64,000 nucleotides of DNA, from the NCBI GenBank assembly GCA_910589415.1, contig OU342634.1, positions 3,038,001 through 3,102,000 of the forward strand, given 5' to 3'. The notes under the pieces were generated by a model that worked only from the letters and a program-made list of their open reading frames with translations, ran no database searches and was not told where the DNA came from. This document shows positions 1-64,000 of this stretch, in pieces. The first letter of the stretch is position 1, and each line of letters opens with the position of its first letter. This DNA is from Malachius bipustulatus (lineage: Eukaryota > Arthropoda > Insecta > Coleoptera > Melyridae). A program made the translations under genes and the position numbers.

Positions 1-905
1 GTGTTTATTTAGTCTATCGATATTTCGCCCTATATTTTTTATATTTATTTTTAAAGTGAATATAAACATTTATCTGGTAAATATTTCACGTACAATGAAC
101 CCTTATAAGGTACATACATGGAAGGTGAAAAATAGGAACTATAGAAACAGTTCAGTATTACGTTTTAAGAAATTATAGCAAGTCAACAAAAATATCAGTC
201 TACCAGAAATACGAATTTACATACCCAGACGTACCTATTAAGTGAATGTTTGAGGCATAATTTTGTTTTTGTCGGGTTTAAGGTATCCATCCGGTGAGTT
301 ATAATAAACATCCTATGCTATAAGTTATTTATGTTACCTTAAGTGTACTGTTATTATTAATGAATCATAACTACGTCCTTTAGTATTCAACTTGAGGAGA
401 AATCAATAATAATAAATGAAAAATATGATCTCAATCAAAATTTCTTTAAAATTAAAAAAAAAAAAAAAAACAAAAAGAAAGAACATCAGGTACCTAAGTT
501 TGTCGATTTATTTGCAACGAAACTCAGTTGCTTAAAGGAAACACCACGAGTCTGCATAGGACGAGTCTGGTGTTTTATTAAGTAATTTTATTATTAATAT
601 TAATTAATTAATATCAGAGGTAGTGCCGTGAGGTGTTTCCGGAGATATGCCCTGTACGCTGAGAACCCAACAGTTGCAGGATCTATTTTGAAGTGGTTCA
701 GGTATTTGATAGATGCGTACGTGAATGTCCTTTCTGAAGACGACAGATGGTGTGTAAGAGGTTTGAATAAATTGAACCTAGTACTGTAAGTAGTGATGAG
801 TTTGAGTAGAAAGAAGACGTACAAAGCAGGCACGGTAAGTTCCAAGCTGCCTGAAATGGCCTCTGCATGACTGCTCCACTGACAAGTCTGCCAGGATCTT
901 AATCT
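1..905. other. AT-rich stretch, nothing recognised
   Basis: No open frame with a recognisable motif was found on either strand. The stretch contains a long A-tract near 450-471 and otherwise low-complexity AT-rich sequence. I see no RNA gene, inverted repeat or promoter that I can support. Confidence 0.5.
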
Positions 906-1759
906 TTTGAATTATTCTTATCTTATTCTTAAAGAATTATCTTATTCTTTTGAAGAAGAAAATTTGTTAAAAAATACACTAAAAACCGTCCGGATAGATC
1001 CTCTCAGACCCACCCCAAACGGCCAGCCCATAGTTCACGTGGCTGATGAAATGCCCATAATAAGCATAGAAACAACCTCAAGGGACACCGTGTGCTGAAG
1101 GCGTCTGAGAAGGAAGCAGACACTAGCAAGGCTACCGCACAAATGATCTGTGTGAGCCGACCAGTTTAGGTTCTGGTCGATGTGGAAGCCCAAAAACTTC
1201 ACGACATCTTCGGCTCGATCAAGGCACCGTCGGTGGGAATGGAGGGTAAAGGGGAAAGACGTGATCGGCTAGAGTGAAAATCAATCATTTCAGTTTTATC
1301 TTAAGTTGAGTTTTAGTTTTAGTTTGTTGAACCTGAGCCATAAAATTTATTTTTCAATGGAAGTTAAACGGAATCTATCAGACTAGGAAGGTCGCCTGGT
1401 TTTATCCTAATAAGAATTGTTGTATCGTCAGCATAGTTAACAAAGAGTGAATTAGGGGAGGTAATTTTGGGACCCAGGTCGTTAATGAAGATAAGGAAAA
1501 GAAGTGGACTGGGAACACTACCCTGTGGCACCCCAGAGAAGATTGGAGCAAAAGGTGATCGCACAGGGTAACCATCAGACCCAGTAATCTGAAGCAAGCA
1601 AGGTGCTACTTGCTTGACTAACTTTTTTTTTATCGAATCAAACAACGATGGTTCTTTAACAAATTGAGTTGAATATAACTCTGTATTCAGCAAGACTTGC
1701 CAAGGTGGTTCAAGAATGTGTACTGAAAGCAAATTTTTTATAGAAAACAACGCCAGCAA
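906..1759 (-). pseudogene. LINE reverse transcriptase fragment (jockey/CR1-like)
   Basis: Reading the minus strand, the open frame 1759-1364 carries reverse transcriptase signatures of a non-LTR retrotransposon: SGVPQGSVPSPLLF, then FINDL, then the catalytic YADDTT box. In a shifted frame further downstream (about 1210-1100) the same element continues with VKFLGFHIDQNLNWSAH, the usual block after the palm domain, so at least one frameshift separates the two parts. The endonuclease and most of the fingers are missing on the 5' side, and no 3' tail with poly(A) is clear near 906. The likely original role was target-primed reverse transcription of the element RNA. It is a dead, 5'-truncated copy. 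The clade (jockey, CR1 or relative) is inferred only from motif style. Confidence 0.8.
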
Positions 1760-1794
1760 CGTTTGTCTTTGTCCTATCAGATTATTTAAAAAAA

Positions 1795-2230
1795 TTGATG
1801 TTGAAAAGAGGCCTAAATATTAAAATCAACAGATTATTGCTAAGAACAAATCGTCACTGGAAATCCGAAAATGATCACTGGTATGATAATATGCCCATTG
1901 GAAGAAATACGATTAAAAATGGGACAAAGCCGTTTGCCGAAGCGATTGGCTTGAATACCAAGGAAAAAAAAAACTAATCACTCCAATAGATCGACCGCGG
2001 TTAGCCGATTGGCCAAATGTGGTGTACAAGAACAAGAGCTTATAAAAATTACGGGTCACAACAATGCCAACTCAATAAAACCCTACTTGAAAATTGACGA
2101 AGAACATCATAATCAAATTATCAACAGCATGCGTAGTGGAAATACATCTTCATCAGTTATAGAAACTAACACGTCTGGATCTTCAGTTAGCTTTTCTAAT
2201 TGTTCTTTTGTTAGTTGCATCATTAAATAA
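1795..2230 (+). pseudogene. Crypton-type tyrosine recombinase C-terminal fragment
   Basis: Two adjoining plus-strand frames (1795-1972 and about 1973-2230) read together as the C-terminal half of a tyrosine recombinase of the Crypton/DUF3504 type. The first frame contains TNRHWKSENDHWYDNMPIG. After a run of ten A (1964-1973) the frame shifts, and the second contains TNHSNRSTAVSRL, giving the H-x-x-R box (His 1979-1981), then GVQEQELIKITGH (second His) and the presumed nucleophile Tyr at 2084-2086 in SIKPYL. In this family these residues perform strand cleavage and rejoining for circular-intermediate transposition. The frame change at the A-run and the missing N-terminal half, including the first catalytic Arg, make it a pseudogene, unless the run is a sequencing error. 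Family assignment rests on motif order only. Confidence 0.6.
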
Positions 2231-2244
2231 ATTGTTTTTGCTCT

Positions 2245-2420
2245 GTATTTTTTCTATAATTAGCAAAAAATTTTCTATCCGAACAATCCCCGAACGTTGA
2301 TATGTACATGCTTGTTCGGGCTTGTTGCTTGAAAACAGACCAACGCAAAATTTTTGAGCATGTATCAATGTTCGAGGGTTATTCGGATCGAAAATTTTTT
2401 GCTAATTATAGAAAAAATAC
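2245..2420. repeat. Fold-back hairpin, arms about 65 bases
   Basis: Left arm 2245-2311 and right arm 2358-2420 are inverted copies with only a few mismatches, separated by about 46 bases. Both arms share the outer motif GTATTTTTTCTATAATTAGC. It begins right after the Crypton-like frame ends, so it may be the 3' tail of that element or an independent small element. Confidence 0.75.
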
Positions 2421-4089
2421 ATTATTTAGCTTTCGAAATCTGTTATAAAATTTTTGGTTATAAAAGTCCTTGGGTTTATTACTATTGAAAACAACACGCT
2501 TGTCTCTGGTTTCTGATTGGCCAGATTACTTGAAAATCATAAGATAAGAAAAAATAAAAAATAAAAACAAATTGAGTTTTCCCCCTAAATTTTATTAGAT
2601 TTAATTTTCATTTTAGTCATTTTTATGCACTCTGTTATTTTTAGGGCTTGTACTGATTCAATTTTCGTTCCTGGTTTTATACTCAATATGAAGCTTAAAA
2701 TTCCAAAAACTTTGACGAGGAAAAACTTATCACTTCAAGAGCAAAAAAAATGTTTTTTTTTGTGATCATCTTGTTAATACAGGTGTTGACCGGAAACTTC
2801 AAAGCATTCCCAAGGTGAGACATCGAGTTTAAAAATTGCCTTCACAATATATCATCATGTAAGGAATTGGTAGCTTTTTTGAGTTAAGATTCAATAAAGA
2901 AGAATAATAAAGAATAGTTCTGCTGACGTGCGAAAACAAAATCACAATCCTTTGGGAATATCGAAAGTTATCCTCAATCAAAATTACGAAATTTTTTGGG
3001 GTGCGACACTTCATTTTTGAGTAGTGTTAGTGTGTTAAGCTGTGGTGTTTTGATACATTTTTTGATTATATTTTAACATTCAAATGTGACTTTCTTCTAA
3101 ATAAGATTAGGCGACTTTTATAAAGAAACTTTCTTTGTAGAAAATTAAAATTAAATATCTGATAGGGATGAACTATTATTGCCGGACCCTGTTCTAAATC
3201 AGGATCAAGCGGGATCAAAAGGATGCTGTTCTTCGATGTTTAAGACTACACTCTTACACTGTACTACTAAACTGATGTAAGAGCTGAAAGCCTGGTAAAC
3301 TGAAGGGTTAAGTACCCGAAGCCACCGGCAGGCCAAGATCTTCTAAGAATCTTCTTCATACTACTTACTATAGTTTACAATTAGAAATTTTGATCTCTGC
3401 AAAATATTCCGCCGCCCATGTCAACAGTTGTTGGCAGCTATAATAGCAATGAAGGAGACCTCCGAGTGTTGAATTACCATGTATTTAACTCTGTGTGTTA
3501 ATTGTACGCGCCATTAAACTCCAGTAATTAGGGCCGACGCCGATGCGACCATTATAATGCATGGTGTATCGTGTACCCCTGAAATCGTTAATGAGTTTCC
3601 TATTTATACTCTACACCATAGGCTGCTGTAAATAGGCTGTCATTACTCTGGCCTGTTGAATAGATCTTATATAACAGATCGCTATCCGACTTCCTGTCAA
3701 TTATAATCGGAAGCTTGCTTGCATCATCATCCCGTTAACAAAATATTAAATAAACACCTAAATTTATATTGTTCCTAACGTGTACCTAGTTATATCTCTT
3801 TCCGGAAGTCTTTTATTGATCTTCAGAAGTTAAAGCTTTGCCGACTTCTTACAGGAAACTATAGTGAAATTTGATCATTTTTTATTTAAGGAGGTTGTTT
3901 TATTAAAGGCTTTTAATGTCGATGTCGACACCGCTTTACGAAAATCACCCAAACTCATCAAATAATGTCCACCGATCCTGAATCCCAGATCACGAAAAAG
4001 TGGTTTTTCAAAATTCACCTGCCGAGGGTTATTCTAAATATCGAAATACCTAAATGCGAAAATTTTAGAGGGTGATTTCTTGGCTCATT
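2421..4089. other. Non-coding stretch with a homeodomain-type motif cluster
   Basis: No coding signal was found. Within 3390-3720 the composition is more balanced than the flanks. Several core motifs that homeodomain proteins bind lie close together at about 3495-3600: TTAATTG, CATTAAA, GTAATTA and TTAATGAG. This is compatible with an unrepeated regulatory or conserved non-coding segment but is not proof. I saw no inverted repeats here. Confidence 0.3.
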
Positions 4090-4470
4090 CTAAGCAAAAA
4101 AAGTTATCGTTAATAACGTGTGTCTAGAAATGATACCCTTTTTGAGATACAGGATACAGGGTGTCAAAAGATGATATTTTTCCAGTTTTACGAAAATATC
4201 CTGAGACCGTTTGAGATACAGAACTCAGCTTTATTGATATTAGCTACGCTTATTGATATTTCCGACACGTTTTGAAACATCCAAAGCGAGTTTTTCATCG
4301 TAAATGACAGATTTTCTCGAAAACGGTTTACGTTAACAATTGCGACCAAGAGTACCTTTTTTCTGTAGAAAATATTGGGAGTTTAAAATTGGCTTTCAAA
4401 ATGCCAATTTTACCAGAGCCACAGAATTTAGGGACAAAAAACTTAACGCAACCCCAAAGTTACAGACATA

Positions 4471-6052
4471 CGGGTGTTCTACAAGCTCTATGACAAACTT
4501 TGACAGATGGTAGGTTGCTTGATTTTAAACATATTTTTTTTAATAAACATGGGTCCGATTCGTTTTTGTTTAGAAGTTACAAAAGCATTTAACCTTTATT
4601 AACAATCAACAATAAAAATTTAAATTAAATGATAATCACAAAACTTAAGACTATAAAAATTGTTCGAAATGTCCACCCTCAGCTTGAATGCAAGCCTCAC
4701 ATCGACGAACTAAAGATTCGGTCACTCGAAGAATGAGATTTGGATCATTTCTTATTTGGTTAGCTGCATCTTGAATTCTTTCAAGCAACTGCTGATGGGT
4801 AGCGATTTCAACATGGTAGACCAGCTGCTTCATGTGTCCCCATAAATAAAAATCCAGAGGATTCAGACCGGGAGAACGAGGTGGCCATGATATTGGACCT
4901 CCTTGACCTATCCATTTATTCGGGAAATGTTCCTTTAGCCAAGCAGCAACTTGTCTTCCTCTATGTGGTGGTGCACCGTCATGCTGATACCACATATTTT
5001 GAATAATATTGAGTTGCACGTCATCAATAAACTCTAAAAGGTCGTGTTCTAAGAAATGTCTATAAAGATCTGCATTTAAACGATCATTTAGAACATGCAC
5101 AGGTAATAAATTATTGTTGAAAATGCCACCCCAAACGTTGACACTGAATCGTTGCTGAAATCGTCTTGGTCTAATTGCAAGTGGATTTTGCAACGCCCAT
5201 ACATGTTCATTATGATTATTATTTATGCCATCCCTAGTAAAGCACGCTTCATCAGACCATATGACAAGCGAAATGAATCTATCATTTTGTGCTTGTTGCT
5301 GAAGTAACCAGCGACAAAATCCTAATCGCTGTGGGGCATCTCCAGCATGCAATGCCTGTACATTTTGGCGATGAAACGGGTGTAACATTTCTCTGTTCAA
5401 TACACGCCATACAAAATTCGGTGATACATGAAGGTTACTAGAAATACGCCGAACACTGATTGAAGGGTTATCGAGGACAGCATCTATCACATTTTATTCA
5501 TCTTGTACATTTACTTCAGTAGGGGGAATAGCCTTCTTTGGAGCGGAATTACCTGCTTCTCGAAGTCTACGAAATGATGCACTAAACACCGTGTGGGCAG
5601 GTTGATGTCTATTTGGATACCTGCGTCGGTATTCTTGAGCAGCTTGTCTGGCGTTACCATTGGAATACCCATATACAAACACAATATCTGCATATTCCTC
5701 AGTCGAGAATAAATGCATTTTTTATTTATAACTTTCACACGAAATATCTAATAAATAATTAAAATGACACTAACAATTATTATTGTCATAACAACCGATA
5801 TTTCTATTTATCAGCCTACGTTTTTCATTGAAGTAAGTGTATATTTTATAAGTGTACATTGGTTGACATAGTGTCTTAGTGACATAGCGACTTAGTGTCA
5901 CTTCCTGGTTGACTGAAAAAATTACGATTCTTTAAATGCTTGTAGCTTCTAAACAAAAACGAATCGGACCCATGTTTATTAAAAAAAATATGTTTAAAAT
6001 CAAGCAACCTACCATCTGTCAAAGTTTGTCATAGAGCTTGTAGAACACCCTG
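4471..6052 (-). mobile_element. DD41D mariner-like transposon, nearly intact
   Basis: The ends are inverted repeats of about 120 bases (4471-4591 and 5934-6052), flanked by TA at 4469-4470 and 6053-6054, the target duplication of the IS630/Tc1/mariner superfamily. The right tip reads as CAGGGTGTTCTACAAGC, while the left tip has lost one A (CGGGTGTTC). The transposase lies on the minus strand inside. At 1582 bases it has the size of a full mariner-like element. Confidence 0.9.
4651..5718 (-). pseudogene. DD41D mariner-like transposase with one in-frame stop
   Basis: The frame starting at 5718 encodes an N-terminal helix-turn-helix region (MHLFSTEEYADIVFVYGYS), is stopped by TAA at 5494-5496, and continues in the same frame to 4651. 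Without the stop it would be about 355 residues, matching the 357-residue relative at 21700-22773. Counting from codon 5490 downward, the catalytic aspartates lie in WSDEACF, QHDGAPPH and NPLDFYLWGH. The last two are separated by 41 residues, hence DD41D, a spacing described for the rosa-type mariner lineage. The protein would cut and join transposon ends at TA. The C-terminus HFEQFL matches the relative, showing the 3' end is complete. Apart from the stop the reading frame looks undamaged, so inactivation appears recent. Confidence 0.9.
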
Positions 6053-6106
6053 TATAAAAAAATGGTTAACATTAAAAAATATCTAATATCAATGGTAAGA
6101 CGTGTA

Positions 6107-6641
6107 CCGAGTGGGCAACTAAGAATGAACGCCTACCGCATCTCAGGAATGGCTCGTCACACAGTTTTAGGGTAAAATTTTGGTGAAATTTTGAAAACCA
6201 AAATGGTGAACAGAAAAAAAAAGAGAATAGGCGATTTTTCATCACCCTGTATACATATTCACTTCACGGTCATGGAAACTTTTGATCGCCATAAACATGC
6301 TTCAATTTCAGCAATTTTAACTGTGGGATGATTTCCATTTGATCCGTGCGGATGCCAAACTCTAAAAATTGATAAAATCAACTTTGCTGCCAGATATCTA
6401 CAGTTAGGCGAAAGATATTCAGCTGCGATTTTTATAACACGTTAAGAATATAATTCTCTTTTCCACTGTGTAAAAGTAATGCATACTAATATAAAAAATA
6501 AATATTAGTAGTTTTAGAAGCTCAAAAATATTTTCCAGCGATTTTTTGGGGTCACTTTCCTCGTAAGAAATTTTACCCTAAAGCTGTGTGACGAGCCGTT
6601 CTTGAGATACGGTAGGCGTCCATTCTTAGTTGCCCACCCGG
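6107..6641. mobile_element. Non-autonomous inverted-repeat element (CCGGGTGGGC tips)
   Basis: Tips are CC(G)AGTGGGCAACTAAG on the left and its complement on the right, with TA at 6105-6106 and 6642-6643. Arms of about 80 bases include GGCTCGTCACACAG and the TTTTACCC block. No coding capacity is seen. A second, disrupted copy of the same family is at 58494-59980, sharing the tip and an internal block with GATATTCAGCTGCGATT. It is inserted in the older element spanning 4090-6790. Confidence 0.8.
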
Positions 6642-6856
6642 TACAAAAATTGAGCTCTGTACTTCAAACTTGGTTCCTGAAACAAGGTTCCTGAAATATC
6701 ATCAAAAGACTGGAAAAAAGTCTCTCTGACACCCTGCGTATCTTAAAAAGGGAACAGTTTGCGAATTACGTTAACAAAAACTTTTTACGCACAATTGAAT
6801 CAAAATTGGTTGTTTACGTCTTAGTTATCATGGCGGAAACTATGACTTTACGACTA

Positions 6857-6912
6857 GCGGGCCGTAAAGTAGAGAAAAAGCCCGGCGGGCCGTAAAGTAG
6901 AGAAAAAGCCTG
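6857..6912. repeat. 28-base tandem duplication
   Basis: Two adjacent copies of a 28-base unit starting GCGGGCCGTAAAGTAGAG, at 6857-6884 and 6885-6912, differing at one or two bases. No function is evident. Confidence 0.85.
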
Positions 6913-6981
6913 GAGATTATGAAACATACTAAGGGATTATATTATAAATATAATTAATTATTTGTAATATTAAAATAGTTT

Positions 6982-7055
6982 CGTGGCCCAGCGGGGAATC
7001 GAACCCCTGACCTCCTGATTACACGTCAGGTGTGCTTACCACTACACCACCCACG
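6982..7055 (-). tRNA. tRNA-like sequence, anticodon position TGT (Thr)
   Basis: On the minus strand the sequence carries an internal control region like box A (GTGTAGTGGTAAGC) and a clear box B/T-loop (GGGGTTCGATTCCCC). The anticodon arm has a perfect 5-bp stem CCTGA/TCAGG around a seven-base loop with TGT at positions 34-36, which would read threonine ACA. Acceptor ends CGTGG/CCACG pair over five bases. Odd points: position 33 is G rather than the near-universal T, the junction between T-arm and acceptor has extra bases, and no T-run terminator stands right after the 3' end. It may be a decayed tRNA gene or a tRNA-derived element rather than a working gene. Confidence 0.5.
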
Positions 7056-7370
7056 TCACTTACTGTTGCTTTGATCAGATCGGCTATATGAGTTGTTGTT
7101 GTTTCTCTCTCTGTGTGAACGAGGAACGAGTGGTCGCTACAGTTAAAAACACAGTTGGAAACATTCTGGAAAGTAATTCCATCAACCAGAAGTCGCTTCT
7201 GAAGAATGTCTCATTGCGAAATTAATACAAGTTGACTTATCGATTATATTAATTATTCAACGTCAAACGATGCTGTCAAATAATTAATTTTAAACGAACG
7301 TCAAAAATTATTATTTTATATTAGAAATATTATTGTTATTGTTTTGATGCAATTGTGCGTAAAACGTTGT

Positions 7371-7459
7371 ACGTACCTCTGCCCGAAGGAAAGATTACGC
7401 CCTTAGCCGAATAAAGGTCGTCCGCGGGCGTAATCTTCTTCCTTCGGCCCTCTGTACGT
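7371..7459. repeat. GC-rich imperfect palindrome
   Basis: Arms 7371-7402 and 7426-7459 share ACGTAC at the outside and AAGATTACGCCC at the inside, about 80% complementary, with a 23-base loop. GC content is well above the flanking sequence. It adjoins the inverted-repeat segment ending at 7364. Confidence 0.7.
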
Positions 7460-9613
7460 AAATAACTATTACTTTTGAACGGGTCAAGGAATTATCCCCT
7501 AAAATTTTTCGTATTTAAGTATTTAAGATAACTCTGCGTGTACTTATTGGAAGAACAAACTTGACGTTAGTGTAAAAAATTCATTATTTCTATTAAGAAG
7601 CCAGTGGCGTGGGTGAAAGGGTATGAAAATGGCTAAATTTCTATAAACATTTATGAGCACATTTTTAAAGGAATTGAATTGAAATTTTTCAAACAAAATA
7701 ACATTATTTCTCTAAGATCAAATTTCCGATTTTCAAAAGGCCCCTGAAGTTTTTTCGAATTCAAGGTATAATGTAAAAGAATTCGATTTAAAAAATTAGC
7801 TAGCCAGTGGCGTTCATAGGAAAAGGAGCAAAATTGATAAATTCTCTATTCATTTTATGACAAGTTTTCAAACGAATGGAAATGAAATTTTCAACAAGTA
7901 CGCTAATACTCATATGACCGGATCATGAAAAAATTCAGAAAGTCAATTTAAAAAATGGCTATATCATCATTGAATTCCATAAAAATACACTTTTTCTTTT
8001 TACTTGTCCTGATACTTTCCTCAACTGGACCACCAGCAAATGTGAAATTATTTATTAATTTTTGTCAAATTAATTTGTTAATTCATTAATTAATTAATTA
8101 ACAGAAGAAAAAGTGAGCATTAGGTACTACATGGGAAGCTGTTGTGTAGAAAGAACATTGTTGCCAACGGAATCGATTTCTAATGAAAATTATTCATACT
8201 TTGCAAGTGAGTTATTCGTACAAGGGCATTCAAAAAAGTCTCACGCTTGAATTGGCTCTAAAATGAATCGAGGAAAATTAGGGGGTATAAAAATTTGCAT
8301 GGGATTGGGATTTCCCATGGACGGTCTGCCGATGCAACAACCGGTATGTTTACTTTGGACATAAATTAAGTTTTCGGCCTTGAAAATGCTCCTGTAAGTT
8401 TGTCTGTTTAGATTTTTACACGAAATTTTCTATTTCCGCATAACTAATGGAGGACTTCAAATTTTCGTTTCAAAAATTTCCAAATGTCACGTGGTTTGCT
8501 CAGGTTTTCCTTTCAAATTACGCAAAGTTCCATTCCTTGCACCACGATTCGTCTCGCAGATTTGAGTCTAGAGAGGGCTGATTTTATAATTTGAGCTAAA
8601 TTGGAAGACGTTTCAAAGCGGCGGTCATTTGAATTTTCTAAAAAATTGTTCTAAAAAAAAACGCAAAAATACGCAAAACTTCTCTATGGTCAAATTATAA
8701 AAATAAAGAAATTTCGTGAATGGGATAACAACAACTAACAATAATTTCATCCAACAAGGACAAGGCAGTAGAAGAAGAAACTTACTGTAAAAGAAAACAC
8801 ACCGGAACTTTTCCCCGTACAAATGCACAGAAAGAAAAACAAAACCATCCATACACATGTGTAGTCGGTCGGTGTTGCTTCACCATACATAAATGCAAAA
8901 CCATATGTGCTCGCTCCGTGTATAGTATAATAGCATAAAAAAGGAATTAGACATATTGGAACGGCTTTAGCTGCGGAGGATATGTGCCGTCATGAATATA
9001 TCTATGCCTCTGCAGCGTGCGTCACGAAGAATCCTATACCTTGGTCTCTCTCTCTCTTCCTATCCTTTCCTATCTTGTCAATACAAATACTCTAAAGTAG
9101 CATCTTTGTCTTGCATTTGTTCATCTGCCTCGGACTTTATACGACGACATCAGCAAGATATGAGCAAGATAAAGGGCTTTATAATATTAGACACGTGTGA
9201 GCACAAAGAGGAACGCCAATGAAAGGGAAGAGTGCTTGAGTTAGTCGAGAGAGAACCTGGATGCTCTTATTAAAAGTGCTCCAACAGTTCCTGCCAGGTC
9301 CATTGTATGATCTTGCTGAATATGAGCGTCTAGGTGATGTTTTATGTTTTAATTTTGTTTTTATATTTTTGAAAGGTGATCCTTCAAGCCTTTTGGTAAT
9401 CGCTATGGTTGTTATGGGACGACACTTCGACAAAGTATGCAAATTATGGGGTGAGTAGAGCACATAAAACGTTACAAAAATTTGGTCAAACGAATTACTT
9501 AGTGATAATTCACTTGATCGACAAAATGTCGTTAGTCGAAAGCCGGTTAGAGCGTAAATCGACATACGTGTGCAGCTGTCAATGTATGGGTTCGAATTCC
9601 AGCTATATCTTTA
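7460..9613. other. Non-coding, with one dispersed repeat
   Basis: Around 7598-7690 (AGCCAGTGGCGTGGGTG then CTAAATTTCTATAAACATTT) the sequence matches, inverted, 19530-19620, so it belongs to a dispersed repeat. A TTAA-rich tract lies at 8075-8103. Short open frames near 9179-9640 show no recognisable domain. Nothing else is supported. Confidence 0.4.
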
Positions 9614-10083
9614 CAGGATGTAGATCAACTCGATTTTGACAATGGTAAAGGGCATATAAAGATCTCCTCAATCGTCAAGACGGAACATTTACTTGGTTTT
9701 TGGATTCGGATCGACTTCCGGTTGTTCGTTTTTTGACTCTAGTTTCGGCATTTTCAGGTTATCGGCAAAACTTTTTGAAAATTCCTTATTCTCAGTTAGG
9801 TATCTACAACTTTCATATTGAAGTAATCCAGTTTCTATCTCTTTTGGATCCAAAATACAAGCAGAAACTGAACTTCAACGCAAAAGTTGTAACTGAATAC
9901 AAGTAGTTTCCAAAATTAGATTTCGTTTGGCAAAAAGTTCAAAATGCCGAAACTAGAACCAAAAACGAAAAACCGGAAGTCGACCATATTTCAGCAACGA
10001 GGGTAAAAAACCATTAAACTCTATAATATAAGAAAATTACAAAAAAAGTGTCCTTTACCGTTATTTGAGTTGATATACACCTG
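9614..10083. mobile_element. MITE related to the DD41D element at 20.7 kb
   Basis: TA at 9612-9613 and 10084-10085 flank tips CAGGATGTAGATCAACTCG and its inverted partner ending CACCTG. The terminal arms contain ACTTCCGGTT and the block GTTTCGGCATTTTCAGGTT, also found in the inverted repeats of the DD41D element at 20656-23411. At 470 bases and without a transposase it looks like a deletion derivative that could be mobilised in trans by that family. Confidence 0.75.
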
Positions 10084-10344
10084 TAAGTATATTACTTGAA
10101 ACATTAAAACTCTAGTTGGGCTGAACGGGCTAGTTAATTTTCATTAATTTCATTAAATACCTATCAGATAAATTTCCTTACTATAATTATTTCTCTGACC
10201 TTGAACAACTTTGACAATACCCCCAAGGCTCAACTTTCAAAGCATCTCTAAAAAAATGAATAGCTAGGGAATTTCAAATTACGGTTTCATCAATTACTGA
10301 GAACTGAAGCGGTAGTCTTCTTCTAGTGCTGGCCTACAATGGGA

Positions 10345-10560
10345 TTTAATTAGATAGGTTCCGTCCGGTCAGTCGCCGCTAGTTTAACCTGGCAACATCG
10401 CCTTCCGTCACCGCCTGCTACGAAAGCGGTGAGGCCGCCACATCCGGTATCGCTGTGGTGCATCCTCGGGAGACTTCCGGCACTCACGGCCGCCTCTGTG
10501 ATCTTATCCTCGGCTCTAAGCTCCGGACGTGCACCGTATAGCGGAGTCACGTAACCTTTT
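10345..10560. other. CpG-rich patch of unknown nature
   Basis: About 200 bases rich in G+C and CpG (for example AGTCGCCGCTAG, GTGAGGCCGCC) within AT-rich surroundings. The minus strand is open for 66 codons but shows no known domain. It could be an exon, a fragment of a GC-rich transposable element or a small island. Confidence 0.3.
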
Positions 10561-11586
10561 TCTAGGAAAGATACAAAGCCGAGATAGGTCAGCTATCGAT
10601 GGGGATGTGTGATAGACGGGGTCTGATTGGTGTCATTCTTGATTATTGATTATTCTGAGAGATGTATGTAATTATTATGCAGCAGGAATATTTTCCAGTA
10701 GTGTAGGTATGTAAAATATAGGAGGATTAAAGGATTTTCTGCATTAAAATAAAACAACTCGAACCCAAGTTATTCAAATACAAAATATTCTCTATCTCTA
10801 CTAGAAAGCAGTAAATGAGTCAAAAAGTCTGCTGCAGTGGAAATGAGTACAGTGACGATTGAGAACATTGATCATCCCCAGCCTCAAACTGTGGGACAAA
10901 ATTTTGGAGAATAATTTTGCATATTTACTAATGCGAAAGTTTCAGCGGATTTTTCTTTTCATCTAGCCAGCCATGCATTTTTTTTATCCGAAAACGGTTT
11001 TGAAAAAGTTGAATAGTTTCGCAACTTTTATCACTTTCAATCGACTTTCTGTATCCCGAAAAAGTTTCCTGAATCCCCATAAATAACTATGGCAAATTAA
11101 TGTCGGAAGAGTCATCTCCAAACCTTGCCAACGAAATACTGCTCCTAATAAGCAGAAGACAGATCGGGACAGTGGCGGGACTTCTCGCAGAACACTGCCA
11201 CCTGAGACATCTGCATAAGATAGGCGTCTACAGAGAGGAGCCACTATACAGGATGTTTCATTGGCAGATGCACCATAGGGATTTCAATGATAAAAATTTA
11301 AGGTTTAATTATTGGCCTTATATGTTTTAGAGGCAAATATTAAATTAACAATTTGTTAAGATGGAAAAGCTGCTTCTATGCCGCAGTCACATTTTAATTC
11401 TGTTCAGCCATTTGCGAGAAAATCGAGAAAAAGGTTCCAATATGTTATTTTGCATTTTGCCAACAAAATATGACAATCAAACTTTTGTATTGCTATAACA
11501 ACGCGAAAGCCTCGCAGGAGTACCAACACTACTGTGTTGCCGGTGCAGTTACCTCTTCTCCTGTTCTGCTCTGCTGGTACTTTGTT
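10561..11586. other. No feature recognised
   Basis: Overlapping short open frames at 10984-11330 on both strands lack domains. A single transposon-like tip, TACAGGATGTTTCATTGGC, occurs at about 11253 without a visible partner, so it may be a truncated element. Confidence 0.35.
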
Positions 11587-12048
11587 TTGTAAAATGTAAA
11601 AAAATGTAGAAGTTTGTGTCAGAAAATCTCGGCCATGAGAACGAAAGTTCTAGAACTCAACAGCTAACCTGTCGGCGTGTCTGAATTCTGAATTCCTGAA
11701 AGACATTCGGGAGTTATATTGTTCTAGAAGGCGTTCCAGAAGAGCACCAAAAGGGTGTTTATAAGCAGAGCTAGGACCAGTGCCAGTGCGAGTCAGTTCA
11801 GTATAGGCTGCGAAGTAGTAAGCTTATAAGGATAAAAAGCGATAATAAGTAATAATGTACTATACAAGAAGGCGATAATAGTGTTATAGACAGTGTGTGA
11901 TTTATGAAAGTAGTAGTGAGATTATGATTGAACTTGTAAATTAGTATAAACATTAAAATAGCGATTAAATAAACGAATTAAATCAGTTAATTGTCTTTCC
12001 AAATTATCGGCGAACCCACAGAAGGAAAATACGTAAACAGTAACATTC
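11587..12048 (+). mobile_element. Probable solo LTR or LTR fragment
   Basis: Retroelement promoter architecture is visible: TTTATAAG at 11758, an initiator-like TCAGTTCAGT about 33 bases downstream, then a transcribed-type region ending in AAATAAA (11967-11973). The segment starts TGTAAAA and ends CAGTAACA, fitting TG...CA termini, but no target duplication was found and the exact ends are uncertain. The sequence GGCGAACCCACAG after the polyadenylation signal might instead be the start of the internal region. No second LTR or pol was seen nearby. Confidence 0.4.
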
Positions 12049-12607
12049 CAACGCCAAAGGACTGCTACAAACACACGTGCCTGAGAAAATTGTCATATAA
12101 TTATGACGCATTTGCCAATGTCAGAAGTACATTTGGGAAGAAAAATGTTGTTTTTGCGTGACTTGTATGGCGATTGAATTGGGATTTTTGATCCATTTAA
12201 TAGTTTCAAAATCGAATATGGCAGCCATAGTAAATACCAAAGTGGGTCTTGGTTGCCCGAAATCTAGAAGGCTTGGAATGTTCTTGTTAACATCATTCGA
12301 TTAAAAGTAATTTGTAAGACAAAAGTTCCAAGTTTCATTCAATTCCCTTATGCTATGTTATCAAAAAGAGTATTTTTTGTTTTTACCCGGTATTTCGGAA
12401 ACTCCTTAGAGATTTTTGATTTCAGATAAGATTCTTGGAGAGCCAAAATCCTGCACTTTTCTCTAACTCGACCAACCATAACTTTTATCGTTTACGAGAT
12501 CTCAATGTAGACAGTACAAAAATTTCCCACCCGGTATAATGTATACAGGATGATTTAAAACTTGAACCATTTTTTCACTTCTTTCATGAGTAAAAAGGGG
12601 TCATATA

Positions 12608-13245
12608 CAGGGTGATCCCGAAATGGCGGACACGGACACCACCACAGCATCCATTGTGGATTAAAGATTCTAAGTTCACTTATACTTTTTTCTCCAGTAT
12701 GGCCCCCTTAAGAAGATATGACCACTTTTGTGGACAAAAAAGTCACAACACTGCACTACCCTTCTTTAGGCAGAAAAATAATGTCTAGGTCTACAATAAT
12801 ACCCAGATAGATGTTACCATGGAAACATATGAAATGACAAATCCAACAAAGTTAAAAACAATAATCGTTGCGCGGATACATATTTGATGATGTTATTCAA
12901 AATTTATTTTAGTTGCATTGTTGAGCTCGAATTTGAACAACGATGCCACATTGAAAAATTGTTTTGAACTCAAGGAATAGGTAAACTTTTAATGCCTGTA
13001 ATTCCGTTCCCGATAATAAAAATAATAAAAAGCAAACACTATCGTTATTAGTTATGTGAAATCATGTGCTTTGCCAGTGGAGGTTGTTTAAAGTTGACTG
13101 CCATTTTGATTTAAATTTTCTAAAAAGGACACCCTATATATCGGTAACGAAGCTGAGGAACCCATTTTTATTTTAAATTTACAGTCTTTCTGAACATCCT
13201 CTACAACACCCTGTATACCGTGTCCGCCATTTCGGGATCACCCTG
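12608..13245. mobile_element. MITE with 28-base inverted ends
   Basis: TA (12606-12607 and 13246-13247) flanks tips that match for 28 bases and begin CAGGGTGATCCCGAAATGGC. The 638-base interior has no coding capacity. The tip and target agree with the mariner-type family seen throughout the window. Confidence 0.85.
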
Positions 13246-14774
13246 TAGAATTCATAAACGCAAATAACTTTTCTTAATGAATTTTTTTTCATTATTTTGG
13301 TAAAATTTTGGTTTTCAAAAATCTAAATCAAACCCCATGGTAAATTATGCATGAAAGTATGGTATAGAAATCTAAAAGTCTGTCACACATCGCCGTACTT
13401 TATTCCTGGATTAGAAAAGTTATATAGGTACCTAAACGCACAAGAATCCTCGAATTAAATAAGGCGTAAGTAACATCTTAAAAAGGACAACGTCTATGGT
13501 CTAGAGTTTTCCATAATGTTTTGGCTGTTCCAATGGAACTAATTAGATCATGAATGGGTTGAAAAAAGACGAGATTATAATAATTATTGCTTAATGTAAG
13601 AATATTGCTCGGAGAAGGATATCAGAGGCTTAAGTCAATCCGAAACCACAATCTCAAAATTTTTTGTTTTCGAATATTTTATGGTGCAAAATAGATTCAT
13701 TCGGCAACCGAACCGATGTTATATTTTTGAAATGAACGAGCATAAATGTAGAGAGTTCTAAATCCGTTATAATTTATAAATAGCCCATCATAACACCGGA
13801 TATTTGAAATATGTTAGCATACACACACATTCACAGAAAGTCTGTCTACGTCACTTTCAAAACACACCTAAAAATATAAATATCTGTCTTATTTTGTCGC
13901 AAACTGTCTCAGTGATGTATTATTCTGTAGAGAGTATCCGAGACACATATTTCCTGTCTGTTTAAGCGGCTACTCTCGCCTGCTAGTACCGAATTAGAAA
14001 GTAATAATAAACGGTGAAGAGTTGTTATATAAAAGCTAGGCGGCGGCACATTCATTCATTCATAAGGCTGCTTGAACCTTGGACGCCTCGTAGAGGCACT
14101 CCCAGTTGATGCTAAATTTGGAGTGTCGATCTAGCAAAGCTCTGACAGAATCAATGGGATATTGACAGGGCAACCTGCGACCGACTTATTACTTGTCCCA
14201 CTAACTCCTCCCACGGTATGAACGGAATGCTAAGTCAGTCCACTCACTCTAGAAAAAGATTGCCGATCTCCTCTGATCTGAAAATTATAATACAATACAG
14301 AAGCACACGTAGGTGAATCCTCCGTTGACAAATTCTGCAATATTCTCTGTATTATTATCCACGAAACAATAAATTTAATTGCATTGATAAGTATGTTTTC
14401 CAAAAAAGTTAAAAACACTTATTATTAAAGAATTGGGTTACGGTGTATGATGATAGAAATCACTGGGTATAAACGCTGTCAATCATTCGCTGGAGTTTGG
14501 TTACTTCTAGTGAATTTTTCACTTTTTTGACACTTTTTGTTTATGTGCTCCTTTTTTTGAAAATAAATATGGTCACCCTACCCTTACTGCTCATCCCCTC
14601 ACCATTTTCTGGCATATTTTTTTTAACGGCAACCTACCTGGGTTGGAAATTGATAGTTCGGTTTTTTCTTATTATTATAGGACACTTCGGAAGTGAAATT
14701 ATCGAAAAACTTCATTATACCTATTTTAACGTCTTGAATTCATAATAAATAGTCCGGTGAATCTAGACATTCAA
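13246..14774. other. Non-coding stretch
   Basis: No coding region was recognised. A core-promoter-like TATATAAAAG is annotated separately. Short frames at 14230-14745 have no known domain. Confidence 0.4.
14026..14062 (+). promoter_or_regulatory. Possible TATA-box core promoter
   Basis: TATATAAAAG at 14026-14035 is followed by the GC-rich GCTAGGCGGCGGCAC and then ATTCATTCATTCATAAG, which offers initiator-like CATTCA starts about 25-32 bases downstream. It stands before a segment of more balanced composition (14060-14200). No downstream coding frame supports it, so it may belong to a repeat. Confidence 0.25.
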
Positions 14775-15345
14775 GGATACATAAATTCACAGCAACCTGA
14801 AAATGAGTAAAATTGTTAAAAACATAATTAAAAATAAAAATTAAAAGTTCCCCATCGTTCCCGTACGTGGAAAAAAATTTACTAAAGGTCAAAGGTAAAA
14901 AAAATGTTTTTTTGCGATTTTCAGCAAAACGGTAAGTTTATCATAAGATTACATCAGACAAAAATTGTAGATCATAAAATTATCTATAAAAAATATATTA
15001 ATAATTTTTCCCTAAGAGCCACCGTTTCGGAGATATAGCGGTTCAAAAAGTTGTAAAAGCTGTATAGTTTCCCCAGCTATATCAAAGAAACGGTGGCTCT
15101 TAGGAAAAAAATTAATGATACATTTTTTATAGATAATTTTATGATCTACAATTTTTGTCTGAGGTAATTTTATGATAAAACTTACCGTTTTGCTGAAAAT
15201 CGCAAATAAAACAATTTTTTTGACCTTTGACCTTTAGTAAATTTTTTTTCCAAGTACAGGAACGATGGGGAACTTTTAATTTTTATTTTTAATTATGTTT
15301 TGAACAATTTTACTCATTTTCAGCTTGTTGTAAATTTATGTACCT
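14775..15345. repeat. Large fold-back element, arms about 265 bases
   Basis: Arms 14775-15039 and 15076-15345 are inverted copies, with a loop of about 36 bases. Shared blocks include GAAAATGAGTAAAATTGTT, TTGACCTTTGACC and AAGAGCCACCGTTTC. Transcribed, it would form one long hairpin. No coding capacity is seen, and the outer ends (GGATACATAAATT / AATTTATGTACC) do not carry the CAGGGTG tip, so it is a different family. Confidence 0.9.
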
Positions 15346-18300
15346 TCACTCTTATTTTTTGGTCAAATTTGACCGGGCTAAAAACAGACTTTTCAAATCG
15401 GTTGTTAGTAAACCGCAAGACCGTATTGAATAAAAGGTAGTTGCGGTATTGTTGCGCGAATACGCAACGTCTGATCGATTTACTGACTGCGTAATGATTG
15501 ATGATGAATAAAACACTAATGTTTTAATAACTACTTAATAAATACTGACTGTGTAACATTCAAACGTGTTAAAAGTTGTAATGTAGACGTGCTCTTGTTT
15601 TTTCTCTAAGCCTACTAACGCCAAAAACAATTAAATCTATAATTCAAAACTTATCTTTTCCAAAATATCTCGAAAACAAACAATCATATCAAAGATTTCT
15701 AAAAGGCATTTGGTGACACCCCTAATTAGACAACTTTTTGTAACTATCTTCGTATCTCCATTCGTCTCTAAGAAATATCACGAATTTTGGTACTTTTTGT
15801 CGTCGAGCTTGTGGTAAAACGGATGTGTCAAATGACAAAGTTTATGAGAAAAGAAACGATTCCTGGATCGCGATCGAGAAATTTCTTACCCATTTCTCGC
15901 AATTAGTTACATGTGGCTTTGGAAATACGGAAAATGCCAAAGATTTAAATTTTCAAAGAATGTTCTTTTACTTTAATCAAGTTCTTACAATTTTTCGAGA
16001 AACAGTCAATTAGTGATGTAAAATTCAAAAAACAAATTCATACCTGAAAATTAACATGGCGGCGTATTTACAAGGGGTAGGAGGTCGAATATTTGAATTT
16101 TGACTTCGACCATCCTACCTCCACACCACGGTGTACAAAATACCGTTTTTTCCACTTTAATTGCATCAAATACGCTTAACTTACAATCCTGGACCCTCCT
16201 CCTTAAAGCAACGACATATGGCACCTGTATTACCGACACTGACACTTACTAGGGTAGAGTACCTGGATTTTGACAGATTTTTATTGCATAAGAATACGGA
16301 AGGTTAGTGTCATTTTCCTCGGACTTCTCTTTTTACGTTGGAAATACTTTCTCGCGTCCAAGTTGGTTATATTGTTGATCCTCTAAAGAGGCAAATGTTT
16401 ACCATTTTCACTAAATAAACTGACTTAAAAACAAATTATGTGAATTTTTAGACAACCTCGTAAAAAAACGGACGTTTTTTTGAAGTTAATTTGACATTCC
16501 CAACTTTTATCCTACCGAGAATTCGCTACCCTAAGCAAGAGTCAGTGTCGGTAATGCAGGTACCCTACCGTTATGCTCCTGATAAAGTAAAATACTTACT
16601 TTATAAGTATGATAAGTATGATGGAGAATTAATTTAATGAAACCAAAATCCTACTCAAATTACGTGGGACTGTAGTAGTAACATTCGTAACGTAAAGGCG
16701 GTAATATCAATTGTTGATTTGTTTTATAGATAAGAGAGAACGGGATGCCAGATGCCTTTTATTTTTAATTTTGATTGGTGATTCTCATAAAATATCCTGG
16801 GCTATAAAAAGTATCAAAATTCACTCAAGGTTTTATTTGTTCCTGTTTTCTATGACTGTTATAGTCAAGGTTGTTCCCTATGCTGAAAAATAATCTCTAA
16901 ATTTCATAAAAGTTGTATTTACAGGAATATTTACAGTTCAATTAATGGGGAATTCTATTGCATATAATGATTTCTTGTATTGCTTGGCTTCACTACAATT
17001 CTTCAATTTAGTCGAAACACACGAGAGATTATGGGGTTAGCTTACATGCCCGACCTTCTTTTCTACCGAAAGGTTGATGTTTACACCTGTAGAGAGGCAG
17101 GAACGTAGTTCATGCTCTCTGGGGGAAAGACGGGAACCTCCTTCAGGACTACCAAATGGTGTTTAGCTCTAGGGCTCCGCTGGAAACACATGCTCTAGTT
17201 GGCGTCCTTCAATAGACAGATGGAAGTCCAAAAATATTTGATGTGGGATATTGATTTCCACTAAGTAAGTTCAGGAAACTGGAGTGCTCTTTCTAATGAT
17301 GCCAGATATAGATCTACGAATGTATTTTGAAAGATATGAAGATGGCGTCTTCTAAGAAAATCTCTTGAAGATGCAGGTTAAGGTACCGGAAGCTCATATC
17401 CAAAGGGAGATCAGAGAGAAGATAAGGAAAAGAAAAAATGACTAGAACAAAAATAAGTTCTATTGTTTTCTTACCCGAATAATGTCGGTCCTTGAGGTAA
17501 CTGAATGGAGGAGCTTAGTTGCATTCTACAAAATAGAACTGGTAGAAGAAAACTGTAACCCAGCTTGAAAGCAGGAAATTCAGAGCTGGTGTCGATTTAC
17601 GCCAAACTACTTGTTCTTTTCGTCAAACGATGTAAGGACGTTAAACTACAACGACAAACTTTACAGAGCCCTCATGCGACAAAGGGTGTCACTTATTCCT
17701 AAAACATAATATTGCAAATTTTGTTATTTATTGTTGTACTACTTCATTATACTAATGTAATCCGTACAATTAAGCTTACGAGTTATCCTAAATTCTAAAT
17801 CCTAAACCCGTTGTCCTAAATCAACACAAGGCATTTGGTATAGAAGTGTCCGGTATTGTTATAGTTAAGCGTATTTGATTGCATAATTCATGTTATTCTT
17901 CATTCGGTTGAAGTTAACGACGAAAAGTTAGCGACCTTGCATGAGACCACAAAAATCAATTCAACAACACCCTGTATAAAGGAAAATAGAGGCAGCTGTG
18001 AGACCCCGAAGCTCTAAAATCCAAGCTTGTAACTAACCGATATGTGTATGTGTTACAAGAAGTATAAATAATGTCATCCAAATTACAGTTGATTTATTCA
18101 CACTTCCATATACATATCCAATTTACATTTTAATGAACGATTATAATAATTGATGTGTAGTTTTTGAGTTAATGTGTTTAGAAGACGAATTCCAGACATC
18201 TAGGAATGAGTAAAACGTAAAGCTTTACGCCAGACACAGGAACAATCATAGCGTGTAGTTTATTTGAATTGAGGAAGTCCTATTTATAGAATAATACGGA

Positions 18301-18910
18301 AAATTGTTGTAAATTTGTGATAATTCCGTAACTTGACAATGATGCATACCAATCAGAAATAATTTTCTATGTGCATATTCAACTACGACACAGTTTGGAA
18401 TTATTCCGTACTGAATCACTCTAGATTTGCAAAAGAAGAATAACAAGGAAGACAATTATGTAGGTACCTACCTACCTACTTATAAGGTTTGTGGAAGTTT
18501 CTGAACATATAATTTTTGGATTTGTTTGGATATTCTTTAGTTTTAATCATGGGGGCGTTACATATTTGATCATTGCTAATTAAAGGTTTCACACATAATA
18601 AAAAATAAAAAACCTTCTTACTCATCAATCGCATAATTGGTGTATTTTTAGGCGATTCAAATGTAAATATTTTCACCGTTTTTTGAATTGACTCCGAGTC
18701 TTACTGTGCAAATTTCAGCTCAGTTCGTTTGAAAGTGGGCTACAAAATGAATATAGAAATTTGGCAATTTTGCCTCTCTTTCTATGCACGCCACTGGGCA
18801 TATAATTTTAATAAATCACTTTTTTCCACTGCCTTGAAATTCAAAAAACGTTAAAAAGGCGTTTTGAAAATCGAAAATTTTATACATTGAAATAAACATC
18901 ATGTAAAAAA
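15346..18910. other. Long stretch without recognised genes
   Basis: Short open frames show no domain. A pair of inverted repeats lies at 16220-16564 (separate entry). The interval 17040-17420 has more balanced composition and could hold an old retroelement fragment, but I could not match any motif. Nothing else is supported. Confidence 0.35.
16220..16564. repeat. Small inverted-repeat element
   Basis: The arms 16220-16256 (GCACCTGTATTACCGACACT...) and 16525-16564 are inverted copies of about 37 bases with few mismatches, separated by about 270 bases with no coding. No clear target duplication was found. Confidence 0.6.
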
Positions 18911-19491
18911 GGTCATTGTTTACATCCGCGGCTCCTAATTTTCATCAATTTTTTCGGGACCGAGGAGCGAAATAGGGGTGCCGGGTGGGTAAGAAGCTAA
19001 AATCAGCCATTGCAAACTAATATTAAGGTCACAACTAAGGCCTCTTTGACACTACGATCGAATTTCTATTTTTTTTCACTTTCAGGGCAAGGAATATCTT
19101 CGAGATAAACAGTAGCACAGTTTTTATTTTGAATTTTGCATTTATTTTGCATTTGTATTCCAAAAATCGTGACATCGTTCGCTATACTCTGGATACGATA
19201 TGAGAAATCTTATATCCGATCGAATCACTCTCTGTGTCGTGCTCATGGCATCCGCCGCTTACGATCCGGTTGGTTTGGACGCGTATTCATCATTTCGAGT
19301 TCGTGCTTCCTATGTATTTATACGCCGCCTACCCAGGACCGGACTCATTAGAGCGGCTCTTAATGCCTCTTTTTTTGGCTAACCATTAATTTGCAAAGCA
19401 AATACCTTGCTGGTGTTACTATAGGTATGTTCTCCACCCCTATATAGGTGCCATAGTGAAACTGTAGGAGCCGCAGATGTAAATAATGACC
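18911..19491. repeat. Inverted-repeat element, arms about 28 bases
   Basis: GGTCATTGTTTACATCCGCG at 18911 is mirrored at 19463-19491 (GGAGCCGCAGATGTAAATAA). The interior has no convincing coding. Sequence outside both arms contains CACGCCACTGG-type blocks also found near 7600, suggesting insertion into, or association with, that repeat. Confidence 0.6.
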
Positions 19492-20655
19492 GTAAAAAAA
19501 TCGAATATCCTTTTTAAGGAAAAAAAAATTCCTTTCAGAATGTGCTCATAAATGTTTATAGAAATTTAGACATTTTTACCTTTTTCCGAGCTTTTTCCCA
19601 TCCACGCCACTGGCTTATTAATTAAAATTGCAAATTCTTTTATACTAACTTCAAGTTCGAAAAATGTTCTTCCAACCCTGTTAATTTGGTTCCAAAGTTT
19701 TTTGTCATCTTGCCTATACAGGGATCCAAAAAATTTCCCTTTTTCCGAAAATTCAAATCGCAGTCATTTTGAAACGGTTCGACGATTTTGATCAAATGAA
19801 ATACCAGACCACTCCTTGTGGATATCTTCAAACGGCTAAGATAAATAAAAACGGCTTACATGTCCCTATTTTAACTTTTCATGTACTATATCACAGAGAC
19901 CGCTTCGAATGAGCTGGGACACCTGTATATACATTTTTTATTATTATACAGAGTGTTTCAAAACATGTGTCGGAAAATTGAAGGCGTGGTTCCTTAGCGC
20001 GTTCTGAGAAAAAAAGTTCATAGGTCCACAAACGCACCGTTTTCGAGATGCAGGGTGTCAAAAAAATATTTTTTTCAATTTTTTGACGATATCTCAGGAC
20101 TCGTTTCAGATATAAAACTGAACTTTGGTGCACATATTGTCATTAAAATTATGTAGGTACTTTTTACGGGCGAATTAAAAACAAAAATATGTGGCAGTGA
20201 AACAAACCATTAAATAAAATTATCAAAAAGAAGTGATATATTTGTCCACAATAAAACATGACGCTTTGTTTTATGCTTTGTTTTATGTTTTTTTTTATTT
20301 TTTTATCATAAAATCCTGTTTTTCTCGAAAGCAGTTAACATTAGAGCTTTTGACAAAGAGCACCTTTATTATGTAGAAAACATTTGACAGTTTAAATTTG
20401 CTTTCATAAATCTAATTTTCACAGTGTCGTAGAAATTAGGGGCAAAAAATTTCAAGCAACCCTAAAATTTTCCGCCACTGCTATATCGAAATAAATTGAA
20501 TTAGTCAAAAAGTAAATAATAATAATAATCATAGGATGTACCTATACAAAAATTCAGATTCATATTTCAAACGGTTCCTGTCAATCCTGAGATATTGTCA
20601 AAAAAACAGAAAAAAATATAAATCATTTTGACAAGGGATGAAAAATCTTATTATA
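19492..20655. other. Repeat-derived, non-coding
   Basis: 19530-19620 matches 7598-7690 inverted. 19945-20470 resembles 4140-4465, including the blocks TTTTTCTCGAAA, AGAGCACCTTTATTATGTAG and TAGGGGCAAAAAATTTCAAG. A third block near 19855 (GGCTTACATGTCCCTATTTT) recurs at about 26013 and twice near 55365-55535. These are fragments of dispersed non-autonomous elements. Confidence 0.5.
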
Positions 20656-23411
20656 CAGGGTGTACCAGCTCGATTTAGACAACGGTAAGGGCCGTGTAGG
20701 TCTCGTCAATACGAAACGTTTTTTTATTTGAAGTTTTTGGATTTGGACCTTCGTTGCGGAAATATGGCCGACTTCCGGTTTTTAGTTTTTTGGCTCCAGT
20801 TTCGGCATTTTTAGGTTCTCGCCCAAACTGAAACTAGTTTTGGAAACTCCTTAGCTTCAGTTACAACTTTCATATTGAAGTCAAGGTTCTATCTCTGTTG
20901 GATTCAAAATGGCGACATGCCCAAGACTTTGACATTAAATAGTTTCAAAACTGCACGATAAATTCTTTTTTAAGTAGAAGAATAATTTTATTAATATAAT
21001 GGCCTATAATCTTTGTCTGAAAAGTTTCCTAAAATTCCTTCTCGTTTAGGCGCTATTTGAGGACAACGAAGATCCTTCATTCAGTGTTTGAGCTGAAAAT
21101 TACATCTATTGATATTTTAAAATGACGTTACCTTGGTTATCTACGCTTTAAAGAGTAATTTAATTTTTGCAATGTCAAATTTGACAGTTGTAATTTTATT
21201 CTAAAAAGGTTAAGCACCTGTCAAACAAACTCATTATCATTATTGAAGACTCATGTCGTGTAAGTCGATGAGGCAAGATAAAGGGGACATAATTGCATTA
21301 TGATAAAATTCTTATTAAAAAAATTTATGGATTTCTACCTTGTCGCTGATGTGAGGACGACTTCCTACTGTGTGATTTTTGGATTTAATTGCTCTTGTTT
21401 TTAAAGTTTCATCTGTAGTCCAGACCTTCTTTTTAACTACAGCTTTTATCGCATGAGCAAATGAAAACGAATTCAGGTGGGCTTTGAAAAACATTTTATT
21501 TGAATGTTGACATCAAAATAAATTTTCTTTGATTGAAGGACGATAAAACGGAATAAACATCAGTATTCATACTTGTAAAACATTATAATAACGCAGTAAT
21601 AACAATATGATGACAAAGAAGTGAAATACAAACTAAAACCAATATCAAATTAAACAATAGAGAATCAAAATAAACAAATTAAACAATAGGTAACCTAAGC
21701 TAAAGTAATTGCTCAAAATGTGAGCCGTTTACTTCAAGACATTTCCTACATCTTTTAAGGACATTGTCAGTAGCTTTTTGTAAAACTGTATGCTTTTCTC
21801 TTATTTCATGCGTTGCAGCCACCACTCGAGCTACAAGGTCTTCGTCTGACTGAACAGGTGTTGCGTAAACTAATGACTTAATGTGACCCCAGAAATAAAA
21901 ATCCAAAGGATTTAAATCTGGAGATCTTGCAGGCCAGTTTACGGGTCCACCTCGTCCTATCCATTTATTGGGGAACAGGGTATCTAGGGATCTTCGAACT
22001 TGCCTACTAAAGTGACAAGGCGCTCCATCATGCTGAAACCACATCCTTCTCCTAAGGTCTAAAGGCACATCTTCCAGCAGCTCTGCCAGACGATTTACCA
22101 GGAAGTTACGGTAGATAAATCCGTCCAGTCGGTTCGGAAAAAGAAATGGCCCTATTAGTTGATGGTTTACCATTCCCATCCAAACATTTATTGAGAAACG
22201 CTGTTGGTAGCTCCTTACATGTTTAGAATGAGGATTTTCTTCGACCCATCTGTGAGAGTTACGATTATTAAAAACTCCCTCTCTAGAAAAATTCGCTTCA
22301 TCGCTAAATAAAATGCGAGCGTGAAAATTTGGTTGGAGGCCACCTTTTCTCAGAAGCCATCTACAGAAGTCTACACGAGGCTGATGGTCTTCTGGTAGTA
22401 GCTGTTGAACTCTCTGCAGATGATAAGGAAACAGAAGCTGGTCATGTAAAACGCGCCAGACTGCCATGTTTCCACAGCCCATTGTACTCGCCATCAGAAT
22501 TCTCGTACTCAAGGCTGGGTTGTCTTCGATGCGATTTAGTACTTCTTCCTCAAAATTTGGCGTTCTTCTTCTACGAACATTATTTCCTATATTACCTCGA
22601 TTGAAACTACCAGTTTCAAGCAACCTATTATGCACTCTCAGAAAAGTGCTGTGATGAGGAACTCGTCTATCAGGGAACCTCTCACGGTAGATTCTTTGGG
22701 CTAATCGTCCATTTCGCTTAGCTTCGCCAAAAATTAAATGAATATCTACAAATTCTTGAGTAGTAAAATTCATTTCATCAAGAAAATAAAATCTGAGTTT
22801 GTTTGAAAAGAATTAAATTACAACTGTCAAATTTGACATTGCAATAATTAAATTACTCTTTAAAGCGTAGATAACCAAGGTAACGTAATTGGTAACCAAA
22901 GGTAACCAAGGTAACGTAAGTGGTAACCAAGGTAACCAAGTGCGTCCATTTTTAAATATCAATAGATGTAATTTTCAGGTCAAACACTGAATGATCTTCG
23001 TTTTCCTCAAATGGCGCCTAAACGAGAAGGAATTTTAGGAAACTTTTCAGACAAAGATTATAGGCCATTATATTAATAAAATTATTGTTCTACTTAAAAA
23101 AGAATTTATAGTGCAGTTTTGAAATTATTTAATGTCAAAGTCTTGGGCATGTCGCCATTTTGAATCCAACAGAGATAGAACCTTGACTTCAATATGAAAG
23201 TTGTAACTGAAGCTAAGGAGTTTCCAAAACTAGTTTCAGTTTAGGAGAGAACCTAAAAATGCCGAAACTGGAGCCAAAAAACTAAAAACCGGAAGTCGGC
23301 CATATTTCCGCAACGAAGGTCCAAATCCAAAAAATTCAAATAAAAAAACGTTTCGTCTTGACGAGACCTACAAGGCCCTTACCGTTGTCTAAATCGAGCT
23401 GGTACACCCTG
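20656..23411 (-). mobile_element. DD41D mariner-like transposon, apparently intact
   Basis: TA at 20654-20655 and 23412-23413 flanks a 2756-base element with very long inverted repeats: left arm 20656-21232, right arm 22795-23411. Tips read CAGGGTGTACCAGCTCGATT. The right arm carries an extra 40-odd bases from a short expansion of GGTAACCAAGGTAACGTAA (22870-22940), absent from the left. The only gene is the transposase on the minus strand, starting about 20 bases inside the right arm. About 470 bases after the transposase stop, before the left arm, hold no gene. The open transposase frame and well preserved ends suggest a young, possibly autonomous copy. Confidence 0.92.
21700..22773 (-). CDS. 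DD41D mariner-like transposase
   Basis: An uninterrupted 357-residue frame without introns. Residues 1-60 form an N-terminal helix-turn-helix region (QEFVDIHLIFGEAKRNGRL), 65-125 a second DNA-binding region, and 150-345 the RNase H-fold catalytic domain. Catalytic aspartates are D158 (FSDEANF), D249 (QHDGAPCH) and D291 (NPLDFYFWGH). The 41 residues between the second and third place it in the DD41D group of the IS630/Tc1/mariner superfamily, as described for rosa-like elements. It would bind the terminal repeats, excise the element and insert it at TA, acting in the nucleus. Length and C-terminus (HFEQLL) match the broken relative at 4651-5718, but the two are clearly different lineages. The start Met fits the conserved beginning in both. 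Regulation is not evident apart from the promoter presumably lying in the right inverted repeat. Confidence 0.93.
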   Translation of the reverse strand: MNFTTQEFVDIHLIFGEAKRNGRLAQRIYRERFPDRRVPHHSTFLRVHNRLLETGSFNRGNIGNNVRRRRTPNFEEEVLNRIEDNPALSTRILMASTMGCGNMAVWRVLHDQLLFPYHLQRVQQLLPEDHQPRVDFCRWLLRKGGLQPNFHARILFSDEANFSREGVFNNRNSHRWVEENPHSKHVRSYQQRFSINVWMGMVNHQLIGPFLFPNRLDGFIYRNFLVNRLAELLEDVPLDLRRRMWFQHDGAPCHFSRQVRRSLDTLFPNKWIGRGGPVNWPARSPDLNPLDFYFWGHIKSLVYATPVQSDEDLVARVVAATHEIREKHTVLQKATDNVLKRCRKCLEVNGSHFEQLL

Positions 23412-26400
23412 TATAAACCTAATAGGAAACTAAATTAAAAGTTAAGATAACTTAGGAACATGTACGCCGTTCTTAATAAATATCTTGAGTCGTTGCTGTA
23501 CAGTACTTTGAAATTCTTAAATCGCAATTTTCACTTGTTTACAACTCATGAACCACTTCAGTTTAATCTTCCAACAGGAAAACCACCTGTATTCTTCTTA
23601 AACATCTTCTAATTAACTTTAATTTACAGGAAAGATATTTTGTGGAATCAAACTTGACAGTTTATTAAAATGAGAATTTTGTTGATTTTAAAATTTTTAT
23701 TTCGAATGTAAAAAATCATCCCATAAAGGTTTTTTAGGGGTTTTTGATGGGAGTGAGTTACGAACCTGCTAATTCTGTGTCAAATAAAAGTGTCCCCTTT
23801 TAAACCAAAATTGACCTGTATCGGGAATTTGACATTGTTATCTTTTTCAGGATTTTCACCCTGGATCGTTCCTGAACGTTCGCCATATTTTCAAAATATG
23901 CATTTTAATTACATTTGTGAAACATTTATAGGATCTTAACCTGAATGAAACAACCTCTGTCTAGCGTTTCGTTTTTCCTGGTGAAGGTTCATATTTACGA
24001 ACAGAACAAAAGTTCTAACTATTATAATTTGAAGTAGCATCTCGAAAATTATGGATAAAAAATACCACCCACTGTGATAACAAGGATTTATTTGTTACTT
24101 CGGTATTAAGCACAGATTGATTTCTGCGTAGGTAGCTCTACTTCGTTGTAAAATATTTTCTTCAAACCAAATATACGAAGAAAAATTAATCTGAAGCAGG
24201 TAATTCCATACGAACGCATAAGAATTGAGTTTTCCAGTGACGAGTCACCTACGAAGTCGCTCTCAGTGGGCCAGATAGAGATATTAGCTCCCGGGAAGCG
24301 GACCATTACAGTAAGTAGGATGTCCGCCTTTGACTTTGTACACTCGCCAACCTATATCTACCTATTCCGCGACCAGATACGTCAACGACATACTGCCATA
24401 CTACTACAAACGATATTGGTTGTAGTTACAGCCTACATAATGGAATATCGAAGAGGAACGAAGTTTACAGATGTACCTACCTATCCGATAAAATAACTGA
24501 TTCTGCGACGCTGCTGGACGGTTTGAAATATGAGAAGAAAACTGGTAGAAAATCAGAGACTAATCGAGCTCCCACATTTGTGTTCATACCTCAGCAAATC
24601 AAGCTAAATATACCCAATTCACAAATATACAGAATTTTCTCGATGCCGTTAGAGCCAAAAAGTCTTCACTTCAGGTTCCAAAAGTGATTTTTGAAATAAA
24701 CGACGAGTGGGACAAATTTGGATATTAGTTTTATGTACGTACTAGTTTCTTGGCCGTAGTATTTCCTTTATATAGGATGCCCACTATGTTTGGAATGCTT
24801 TTGCCCCATCTACGGGGTAAACCGGTTTTTTTGAAAATTCGATGAAAGAGGTAAAAAAACGTTGCGACTACATATACGCTAAGTAAGTATCGGCTGTTCG
24901 CGGAGCGGCGCCTCCTCGTGGATTTATTCCGCAATTCGGTGCGGCATCCTAATCCTTGACAGCTCGTTTCGATAAAATAAAACCTTTTTTTAAATTATTG
25001 TTTGGAGAAATCTCATGATGAGTTTTCACATGGGCGATGTTAGAGAATACGCGTTTTCATGGAACTTTTCTTCAAGGAACCGTTCTTTTAGAGAGACTCT
25101 AGAGGTGCACATAGCGCTCATAAAAATGAAAATACCTATTGTCCCATTTTTCAGGTGACATAATCGTTCCATTTAAAAAATATCATCTTTCTTATCAACA
25201 TAATAAGTTCACATTTCCTCGTGATTTATTCATGTTTTCGAGTTTTTTTATTCAGCTTATGCAATAAGTCGAAGAGTTTTGGACATTATTTGCAGCTGTA
25301 AAGCTGGGAAATATTATTATGTAAACATTCCGCTGCTCCGAAACTGATCAGTTATTGACTATGATTTGGAACCCTTCGCCTGAAATACAGCTGGAAAAAA
25401 ATTATAGCATTATTATTGTTTATTAGTATTAGTTAAATGACTTATATATTTTTTACATTAATTTGCTATCTAAAGAAAGATTCAGGAGTAATAAATGCGT
25501 ATATTAAGCATATTATACTCGTGATTCGACGTACCGCAACAATCCACTTTTACCGTCGTTCTATTTCCCACGATTTAGTCGGAAAACCGTAAAACTTAAT
25601 TCGGAATTTCGTAACTCACGCGATTTACATCCCACGGTATAACAAACCCTTCCCGATTTTTTTTATCCCTGAACGTTCTCATGTTTGCAATGAGAAATAC
25701 ATTAAAATTAATAGTGGGAACGCGGTACTTGACGCATCGAATTGTCAAGTTTGCCTACGTGGTGGCGCCACTACAGTTACTTATTTAGCCTATAAGCACA
25801 CCTTCGTCATGTCGGCATCATAGTAAACCAAAAATTACATTTTTAATAGGACACCATGTATATTATTGTATTTTCTGATTGTGTGAGAAAATTCAGTAGG
25901 TTTTTTTTAAATTGAAGTTTGTAACGAGTAATTTATGAGTGAGTAATCAACAAATGAAATCGCAGTTTTTCGATTTTCAAACAACGAAAATGGCTCAAGA
26001 TATCGAAAAACGGCTTACGTGTTCCTATCTTAACTTTTCATTTGGTGTCCAGAGTCATGTAGTTAAAATTTTTATACCAGGTGATAAAAATTATCACATT
26101 TTCTTGAAAACATCTTCTTAAAATTGCAGCAATCTTTTTCTATTGTGACGTTTTACGTTTCAAAACTGGAGGTTCCACTGGATTGAAACTGTTTTAAAAC
26201 CATTGAACCAGTTTTAATTCTGACGTCATTATTTTAACACGAAAATGATATGTTTCGAAATCATAGAAGTGGTTTGAAACTGCTGCAACAAGAAAAAACT
26301 CCTCAGTAACTGACTTATACGCCGTGTCCTAGCTGCATCCGGGGACTGCAGTGCGTGCGTTGCGATGAACGATTGCAATAAAACACATGAAAAGCAACGC

Positions 26401-26575
26401 ACGCATTGTTTTAAAATAAAATATTTTGTATTTTCATAATATGTAAAATCTTGCGTTCTGTACTGCGGATAGGAAGTTTTGATTGCCGTCGGGCCAAAGC
26501 GAAACATTTTGTGGAATAAGAGAAATCTGTTTTACAAAAACAATAATCAAGGTATGCAGGGAAAATATTCAACCA
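23412..26575. other. Long stretch without recognised genes
   Basis: Short frames at 24106-24934 and 26229-26659 show no domain. A block near 26013 (CGGCTTACGTGTTCCTATC) belongs to a dispersed repeat also at 19855 and 55365. Nothing else is supported. Confidence 0.35.
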
Positions 26576-26579
26576 ACGC

Positions 26580-27600
26580 ACAAAGCCAAAAAAAAAAAGA
26601 TGGATGACAGACGAGATCCTAAACATGATGCAGCGTCGACGACTTGCCAAGAATAACAAAATAGAATATAATATTCAAATTAACCGAAACATTAAGAAGG
26701 AGATAAAGAGGGGCAAGGAAGAGTGGATGAGATGCAGGGAAATAGAGAGGAACTAGAAGAAAAACGCGATTCATTCCAGATGCATAAGAAAGTTAAAAAA
26801 AGCCACCCGACTCTATAGGAAAACAATCAACAATCAAACATACACACTGTTCCACTCACGAAACTGCTCTGTGGTGGACGAAAATGAGATAAGGACGACT
26901 TGAATATATATAGAGAATCTTTTTTCTGACAACAGACCGAATCTTACGAGCAGCCAAGACGCAATACAAGGACCCGCAATTCTAAAGGACGAAGTAATCC
27001 ATGCAATTTCGACAGCAAAAAACAAAAAAGCTCCTGGTCCAGGATGGGATCCCAGTAGAAATACTGAAGCTGATAGATGACGAGAACCTAAACTATGTCA
27101 CAAAACTATTCAATATGATATTCAACACCGGAAAAATCCCAGAAGATTGGCTGAGGTCAACTTTTGTGACAATCCCTAAATGTGAATTTGACCTAGACGA
27201 TACCCAACTAGGTTTTAGGAATACGTTCGGAACCCGTGAAGCTTTGTTTGCTGTTAAAGTCCTCCTGCAGAAGTGTCGCGACCAACGCAAGGATGGGTTC
27301 GCTTGTTTTACAGACTACGAGAAGGGATTCGACAGGGTGCGGTATTTAAAATTAATCGAGATACTGAGACAAGTCCAACTGGATGACATATTGGGGCCAA
27401 ACAGCTGAATTTCGAACAGGAGCGCTAAATACATCTGTTATTAGAATTCGAAGAGGAGTTCGCCAAGGTTGTATTCTATCCCCGCTGTTATTCAACCTAT
27501 ATTCAGAGAAGATCTTTAAAGGGAATGGACAGGGATCCGCGAGGCAGGAAAACTTTTTAGAATGGCTGAAGACCGAAAAGCCATCTCCAGAGTAATCGCC
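26580..27600 (+). pseudogene. LINE ORF2 fragment with internal RT deletion
   Basis: From 26580 the plus strand reads, in broken frames, like the linker before a LINE reverse transcriptase (KKRWMTDEILNMMQRRR, then KNKKAPGP). The frame 27001-27408 continues with DGIPVEILKLIDDENL and GKIPEDWLRSTFVTIPK, then jumps directly to TQLGFRNTFGTREALF and the palm motif ACFTDYEKGFDRV. The block that normally links these (about 40 residues, containing the PISL motif) is missing. A frame shift near 27385 leads to GVRQGCILSPLLFNLYSE at 27450-27510. The YADD region and C-terminus are absent. The element originally copied its RNA at a nicked target. It is now a deleted, 5'- and 3'-truncated remnant, of a different clade from the R1-like copies downstream. 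Confidence 0.8.
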
Positions 27601-27754
27601 AACGTTCGGAAGACTGAGCATGGCACATAAAGAAGAACAAGAGTCAAGGTAAACTGGGAATATGATAATGTGTCTCGAATTTAGGTTATTAAAGTAAGTA
27701 TATGAGGTGTATAACCTACCTTCTGTTTATCTATCAATTTTTCATCTTTGGGGA

Positions 27755-28731
27755 GCACGTCAAAAGTGTCGTGTTGAAAGCTAGGAAGATCTGGAATGCA
27801 ATGAAAGGACTAATGTAGAAGATAGGAGGCCCTAAAACCACAAAAAGACGATTGCTGGCGGGAGCAGTCCACTCTGTGATCTTGTATGCGGCGCCAATAC
27901 GGGGAGGAGTGACAAGAATAAAGACATACATGCACATGCTGGAGGCTCTGCAGAGGCAAGTGCTGCTAGGGGTGACGTCGGCATATAGAACGACGTCCAC
28001 GGAGGCACTACTCGTGCTGTCAGCAATAGTGCCCATAAAAGCACAGATCCAGTCAAGAAGGGAAAGTTACCTGGAATCTAGGAAGGGACGAAAGACCTCA
28101 CCAGCCCAAACTAAGAACCTCGTCAAGGCTAACTGGCAGAGAGAGTGGGACACCAGCAACAAGGGCAGATGGACACACAAGCTCATCTCAGAAATAGGAC
28201 CCTGGATCGACCAGAAATTTGGAGATCTCGATTTTTACGCCATGCAGTGTTTTACCGGCTATGGAGTTTTTGGTGCGTATCTCCAACGCATAGGTAGGAC
28301 CCCCGATGACATCTGTTTTTACTGCAAACTAACAGACACGGCTCCATCACACCATGTTCGAATGCCAGAAATGGAAAGACCAAAGGAACGAAATGGAAGA
28401 AGAAATAAGTCATCGACTAACCAAAGACAATCTGATGGCAACGATGCTAAACTCCCCCAATAACTGGCAAAAGATCGTGTCACTCTTGAGTGACATCATG
28501 AGAAAGAAATAGAGGGACGAAAGGGCGAAAGGGAACGAGCACAAGAAGTAGCAGAGTAGGACCCAATCACTCATAGGTCGAAGCATTACATGACATTAGT
28601 ACCGACCTGTGAATGGAAGAGCAGCAAGGAGGGATTTTTAGCCGGTAAAGGTCCGGCACTACCCTGTTAGGCCAAGCTAGGGTGTCCATGAGGATTTCCC
28701 CTCTACCAAAAAAAAAAGGTCACGTCAGGTC
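27755..28731 (+). pseudogene. R1-like LINE C-terminus and 3' tail
   Basis: Begins inside the post-palm region (KSVVLKARKIWNAMKGLM, then LLAGAVHSVILYAAPI) and runs through frame 27852-28350 with QRQVLLGVTSAYRTTSTEAL, a typical R1-clade thumb block. FTGYGVFGAYLQRIGRTPDD precedes the CFYC of the C-terminal zinc motif. After a frame shift near 28355 it continues as FECQKWKDQRNEMEEEI to a stop at 28510. The 3' untranslated part contains a perfect hairpin GCCGG/CCGGC (28641-28657) and ends in ten A (28708-28717) followed by GGTCACGTCAGGTC. The 5' part is missing by truncation. Confidence 0.85.
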
Positions 28732-28735
28732 GGCC

Positions 28736-29580
28736 AAATCACGTACCTCCAGAAGTGGTCAGGGTAATATAATAGCACAAAGCAACGCACACTCGGTGGC
28801 TAGGATACTGACCAGATGCCTGGAAAAGGTTCCCAGGAGAGTGGAAAATTTTCAGACTCGTCTCAATTGAAAAAGAAAGAAAATCCCAAGACGCGCCGCA
28901 GACATACAGGCCTATCTGCCTTCTTGACTCACAAGCCAAGCTCTTCTAGAACATAATCCAGGCCAGACTTGAGGGTGAAATGAAGGAAGGAAAAGGACTA
29001 CACCCGAACCAGTTTAGATTCCGCTCAGGAAGGACCACCATGAACGCTATTGACAACAATAGCCATCGCCAACATATCATACGGAAACAGACCATCATGT
29101 GTAATGGTTGAAACAAAGAGAAACAAATTAGTGGATATTTAATCCAGATTGTACAATCATGCCTCCCGAATAGGTATATAATGACACAAGGAAGCCGAAG
29201 CGTAAAAAACATTTGCGGGGTTCCACAGAGCTCGGTTCTCGGGCTCACATTGTGGAACATATTACAAGACCAGATAACTATACACGGATATGGGGCCATA
29301 GGTAGAATCGGTGGCATATGCGAACGATCTCGCAGTCATCATGAAAACTAAATCGGGAAAAGAGCTCGAACAACTGGCCAGCAATGCCACAAACATGGTT
29401 TCCAATAAAATGACGAGAATGGGAATTATGATTGCACCCAGCAAGACCGAAGAGATGCTACCGGCAGGACGAAGAAAACTGACCTCCACCAAATTTGCGA
29501 TGTCGAACATCAAATTCATCGAGAGTAGCATCTCAGAAAAAGCAATTTCAGGGAAGCGGCATGCAGAAACTGATGTTTAG
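28736..29580 (+). pseudogene. R1-like LINE RT core fragment
   Basis: Pieces in three frames give the R1-type order: SNAHSVARILTRCLEK, then QTYRPICLLDSQAKLF, NQFRFRSGRTTMNAID, GVPQSSVLGLTLWNI, and VAYANDLAVIMKTKSGKELE (29311-29580). The catalytic box that should read (F/Y)ADD is YAND here, so a metal-binding Asp is replaced. The GQS loop has also changed (PQS for PQG). It starts right after the TCAGG-like tail of the previous copy and breaks off near 29580 without a 3' end. A dead fragment, perhaps the 5' neighbour in a region favoured by this LINE family. Confidence 0.8.
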
Positions 29581-31292
29581 AGGAAAATTTTCTGCTTGCC
29601 GCTTAGCGAAAATAGTTTTTTTAGTAATGTCAGTAAGTGACTACTATTTTGGATCTGGGTTATAGATTAGTGTATTTCCGTAGGCAGTTGATTTTGCGTA
29701 GGATTCTGAAGTTAATTTTCAAACGTTATACAAATAATGATGTAACTAAATCAATAATAATGTTCGCTCTAGCTTGTTGTAAGAGAATCCAAATCTACGT
29801 TGTACAATAACAATCCACTCACTAGCACTACACGGCCATGTTTCCATCGTTTTAGTTATTGGCAATGGTGAATGGCGATTGTGAATTAACCTGTCAATGA
29901 TAGTAAAGTACAACCTTCCAGTTTAGGCCCGTGCTCTTATATAGCAGTAACGACCGGGGCGTCCTATGGCAGCGCTCATGCCTGTCTGCCTATGCCTATG
30001 CCTATAGTAGGTTCGGCCAAGGTAACTCACGTAGGCAGGCAGGATGTTTGGAAACACTAGGTGTATTATGGACTGGCCGTGTGCCGACAGGTGCTGAATA
30101 CAATCGGAAATGCACTGTGGTGAGTGAAGACGACATGCCACTGGAATTAAATACTCAAAAAAGGAGCTCACTACTGACTTGCCATACTGAAAGTTTCTTA
30201 TACGCGGTATTATAGGTACAGCTGAGCTTCTATTGATAGTATTTATACACCAATTGAACTTTAATTAGTATTCCATCAAATAAATATGATGTTTTTAAAT
30301 CAAATTACACAAAAGTAAGCCAGTTCAAAAAACCAGTCGTTCCAGACGGTTTTTGGAAATATGTGAATGGAAATTAGCCAACATATAAGTATCCTATTCC
30401 ACTAGCCGCTACCTGGAAGGGTGCATTGTGTTGTATTTATACTACCAGAACTAGAAGATCTTTTGTCTTCCCTTCTGGTGACCATTTGATTATGCTACCA
30501 CAAACAATTCTACTTGTCATGTCCAGTCATTTTAGACGAAATAATGGTAAATTCAAAAGTTAATTGGCAGCAGATATTATCTGATGCATTTTGCTCCCCC
30601 CCCCCCTCGTTAGAGATGCTTGAAATACAAACTTTTAATCTTGAATTTAGGTAGTGAGTTTTATCACCTCATTATCTCAGTAGGTTTTGAGTTTTGGGCA
30701 AAAACACCAATTTCCTTTTTTCATTTCATTTGTTGAATAAGTTGAAATGCAATTTTTGCATTTTTTCACCATTTTCCTCGCGAAAACTGTGACCTGCTTA
30801 GGTGGGAAAGTTATTTATAAAATTTGCTAATTTCCGTTATTTTCATCATTCGGACCAAAAGAACAAGTTATTCATACAAGTAATTATTCGTGTTATATTC
30901 GCATCAGAATTATATCACCGTGTGATATCTCTGCGCTGTAAGTAAGGGTGAAGAAAGGCTCTTACTTCTTTAAAGCATTTATGTGTTATTTTTACCAAAG
31001 ATGTATTTTACAAAACTGGTTTGCTGGGGGTACCAAGTTTAACCAATGAAGCATTTTCCAATTATTATATTGTATGCATATAATTGAACAAGTACTGTGA
31101 CGTATAATAATAATTGTACCACGTGTATTCTCGTTTATTAACTTAAGTAGTGAAAACATCTAGAAAAACTTTTTAAATCGTTCATACATTACGGTGAATT
31201 TCATAAAATACAAGTTCTCGCGTAAAATTTTTAAATAAACAATTTAATATAAACAGTATGACAACAAAGAATATGAAGATAATCAAATACGG
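29581..31292. other. No gene recognised
   Basis: Contains a C-run at about 30595-30606 and a repeated CCTATG motif at 29985-30008 (CTGCCTATGCCTATGCCTAT). Short frames at 29923-30215 have no domain. Nothing else is supported. Confidence 0.35.
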
Positions 31293-31690
31293 TTGTTTTC
31301 AATCGCACCTCGTCAGAATTGGTGTCCTCCCATCTCTATATGTACCGGCTGTTGCGACGAGAGGTCAGTGGGAGATCTCAATCATGTAATCTTTTCATAT
31401 CCTATTCTGTGTCCAAAGTATAGCCAACATAGAAAACGACTGACAGAATCACTACTGCAACTAGGTCTTCAACTCCCTATAAATTTCACCACCATCTTAG
31501 GTTCCGAAAATAAAAATATTTTAGACGAGGTTGTTTATTTCATCAGAAAATTCAACATTGAAATAGGTATGAATCCTTGTATTTTTGTATTAATACATTT
31601 CGTTGTCCCATTACAAGTTTTGTAAAATTTAAAAATCTCTGCGGAGACATCCAAAAAATTAAAAAGACGTGGAGTAGTAGAAAGTAACCT
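31293..31690 (+). pseudogene. Jockey-like LINE C-terminal fragment
   Basis: The frame 31293-31625 carries the C-terminal zinc-type pattern CTGCCDERSVGDLNHVIFSY followed by a leucine-rich segment (ESLLQLGLQLPINFTTILG) and a final amphipathic part (DEVVYFIRKFNIEIG). This order (Cys-x2-Cys, GDLNH, IF-x-CP) is the C-terminus of jockey-type LINE proteins, here with Tyr in place of the last Cys. Upstream reverse transcriptase is absent, so this is a 5'-truncated copy. Poly(A) is not evident, and the true end is uncertain. Confidence 0.65.
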
Positions 31691-34600
31691 GTGTGATTGC
31701 AAAAATGCAAATCTGTATTTCTTTAAATAGCGAAAATATGGGAGTGCCTTCATCTTAATGAGACACAATGTATACTTACACGTATAGGTATATTTCAGCA
31801 TTTTTTTAGAGGATGGTTTTTTTTTGGCATATCCCGAGTTTACCCTTGAAAGAAAAGTCACAAATTGTGACTCACCCTGCAGATACAAAGTTAGATTACT
31901 GGAAAATTATACTAAACATTTTAGTGAAAGTTTTATAAAAAAAATCCATTCCAAAATCAATAACAGTTTCTGCCAAATTTATTGCTGCTTAAAAAAGAAA
32001 GTTGGGAAATTCTCACAGATAATTTATCAAAACTGGGAGGTGAGTTCTTGAGTGGCTCGCAGCTCTCATTGACTACCTCGGCAGCTCATTCAGCGAGACA
32101 GCGTGAGTTCGTTCACCCGCCAACTGCGGCCACAAAAACCTGACATTAAATAGTCCGTTTCCGCCACAGAGCAGGGGACTTGTTCCATCTTGGAGCTGCG
32201 ATCCTAGCAACGTTGCCATCTTAGGAACGGACGAATTTGCGGTTCACTCGGCAACATTGATTATCCTAAGCGAGTTTGCGCAGCCTTAACGCAAGAGATG
32301 ATTTTTTTAAATTTATTAATATTAAAATTTCAGTTTTTTTTTATTATGATACATTTTTGGTTTACATGAGTTTTATATCGAATAACGTAAACAAACAATA
32401 TGGGGACTATAAAAAAAAGTTGACTATGAATACCCTAACAGGCATCTAACAGGCTTTGGAAATTTTCGAAATGTCAACATTTGATAACCGAGATCCCCCA
32501 TGCATTTAGCTACTTACTCTAAAAACTGACACCCTGTATATTACTATGGATTCGGAAAAAAATTCAATAAAACATTTAAGAAAACCAACGCGATTTTTTC
32601 CATGTGGCGCATCTACCTAATTTTTTTAATGGGACATGTTGTACATTTGTGTGTTTTGCGCATGCGCACACCATGCACTTCGCTGAAGAAAAAAATAGTA
32701 GAATAATGATTATTGTCAAAGAATTTTCAAGGTTTTTAATGTTTTTAATTAAAAAAACACATTTTTATAGGTAATAAATATTTACTCCCAGCCTCTTCAT
32801 TCTCAGTAGGTACGTGTGTAGTGGTGGATGGCAGATGGCGGATCTCTTGTCAATAAAGTTATTCGGCACCGTAATGGCTATACTTCAAAAATAATGTTGA
32901 ATTAAAGCAAAAATTGTTTTTTGACGGACACCCTGAGGTGGCAGCACAGAAGAATACAAAAATGAGAGTTTACGAGATATTGAAACTTATTTGACTACAT
33001 TGATCAATTCACTGTTTTAGGCTATGCCTAGAGAACTTCGCATTATCAAAAAATCGATTACTATTAATTTTTCTAAAAACATTTTTTGTTATTGCCCTGG
33101 TCCTGGACCTAAAAACATCAAATTTATCAATGAACCATAATCAATTAAGTTGGCAACATCTCCTAAACCAAGTTCTACATCAAAATCTTACAAGAGAGAA
33201 AAAATCTAAAAAACAACGCTTTCGAACAAGAGACATACTCAGGAAAAAGTTGGGACGGGTTAACGCGTTCTGCAACCCCCGTTTCCTCCGTTCGCGCATC
33301 GATTCTTTGCGAACAAAATTTAGCAAAGTGTGCCATCATGAGAATGAAATTTGCGCAAAACCACAACTGAACATCGTGAAAAGCAACGGAGATATATTAA
33401 TATTAATAAAAAACTTCTTCTAGAATTTAACTTTGACACCCTGTATCTTGAAAGCGGGAACCCTGAATGAAAAATGGCATGGAGAAAGTCCCATTATTTT
33501 TGACCAAATAATCTGTGTCTAAGAGCTTGATCTACTAATTTGTGACACCCGGCATATTTATCTATTTATGCTACTGAACCATGATACAATAAGGTATGTC
33601 AGTAAATCTCGTTTTATGTCACTGTGCAGTCGATGACGTCAGTCTTGTGAAAGCTACATGCATGAAACGCCAGTAATAACGTGAAGAGAAACTTACCACA
33701 ATTTTTCAAAAAATGTAGAGTTACCCAAGTTAGGCTGAGAGCTTATTGTAAAATACAAAACAGTTTTGCGCAAGTAAATTCCACCTTCAACCAGTCCGGA
33801 AAAATTCGAATCGAAATAAGAAATAAAATCAACAAATTTGTCTGTACCAGTGCCCACATCGGACGAAAAAATGTTGTTGGAACGCTCAGGAAGTACCTAA
33901 TGCTCATGTCCTGAAACGTCATTTTACAGTTTTGTGTAAAGTTGGAACAAACCTAGGTATGTGTTATCATTTATCATGCACCCGACAGTAATGCTAACCA
34001 GCAGTTTTTCGGATTGTCATCTAATAATATATTGCGAGGATGTTGTCATTCATAATTATAAAAAAAAAAATTCGATAGGTACCAAAAATAAATGTCCACC
34101 TAAAAAAATTATTTTACTCATTTTTTTTTGCACTTTCATACTGAGAATAACACCCTTTATACGCATTTTATACGACGCAGCATATAAATATGTAAATTTT
34201 TTACATAGGTAAACGATACATCATAGCCCCCGATTTGTAAAAATTTTGGCGATTTTGTTATAATTTTCAATTATTGTTAAAGTCAATGCAATTTACAACA
34301 ATGACACCATAAAATTAACACATTTACTCAGTTTACTCAAAAATGGCTCACCAGACTTCAAATAATGTAATAGCAACAGAAGCAGCTTTCCATAATAACA
34401 TAAGACAAAAAGTTACATTAGTTATATACATTAGAAGACTTTAGTAGATAATGTTAGATTTTTTATAATTATGTAACTTTTATTAAAGGAAAATGTTTCT
34501 GCATCTAAATTAAAACGTAATGTATTATACCCATACAGGTTATATTCATACTATTACAGATATTCAGTGTTTTTCAACGAGTATAACGACGTGTGTATGT

Positions 34601-35499
34601 GTATTATTTTAGAACTGCGGTGGGCGTCTTATATTTCCTTTCATCCTACGTAATTCTTATATCTTGCAGAACTTGCTATCTTTTATTTTTATTTACAAAA
34701 CCCTCGTTCTGTTGTAGATCTCTCGTATCCGCTACACAGTTTATACCACTAACCGACGCATTCGCCTGTGGTTCAAAAACTCTCCTTACTTGTTTAAATT
34801 CCTCTCAGGTTTTGATCAACTTTCAAGGGGAGCAAAATTTCTTACCGCAGTGCTGCTGTGAGTTCTTTTTCCAAAGATATCGCCATTTATGATCTTGTAA
34901 AACTAAAAGTGGCAACACTTCATTCATGAATAAATTCGGCTTAGATTTTGTTTTCATTATTATTTATGTTTCCACTGCAATGTATCTGCGATGCATCTGA
35001 ATATTTTATATTCTAATTAGGTGAAAAGTTGCCAAACTTATTTTTTTCAGATTTATGTGTTATTTTCACTTTCTCTTTAATAGAGGTTTTGGGAGCTTCG
35101 TGAAGTGAGCCGTAAAAACTCGGAAAAACCAGATTGCTATAGTGCATTCGATTGACCATCGTTTGGCTCTACGTTTGACCACCCAAAATTTCGTTTGACC
35201 ACGTCCAGGAAAAAAGATATGATTTTTAATATTTCCGATCCGGCCAACTTCACAATTTTTCAATTCTCTCTGGAAGCTAAACGGTTTGATTTCGGGATTC
35301 GTAACTAGCTCACCCCGTTTGACCATCGGTTAACCAGACTTTTGACCACCTGACCTCTGTTAGCCCGATTCTTCAATGACGAGGTATCAAACAATCGATA
35401 GAGAAGGCCAAAATTAGTGACTATCTTTGGAAAATAGTCCAATCATAATTATCTATCCGAAAGATACATCATAACCGAAAGCGGTGAAAAAATGTAAAT
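31691..35499. other. Long stretch, transposon tips but no gene
   Basis: Isolated right-hand transposon tips of the ACACCCTGTA type occur near 32530 and 33428, without left partners, indicating truncated small elements. A GC-richer strip at 32140-32290 has no recognised motif. Frames at 33130-33423, 33681-33914 and 34593-34892 have no known domain. Confidence 0.35.
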
Positions 35500-36378
35500 T
35501 ACGCAGTGGCGTTCCACAGGGTTCTGTCCTTCGCTCAAGGTAGCACAGAAAATGAGAAGTTTGGACATAAAAATTGCACCTAAGATGTCAGAGGCGCGGT
35601 ACTATTATCGGGAAGAAGGAAGATAATGCTCATTAGAAATAAGAATTGAAGTCACGGTAATAAAAAGCTCAACTGCGATAAAATACCTGGGGATGCTCAA
35701 AAATAAGGATGTCCCACATTACCAGACAGAAATTTGAAAACTGGCCATTAGAACAACCTCCGCTTGCATAACGGTTCCAACAAAGGCACTGGTGGGGATA
35801 CCACCGATTAAACTTCAAGTGGTGGAATTACCACAAAAAAAACAGCTGACATTGCAATGACTGGAGGGAGAGAGATTGGGGTCATTTTTTGACTATTTCT
35901 CGACGCAGGCGATGACCGGACACGGAATTTTTTAAGTTACTTACATCGGATAGGTAAAAAGATTATGCTCAATGGTGGTATCGCAGCGAAGAGGACACAC
36001 CCTGTCATACGCTAATTCACTGCACTCGGTGGACAAAATTCTGATAGAGAGAGCTGGAGGGATACGTGCTGAGAAAATAACGAAAGAAAACGTTAGCGAC
36101 CTATTGTTGGAAAACTCACGAGTGTTGGGAGGTTATCGCGTATATGATCAGATCGATCGTGAAGGTGAAGCAGCAGGATGATAGTGAAATGTAGGAAGGG
36201 AGGAAAAAAAGAAGAAATGGATGACCGATTACGAGACAGCTATCTAAAATACTGCCTATAAGGGCCGTTCGGAGCTGTCTGAATCCCATAGTTCCGCCCT
36301 GCGATTGAACTAGCACAGGGACTGCATTAGCATTTCCCCTCTATCCTCTATCGAAAAAAAAGGTCAGGTCAGGTCAGG
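35500..36378 (+). pseudogene. R1-like LINE C-terminus with TCAGG-terminated tail
   Basis: A short SGVPQGSVL box (about 35510) is joined to post-palm sequence (KIAPKMSEARLLSGRRKIM, VIKSSTAIKYLGML) with a deletion where the ADD box should be. Further on come the R1-type C-terminal blocks ending at a stop near 36180 (frame 35972-36181, IRAEKITKENVSDLLLENS). Several frame shifts are present. The 3' end is eight A (36354-36361) followed by three TCAGG pentamers (36362-36378). It shares TTTCCCCTCTA just before poly(A) with the copies ending at 28731 and 40359, but lacks their GCCGG hairpin, so it is a different subfamily. Confidence 0.8.
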
Positions 36379-36389
36379 TACAGAACCCA

Positions 36390-38635
36390 CCCAAGAAACA
36401 TTTTAAGTAAGCCCGGAAGCCTATAATTTTTATAAAGGGTATATAAAGGTAACATTGGTTTTATTAAAATAATTTTTAGCAGAATAGTTTTATAACATCT
36501 TTATAAGATGACACCCAGTAACGGTTACCCAGATATTTATAAGAAGGTAACGTAAAGTTTCCTCGTACTTGCTTATAAATCCTAAGGTTTTCATTACCAG
36601 TAGTTATATAGCAAAGTTTTATAAATGTTTCCGTTACCAAGCTATATACCTTAAAGTCATTGAGTTATATAAGGTTCTTAGTGATTACCACTAGAAAACT
36701 TAATCTCATATTCAGTGTCATTTGGTACTTTTATATAACTTGATGAGTTAGAGCAAATTATAAACTTCTTATAGAACCAATGATTTTTTTATAAATCACT
36801 TTAAAGTAACGAGATAATCTGTTATAAATAAAATATTCTTAGAAATTACTTTAATATACCTAACTTAGGTTTTATTGTTTATTTTATAAGACACTATTCT
36901 AACCAACAAAACTAGTATGTGTTTTGTAAATTGAAGTTAATATACAAGAAAAATGTTAACAATAATAAACAATTGGCAAAAACATAAATATTCTAGTTCT
37001 TTTCATCGAAAAGTTTCTAAAAATCTAAAGAAAATTATAGAGCCTATTAACGAAAATGTCGCAGTTCTTAGAACGAATAAATTAAATAATGATGCTTCCA
37101 CCCTCGCACTTTGTTTTCTTCTCTTTTGTTTCATCCACATTCTAGGTCAGTGTCGAAGTCGGTATCATTATTTTTTAGCATGGCCTGCAATTCTATTTCT
37201 GCTGCTTCATATGTATAAAAATTTTCTCTTTTCTTGAGACAGTTTTGTCTTGTCCATCCGACATTTGATGGTTTTGAAGACCCATATCTTTCAACAGTTT
37301 TTCTAAAACTGCAAGTTTTTTCGTAGTTGGCCATGACAGTATATATTGTCACACTCCCAGGCCTCAGGCACTATAGATAACATGGGTATTTTGTGCCCTG
37401 GTTCAATTGTTTGAACTAATTTCTTATATCTGCTGCACTCTTAGCACACGCGTATAACCACTGAGAACTGAAAAGTAAAAACAGATGATTTTTATAGGTT
37501 AGGTTGATTCTTCTTGTTTAGTAGGTGCTATAAAAGGTTTGTACATTACTTCAGTGTTTATAAGGAGACTTCAAGGTTTATAACAACACCACAATTGATG
37601 TATGTTTTATAATATTACCATTGAATACATAAGGGTTTCCAAAATTACTTTTATATTTATAGCATCACTCGAATATTAATAAGCTTACTAAAATTGATAA
37701 AAAAGTGTTCGAAGTTATATAATATCACTTGTATGTTTATAGTGGTCAGGTTATAAATATTATGGTAATTACATGTCTATTTCTAAGAAGTCACAAATGC
37801 CGCCATTGGTATCAATTTGTTGAAACGATTTTGTATGTTTGAAAGCACAATTAAATGAATTGAACAAAATTCAAATGTAACTTTAGCAATAACCGTACCT
37901 ATATTTATTAGTGTAGGTATTTACATTTGAAAGTTTTTGTTCAAAAATTAAAATTATTTATTTTGATGAAAAAAATGAATAATGAAAAAACTAATTACTG
38001 AATATTTTTGTGGCCCTTCGTGTTTTTCAAAGTAAAACTCCTACTTTCACATAAAATCTGAGGTTGCAACAAACATTTTGGTCTTATTAACCAAGAAAAC
38101 ATAATTATTCCTACATGAGCACTTACCAATTATAATATGGACGTTACCTTCTTCCTCCTTATTAAAATCACAATACATCATCTTCGATGCTAGGTACACA
38201 ACAGGAACACTATACACCTACACTTGGCTTGGAAAGAATAAAAATATATTCATTTGTCATCTGTTCATGAAAGCAAGAAAAGGACACACATATAGCATAT
38301 AGTTGCAACCGAAACATTTCGGTAGCCTTTATAAATAATGTTTATAAGGGTAACAGTAAAGTAATTTTGAATTCCCTAATACCTTTCAAAGTTTATAGCA
38401 AGTTTTATACTGGTAACAGTTGTGTTTCTGTAACCTATATTATAAAACTTAAGGTTATATAATATTACCAAAAACAAGTAACGGTGACCGTTATAAGATT
38501 CTCCATTTAAGCTCTTTAAGGGGTTTATAAGAGTCATAGGTAAGTCGCAGGTACTAGGTAATAAAACTTAAAGGCATATAGTCTTGTACCCGAAACCATT
38601 TGGTTACAATTATAAAACTCAAAATGTTTCTTGGG
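36390..38635. mobile_element. 2.2 kb element with dense subterminal TTATAA/GTAAC motifs
   Basis: CCCAAGAAACATTTT at 36390-36404 is repeated inverted at 38621-38635, extending to about 19 bases with one mismatch. Roughly 600 bases inside each end are filled with irregular repeats of TTATAA beside GGTAAC or GTTACC, in both orientations. Such subterminal arrays are typical of transposase-binding regions in hAT- and P-like DNA transposons. The middle (36930-37360) has two opposed short frames (95 codons on plus, 73 on minus) without known domains, so I call it non-autonomous or unknown. No clear target duplication was found. Confidence 0.6.
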
Positions 38636-40359
38636 CATGTAGACCGTCCAAAGAAACTCGGGAGAGAAAAGGCTCTCTTCCCAACGGATCAGGCGAAGCA
38701 GACACACCAACGTACAAAAACAGAACCTGCCCGGAATTTACGATGCAGGAACTACTCACGGCAACAAACTCGATCAAGCTTGAAAAGGCACCAGGACCGG
38801 ATGGCATCACAGGGAGAACCCTGAAAACCGCCATTAAAATCAATCCAGAATACGTCCTGAGGGTGTATAACGCACTACTTAGAAAAGGAGACTTTCCAAA
38901 TCAATGGAAAGAGGCTAAGCTCGTACTTATCTGGAAGGGCAAGGGTGACCTAGAGAAACCGTCGTCGTACAGACCAATATGCCTCCTAAGCGTGGTTGGA
39001 AAGCTCTACGAGAGGCTGATCCTAGACTGACTCTCAGATGACTGACCTTTACACAGAAGATGCCCTTTCGGACGCCCAGTTCGGCTTTCGAAAGGGCAAA
39101 TCAATGATGGACGCTGTGAAGGCAGTAGTAGACGAGGCAGAAAAGGCCAAATATGGACACAGCGGAGTGCCGGGGCTGTGTGCGCTGATCACGCTGGACG
39201 TGAAAAACGCCTCTAACAGTTCCAAATAGAGTCACATAGATGAGGCATTGGCAGGAAAACATACCCCCCTCTAACTTAGGAAGGTGATAGGCAGACACTT
39301 CGATGATAGGTGCCTAAGAGAGGGCAAGAAAAAGATCAAAATAAACAGCGGCGTTCCACAGGGCTCAATCCTCGGACCAACCCTGTGGAACATAATGTAA
39401 GACGGTGTCCTTAAAATCAGAATGCCGCACGGAGTCCGATTGGTGGCCTTTGCTGACGACCTGGCGGTACTAGTAAGCGGAGCAGCTATCCAACAAATAG
39501 CAGCCAGAGGTAACGAGCCATAGACAAAGTACCGAAGTGGAATTTTCGGTGTGTGGAGTGGTGATAAAAGCGAGGAAATCCTTGAAATGCCTGGGAATTA
39601 CCTAGGACGAAAAAATTATCTTCGGCCTCCAGGTGGAGAATGCAGTGAGAAAGGCACATAAAACCCTGTCCGCGATGAGCGGGTTCATGCCAACTGTCGG
39701 CGGACCTGCCCTTGAAAAGAGGAACTTCTCAGTGTGGTAGCACATTCCACACTACTATAGGGCGCCGACCTGGTGTGGTGCGGCGCGGATAAGCAAATAC
39801 AAACACATGCTGGCGGGAGTCCAGAGGCAGGCCCTCATTAGAGTCACATCCGCATATAGGACGGTCTCCACCGAGGCACTACAGGTGGTGTCCGGAGTGC
39901 TCCCGATAGAGGAAATGATTCGGATGAGAAGCGATAGCTTCAGGTCAAGGAGCCAGGAAAGAGAAGAAACAAAGAAACAGTCGAGGCGGGAGGCTATTAA
40001 TAGATGGCAGACGAGTTGGTCTCAAAGCCAGAAGGGAGAGTGGACCAGCGTACTTATACCCCAAATAGATAAGTGGCTAAATAGAATGGTTGAAACGCAA
40101 TACAAGTGGACGCAAATCAGTAAATTTCTAAGCCTCGTCATGAAAACAACCAAATGTGATGAGGAAAAACGACTATGGCCGCGATACACACAACGACCCG
40201 ATCAGGAAGGAACCGCTACGAAGGGCATGCCGTGGTCGGGTCAGAAGACGGGGGGGGGGGGGGGGGGGGGTTAGCCGGTAAAAGTCCGGCACTACCCAGA
40301 GTGGGAAGAACCATGCTCTGGGTGTCCATGAGGTTTCCCCCCTCCCAAAAAAAGTCAGG
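38636..40359 (+). pseudogene. R1-like LINE, RT to 3' tail, internally deleted
   Basis: The best preserved LINE copy. Frame 38584-39030 gives MQELLTATNSIKLEKAPGPD, FPNQWKEAKLVLIWKGKGD and SSYRPICLLSVVGKLYERL. Then, after an in-frame stop, QFGFRKGKSMMDAVKAVVDE, LITLDVKNAS and SGVPQGSILGPTLWNIM, a stop, and VAFADDLAVLVSG with an intact catalytic ADD. A deletion follows near 39500-39600. Frame 39807-40274 is the thumb and C-terminal region (VQRQALIRVTSAYRTVSTEA), but the zinc motif is lost by another deletion near 40090. The 3' UTR has 21 consecutive G (40250-40270), a GCCGG/CCGGC hairpin (40274-40290), seven A and GTCAGG. The element's protein would nick target DNA and reverse-transcribe its RNA. 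This copy cannot. Confidence 0.88.
40250..40270 (+). repeat. Run of 21 G in a LINE 3' UTR
   Basis: Twenty-one consecutive G precede the conserved TTAGCCGG hairpin of the LINE tail. The related copy at 28630-28645 has only GGAGGGATTTTTAGCCGG, so the run is an expansion or is prone to sequencing error. Confidence 0.85.
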
Positions 40360-40491
40360 TACAGCAGGACCATCTACTGGTGGAACGCAGAAAACGTCAA
40401 CCCAGCTTTTATTTTTTAAAATATTTAAATATAAGAAATTTTTTATTTTATATTTTTGTAAATAGATTTTTTTTGTTAAAATACCTATATA

Positions 40492-41235
40492 CAGTGCTTC
40501 CCAAAAGTAACGGATAAATTCGATAAAACGGAGAGGGCTGTTTTTTTGAAAAAATAAAAAACAGGTCGATTTTGTTTTTGAGTTGTTCAACTTTTGACAT
40601 AATATTTGGGTATACAGGGTGATGCGCGAAAAAGTGGTGACGTCATCGGCATTTTTTTAAATGGCAACCCTTATTTTTTATTCCATTTTTTGATACTTAA
40701 TTTAATTGCCAGTATGGTAATGTAATCAATTTGTAACCTTAAATAAGGAAATTTCTGAGAAACAGCTTGTGAGTCGAAATTGTGCACTTTTTACTGATGT
40801 GAAAATCGGAACATTAGCGATAAAAATAAAAAAATATCAAATAAAAATTACTGTTTCCATGGTAATTTTATAAGATCTGTCTATTAAATTAAGTCTATCA
40901 AATTGAATCTGTTAAATTAAATTAAATTAAATCTATTAAATCTGTGGAAATTAAGTTATTTTCTCCGAAATTTCCTTTATAAACGTTACAAAATGATGAC
41001 ATTACCGTATTGGCAATTGGATGAATTGGCAATATTGGCAAATAATAAAAAATAAGGGTTGCCATTTAAAAAAATGCCGATGACGTCACCACTTTTTCGT
41101 GCATCACCCTGTATACCCAAATATTATGTCAAAAGTTGAACAACTCAAAAACAAAATCGACCTGTTTTTTTATTTTTTCAAAAAAACAGCCCTCTCCGTT
41201 TTATCGAATTTATCCGTTACTTTTGGGAAGCACTG
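40492..41235. mobile_element. Palindromic MITE (CAGTGCTTCCC tips), split by an insertion
   Basis: TA at 40490-40491 and 41236-41237 flanks arms 40492-40614 and 41112-41235, which are almost perfect inverted copies (CAGTGCTTCCCAAAAGTAAC...). Without the insertion between them, the element would be a palindrome of about 245 bases. Confidence 0.88.
40615..41111. mobile_element. MITE inserted at the centre of another MITE
   Basis: Tips CAGGGTGATGCGCGAAAAAG and the inverted partner flank 497 bases, with TA on each side. Arms of roughly 70 bases share GTGACGTCATCGGC. The flanking sequence GGGTATA...TATACCC shows that it entered the TA at the axis of symmetry of the outer palindrome. Confidence 0.85.
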
Positions 41236-42962
41236 TATATTGTTTATTTATGACTCCCTAAAGCTCATGTTGAGGCCCCAATTTCTGGGTCGATCTGGAT
41301 TCTTTGCAAAATCACTTGGTAATCCTCTGCATAATTTTCGCGCGTCCTATGAGGGAGATTTTTCCACGTGATCTCTCCAACTTGCACTTCAGAAACTGTC
41401 CCCTTGCGTTGAACAAGGACGTTGAAGTTATACAGGATATTTTCAATAAAAAGGTCGTTGAGACTTAAGTATTTCTGATTTTATCTCGAGAAAATAATTC
41501 CTCTTTCAGCTTTTTAATAATTTAAGGTATTCCATAAAGAAACTTTAACGTACTATTCGATTCGATACTATTCGAATTCGATTTTTTCAGTCAATTTAAA
41601 CATATAATAATATACAGGTTGACCGTTAAAATAACGAAGTAGGGGTCGAGTCAACTTCCGGTATTTGCGGAAATGCGGCCATCTTGGAAATATTATCATT
41701 CGATTTACCGTTAAGACTTCTGTCTAAAAAATGTATTAAGGCTCTAGGACCAATAGTTCCCAAGATAGGACACCAGACATCTGGTACATTTATTTACCAG
41801 TTCTCGTGAATTATTGATTATGCTTTTTAAAAATAGAAAAGAATGTTTGGATTTTGAAGTTTGCATGTGATTTTCCAATCAACAATAGTTAAAATCTTGC
41901 AAATTTCAAAGTAAAATATCTGAGGACATGCTGACTTGGTTTTATTGAGTTGAAAGTAAGATAAGGACAGAGATGATTGCAATATTGTTATTAATGTTAA
42001 TAATGTCTGTCGAGGGTAGAGAAGTGACTGAATGGCCGACCTCTCAGTATAAATAAGCGGCGGGTCAGCAGTTAGAGATAAGCCGTGCGTTATTTAACAG
42101 TTCATCAAGGAGAGCTGGCCGATTGATTGGCGCTCATTCTATTTATTTATGTGGTAATCACAAGCTCCAGCTCTGATAACTGTAGTGCTAATCAACCGGC
42201 TACAAATTGCTCTCTTCGCTTGTTAGTAGTTGTGGAGATGTTCTCAAAATTATAGAACCACAGATTTAAATCAATTTTCAAGTAGGTACCACAGTGTTTC
42301 TTTTAATATGTTGGAAGATTTTTTAATTGACTTCAGTATATTATTTCGATTTTATGTCAGACTTAGATCCTTTTTTATTTTAAAACAACCGATAAGAGTA
42401 TAACACTAACTTATTCTTTTGTAATAATAAGCATTCGTTAACATTTTTAAAATGCTTATACTTAGGTATTCTTATAAGAAAATAGTAGAAAAAAAATGTT
42501 GGTCGCAGAAATTCTGTTAGCGTCATAAGTCAACAGATTGGCAGTTTTTGGAATGCTTATCCAAGATCCTCGTATTTATGTCATTGAAGCTAATTAGTGA
42601 GTGATAGTATTCTAGTATTACAAATCAATTTTCTAGTTTCTTGATTCTTCTACCTAGGATTGGGTACAGTGGCCAAAAAGAAACTTGGAGGGATTGTAGC
42701 GATACCTACAAGAAAACAAGCGTCGATCTAAAATTATTATGTATAATTTATTTGAACACGGTGTCCCTCCACAAATTGACGTAACAACTCTTGAGAACTT
42801 TGTTGAGGGGTCATCAAGGAGTCACTAAAAAATAATTCAAGCACTTTGCAGACCAACCTTATGATGGTTTATGCACTTTGCAGACCAACCTTACTGTCCC
42901 TGACTTGGCTGACTTTTAACCTCGGAATCTGCATTGCTACTTTCGCTACTTTCTTGCACTTC
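41236..42962. other. No gene recognised
   Basis: A lone tip-like TATACAGGTTGACCGTTAAA occurs at about 41611. TATAAATAAG at 42048-42057 is followed by GTCAGCAGTTAG, a weak TATA-initiator pair. 42660-42960 may include the 3' part of the gypsy element that follows, but no LTR could be defined. Confidence 0.35.
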
Positions 42963-44425
42963 CTAGAGCTTCATTTTATCTACGGAACCAACACCTTTAT
43001 ACTTCTTTTCTGATCTTACTGACCCAGGCGAGTCCTCAATCAAATACCTGTCGTGGGGAAGAACTTTGGTGATGACATAAGGGCCGTTGTACTTGGGAAG
43101 GAGCTTTCTACTTTTCCCTTCGTTGTTTGCAATCATGCGTTTACTCATCACGTGATCACCGAGCTTATATTTTTTGGCTTTCAATCTTTTCAAATCGTAA
43201 GCTATCTTTTGTTTTCTTTGTTCGGTGATCACTCTGTCTGCCGCGTTCTCCCGTATTTCCTGGAGATTGGAAAGTATAGCGACAGGCTGCACTTCTGCCG
43301 TCAAGAAACCGTCCATTTTAGACCGGGGCACATAGCCGTTCATGGGGCGTCTTGCCGGTAGTTTTATTGACACTACTATTCAAGACCCAGCGAAAAGATG
43401 CAACTTTGTCATCCCAGTGCTCTTCATCTTCCGCAGTTGTAAGAAGAGCAGAGAGTATAGTCCGATTGTATCGTTTTACCTGACAGTTTGCCCTGGGTGC
43501 TGCAGTGGTATTGAAGACTACCTTCGTCTAGCTATTCGTCTGCAATATTCAGGGAACTTCTTGCTCGGACAGCAACTTCCTCTATCGCAAACTAGTCTAT
43601 TGGGGACCCCGAAAGTTTCGATTATCGCTTCCATGAAATTAATAACGGGCCCAACTTTACTACTCTGCACCGCTTTCATAAAGACATACTTCGTAAAACC
43701 GTCAACAGCAACAATAAGATAGGTAATTTATTTTTTACTTTTCACAAACGGTCCCAGATGATCAATGTGAAAAGTAATGGTACAGATCCTTTGGGTATTG
43801 GATGTAAATACCCCTCTTTCTTTCCACCTGCTTCCTTGTTAAATAAGCATTCTAAACAGAAGATATAGCTGTTAGTATATTTCTTCATTATTTGTGGGAA
43901 CCAATAGTGTCGCTTGATCATATTCAACGTTTTCTCTACTGAAAAATGGCCCGCTTACCAGAAAAGTTTATATTCCTTGTGTAACATTTTCTCTTCTTTA
44001 TCTTCTGGTGTCCTTTTGAGAAGTTCACGAACATACTTATTGCATCTCTCATCTTTAAGTTGGGCAGCAAGTATCCAATCATCTTCTGTAATATTAATAG
44101 TGAGTACCTCGATCTCTTCGGGGAGAACGTCTCTAACTCGTATGAGTGGTACATCTGCTCGTGCTTGGTAGTTTGCCGACTATAATACAAGACAGGTTTA
44201 ATTGAATTATCCCCTTGTTTTTGTAAAAATATGGCTCCGATTCCCCATTTACTGGCATCAGTATGAACTTCAGTGGCTAAATATGTGGCTAAAATTGGTG
44301 TGGTTACCAGTTTTTGTTTGAGGGTCTCGAAGGCTTTTTATTGCGATTCTTCCCATACAAACAGTGAATCTTTCTTTGTAAGGGACATGAGGGGCTTTGC
44401 ACTAAGCGCGAAATTTTGTATGTAC
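42963..44425 (-). pseudogene. Ty3/gypsy pol remnant (RT end, RNase H, integrase)
   Basis: Read on the minus strand from 44425, frames in changing phase give KYIQNFALSAKPLMSLTKKD (RT thumb), TDASKWGIGAIFLQKQG and SIKPVLYYSRQTTKHEQMY (RNase H), the integrase zinc region (IKRHYWFPQIMKKY...CLEC), IDHLGPF and FTKYVFMKAVQSSKV with VCDRGS (first two integrase acidic residues), and finally the C-terminal domain in an open frame 43373-42963 (KYKLGDHVMSKRM, KLLPKYNGPYVITKVLP). The order matches Ty3/gypsy pol. At least four frameshifts or stops prevent expression. The element resembles, but is not identical to, the gypsy copy at 60739-64000. The third catalytic Glu region is not readable with certainty. 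Confidence 0.85.
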
Positions 44426-44429
44426 TTCC

Positions 44430-44493
44430 GGCCCAGTGCACGAGTCGCCCGGTCGACGGCAGTGGAAGAAGCGGGCGACTCGTGCACTGGGCC
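44430..44493. repeat. GC-rich perfect 22-bp stem-loop
   Basis: GGCCCAGTGCACGAGTCGCC... at 44430-44451 is exactly complementary to 44472-44493, with a 20-base loop. It interrupts the gypsy pol at the RT thumb (between an unrelated upstream frame and KYIQNF) and differs sharply in composition from its surroundings. Confidence 0.9.
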
Positions 44494-44625
44494 AGAGGCG
44501 GCTTCAGTCGCCTTCAATCCGTGTTTGTAAAAAAAATTTATCGACATTTGAAAGAAGAGGCCGTAATGTCTATCTAAAGAAAACAAATTCTCAAAATGCT
44601 TCAATTTTTCAATTCGACAGTTCAA

Positions 44626-47600
44626 AAAAGAACTCTCTGAAATAAGAAATCTCGATTTTTCAGTTTTTTCAGGATATTACAGCAACGCCGGAAGTTATTC
44701 TAAATTTTGTTCCAGATTCGTAATATCAATATCAGTTCATTTTAAATGACATCCTGAATGGTAAATTCCGAGGTAAATGCACTTTCAAATAGTAAATAAA
44801 CGGTGAATGTACCTATTGTTTCTCTTTCAACAATAACTTCACATGCTTTATTTTTTGATGGTAATGCCAACTTGACCGTCAAGTTAGAATTACTACGGGT
44901 TATACTTTTTTTTAACGAAGCGCAATATTTTTTCACGGCAAATATACGACCAAAAATACACTTTATGGACTACATATTTAGAAATCCACTAACGTAAATT
45001 TCTGGAGGTGGTATTTCGGAGGGGTTATTAAAAAAAAAACGCCACAATTCGTTTGTTTTTACAATAAATTTAAAACAAACAAAAACTCGAACAAAACGAC
45101 AATTAATGCAAGTGTTAAATATAAAAAAATCGAAAGTAGTAATGGTAACTTTTAGGGCTGTGACGGTTAACCGATTGGGATTTTTTACTTAATTTGTCAA
45201 ATCCCCTCCTTGTGCGGCTTGTGCCCTTCTCTTATTATTCGACAGACAATTTGAAATTTCCAGCAATAAACTTAAATCAAAATAACAACAATAAGTGGAA
45301 ATGGCACATGTCCGTGTAATTTTCTTAAAATTTTAGGGTAAACCCCGAAAAATGATCAAACGACCTGTCCACCGGGTTCCTATAGTTCTGGTCATCTTCA
45401 ACTGAAAAAAAATTTAATTTCAAAATTTAGTCACCATCGAATTGTGCAAAGTTCATGGAAACGTGTAATGCGCATGCGCGTATTGCTTGATTATCGGCGC
45501 TTTAGCAACGACGTGACAATCGAACCTACGTATGCGCGTATTACGTTTTCATAACATTCGTATAAAATTCGCATAAAACTCGGGCTTATTGAATATAAAA
45601 GTTGATTTTTTTGCAAGGAGATGGAGGGAAACTGATAAGAGAACGTGATATGTCGAATAAAAAAATTACTAATTATCTTTCTAAAATTTACTAATTATCT
45701 TTATTTTTACTTCTGGGGTAAAGTATTTTCTATTGTAATTTTAGTTTGTGCTATTATTTGAGGCGTTTTCCCATTTCAATTTCACTATGGCAATCACACT
45801 AATTTAATATTTGATAATAATAATAATCTCCTGCCTAACCTAATAACCTAAAAGATTGATATATGTGTAAGTACACAGATTACACTTTTTTAATCTGCGG
45901 ATATAATACGTCAGGAAGTACCGACCAAACAGCTGACACTGCAAGAAGGTGTTTGGTTGGATATGGCGGCCACAACACATCCGTTATTCAAACCGATAAT
46001 ATGACGCACTGAATTAATAAAGAGTAAAACTATGACTGTCTGAATAACAAGAAGTATCTATTAGACTCGCTATTAGATGTTTCAAAATGGCATTTTACAT
46101 CGCGTTCAATAAAACTCTCAATTGACATTATAGTTATTCCCGATGTTTTACAATCGAATATTGTAGTTACCAAGAAATGTCAAATATATCATAATGTCAA
46201 TTGTCAATTGATATCAATTAATAACTACTAAATCAAAAACATTACTGAATTAATAATAATCATGAATTCTGTCAATCAGGAACTATGATGCAATTTAATG
46301 GAAATTGTTAAACAAATACATAATATTGCGTATGCCAGTCATTTCGATAATAACAGGTTTGTGATTTGGTTTTATACCTTTTCTCTCATGCTTGCATTAT
46401 TTTACATATCGAGTATACATATAGGTACCTTCTTAATAATTATTATTGTTCCACCATATAGCCACTACTTTTGACTAGTGGTTTATAAGACCGTGTTGTA
46501 ATGAAAAAAAAACAACACTGTTTTGACTTTTTATTTTCATTGCAGAACAGGTATGTGCAAAATTTCAATTTCAGGCTACGCAAATAGTTTTGTAATAATT
46601 GTCAACTTTCATATAAGGGGGTACATAGGTAAACGTTTTTTTCTACTCTTATTCAATAATATTCCAATTATTAGAGCTTTTTGGATTAATTCTGAAGGTT
46701 ATTATTCGTAGTTCAAACTACCCGGCTCTTATCCAATCACAGCTGCTAGAAATTTATAATACCCGCTCGTGGACCAATCAAAAGCTGTAAATTTGATAAA
46801 CAGAGCAAAACTGTGAATATAGGAACGATAACTGACATTTCTCAGAATCCACGCGTGCGCACAGTCGGTATTCCGTACTATAAGTTGTTCCAAACTGTAA
46901 AATAAATAAAGAAATATTTTGATTAAAATTTGTTTTTTTTACATAAAAAGAGTAGAAAAAGCATAGTACATATTACATTCCAGATTATGGTCATTATTCA
47001 CTTGATGATGACAGTGCCACTCGCTGTGAATAAAGGCTTCATAATCGCTCATATAATAATATACTATTTAGACAGCTTTTGAAAGAAATTTCATGTCTGA
47101 GATTGAATCTGTAAACACTCTAAACAACCAAAATATTTTTACAGTTTTTACAGATTTAATCAAAAAATTATAATTTATCCAAAGCCTGTCTAAATTACGT
47201 TTTCATTTGCTCACTGGCTAGATAATTACAACGGAACAGCATACAATAAAAAAAAACATAAAAAAATAAAAAAAAAGTTCAAAAGGTCAGTTAAACAGAA
47301 ATGCTTCTTGCCTGTGATGTAGAAATATTTCAAGCAGGTATGAATTTAGAGAACAGCTGCTGGACCTGTATACAATTTGTGGGTTAATTTTAGTAATTCT
47401 ATGAGGATAGGAACATAAAATCTAGACTTGGATTGGAATAACCTTCGACTTACTACTCATACAAAAGCATGCGTGTGCGTGTGATGTTTCATGCAGGGCT
47501 ATTAACATAATTATTTATGAAATAGGCTAGTAACTCGTAAACAATTGACAACAAGGGAATATTAAAAATATCTCTGTTTGTTTATTATACCAAACAGCAG

Positions 47601-48504
47601 GAGCAGCGAATTCCGAGGCGATTTCCTATAATACTATAATATAAAAAAAAAAAAAATAAAAAAAAAAAAAATATATACTATAATCCTATTTATCGACGAT
47701 ACAAAGAAATATTTTTTTCTTCTTTTTTCAAAAACATAAAAATTCACCACTGTTATAAAAAAAGCCATATGGCAAGCCATAATATGACATAATATTATGA
47801 CGTCATTCGAGGAAAAAAATCGAGAAAATAATAAAATATTGAAGCGAATGCCGATAATATGCCCATGCAAAAGGGTGAAAACGAGTGGTTGATGTACGAA
47901 GTCAGCTCTCTACAAATTTTCAATCACGAAAAAATCGAGGCAGTCTTATTATTTTAGAAAAAAGCAAATTGCTACCGCTGAAAAAATTTTAAAAAAGGTG
48001 GTGCATTAATTTTCGAATCCAGGAAACCTGAATATGTATAATAACCACGAAAATATGGACGATACGCGCTTTGAAGGCTGCTTTGCTCCAGTTCTGCCAA
48101 GTTGGAAGTGAATTCAGTGGTAGTTATGGTATGTCTCGTGGTATAGTCTTGTGGTATGGTCTCATGGCTTAATTAACTTTCTTAATTTTATTTGGCAAGT
48201 TAAACAGTATGTAGTATGTATAGAGAATAGCAATTGTAAAAGTTTTACATTCCTGCACATAAGTGGATATGAAAATATCCGTTCAGTTAATTAATACAGG
48301 AAAACATAGTGATTATTCGCAAGGCTCCATCCTCGGCTCCTCGCCCTATTTAAAATGGCAAAAGGTAGTTGAAAAATACACAAGACGAATTTATTGCAAA
48401 AACATTCAAAACAATGAAGGAGAAGAATTCCAAAAGAAACCATATATTAAGCGAAATTTCAAGCATGTAGTTAATGCAATTTCCATTATATACAGGGCGA
48501 GATA
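44626..48504. other. Long stretch without recognised genes
   Basis: An imperfect inverted pair (GAAACGTGTAATGCGCATGC near 45455 and TATGCGCGTATTACGTTTTC near 45532) encloses about 60 bases and may be a tiny fold-back element. A-rich low-complexity sequence occurs at 47641-47675. Other short frames have no domain. Confidence 0.35.
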
Positions 48505-49293
48505 CAGGGTGTTTACTGTAAGGTTGGCCAAACTTCACAAGCTGATTCTTCAGACTAAAATAAATAAAAATTTCCCATTAAATGGAAAAAGTGTCCGGAA
48601 ATGCACCGTTTTTAAGACATCTCGGGAACCGTATATAAGATACAATGTTCAGCTCTTACACAACACTATGTGCACACTGATCCCCTTATTTTCCACGTAA
48701 AATAAAGGTTTTAAAAAAAATCAGTGACGTAGATTTAGGGTATTTTAAGGGTTTCGACCCCCTAATTTCTACGCCACTGGAATAAATGCGATTTTAAGCA
48801 GCGCTTTTGAACCGCCCATGTGTTCTATACCAAAAAGGTACTCCTGGTTAACGGCTTTAAAATGAACCGTTTCCGAGAAAACTGGCATTTTATTAGAGAA
48901 AACATCACTTTTTACCGAGTTTTCAACAAGATTTTGGAAATAATATGAAAGTAAGTGAAAAATTATATCCCCATAATTAATGTTTTCTCTCATCAAATGA
49001 CATTTTTCTCGGAAAGAACATTTCTCACTTTAGAGCCGTTAACCAAGAGTACCTTTATGGTGTAGAAAACATGGACGGTTCAAAGGCGCTGCTTAAAATA
49101 GCATTTATTCCAGTGGCGTAGAAATCAGGGGGTCGAAACTCGAAACCCTCATAATACCCTAAATCTACGCCACTGAATTTTTATAAAACCTTTATTTCAC
49201 GGCGAAAATAAGGGGATCAGTGTGCACATAGTGTATATAAGAGCTGAACATTGTATCTCATACGGTTCCCGAGATATCCCATGCATTCCGAGC
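48505..49293. repeat. Large fold-back element, arms about 310 bases
   Basis: Arms about 48599-48908 and 48973-49293 are inverted copies; shared blocks include GATCCCCTTATTTT, CTACGCCACTGGA and CGGTTCCCGAGATATC. A tip TACAGGGTGTTTACTG precedes the left arm at 48503, but the right end lacks the matching tip, so it is truncated on that side. Internal blocks resemble the repeats at 4300-4465 and 20330-20470 (TAGAAAACAT, TTTTTCTCGGAAA). Confidence 0.8.
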
Positions 49294-50237
49294 AATGCTT
49301 GGAGTTCCAAAAAAACTAAGTAGGGAAGTAATTCGAAAAACCAAGTAAGGGATGATTATACTTGGGGGTTGAATGGCGTAAAGTTGTATTGAGGGCGCAA
49401 AGCCTTACGGGTATAAATGGGTATTTGAAATTACCCAAATTTCATTTGTTTCTGTTTTGAAATGACGCGGGTATGTCTTGATAAATAAAATTTGGAACAT
49501 CGTGTATTGTCATTTTGGCAACATACGAGTAGAGGCCCCACAAATCTGCCCATTAACTTAATGAGCTATTATAATACTGGCTGTTAAACTTTAAAAAATT
49601 AGCTTGTGAAAGGTGATATGCTCCGCATTCCAAAAGGAGTCAACATAATTCAAATTTTCCATAGCTCAACCCTAATTTGAAAACATCTGGAATGCGGAAT
49701 ACGATATACATAGTACTTAGCTAAACGTAGATTAATTATGTGGGACAGAGTCGATAAGGAAAAGATACTTTTTTTTTCAAGACTCAAGCTTTCAAATTTT
49801 ATTTTAGTTCTTCTTAAGGGTCTTAAGTGAGGTCTAATCTCGGGTCTAATCGAATCGAGAGTCTAATAACTTGTTAATAATCTTGGAAATTTTTCTGAAT
49901 AAATATAAAAACAGGTATTTCAACTTCTCTGTCCTTATAAACCATAATCATTACATTCAAAGATTTGTCTAAAAGTTTAAAAACAAATCCAAAAATAATT
50001 CGTTCTGAAATTAAATTAGAATTTATTTTAGAATTAGAATTTTTAAAACATTAGTGTTTTATTTACCATCCATCAATGTTAATGTTAATTAGGTTTATAA
50101 TAATTAATCAGTCAATAATCAATTAATCAATTAATCAATTAATTAGTACTTGCATTTGCCTAATATGTAGTATAATAATTTACAGAAAAATTCCAGCGAT
50201 AATTTTTTAAATTATTTTCAATCTCTCGTAATAAATA
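49294..50237. other. No gene recognised
   Basis: AT-rich, with TAATTAATCAATTAATCAAT-type low complexity at 50100-50145. No coding or inverted repeat was identified. Confidence 0.4.
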
Positions 50238-51296
50238 CAGGTGTTTCGCCTAAGAACCGACATAGAGCAGGGGCTCGTAGGGAAACCCAAAATATGTTGA
50301 TTTAACGCAACTTATCCCTATAGTAATTTGCATCCCTGAGAAGTTATAGGCATTGAAAGTGGAGTTTCAAATTTCGAATAAAATCAATATCTCAGTTATA
50401 CAATACTACTTGAACTTAGTGTACAATTTGGTAAGTACACATTGTGAGTGTACCAAGAGCATTCACCGACAGTAAGAGAGATAAATTGTAGCATTTTAAA
50501 GGGTTGATAAAGGATGATGTACCCTTTAAAATGTTACATAATTTTCTAACCCGTTGCTCCATTTAAGCAATTAATTATTACTTCATTTAATGGGAAATTT
50601 AATTCTAAAACTTTTATTTCTCTTATTAATATTCACAAAGTTTGGTATTTTTCAACGAAAACCTTAAAAATAAAATCATCGAAAATTCAAAACAAGAGAA
50701 AAAAAGTAGGACGGTACTTAATTGAAAAAAAAAATTTGTCGTTTTCGAATTCCTTCCTGATCGTTAAGTTTGACATTTAATTTTTAAATTTTTTGAATTC
50801 ATCTTTCCAATTTTCAGTGATTTTAAACAACCGAACTGCAACACTTTTTTAGTTATTCGGGTTTTTCCGAAAGACGACAGTTCTTTGAAAATAATGAGAG
50901 AAATAAAAGTTTTAGAGTTAAATTTTCCATGAAATGAAACATAATAATTTCTTAAATCGAGAGCCAGGGGTTAAAAAAAATTGTAACATTTTTAGAGAGT
51001 GCATCATCCCTTATCAACCCTTTAAAATTACAATTTAACTCAACCTAAGTACTGTTAATCAATGCTTTGGCTACAATCAACGTGTGCCAAATTTTGTTTT
51101 TCTAAGCTCAAGAATAACTACTGAGATATGGGTTTTATTCAAAATTTGAAATTCCACTTTCAAGACCTGTAACTTGTCAGTGGTGCAACTTAGTTTAGTA
51201 GTGAGATAAGTTGCGTTGAAACACCATATTTTGGGGTCTCCTCGGGGGTCTCCTACACGCCTCTGCCCTGTGTCGGTTCTTATACGAAACACCCTG
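50238..51296. mobile_element. 1.06 kb fold-back element (CAGGTGTTTCG tips)
   Basis: TA at 50236-50237 and 51297-51298. The ends match as inverted repeats beginning CAGGTGTTTCGCCTAAGAAC and the similarity extends, with gaps, almost to the middle (for example AAAACTTTTATTTCTCTTA at about 50608 against its complement at 50905). No coding capacity. It is a non-autonomous member of the TA-inserting, CAGG-tipped group. Confidence 0.85.
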
Positions 51297-52998
51297 TACA
51301 AGGGTAGTAAGAAATAGAAATATGGGAAGGGCAAGTGGCAACACATGACGCGTTAAAAGGCAGGCCAGGGTATCCACGACAGAATACTTATTAGAAATAT
51401 AAAAATACCTATAGGTACTTTATACTACATTTTTAATGAATAAATGAATAAAAAAATAATAAATAAATAAATAAAATGAATAAATTCATTTTTTCCGTTA
51501 ATATTTTTTTTTAGTCCAGTACACCCCCGTTTTGGCTAGAAATTCTATAGAAGACTTCCTAAAATTATAAAAATTTAAATTTAGGTAGTCCATACCCTCT
51601 ACTTCAAAGTCTCCCCAATTCCGTTGGTTGCTTTTACCGAGGGGGTGAAAACCACGCCATCTCGGGGGCGAAAAATTGGTTGTTAAAAATTACTGTAGAA
51701 ATCAATATATCTACTAATTTTTAGTCATTTTTCTTCTATATACGTTTTTCCCACAGCCAATACTTTTTGAGTTATTTGCGATTAAAATTTCGCGTTTTTA
51801 CCACGTTTTTGAACGGTTTTTCAAGAATATCTCCTAGCTTTATCGCTAATAAGACCATAATAAGTAAACCTCGAAGTAAACAAAATTGTAGCTTGTAGCT
51901 AATAAAAAAACAAAGAGAATGGTTTTGTCTATGGTTGCTCCAAACCTATTATTAACTGAGTAATGGCTTATCAAAAGCCAACTTTTGCTTTTGGAGTAAA
52001 AATCGAAACTTTCAATCTCAAATTATAAAAAAAAATTATGGATTTTTTTATAAAAACTGATATACTTAAAGCTCGACTTAAAGTTTTTGATAGTGCTTAA
52101 AAATACCTTCATTTTTGTTTTTTATTAAAGGTCCTAGCATAAAAACTGACCGAGTTATGACGAAAATAAGATAGACGCCGAGTTTTTTCGTATACCGCCT
52201 ATAGAAAAAACGGTCAAAACAACCCCTTCAAAACCACCCCCCCAATTGAAAATATTAGCCTTTCTACAATTTATTTCCTTAATATAGGTAGGTACCATAA
52301 GTAAATTCTGTGAATTTTAATGATGAACAAGCCTTAATTTTGAAAAGAAAAAATTTAAAGTCAGAAATTTTTTTTTAAATTTCTATAAAAAAGTTCGTTT
52401 TTTCAAAATAAGTCAAAAAATAAGGCAGATATGTAAAAATTACAACATACCAAAAAGTTTTTTTTTCACTGAAAATGTTGATTTAAGGTTTTTTTTTTCG
52501 TAAGTGTAAAATTGAGGGAGATATGGCTCTCAAAAGTTGTGCCTAGTGGTTGACTAGTACTATTTTCGAATCATTCAACCGTTGCCAGTTTCCAGAATAA
52601 GGGTGGAAGAAATATCAATCCTACATGAGTTTGTAGGATTGTATTTTAACATTTATATCTAATAGGGGTGGTTTATGGTAAGGGTTGATGGAGGTTCTAG
52701 CTCACGAAAAATATTAAATAATAACATCAAGTTATCTTCACTGAAATTATTACAACAAAAATTGAAACAATTAAAAGTTTGAATCTTGTTTATAATATTT
52801 TTATCGTAGCAGGGGGTAGTTTTTACCCCTGAAAATATTCAACAATAAACGAAATAGCATTAAATAACATAAAGTAATCTTTACTTAACTTATTTAAACA
52901 AATTCCAAACATTTTAATGCTTTAACGTAATTTTTTAATATTTTTCTATCTATCGGAGGCGGTTTTCACCCCTAAAAATATATGTACCTCGATATGTA

Positions 52999-54549
52999 CA
53001 GTCTTGTCACAGGCATGGTACACCCCCCCCCTTTTTTTTTTCTTTTTTTTTTGAGATAATTTTTTGAAATTTGGTACGTCGCATATTCTCGATAGAGTGC
53101 ACTTTTTAGCAGAAAATTTAATTTTTTCCCACATCCGGTTTTTCCGGAAATGTTACCAACTTTTTATTTTTAAATGGAACACCCTATATATTATTATATT
53201 TTTGGATTCTATACATTTGTACGAATCCAACAATACCACATAAGTACCATTTTAAATGTCAAATTTGTTTTTATTTAATTTTTTATTTCTCAATTATAGT
53301 GTGCCATGACTTCAGTTATGTTCGTCACAGATGCAAAATGGGTACACCAAAATGTCCCTTATTAAGAGTAGGTACTAGCAGATGGTACATCGGTACCAAT
53401 ATATGGTACCATTTGAAAAAAATGAATTCAGCTCAAAAAATCACTCCGGTGCGCATAATTTATCCATAAATCACTTAATTTAGTACTTTGAACAAAATAG
53501 TATACCTATTATTGTGTTGTATACCTAGGCTGTAAAGTGGCACTTTTCAGGCCTCAAGAAGATATGGCCAGGCGAGGCGCAGCCGAGGCTGGCCACTTCT
53601 TGAGGCCTGAAAAGACACTTTACCGCAGTGGTTTACACATAATTTTTTATCCTACACAAAATAATAATAATAATAATAATAATTTTTTTTTTTTTAATTT
53701 TTTTGAAAGAAAATTTATTCAATACCTACATTTATGTTTGCTTAATACATTAGTATCAGTATCAAAGTATCAAAGCGTAGATTAGTTAAATTACAATCAG
53801 TAATTTATTTATTTATGGATAACATTAATAGTGAAGATTTTGAATATTACAAGTATTATTGAACGAAATTCCTTGTTTGGATAAATTTGACATCAGTAAG
53901 TTTAAATCATCAAATCTTCAATAATTAATTTTTAATTTGCTGGGTCTTGCTGATCTATTGACATTGACAGATTGACATACAGCTAGCACAGAATTAGACT
54001 AATCTATTCTGTGCAGCTAGCTTGCTTGCTATTGGTTCCTTCTGGAAATAGCATTTCAATTGCAATTGGGTGGCCCTCTAGCGTGAAAATATAAAAATAA
54101 TTTTACCGCCTAGGCAGGAAAAGTGGCACTTTCTCCGGGGGCATGCAGTCGAGAAAGTTCAATTTTCTTATGGGGTAGGATAAAAATTAGATTTTTCTAG
54201 CAATAGATGATCCAATTGGAGTAAAACGAAATAGTCATGGCACACTATAATTGAGAAATAAGAAATCTAAAAAATTAAATAAAAACACATTTGACATTTA
54301 AAATGGTACTTATGTGGTATTGTTGGATTCGTACAAATGTATAGAATCCAAAAATATAATAATATATAGGGTGTTCCATTTAAAAATAAAAAGTTGGTAA
54401 CATTTCCGGAAAAACCGGATGTGGGAAAAAAATCAATTTTCTGCTAAGAAGTGCGCTCTATCGAGAATATGCGACGTACCAAATTTCAAAAAATTATCTC
54501 AAAAAATAAAGAAAAAAAAGGGGGTGAACCATGCCTGTGACACACACTG
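52999..54549. mobile_element. 1.55 kb inverted-repeat element inside the tandem array
   Basis: TA at 52997-52998 and 54550-54551. Inverted repeats of about 315 bases (52999-53317 and 54236-54549) start CAGTCTTGTCACAGGCATGG / CCATGCCTGTGACAC. Blocks such as TCTCGATAGAG and CATCCGGTTTTTCCGGAAAT are conserved in both arms. About 900 bases of interior hold no gene but contain a strong hairpin (53532-53623) and an (AAT)n run at 53661-53685. Removing it restores one unit of the surrounding array, which confirms insertion. Confidence 0.88.
53532..53623. repeat. Strong two-tier GC-rich hairpin
   Basis: Outer arms 53532-53561 and 53596-53623 (GTAAAGTGGCACTTTTCAGG... / ...GCCTGAAAAGACACTTTAC) and an inner pair TGGCCAG...CTGGCCA with CGAGG/CCGAGG repeats. 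It stands in AT-rich sequence. A related AAAGTGGCACTTT block recurs at 54120. Confidence 0.85.
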
Positions 54550-54843
54550 TATAGTTACTGGCGTTTTTACACTTAATTACATCGAGTGACCTTCACTAAA
54601 CACGTTCATATATATAATTTTAATTAATTATATGGTTTAATCTAGTGTATTATATTTTTTCGCTATAGGGGTAGTTTTCACCCTTAAAAATAATAAGCAA
54701 TCAACGGCGTTGGGGAGACTTTTAAGTTTAGTTTGGCATGCGTTTTGGCTGCCTGGGGTTGCATCCTATGGTGCAAGCCGAACCCACCGTGCAATTTTTA
54801 TTTTATTTTCATAATTTTTCTCACTATTAAGTGACTAAGGTTG

Positions 54844-54930
54844 TGCTGTGTGTTGGCAAGATACATTGTACTGAAGAGTCCCAATTAGGACGAAACACGT
54901 GTCTACAATTTCCACCCCTGACTCACAGCA
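54844..54930 (+). ncRNA. Type I hammerhead ribozyme candidate
   Basis: All parts of a hammerhead are present. Stem I inner strand ATTGTA (54865-54870) pairs fully with TACAAT (54904-54909). The core CTGAAGA (54871-54877) fits CUGANGA, where position 7 is free. Stem II GTCC (54878-54881) pairs with GGAC (54888-54891) across the loop CAATTA. GAA (54892-54894) follows. Stem III is the short AC/GT (54895-54896 with 54901-54902) and loop ACGT. The cleavage site is after C54903, in the classic triplet GTC. Stem I extends past 14-base internal loops through TGCTGTG (54844-54850) and CACAGCA (54924-54930), the layout of natural type I hammerheads. Such ribozymes self-cleave RNA and occur in small repetitive retroelements and Penelope-like elements of animals. 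Function is inferred from base pairing only. Confidence 0.85.
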
Positions 54931-55174
54931 TGAAATCTTTGAAATGAATGGCATGTTTTGCGATATGTCGTTCACCTTTTTGTTTTTTTAAGTTTAGGTC
55001 GAGCACAACCTAAATCCAAATTTTCATGCACATCGGAGGTGTTCTGAAGTTTTTCCAGGTTTCGCCGTTTTTGACCGCTGCTGTACTGGACTAATTTAAG
55101 AATTAAAAAAATCATAAATACTACGTAAATTTTTTAATTAAATTCATCTTCTATTGACGAAACATTTTTTATAC

Positions 55175-55747
55175 AGGGTGTTCCTTGGCTGAGTAATGAC
55201 GACATTGGGACATTGTCATTTTTTTTTCAATTATTTTAATTAAGAAAATTTTCAGATTGTCGGAGAAAATCCAGTAAGAATGGTTCTTACAATTGCGGTT
55301 TAAAATCTATGAATGAACAAATGAAAATCGCAATTTTTCATTTTGAAACGGCTCCAAATATCGGGCCTTACATGTCCCTTATCTTAACTTTTCAAGTATC
55401 ATCACTTATTACTATCTTAGTGTACTTTAAATTTTTATACAGGGACAGGGTGTAATTTTTCATCACCCTGTATAAAATTTCATATACATCTTTGGATACC
55501 TACATGAAAAGTTAAGATAGGGACATGTAAAGCCGTTCTCGATATTTAGAGCCGTTCTCCGATGTACCTGCTGCTTTCAAAATGGGAAATTGCGATTTTA
55601 ATTTGTTTATAACTAGCTTACCTAACTCTAACTTGCACTGCAATGGTAATTCAATTAAACTGCAACTGTAAAACCATTCTGAGTGGATTTCTGAGTGTTC
55701 TATTAAAAAAAATAGACTGTCGTCATTATTGGCCAAGGAACACCCTG
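55175..55747. mobile_element. 573-base fold-back element (CAGGGTGTTCCTTGGC tips)
   Basis: TA precedes the left tip at 55173-55174. The right tip GCCAAGGAACACCCTG ends at 55747 and is followed by AATA, so one copy of the duplication has mutated. The arms share the block ACATGTCCC...TTAACTTTTCA, and the middle holds two more short tips facing each other (TATACAGGG and CACCCTGTATA at 55436-55475). Confidence 0.8.
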
Positions 55748-56079
55748 AATAAATAAATATTACGTCAATAAATAGAACATCCAAATTAAATTTAAAAATC
55801 GACCTGTTACAGTTTTTTTTAATTCTACAAAATTAATAACTGAAAAAACGTAGTTTTCGCATTAAAAAATAAATTCTGTCAATAATATTATCCCCATCGA
55901 GCATGCAGGTAATTAATTTATTAAGCAATAAGTAAATACTTGAAAAAACAAATAAATTATGAGAGATAGGAACCGAAATATTAAATTTCCATTCTATTTA
56001 TTATGATAAATAGGTAAAACATGCAAGGCTGCAGGACATTTTCATTCAGAGTGCTGCAGCCCTCCCTTTAAATTATTCA
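55748..56079. other. No feature recognised
   Basis: AT-rich sequence leading into the GC-rich island. No coding or repeat was identified. Confidence 0.4.
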
Positions 56080-56625
56080 AGGAGCCGGGAAATCACCCTT
56101 GTCAAGCAGTACCTACTCACTGACCTTGAACACGGGAGGTGGGCTTGGCACCTGCTGCACACTGCCTCTCACTATAATAATAATTGTTGTCCTCTCACTC
56201 ACTCTGTCGGGGGGCGGCACTGTCACGGCACAGGGGCACGGATGGTCCGCGCGGCGCGGGCAACCAGAAACCACGGACAGGCAGACAGCTGCTCTAGGCT
56301 CTCTTGTATGTAGTATGTAGCCTAGCTACTTGTCGGCCATCGCGCTAGGCCATTGGTGCCCGTTGGGGGCTCGCGGTGCTCTTAAGGCGACCGTTGCCGC
56401 CGCTCGGGGGCTCACACGGGAACACTACACTTGAGGTGGCCGAGTTGGAACGGGGCCGGGGGGTTGTTCGAGTGTGCTCGGGTAGACGGGCGAGCCGTGT
56501 TTGCCGACGGATGGAGGATGAGCTAATGGGTTGAGCGCACGCGTCGGCGAGGTTGCGAGACCGGGTCTCGTCTCGGCGACAGCGTTGCCAGATCGATCGC
56601 GGAGACTGAAGACTGTTATTATTTT
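56080..56625. promoter_or_regulatory. GC- and CpG-rich island, possible host promoter/first exon
   Basis: About 550 bases with strong G+C and CpG content (for example GGTCCGCGCGGCGCGGGCAA, CTCGGCGACAGCG, GATCGATCGCGG) inside AT-rich sequence, with no inverted repeats and no transposon motif. Short open frames (56099-56320 and 56531-56761 on plus) show no known domain and look non-coding. Downstream at 56683 stands AGTCAGTCATTCAT, resembling an insect initiator (TCAGT). A non-coding first exon with its promoter, for a gene extending outside the window, is the simplest reading. A fragment of an unrecognised GC-rich repeat is the alternative. The strand cannot be fixed. Confidence 0.4.
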
Positions 56626-57066
56626 ATTTTACAAGGATCCACTCCACTCTCCATTCGTTCATTCATTACTTATACGTAGCAGTCAGTCATTCATAATATC
56701 GACGCAAAAAATTTTAAGTTCAGCTAGTAATACAGCGGTTAGTTCTTTTCACAACAAATGACGCAATGCAATGAGGGGTCCTTTTTTCTTAGTGTGACCA
56801 TTATAGGAACAGAGTACAATACACTTTATACATAATAGTACCTATTAGTATTAGTGTATTTTTTAGGAATCTTTTTGTCTTAAAATTACTTAAAATTACT
56901 TCTACACGAAATATTGTAGTCTAGTCCTACTTTGAAACTTTAATTTTTCCCAAATTCACCTCCCACGATTTACAGGTGTAATTTTTTAGAGCTTTCAGCG
57001 AGTAGGTACTTATCTATCTCGTATGCGCTAAAATACCTAAGTAAAAAATATAGGTATGTAGGTATA
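56626..57066. other. No gene recognised
   Basis: Transition from the GC-rich island back to AT-rich sequence. No domain or repeat was found apart from the initiator-like motif noted for the island. Confidence 0.35.
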
Positions 57067-58054
57067 CAGGGTGCACCATGTATCCTTCTCTATATTGCTA
57101 TCTCCTGAACGCTAAGAGATACAGGGTCGGTTAAATTAGAGAAAAGATGCGCAGTTTTGTGGCCATCTCGAATCCGTCAAAACATGCAAGATATCTGTGA
57201 CCGTTCCTGAAATATCTTGAAAAAACTGAAAAATCGAGATTTCTTATTTTCCTCATATCTTTTTTATTATTGGAAATTAATAAATAATTTTTTGTATGCT
57301 TACATAAGCCGTTAAGAGCTATCCATCTGACGTTTCAAAAATTTTCAAGGCCTACTAGATCCAAGAGTTTTCACAGTCAACTTTCGTTTTTCTTATGGCC
57401 GCCATATTATTTTTTTTATGTCGTTCGATATGAAAAAAATAATGGAAACCAAAAATTAATAAACTTCAAAAAAAAAATAATTTTTATTCTTAATTTTTCA
57501 AAGATAAACCTAATAAAAAATCGTCGAAAAACGTCAACATTTGTAAAATACGCCGAAATAGTGCTTGCCTTATGGTTTTTTAATTTATCTATGAAATTCG
57601 GTCTAAAAAAGTGTCTTTATTGTAAAGAAAAAAGAAGAATAAACATTTTTTGAAGTTTGAACAATTTTTGGTTTTTATGATTTTTTTATACCGAACAACA
57701 TAAAAAAACAATTTGGTGGCCATAAGAAAAACGAAAGTTATTTACTATGAAAATTCTGGGATCTAGTTCAGCTGTGAAAATTTTTTAAATGTCAGATGGG
57801 TAGCTCTTGCCGATTTATGTAAGCCCACAAACAATTATTTATTAATCTCCAATAACAAAAAAGATATGGAAAAAATAAGAAATCTCGATTTTTCAGTTTT
57901 TTCAGGATATTTCAGGAACGGTCACAGATATCTTGTATGTCTCGACGGATTCGAGATGGCCACAAAACTGCGCTCCTTTGGACTTGTTTAACCGACCCTG
58001 TATCTGTTAGCGTTAGGAGATAGCAATATAGAGAAGGATATATGGTGCACCCTG
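57067..58054. mobile_element. 988-base fold-back element (CAGGGTGCACCAT tips)
   Basis: TA at 57065-57066 and 58055-58056 flanks tips CAGGGTGCACCATGTATCCT and ...GGTGCACCCTG. Arms of roughly 430 bases are inverted copies, including GTGGCCATCTCGAATCCGTC, GATATTTCAGGAACGGTCAC and TTATGGCC(A/G)CC. No coding capacity. Confidence 0.88.
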
Positions 58055-58056
58055 TA

Positions 58057-58493
58057 TAGTTGATTAATATGTATGTATAAATTGAAGAACAGATGAGTTA
58101 TTTTGTGGCCATCTCGAATCCGTCAAGCGTCAAGCATACAAGATTTATGTGACCATTCCTGAAATATCCCGAAAATACTGAAAAACTCCAATTTTTTTCG
58201 TAATAATCACTTCATTATTTTTTTATTTAAAAGTCGATGCATTGACGTTGTTTAAAACATTATGCATTTAGGTATTTGTACCGCATGCACTTGATTGTTT
58301 TACGCCTACTAGTTTTGAAGATATGATAGGTAGGTAGGTAGTCACCTTTTGTTTTCCTTATGGACGCCACATTGAATTGTTCTTTAAAAAAGAGCAGAAA
58401 ATTATTTTGTTTATACAAATGTACCTACACCGAATTATCTTTTTTTTTCAAATAATATGTTCGATGGACGTTTCTATAATTCAATAGGTAGGT
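58057..58493 (+). repeat. Diverged half-copy of the preceding fold-back element
   Basis: GTGGCCATCTCGAATCCGTCA at 58103, GACCATTCCTGAAATATCCC and CTTATGGACGCCACATT follow the order of the left arm of 57067-58054, but with many changes and no right arm. It has a GTAGGTAGGTAG microsatellite at about 58330. Confidence 0.65.
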
Positions 58494-59980
58494 ACCGGGT
58501 GGGCAACTAAGAATGGACGCCAACCATATCTCAGGAACGGCTCGTCACACAGCTTTAGGGTAAAATTTTTTTGGAGGAAAGTGGCCCCAAAAAATCGCTG
58601 GAAAATATTTTTGAGATTCTAAAACTACCGCTAGATTCAAAACACATGTAGTCTAACCCCCAAATAATTTAGATTTTTTTTTAATTCGAAACTTTTGTCA
58701 TAACCTCAAAAATAAAGTGGTGAGAGTACGTAAAAATTTTGTTTATTCAAAGGTCGATTATTCCGGTTAACCTCAACCGTATTGAACAAGATTAGTCTCG
58801 TTACAAAGCGTTTTCCTTCCTCTGTCGATTACATTTTTCGAATTTTTCATTTTTTTACCACCGCAACCGCTAGAGGGCGTTATTTGTCATGTAAGAAAAT
58901 ATGGCGATTTTTTTTTTTATTAAATAGAATGATATATTTATTTTTACATAGTGGGAAACATCAACTCTACTGGCAGATATCTACAGTTGGGCGAAAGATA
59001 TTCAGCTGCGATTCTTATAACACCTTAAGAATATAATTATCTTTTCCACTATACAGTGTGACCCATTTGTTCTTGAAACACCCTGTAGAATCTTAATTTA
59101 TGGTGCGATTTTAAAGAAATTTCTTTTAAATCATAGAGCTTGATAAACTATATTTTGGGAGCAAAAAGCGTCTCATTCCTACAAAATCCAAGGCCTACTA
59201 GATCAGTGTTTACTTGTAAAGTCTCAAAAATTCATATTAGCGATTTTTTTAGAAAAAAACTGTGCACGCTACTGGATTCTCCAGCCCTCAAAACGGTACT
59301 GTACTAAATTTTATTGGAAATGTCAGAGTAATAAGGATCTTGCAGTTATTTCAGAAATTCATAATAGAACTCCGAATTTTCATTAATTTATTCGAAAAGG
59401 TCAAGAGAGACAAAATAGAAATTGTACGTCTAGTTGGTGATAATGTAGGTACTTTAATTTTTTAATTATAATTTTTTATTTATTAATTTATTTTTTTTAT
59501 ATTTTTTTTTATTTTTTTTACTTTTTTTTATTTTTTTTAATTTTAATTTTTACTTATGATAGCTTTTGACCTTTTTCAAATTAATTTATGAAAATTTGGA
59601 GTATGAAAATTATGGATTTCTAAAATAACTACAAGATTTTTTTACTCTGACATTTTCAATAAAATTTAGTACAGTGCCGTTTTGAGAGCTGGTGAATCCC
59701 GTGGCGTGCCCAGTTTTTTTCTAAAAAAATCGCTAATATGAATTTTTGAGATTTTACAAGTAAACACTGATCTAGTAGGCCTTGGATTTTGTAGGAATGA
59801 GACGCTTTTTGCTCCCAAAATATAGTTTATCAAGCTCAATGATTTAAAAGAAATTTCTTTAAAATCGCACCATAAATTAAGATTCTACAGGGTGTTTCAA
59901 GAACAAATGGGTCACACTGTATGTAAAAATAAATTATGAATGTAGTAAACCACCGTTATTTTAATTATTTGAAAATTAGA
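58494..59980. mobile_element. Disrupted relative of the CCGGGTGGGC element
   Basis: TA at 58492-58493 precedes CCGGGTGGGCAACTAAGAAT, the tip of the element at 6107-6641. GGCTCGTCACACAGCTTTAG and, further in, GATATCTACAGTTGGGCGAA match that copy in order. The inserted element 59054-59919 breaks it, and TGTAAAAATAAATTATG after 59921 continues the interrupted sequence. The right tip is not seen. Confidence 0.65.
59054..59919. mobile_element. 866-base fold-back element (CAGTGTGACCC tips)
   Basis: TA at 59052-59053 and 59920-59921. Inverted arms of about 310-320 bases begin CAGTGTGACCCATTTGTTCT and contain a second tip-like CACCCTGTA shortly inside. Blocks AAAGCGTCTCATTCCTACAA and CAAGGCCTACTAGATCAGTG are conserved in both arms. 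The middle is T-rich low complexity (59460-59560). Non-coding. Confidence 0.88.
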
Positions 59981-60039
59981 TAAAGGCAAGCGGTGTGTCG
60001 CAAATAAAAGGTATGATCCTTTTTTGTTAAACTCAATAT

Positions 60040-60738
60040 ATTTCGATCTTAATTTAGATCTTCATCAGGAGAACTGTAATTATAAGAAATCAATATTTAA
60101 AAAAAAATCTTAAGATAAATACTTACAACAAAAGATCAAAATAAAATTAGCATCTTTAAAATCTTAAAAATCTTCATAAAGGTAATGTTAATAAAGTTCA
60201 AATTTTTGTGTTGTAAATTTATGCCAAAAAACCATTTATATTTATAAATATCAACATTTATGAATAATTTTGATGAGAATTTGGAAAAAAAATTTTGATA
60301 TATTTTATGACATTATAATATTATATTACTGTTTAGATTCCTTTGTTTTGATTTTTGAGAAAATAATCCATTATTCACAATGTGAATAATGGAAAAACTA
60401 AATAAATAAATAAATAAATAAACAAAAAACTAATGCTAGTGCTAATATTATGCGGACGTTACAATACACCCTGTATATCAAAAAAAAATTTCCAAATTCT
60501 CATCAAAATTATTCATAAATGTTGATATTTACAAATATAAATGGTTTTTTGCCATAAATTTACAACACAAAAATTTGAACTTTATTAACATTACCTTTAT
60601 GAAGATTTTTAAGATTTTAAAGATGCTAATTTTATTTTGATCTTTTGTTGTAAGTATTTATCTTAAGATTTTTTTTTAAATATTGATTTCTTATAATTAC
60701 AGTTCTCCTGATGAAGATCTAAATTAAGATCGAAATAT
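60040..60738. repeat. Fold-back element, arms about 258 bases, cut by the LTR element
   Basis: Arms 60040-60297 and 60483-60738 are almost perfect inverted copies. The 25-base near-palindrome CCATTATTCACAATGTGAAT... (60368-60392) sits close to the axis, and an (AAAT)n run at 60399-60425 follows. The right arm stops abruptly at GAAATAT where the LTR starts. In both arms, near the outer end, CTGATGA-AGATCTAAATTA-AGATC-GAAA resembles the first half of a hammerhead core, but stem II starts with an A:C mismatch. Confidence 0.85.
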
Positions 60739-60952
60739 TGTTAGAAACAGCTCATAAATTCGACTGGTCTGCAAAAAACTAACGGACTGGTAGATAAGAC
60801 CGGGTCGAATCACTCTGCCGCGACACGCTCACCGTGAAGCATTGATATATTTCAATACGAATAATTGTCATTACTTATTATTACATTGTTCATTAAAATT
60901 CATTGTTTGGCTTAATTTGAGTCTATTTGACTTTTTCTAAACTCCCCTAACA
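60739..60952 (+). repeat. 5' LTR
   Basis: Starts TGTTAGAAACAG and ends CCCCTAACA, giving inverted TGTTAG/CTAACA tips, 214 bases long. It directly precedes the primer site. The 3' LTR and target duplication lie outside the window, so the length depends on the internal boundary being correct. Confidence 0.75.
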
Positions 60953-60953
60953 A

Positions 60954-60967
60954 ATCAGAAGTGGGAT
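60954..60967 (+). promoter_or_regulatory. Primer binding site, tRNA-Leu type
   Basis: ATCAGAAGTGGGAT, one base after the LTR, is complementary to the 3' part of insect tRNA-Leu (…ATCCCACTTCTGA…) just inside its CCA end, as in several gypsy-group elements. It would prime minus-strand DNA synthesis. Confidence 0.7.
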
Positions 60968-61074
60968 ACACCCCAAGACGTACGCTTCACCCTAATTTTG
61001 AGTTCTTTTGTTGATTAATAATAATAAAAGTAACAGTTTATTCGTTTTTTTAAACTAAAGTGCAGTGACAAATA

Positions 61075-63273
61075 ATGGGGCGATCAGGCAAAAGGGGCCA
61101 CCGCTCGCAATCTCAGCACTCCCATCGATCAAGGAGCAGGCACTCCCGTAGCCCGAGAACAGTAAGGGATGATGATACAAGTAGTACGATAAGTGAGTTA
61201 AAAAGGGAATTGGCGGCGTTGCAGCAAATTGTAAGTACCCATTCGAGTACTAATACGCATTTAGATGAAACGGTAATACCCGCATTCGAACCTGGCATGG
61301 AAAGTTCCCAAAGTGCAACCGACTGGGTTCGCAAAATAGACGAACTAGCCATTTTGCATAGATGGTCAGACGAAACTGTATTTAAGTTAGCCACAAATCG
61401 ACTACGAGGTAATGCACGTAAATGGTATGACTCACTACCAAATCTTGGCTTAAATTGGCTGGACATGAAACAACAACTTATTCAGAACTTTCCGACGCCG
61501 ATTCGATTTGGTAAATTACTGGTTGAGGCTGCAAACTATAACCCTGTTCCTGGTCAAAACTTGGGCGACTATTGTTATGAAAAGGCAGCAAAATTAAATC
61601 GTTTAAATTTGGCAATTCCCGAAGAATGTATTATTGATAGTGTAATTGAAGGGATTAATGATAACAAAATTGCTTTACCCGCAAGGGCGGCAAATTTTCA
61701 AACAATTGGTAATCTAGCAAATTATCTCAGTAATGTGTCGTCAACGAAATACCTACCTTCCACTTCAAATCCGAAATCAAATTTCAATGTTCCTGGCTAT
61801 CTAAATAATGCTCGATCCCAAAGTAAATTTTCAAAACGAAGTTTCAAACCTGGAGACTCTCGTCCTACGAATGTGTCCAAGAAAATATCCTGTTTCAATT
61901 GTGGTGGAGATCATCGAGTACGGGATTGTCAGAAGCCAAGGGTTGAATGTAAGGGATGCAACCGATTAGGGCATACTCAAGAATTTTGTACTAATAAATT
62001 TGGTTACAAAACGAAACGTGTAAATGAAATCCAAGATAGTACCGGTACAATAATAAATATTTTTGTTAAAACTGCTCAAATAAATAATTTCAAGATAAAA
62101 TGTTTGCTGGATAGCGGTAGCGACTGTACGATAATCAAGCGATCGACGGCATTCAATGCTAGAGTTTCAATTCAAGAAAATAAGCCTATTTCTCTTAAAT
62201 GTTTCATGGGTAATATGACAGTGAGTAACCAAAAATGCGATCTGAAAATAATAATCGAAGAAGCGGTTGTTAATGTTATTGCTATCGTCCTTGATGATAA
62301 ATACTTGAGTCATGATCTTATAATCGGACGTGATTTTCTCTGCAATGAAAACGTAGTAATTACAAAAACTAAAGATATTAAGCTAATATTAAGGAATTTA
62401 CCTTCTCTCGATATAAATAAAATTGAAGTTATTGAAGAAAATTATAATAACAATAATTCTGTTTTTGATCTCAATTCGATTAATTTTGACAAGGATCTCT
62501 CACCCGACCAGAAAACGATAACATTTAATTTACTTCAGCAATACCGAGATTGCCTTGCATTTTCAATAAGTGAATTAGGAAAAACTGATAGCATTGAAAT
62601 GCATATTAAATGCACTAGTGAAGAACCTGTTGTTTATAGACCGTACCGAATGGCCGTACAAGAAAAAGCGATATTGTCGAAAATTATTGACGAGCTTTTA
62701 CAAAATAACATTATTAGGGAATCCAGCTCCCCTTATGCTAGTCCCATTCTCCTAGTGAAGAAGAAAACAAATGACTACAGGATGTGCGTTGACTACCGAA
62801 AATTAAACGCGATCACAGTTAAGGATAAATATCCACTCCCTTTAATCGATGAACAAATTGACAAGTTAGGAGGCAATAATCAATTTTATATTACGTTAGA
62901 TTTAGCCTCGGGTTTTTATCAAGTCCCTATGGCACCAGATTCTGTTGAGAAAACGGCATTCGTGACACCGGAATCACATTATGAATTTCTAAGAATGCCT
63001 TTCGGCCTGACTAATTCACCAAGTATTTTTCAAAAACTTATAAACAACGTTCTAGGAAAACTGAAAAATAACATAGCTTTTCCCTACATTGATGACATAA
63101 TCATTCCATGTGAATCAGTTGACGAAGGACTATCACGACTCGAAACCGTCCTTAACAAATTGCGTGAACATAAGCTAACTCTGAAATTAAGCAAATGTGC
63201 ATTTTTCAAAAAGCAAATTGATTACTTGGGAAGAAAAGTCCTGGAACGCAAATGTCCCATGTGGATGCTCTAA
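61075..63273 (+). pseudogene. Gag-protease-RT polyprotein, truncated by deletion
   Basis: A 732-residue open frame. Residues 1-35 are Arg/Ser rich, 41-54 a short coiled segment, and 70-225 the Gag core (WVRKIDELAILHRWSDE, RGNARKWYDSLP). Zinc knuckles lie at 273-285 (C-x2-C-x3-H-x4-C, one residue short) and 292-305 (canonical C-x2-C-x4-H-x4-C). The aspartic protease has LLDSGSDCTII at 344-354 and LIIGRDFL at 415-422. The reverse transcriptase spans about 515-720, with YRMCVDYRKLNAIT (568-581), TLDLASGFYQVPM (607-619), MPFGLTNSPS and the catalytic YIDD (671-674). It ends at DYLGRKV, after which the frame is foreign: the sequence jumps to the end of RNase H in another phase. Gag-pol are fused in one frame, without a shift site. 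Gag packages the RNA; RT copies it in cytoplasmic particles. Confidence 0.9.
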
Positions 63274-64000
63274 GCAGGGAGCTGGTGGTTGATGTTCTAC
63301 AAGTAGACATAACAGAAGGCGAGTGGTTGCATGCTGTTCAGTTGCAAGATGAACAAGTTGTCATGATACTAAATATTTTGAAAGATGATGTCAGAAATAA
63401 TGAGACCAAACAGTACTTTGAAAAATATTGTTTGAAAAAGGGAATCGTCTATCGAAGACTCGAGAATAATAAAACTGCTTGGTTAGTACCTCGTAACGTT
63501 CGATGGCAGATTTGTAGACTTTGTCACGACAATATGGGACATTTTGGTCTAGAGAAAACCTTGAGAAAAATTGAGGAAAACTACTGGTTTACAGGAATGA
63601 GAAAATTTGTCAAGAAGTATGTATCTTCATGTTTGAACTGCCAATATTACAAACCTCGTCCTGGAAAGAAACAAGGGTCGTTACACCCTATAGAAAAGGT
63701 AGCTACGCCTTTCTATATGTTACACATGGATCACGTAGGACCTTTTGTGACTAGCCGAAGGGTAATAAATATTTACTGGTCATCGTTGATGCGTTCACAA
63801 AATATGTGATAATCGAAGCAGTAAAAAGTACGAAAACACGATATGTAACAAAAACGTTGCTCGACATGTTTTATTTATTTGGAGTAGCAAAAAGGGCAGT
63901 GACTGATAGAGGTACAGCATTTACGTCACAAACTTTTGAGACCTTCTGTAAGACTTACGGTATAAAGCATACGTTGAATGCTGTAGCAACTCCCCGTGCC
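63252..64000 (+). pseudogene. Integrase region, frameshifted and cut by the window edge
   Basis: Frame 63252-63809 begins with the last residues of RNase H (SHVDALSRE, the usual VDALSR end) and continues into integrase: zinc-binding H-x4-H-x29-C-x2-C (CHDNMGHFG ... SCLNCQ; residues 92, 97, 127, 130), then LHMDHVGPF with the first catalytic Asp (residue 160). At about 63760 the frame shifts; from 63764 to the edge another phase reads YLLVIVDAFTKYV and AKRAVTDRGTAF with the second Asp. The Glu of the DDE triad lies beyond 64000. The protein would insert the cDNA into the chromosome. Deletion and frameshift make this copy inactive. Confidence 0.88.

Follow-up and report, generated by a model that had tools for sequence, protein, structure and literature searches.

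A hammerhead ribozyme in a 254-bp insertion of Malachius bipustulatus, and Penelope-like insertion scars among its relatives

The hammerhead and the insertion that carries it

The window analysed here, by which we mean the whole 64,000-nucleotide stretch of contig OU342634.1 (positions 3,038,001 to 3,102,000, forward strand) from the beetle Malachius bipustulatus, contains a type I hammerhead ribozyme motif within a short insertion flanked by a target-site duplication. Elsewhere the window holds two minus-strand open frames of 280 and 370 aa (4651-5493 and 21700-22812), both with DDE_3 matches slightly under the Pfam cut-off and the longer also with a DUF4817 match, which are likely mariner-like transposases; a plus-strand Gypsy-like polyprotein (61069-63809), whose protease and reverse transcriptase share a 734-aa frame, with a second, overlapping frame after it; and three long inverted repeat pairs that look like foldback or terminal-inverted-repeat elements (53029-53285 with 54268-54524, 97% complementary; 57108-57347 with 57775-58014, 89%; 59051-59334 with 59639-59922, 96%). 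ARAGORN called a tRNA-Thr (anticodon TGT) at 6983-7057 on the minus strand, which scored 35.9 bits with the Rfam tRNA model; since its acceptor arm is degraded, this is possibly a tRNA-derived repeat.

An Rfam covariance search of the window matched 54865-54909 to Hammerhead_1 (RF00163) over model positions 1-45 of 45, with the full core present and all core residues intact in the alignment, at 53.5 bits against a gathering score of 34 (E 4e-11, which rules out a chance hairpin). The first-pass annotation, made from the sequence alone, had proposed a complete type I hammerhead here; the covariance score lies above the Rfam cut-off for that class, and the coordinates it gave for stems, loops, core and cleavage triplet all agree with our re-reading of the sequence. 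No further hammerhead was found in the window up to E 1, in a scan that does not display overlapping lower matches of the same clan. The parts of the motif are as follows.

54865-54909, plus strand: type I hammerhead core, comprising inner stem I, stem II and stem III (RF00163)
54865-54870 and 54904-54909, plus strand: inner stem I, AUUGUA with UACAAU (read from the sequence)
54871-54877, plus strand: core CUGAAGA (read from the sequence)
54878-54881 and 54888-54891, plus strand: stem II, GUCC/GGAC (read from the sequence)
54892-54894, plus strand: GAA (read from the sequence)
54895-54896 and 54901-54902, plus strand: stem III, AC/GU, with loop ACGU (read from the sequence)
54903/54904, plus strand: predicted cut, 3' of C54903 in the GUC triplet (placed by the Rfam alignment)
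54851-54864 and 54910-54923, plus strand: symmetric 14-base loops in stem I (read from the sequence)
54841-54850, plus strand: outer stem I, 5' strand, pairing with 54924-54933
54924-54933, plus strand: outer stem I, 3' strand, pairing with 54841-54850

The outer part of stem I consists of seven Watson-Crick pairs (54844-54850 with 54924-54930), then two wobbles and one further pair, and is also present in the minimum-energy fold of the region. RNA of the insertion is predicted to be cut by its own type I hammerhead.

The element around the ribozyme, its boundaries and its target are as follows.

54732-54985, plus strand: retrozyme insertion of 254 bp, a 5'-truncated monomer, matching the 320-bp tandem unit at 78% identity across unit positions 65-320 and bounded by the target duplication
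54720-54731, plus strand: left copy of the 12-bp target-site duplication TTTTAAGTTTAG, an exact direct repeat adjoining the insertion
54986-54997, plus strand: right copy of the same duplication, TTTTAAGTTTAG, likewise exact and adjoining
54974-54985, plus strand: site b, where the insertion stops on its 3' side, ACCTTTTTGTTT (CATCTTTTGTCT in the family), a putative reverse transcription start, scored as right end b in the end table
54794-54810, plus strand: T-rich tract equivalent to site a, the second putative reverse transcription start, internal and unused in this copy (unit-relative position by eye, from site a ends in relatives)
51567-51633, minus strand: empty site, a paralogous copy of the target repeat without the insert, to which the joined flanks align across the insertion point

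When the two flanks were joined and one copy of the duplication kept, they aligned to the empty site with 52 of 67 positions identical and no gaps. The ribozyme does lie inside a repeat, as had been proposed, but two repeats are nested here, the retrozyme insertion having landed in an older dispersed one. The insertion spans unit positions 65-320 together with a few bases of the next unit's start; because unit positions 6-64 and a second hammerhead are absent, this copy is not expected to yield a monomer unaided and is probably a dead end. No open frame of at least 120 aa overlaps the insertion, nor does any lie between 48700 and 57288, and in the absence of a frame combining reverse transcriptase and GIY-YIG domains the retrozyme is not itself a Penelope-like element (PLE). 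The GC content is 41% for the insert and 45% for the 320-bp unit. Relative to mononucleotide shuffles, the fold of the insert has a z of -1.9, and the 320-nt unit folded as a circle (-88.9 kcal/mol) a z of -3.1.

Copies, paired ends and target duplications of the family

The 544-Mb assembly (52 contigs) was searched for relatives. All 74 hammerhead candidates that were scored lay above the Rfam cut-off, the window copy not being among them; since these 74 were scored out of 73,468 first-look candidates, the number is a minimum, and good hammerheads are over-represented in the set. We took 66 loci around hammerhead places, skipping 10 that overlapped others. The relatives form arrays of ~320-bp units, including one array with at least four identical 320-bp units in a row, and many loci are single-copy. 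As to the earlier suggestion that such ribozymes work best in tandem RNAs, the relatives stand in tandem and the window copy does not. Together with one other locus (L001), the window copy belongs to a diverged group; the two match at 87% identity across the window unit, and either one matches the 320-bp unit at 78%. Copies with a CUGAUGA core are still more diverged.

The hammerhead alignment comprises 44 rows out of 58 distinct ones; of the 14 set aside, most are interrupted by a junction or an insertion (two of them, L030:1473 and L034:2745, were intact). Pairing is kept in 92.4% of cells. Compensatory changes in stems I and II, which the first-pass annotation had named as a check, found no support: two pairs changed on both sides, and 220 of 500 shuffles reached as high a value, the 44 copies being too alike to inform. 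Several stem changes among them are uncompensated, and several copies have decayed stems.

Target duplications were assessed in 54 loci, namely the 57 distinct loci including the window less L053 and L066, which run off the end of their stretch, and L065, a fragment. Flanks share at least 12 nt in 31 of the 54, against 6 of 2,862 mismatched flank pairs, and at least 9 nt in 36 of the 54, against 115 of the mismatched pairs. Where 10 nt or more are shared, the length is 12-13 nt in 26 of 32 loci; these lengths include microhomology with the element ends, and the true ones may be 1-3 nt shorter. The duplications are 80% AT, compared with 65% for the 20 bases to their right and 65% for the window.

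At these junctions the element ends at two recurrent positions, site b (...CATCTTTTGTCT) and site a (...TTTTTATTTCATT, at unit ~152-156), which are 170 nt apart in the retrozyme and enclose the hammerhead. Ends were tabulated by script for 35 of the 54 loci, mainly those with a placeable duplication; the 19 left out include L033, despite its 12-nt repeat, and the 9-nt match at L058 is element sequence. The table holds 18 a/b, one a/a, one a/other and no b/b insertions, 11 with a single b end, three with a single a end and one other. An old, diverged copy (L060) was read by eye as a nineteenth a/b, so that in nearly all head-to-head insertions (19 of 21 two-armed ones) one arm ends at a and its partner at b; the count is 14 of 16 if L014, L034, L035, L042 and L059, where the site-a arm is short or low in complexity, are set aside. 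Because loci were found by their hammerhead, the sample consists of insertions that contain one.

The base following the terminal TGTCT is A in 29 of the 35 loci that carry TGTCT, so that homology at site b amounts to about one base in most loci; at site a, no target homology was seen when target 3' ends were compared by eye with the adjacent RNA. As insertion scars, the family shows two fixed putative reverse transcription starts, one per strand, that are not homologous to the target (19 of 21 a/b; target ends by eye).

The copies also bear on the form of their template. Across 43 loci (100 segments of at least 94% identity, with the T-rich positions 120-159 excluded), segments differ by 0.78% within a locus against 2.30% between loci, and none of 2,000 permutations gave so low a value. 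Opposite arms differ by 0.78% (31 pairs), and in L010, L021, L025 and L030 both arms have rare variants in common that occur in at most 5% of other segments. In some loci the arms are unlike; at L024 they differ at 9 of 119 positions, which may reflect the use of two RNAs. By eye, the second (site a) arm crosses the cleavage position, unit 247/248, in seven of 21 insertions (L010, L012, L025, L030, L032, L045 and L050), which implies an RNA joined at that position, as a circle or as an uncut multimer; first arms were left out of this count because locus discovery requires a hammerhead in them. In a list of arm starts compiled by hand, only one of 57 arm 5' ends falls within 3 nt of the cleavage position, which rules out the cut linear monomer as the usual template. 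Nine of the 57, the window copy included, lie in the T-run at unit 59-67 (a 9-nt window was as full in 25 of 5,000 random draws), a clustering that junction microhomology, a reverse transcriptase stop or a transcript start could explain, and 11 lie in the T-rich stretch at unit 120-150.

Penelope-like elements of the same genome

A family search of the genome gave 775 GIY-YIG candidates, of which 150 were scored, all above the cut-off. Many of these matches fall within open frames 823-855 aa long, which stand in tandem or in head-to-head order, and RVT_1 and GIY-YIG occur together in one open frame. Relatives of one Penelope protein of this genome come from the beetles Coccinella, Harmonia, Diabrotica and Callosobruchus (those with an organism given among the 120 matches listed), and precomputed annotations of relatives include PF26215. 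On contig C11, ~3-83 of its 84 kb appear to form a tandem array of ~3.33-kb Penelope-like units with a strand switch near 20-26 kb, in which most GIY-YIG matches lie in 833-aa open frames; one unit (L067) was read. In the pseudo-LTR of that unit, on the minus strand, CCCCAAACGAAAACACGTGC resembles by eye part of the retrozyme hammerhead core, without stem II and CUGANGA, and may be chance or a relic.

Head-to-head PLE insertions were read by eye for their ends. One arm is tailed and the other untailed in 12 of 14 readable cases, the exceptions being L071 and L074; five further pairs stand outside the count (L068/L069, L072/L087, L079/L080, L100/L101 and L102/L103). These end counts, like those of PLE duplications below, are raw tallies without a shuffled control, and the family letters are our own.

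Family A, one tailed and one untailed arm: L073; L098/L099 (by eye)
Family C, one tailed and one untailed arm: L085/L086; L090/L091; L092/L093 (by eye)
Family D, one tailed and one untailed arm: L075/L076; L088/L089; L094/L095; L096/L097 (by eye)
Family F, one tailed and one untailed arm: L077/L078 (by eye)
Family G, one tailed and one untailed arm: L081/L082 (by eye)
Family H, one tailed and one untailed arm: L083/L084 (by eye)

Read in this way, the scars of the retrozyme family follow the rule of the Penelope elements, save for their 170-nt spacing around the hammerhead: PLE tails are ~31-41 nt long, and the PLE start sites ~31-41 nt apart. In family C, all three insertions have 13-nt shared stretches; in most of the others the duplication length is unreadable because they sit in (TA)n. 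Most PLE insertions that were read lie in such repeats, whereas by eye the retrozymes do not, which, like the difference in spacing and the two exceptions, counts against a Penelope link.

The retrozyme unit has no significant similarity to the PLE pieces L067-L089 (best E 0.012, T-rich; L090-L103 lay outside the comparison), and no hammerhead was found in 23 of the 37 PLE pieces fetched (Rfam on 8 + 15 pieces, and a loose scan). Rfam matches of miRNA and sRNA families in these pieces were below cut-offs and were taken for chance, falling in palindrome centres and AT repeats. Neither similarity nor a hammerhead marks out a partner family among the pieces compared, which cover part of the PLE families. 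The motif TTTCATT occurs, by eye, both at the untailed start of PLE family C (L085/L086 and L090-L093) and at retrozyme site a; being short and AT-rich, it is only a lead to the partner.

Origin of the insertions

The kind of element found here has already been described, and the Penelope-type scars are the part worth following. Metazoan non-LTR retrozymes were defined by Cervera and de la Pena (2020; PMC7229834), and the available text of that paper and our data have in common a canonical type I hammerhead with a two-pair stem III under a tetraloop, a short repeat of less than 50% GC (170-400 bp there; a 320-bp unit and the 254-bp window copy here), tandem copies (in the family, though not in the window, which holds a truncated monomer) and target duplications of more than 4 bp. 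A fixed end pair, head-to-head arms or a duplication length beyond 'larger than 4 bp' do not appear in that text, and all three are measured here. How the retrozyme family inserts is thus, at the level of sequence, what is new: paired ends, head-to-head arms and a measured duplication length. We found no earlier description of paired fixed ends in retrozymes in the literature searched, which took in few subscription papers. Plant LTR retrozymes, with a type III hammerhead, LTRs and a 4-bp duplication, do not match the type I ribozyme and 12-bp duplication seen here. The pDo500 satellite of Dolichopoda crickets (PMC2837043) is, by its description in the portion available, likewise an insect tandem repeat with a hammerhead.

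In PMC7229834, a stem III of two pairs under a tetraloop is said to resemble invertebrate hammerheads, PLE hammerheads are described as minimal, and Penelope elements are put forward as a strong candidate mobiliser on the grounds of shared type I hammerheads, tandem copies and co-occurrence; PMC7761336 reports, in the part available, retrozyme repeats without a conserved motif pointing to an autonomous partner. The hammerheads of PLEs and Terminons share the type I topology and the retroelement association, but are described in the passages available (PMC7229834, PMC7761336) without helix III or loop-loop contact, whereas in the window's hammerhead stem III is present and stem I is extended. 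The first-pass annotation had linked the short stem III to Penelope-like elements and retrozymes; that stem has the invertebrate-like form (PMC7229834, in the part available), the 23 PLE pieces scanned carry no detectable hammerhead, and the annotation's interpretation is, as a whole, partly supported.

The behaviour of GIY-YIG PLEs offers a close comparison for the scars. According to the available text of PMC11167929, one Penelope protein can in vitro cut and extend both strands, starting from two internal RNA sites that are not homologous to the AT-rich target, which accounts for the tail of PLE arms; the 12 of 14 PLE insertions with one tailed and one untailed arm agree with these two starts. 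In that study the start site was no different for the top strand than for the bottom one, and the strict one-of-each pairing found here therefore goes beyond its results. PMC3846280, as far as available, describes head-to-head copies in which one inverted end may bear a tail and, in the rotifer, duplications of 8-10 bp, compared with the 13-nt stretches of family C. The retrozyme shares with these elements (PMC3846280, PMC11167929, the parts available) the head-to-head copies, two reverse transcription starts (tailed and untailed arms in PLEs), AT-rich targets and tandem partial copies. Unlike them, it is non-coding, has its sites 170 nt apart around a hammerhead and has no significant sequence in common with the PLE pieces compared.

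We consider it probable that the window holds a 254-bp, 5'-truncated, non-autonomous insertion of a metazoan-type retrozyme with a hammerhead predicted to cleave the element's RNA, and that Penelope-like enzymes, starting at two fixed internal sites, are likely what copies the family. That the copying was instead done by a LINE through target-primed reverse transcription, with the arms arising by twin priming and site a being fixed since an A/U-rich tract anneals easily, seems unlikely to us. Target duplications and 5' truncation are LINE hallmarks too, and LINE-like reverse transcriptase fragments can be seen by eye in the window (e.g. 1364-1819); but the duplication length is tight (12-13 in 26 of 32), the target 3' ends at site a do not, by eye, match the adjoining RNA, a/b dominates and b/b is absent among 35 loci, and PLEs of the same genome show a like end rule.

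The remaining readings fare worse. It is quite improbable that the window copy acts locally, for instance by cutting a host transcript running through it: its core residues are all intact, but it sits in a dispersed repeat with no frame of at least 120 aa between 48700 and 57288, and several other copies have decayed stems. An ordinary satellite that carries a hammerhead and spreads as DNA, through recombination or excised circles, would account for ~320-bp tandem units that are alike within a locus; truncated single copies with target duplications, fixed and unequal ends and an empty site disfavour this very improbable reading and point to insertion by a reverse transcriptase or a transposase. 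A DNA transposon or foldback element, with the arms as its inverted terminal repeats, would fit the inverted arms seen at many loci. Yet the two arms have unlike outer ends, one at site a and one at site b, the inner ends vary so that the head-to-head junctions are variable, and 15 of 35 insertions have a single arm (by script); together with the duplications and the empty site, these features leave such an origin exceedingly improbable.

Copying of the retrozyme by Penelope-like enzymes could proceed in a few steps. Transcripts of tandem copies would be cut by the hammerhead and closed into circles, or else persist as multimers that were never cut. At an AT-rich target, the two strands would be cut ~12 bp apart by a GIY-YIG Penelope protein, which may act as a dimer. 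Extension around the RNA would begin at site b for one strand and at site a for the other, before the two cDNAs are joined to each other in head-to-head orientation. From the insertion scars of the relatives, it is likely that enzymes of the Penelope type spread the family. With somewhat less assurance, we lean towards a general view in which animal retrozymes are parasites of PLEs, their circular or multimeric RNA being read by the Penelope enzyme from two fixed starts that bracket the hammerhead, one for each cut strand, so that a two-armed insertion would be the record of paired rolling reverse transcription.

The mobiliser of animal retrozymes was left open in PMC7229834 and PMC7761336, so far as the available text of each goes, and the scars, as indirect evidence, now point to Penelope-type copying by a checkable rule, which also supplies two RNA positions where the enzyme should start. 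If this is true, the dozens of scars that can be read in this genome, beside its many open Penelope frames, would make the mobilisation of retrozymes directly testable.
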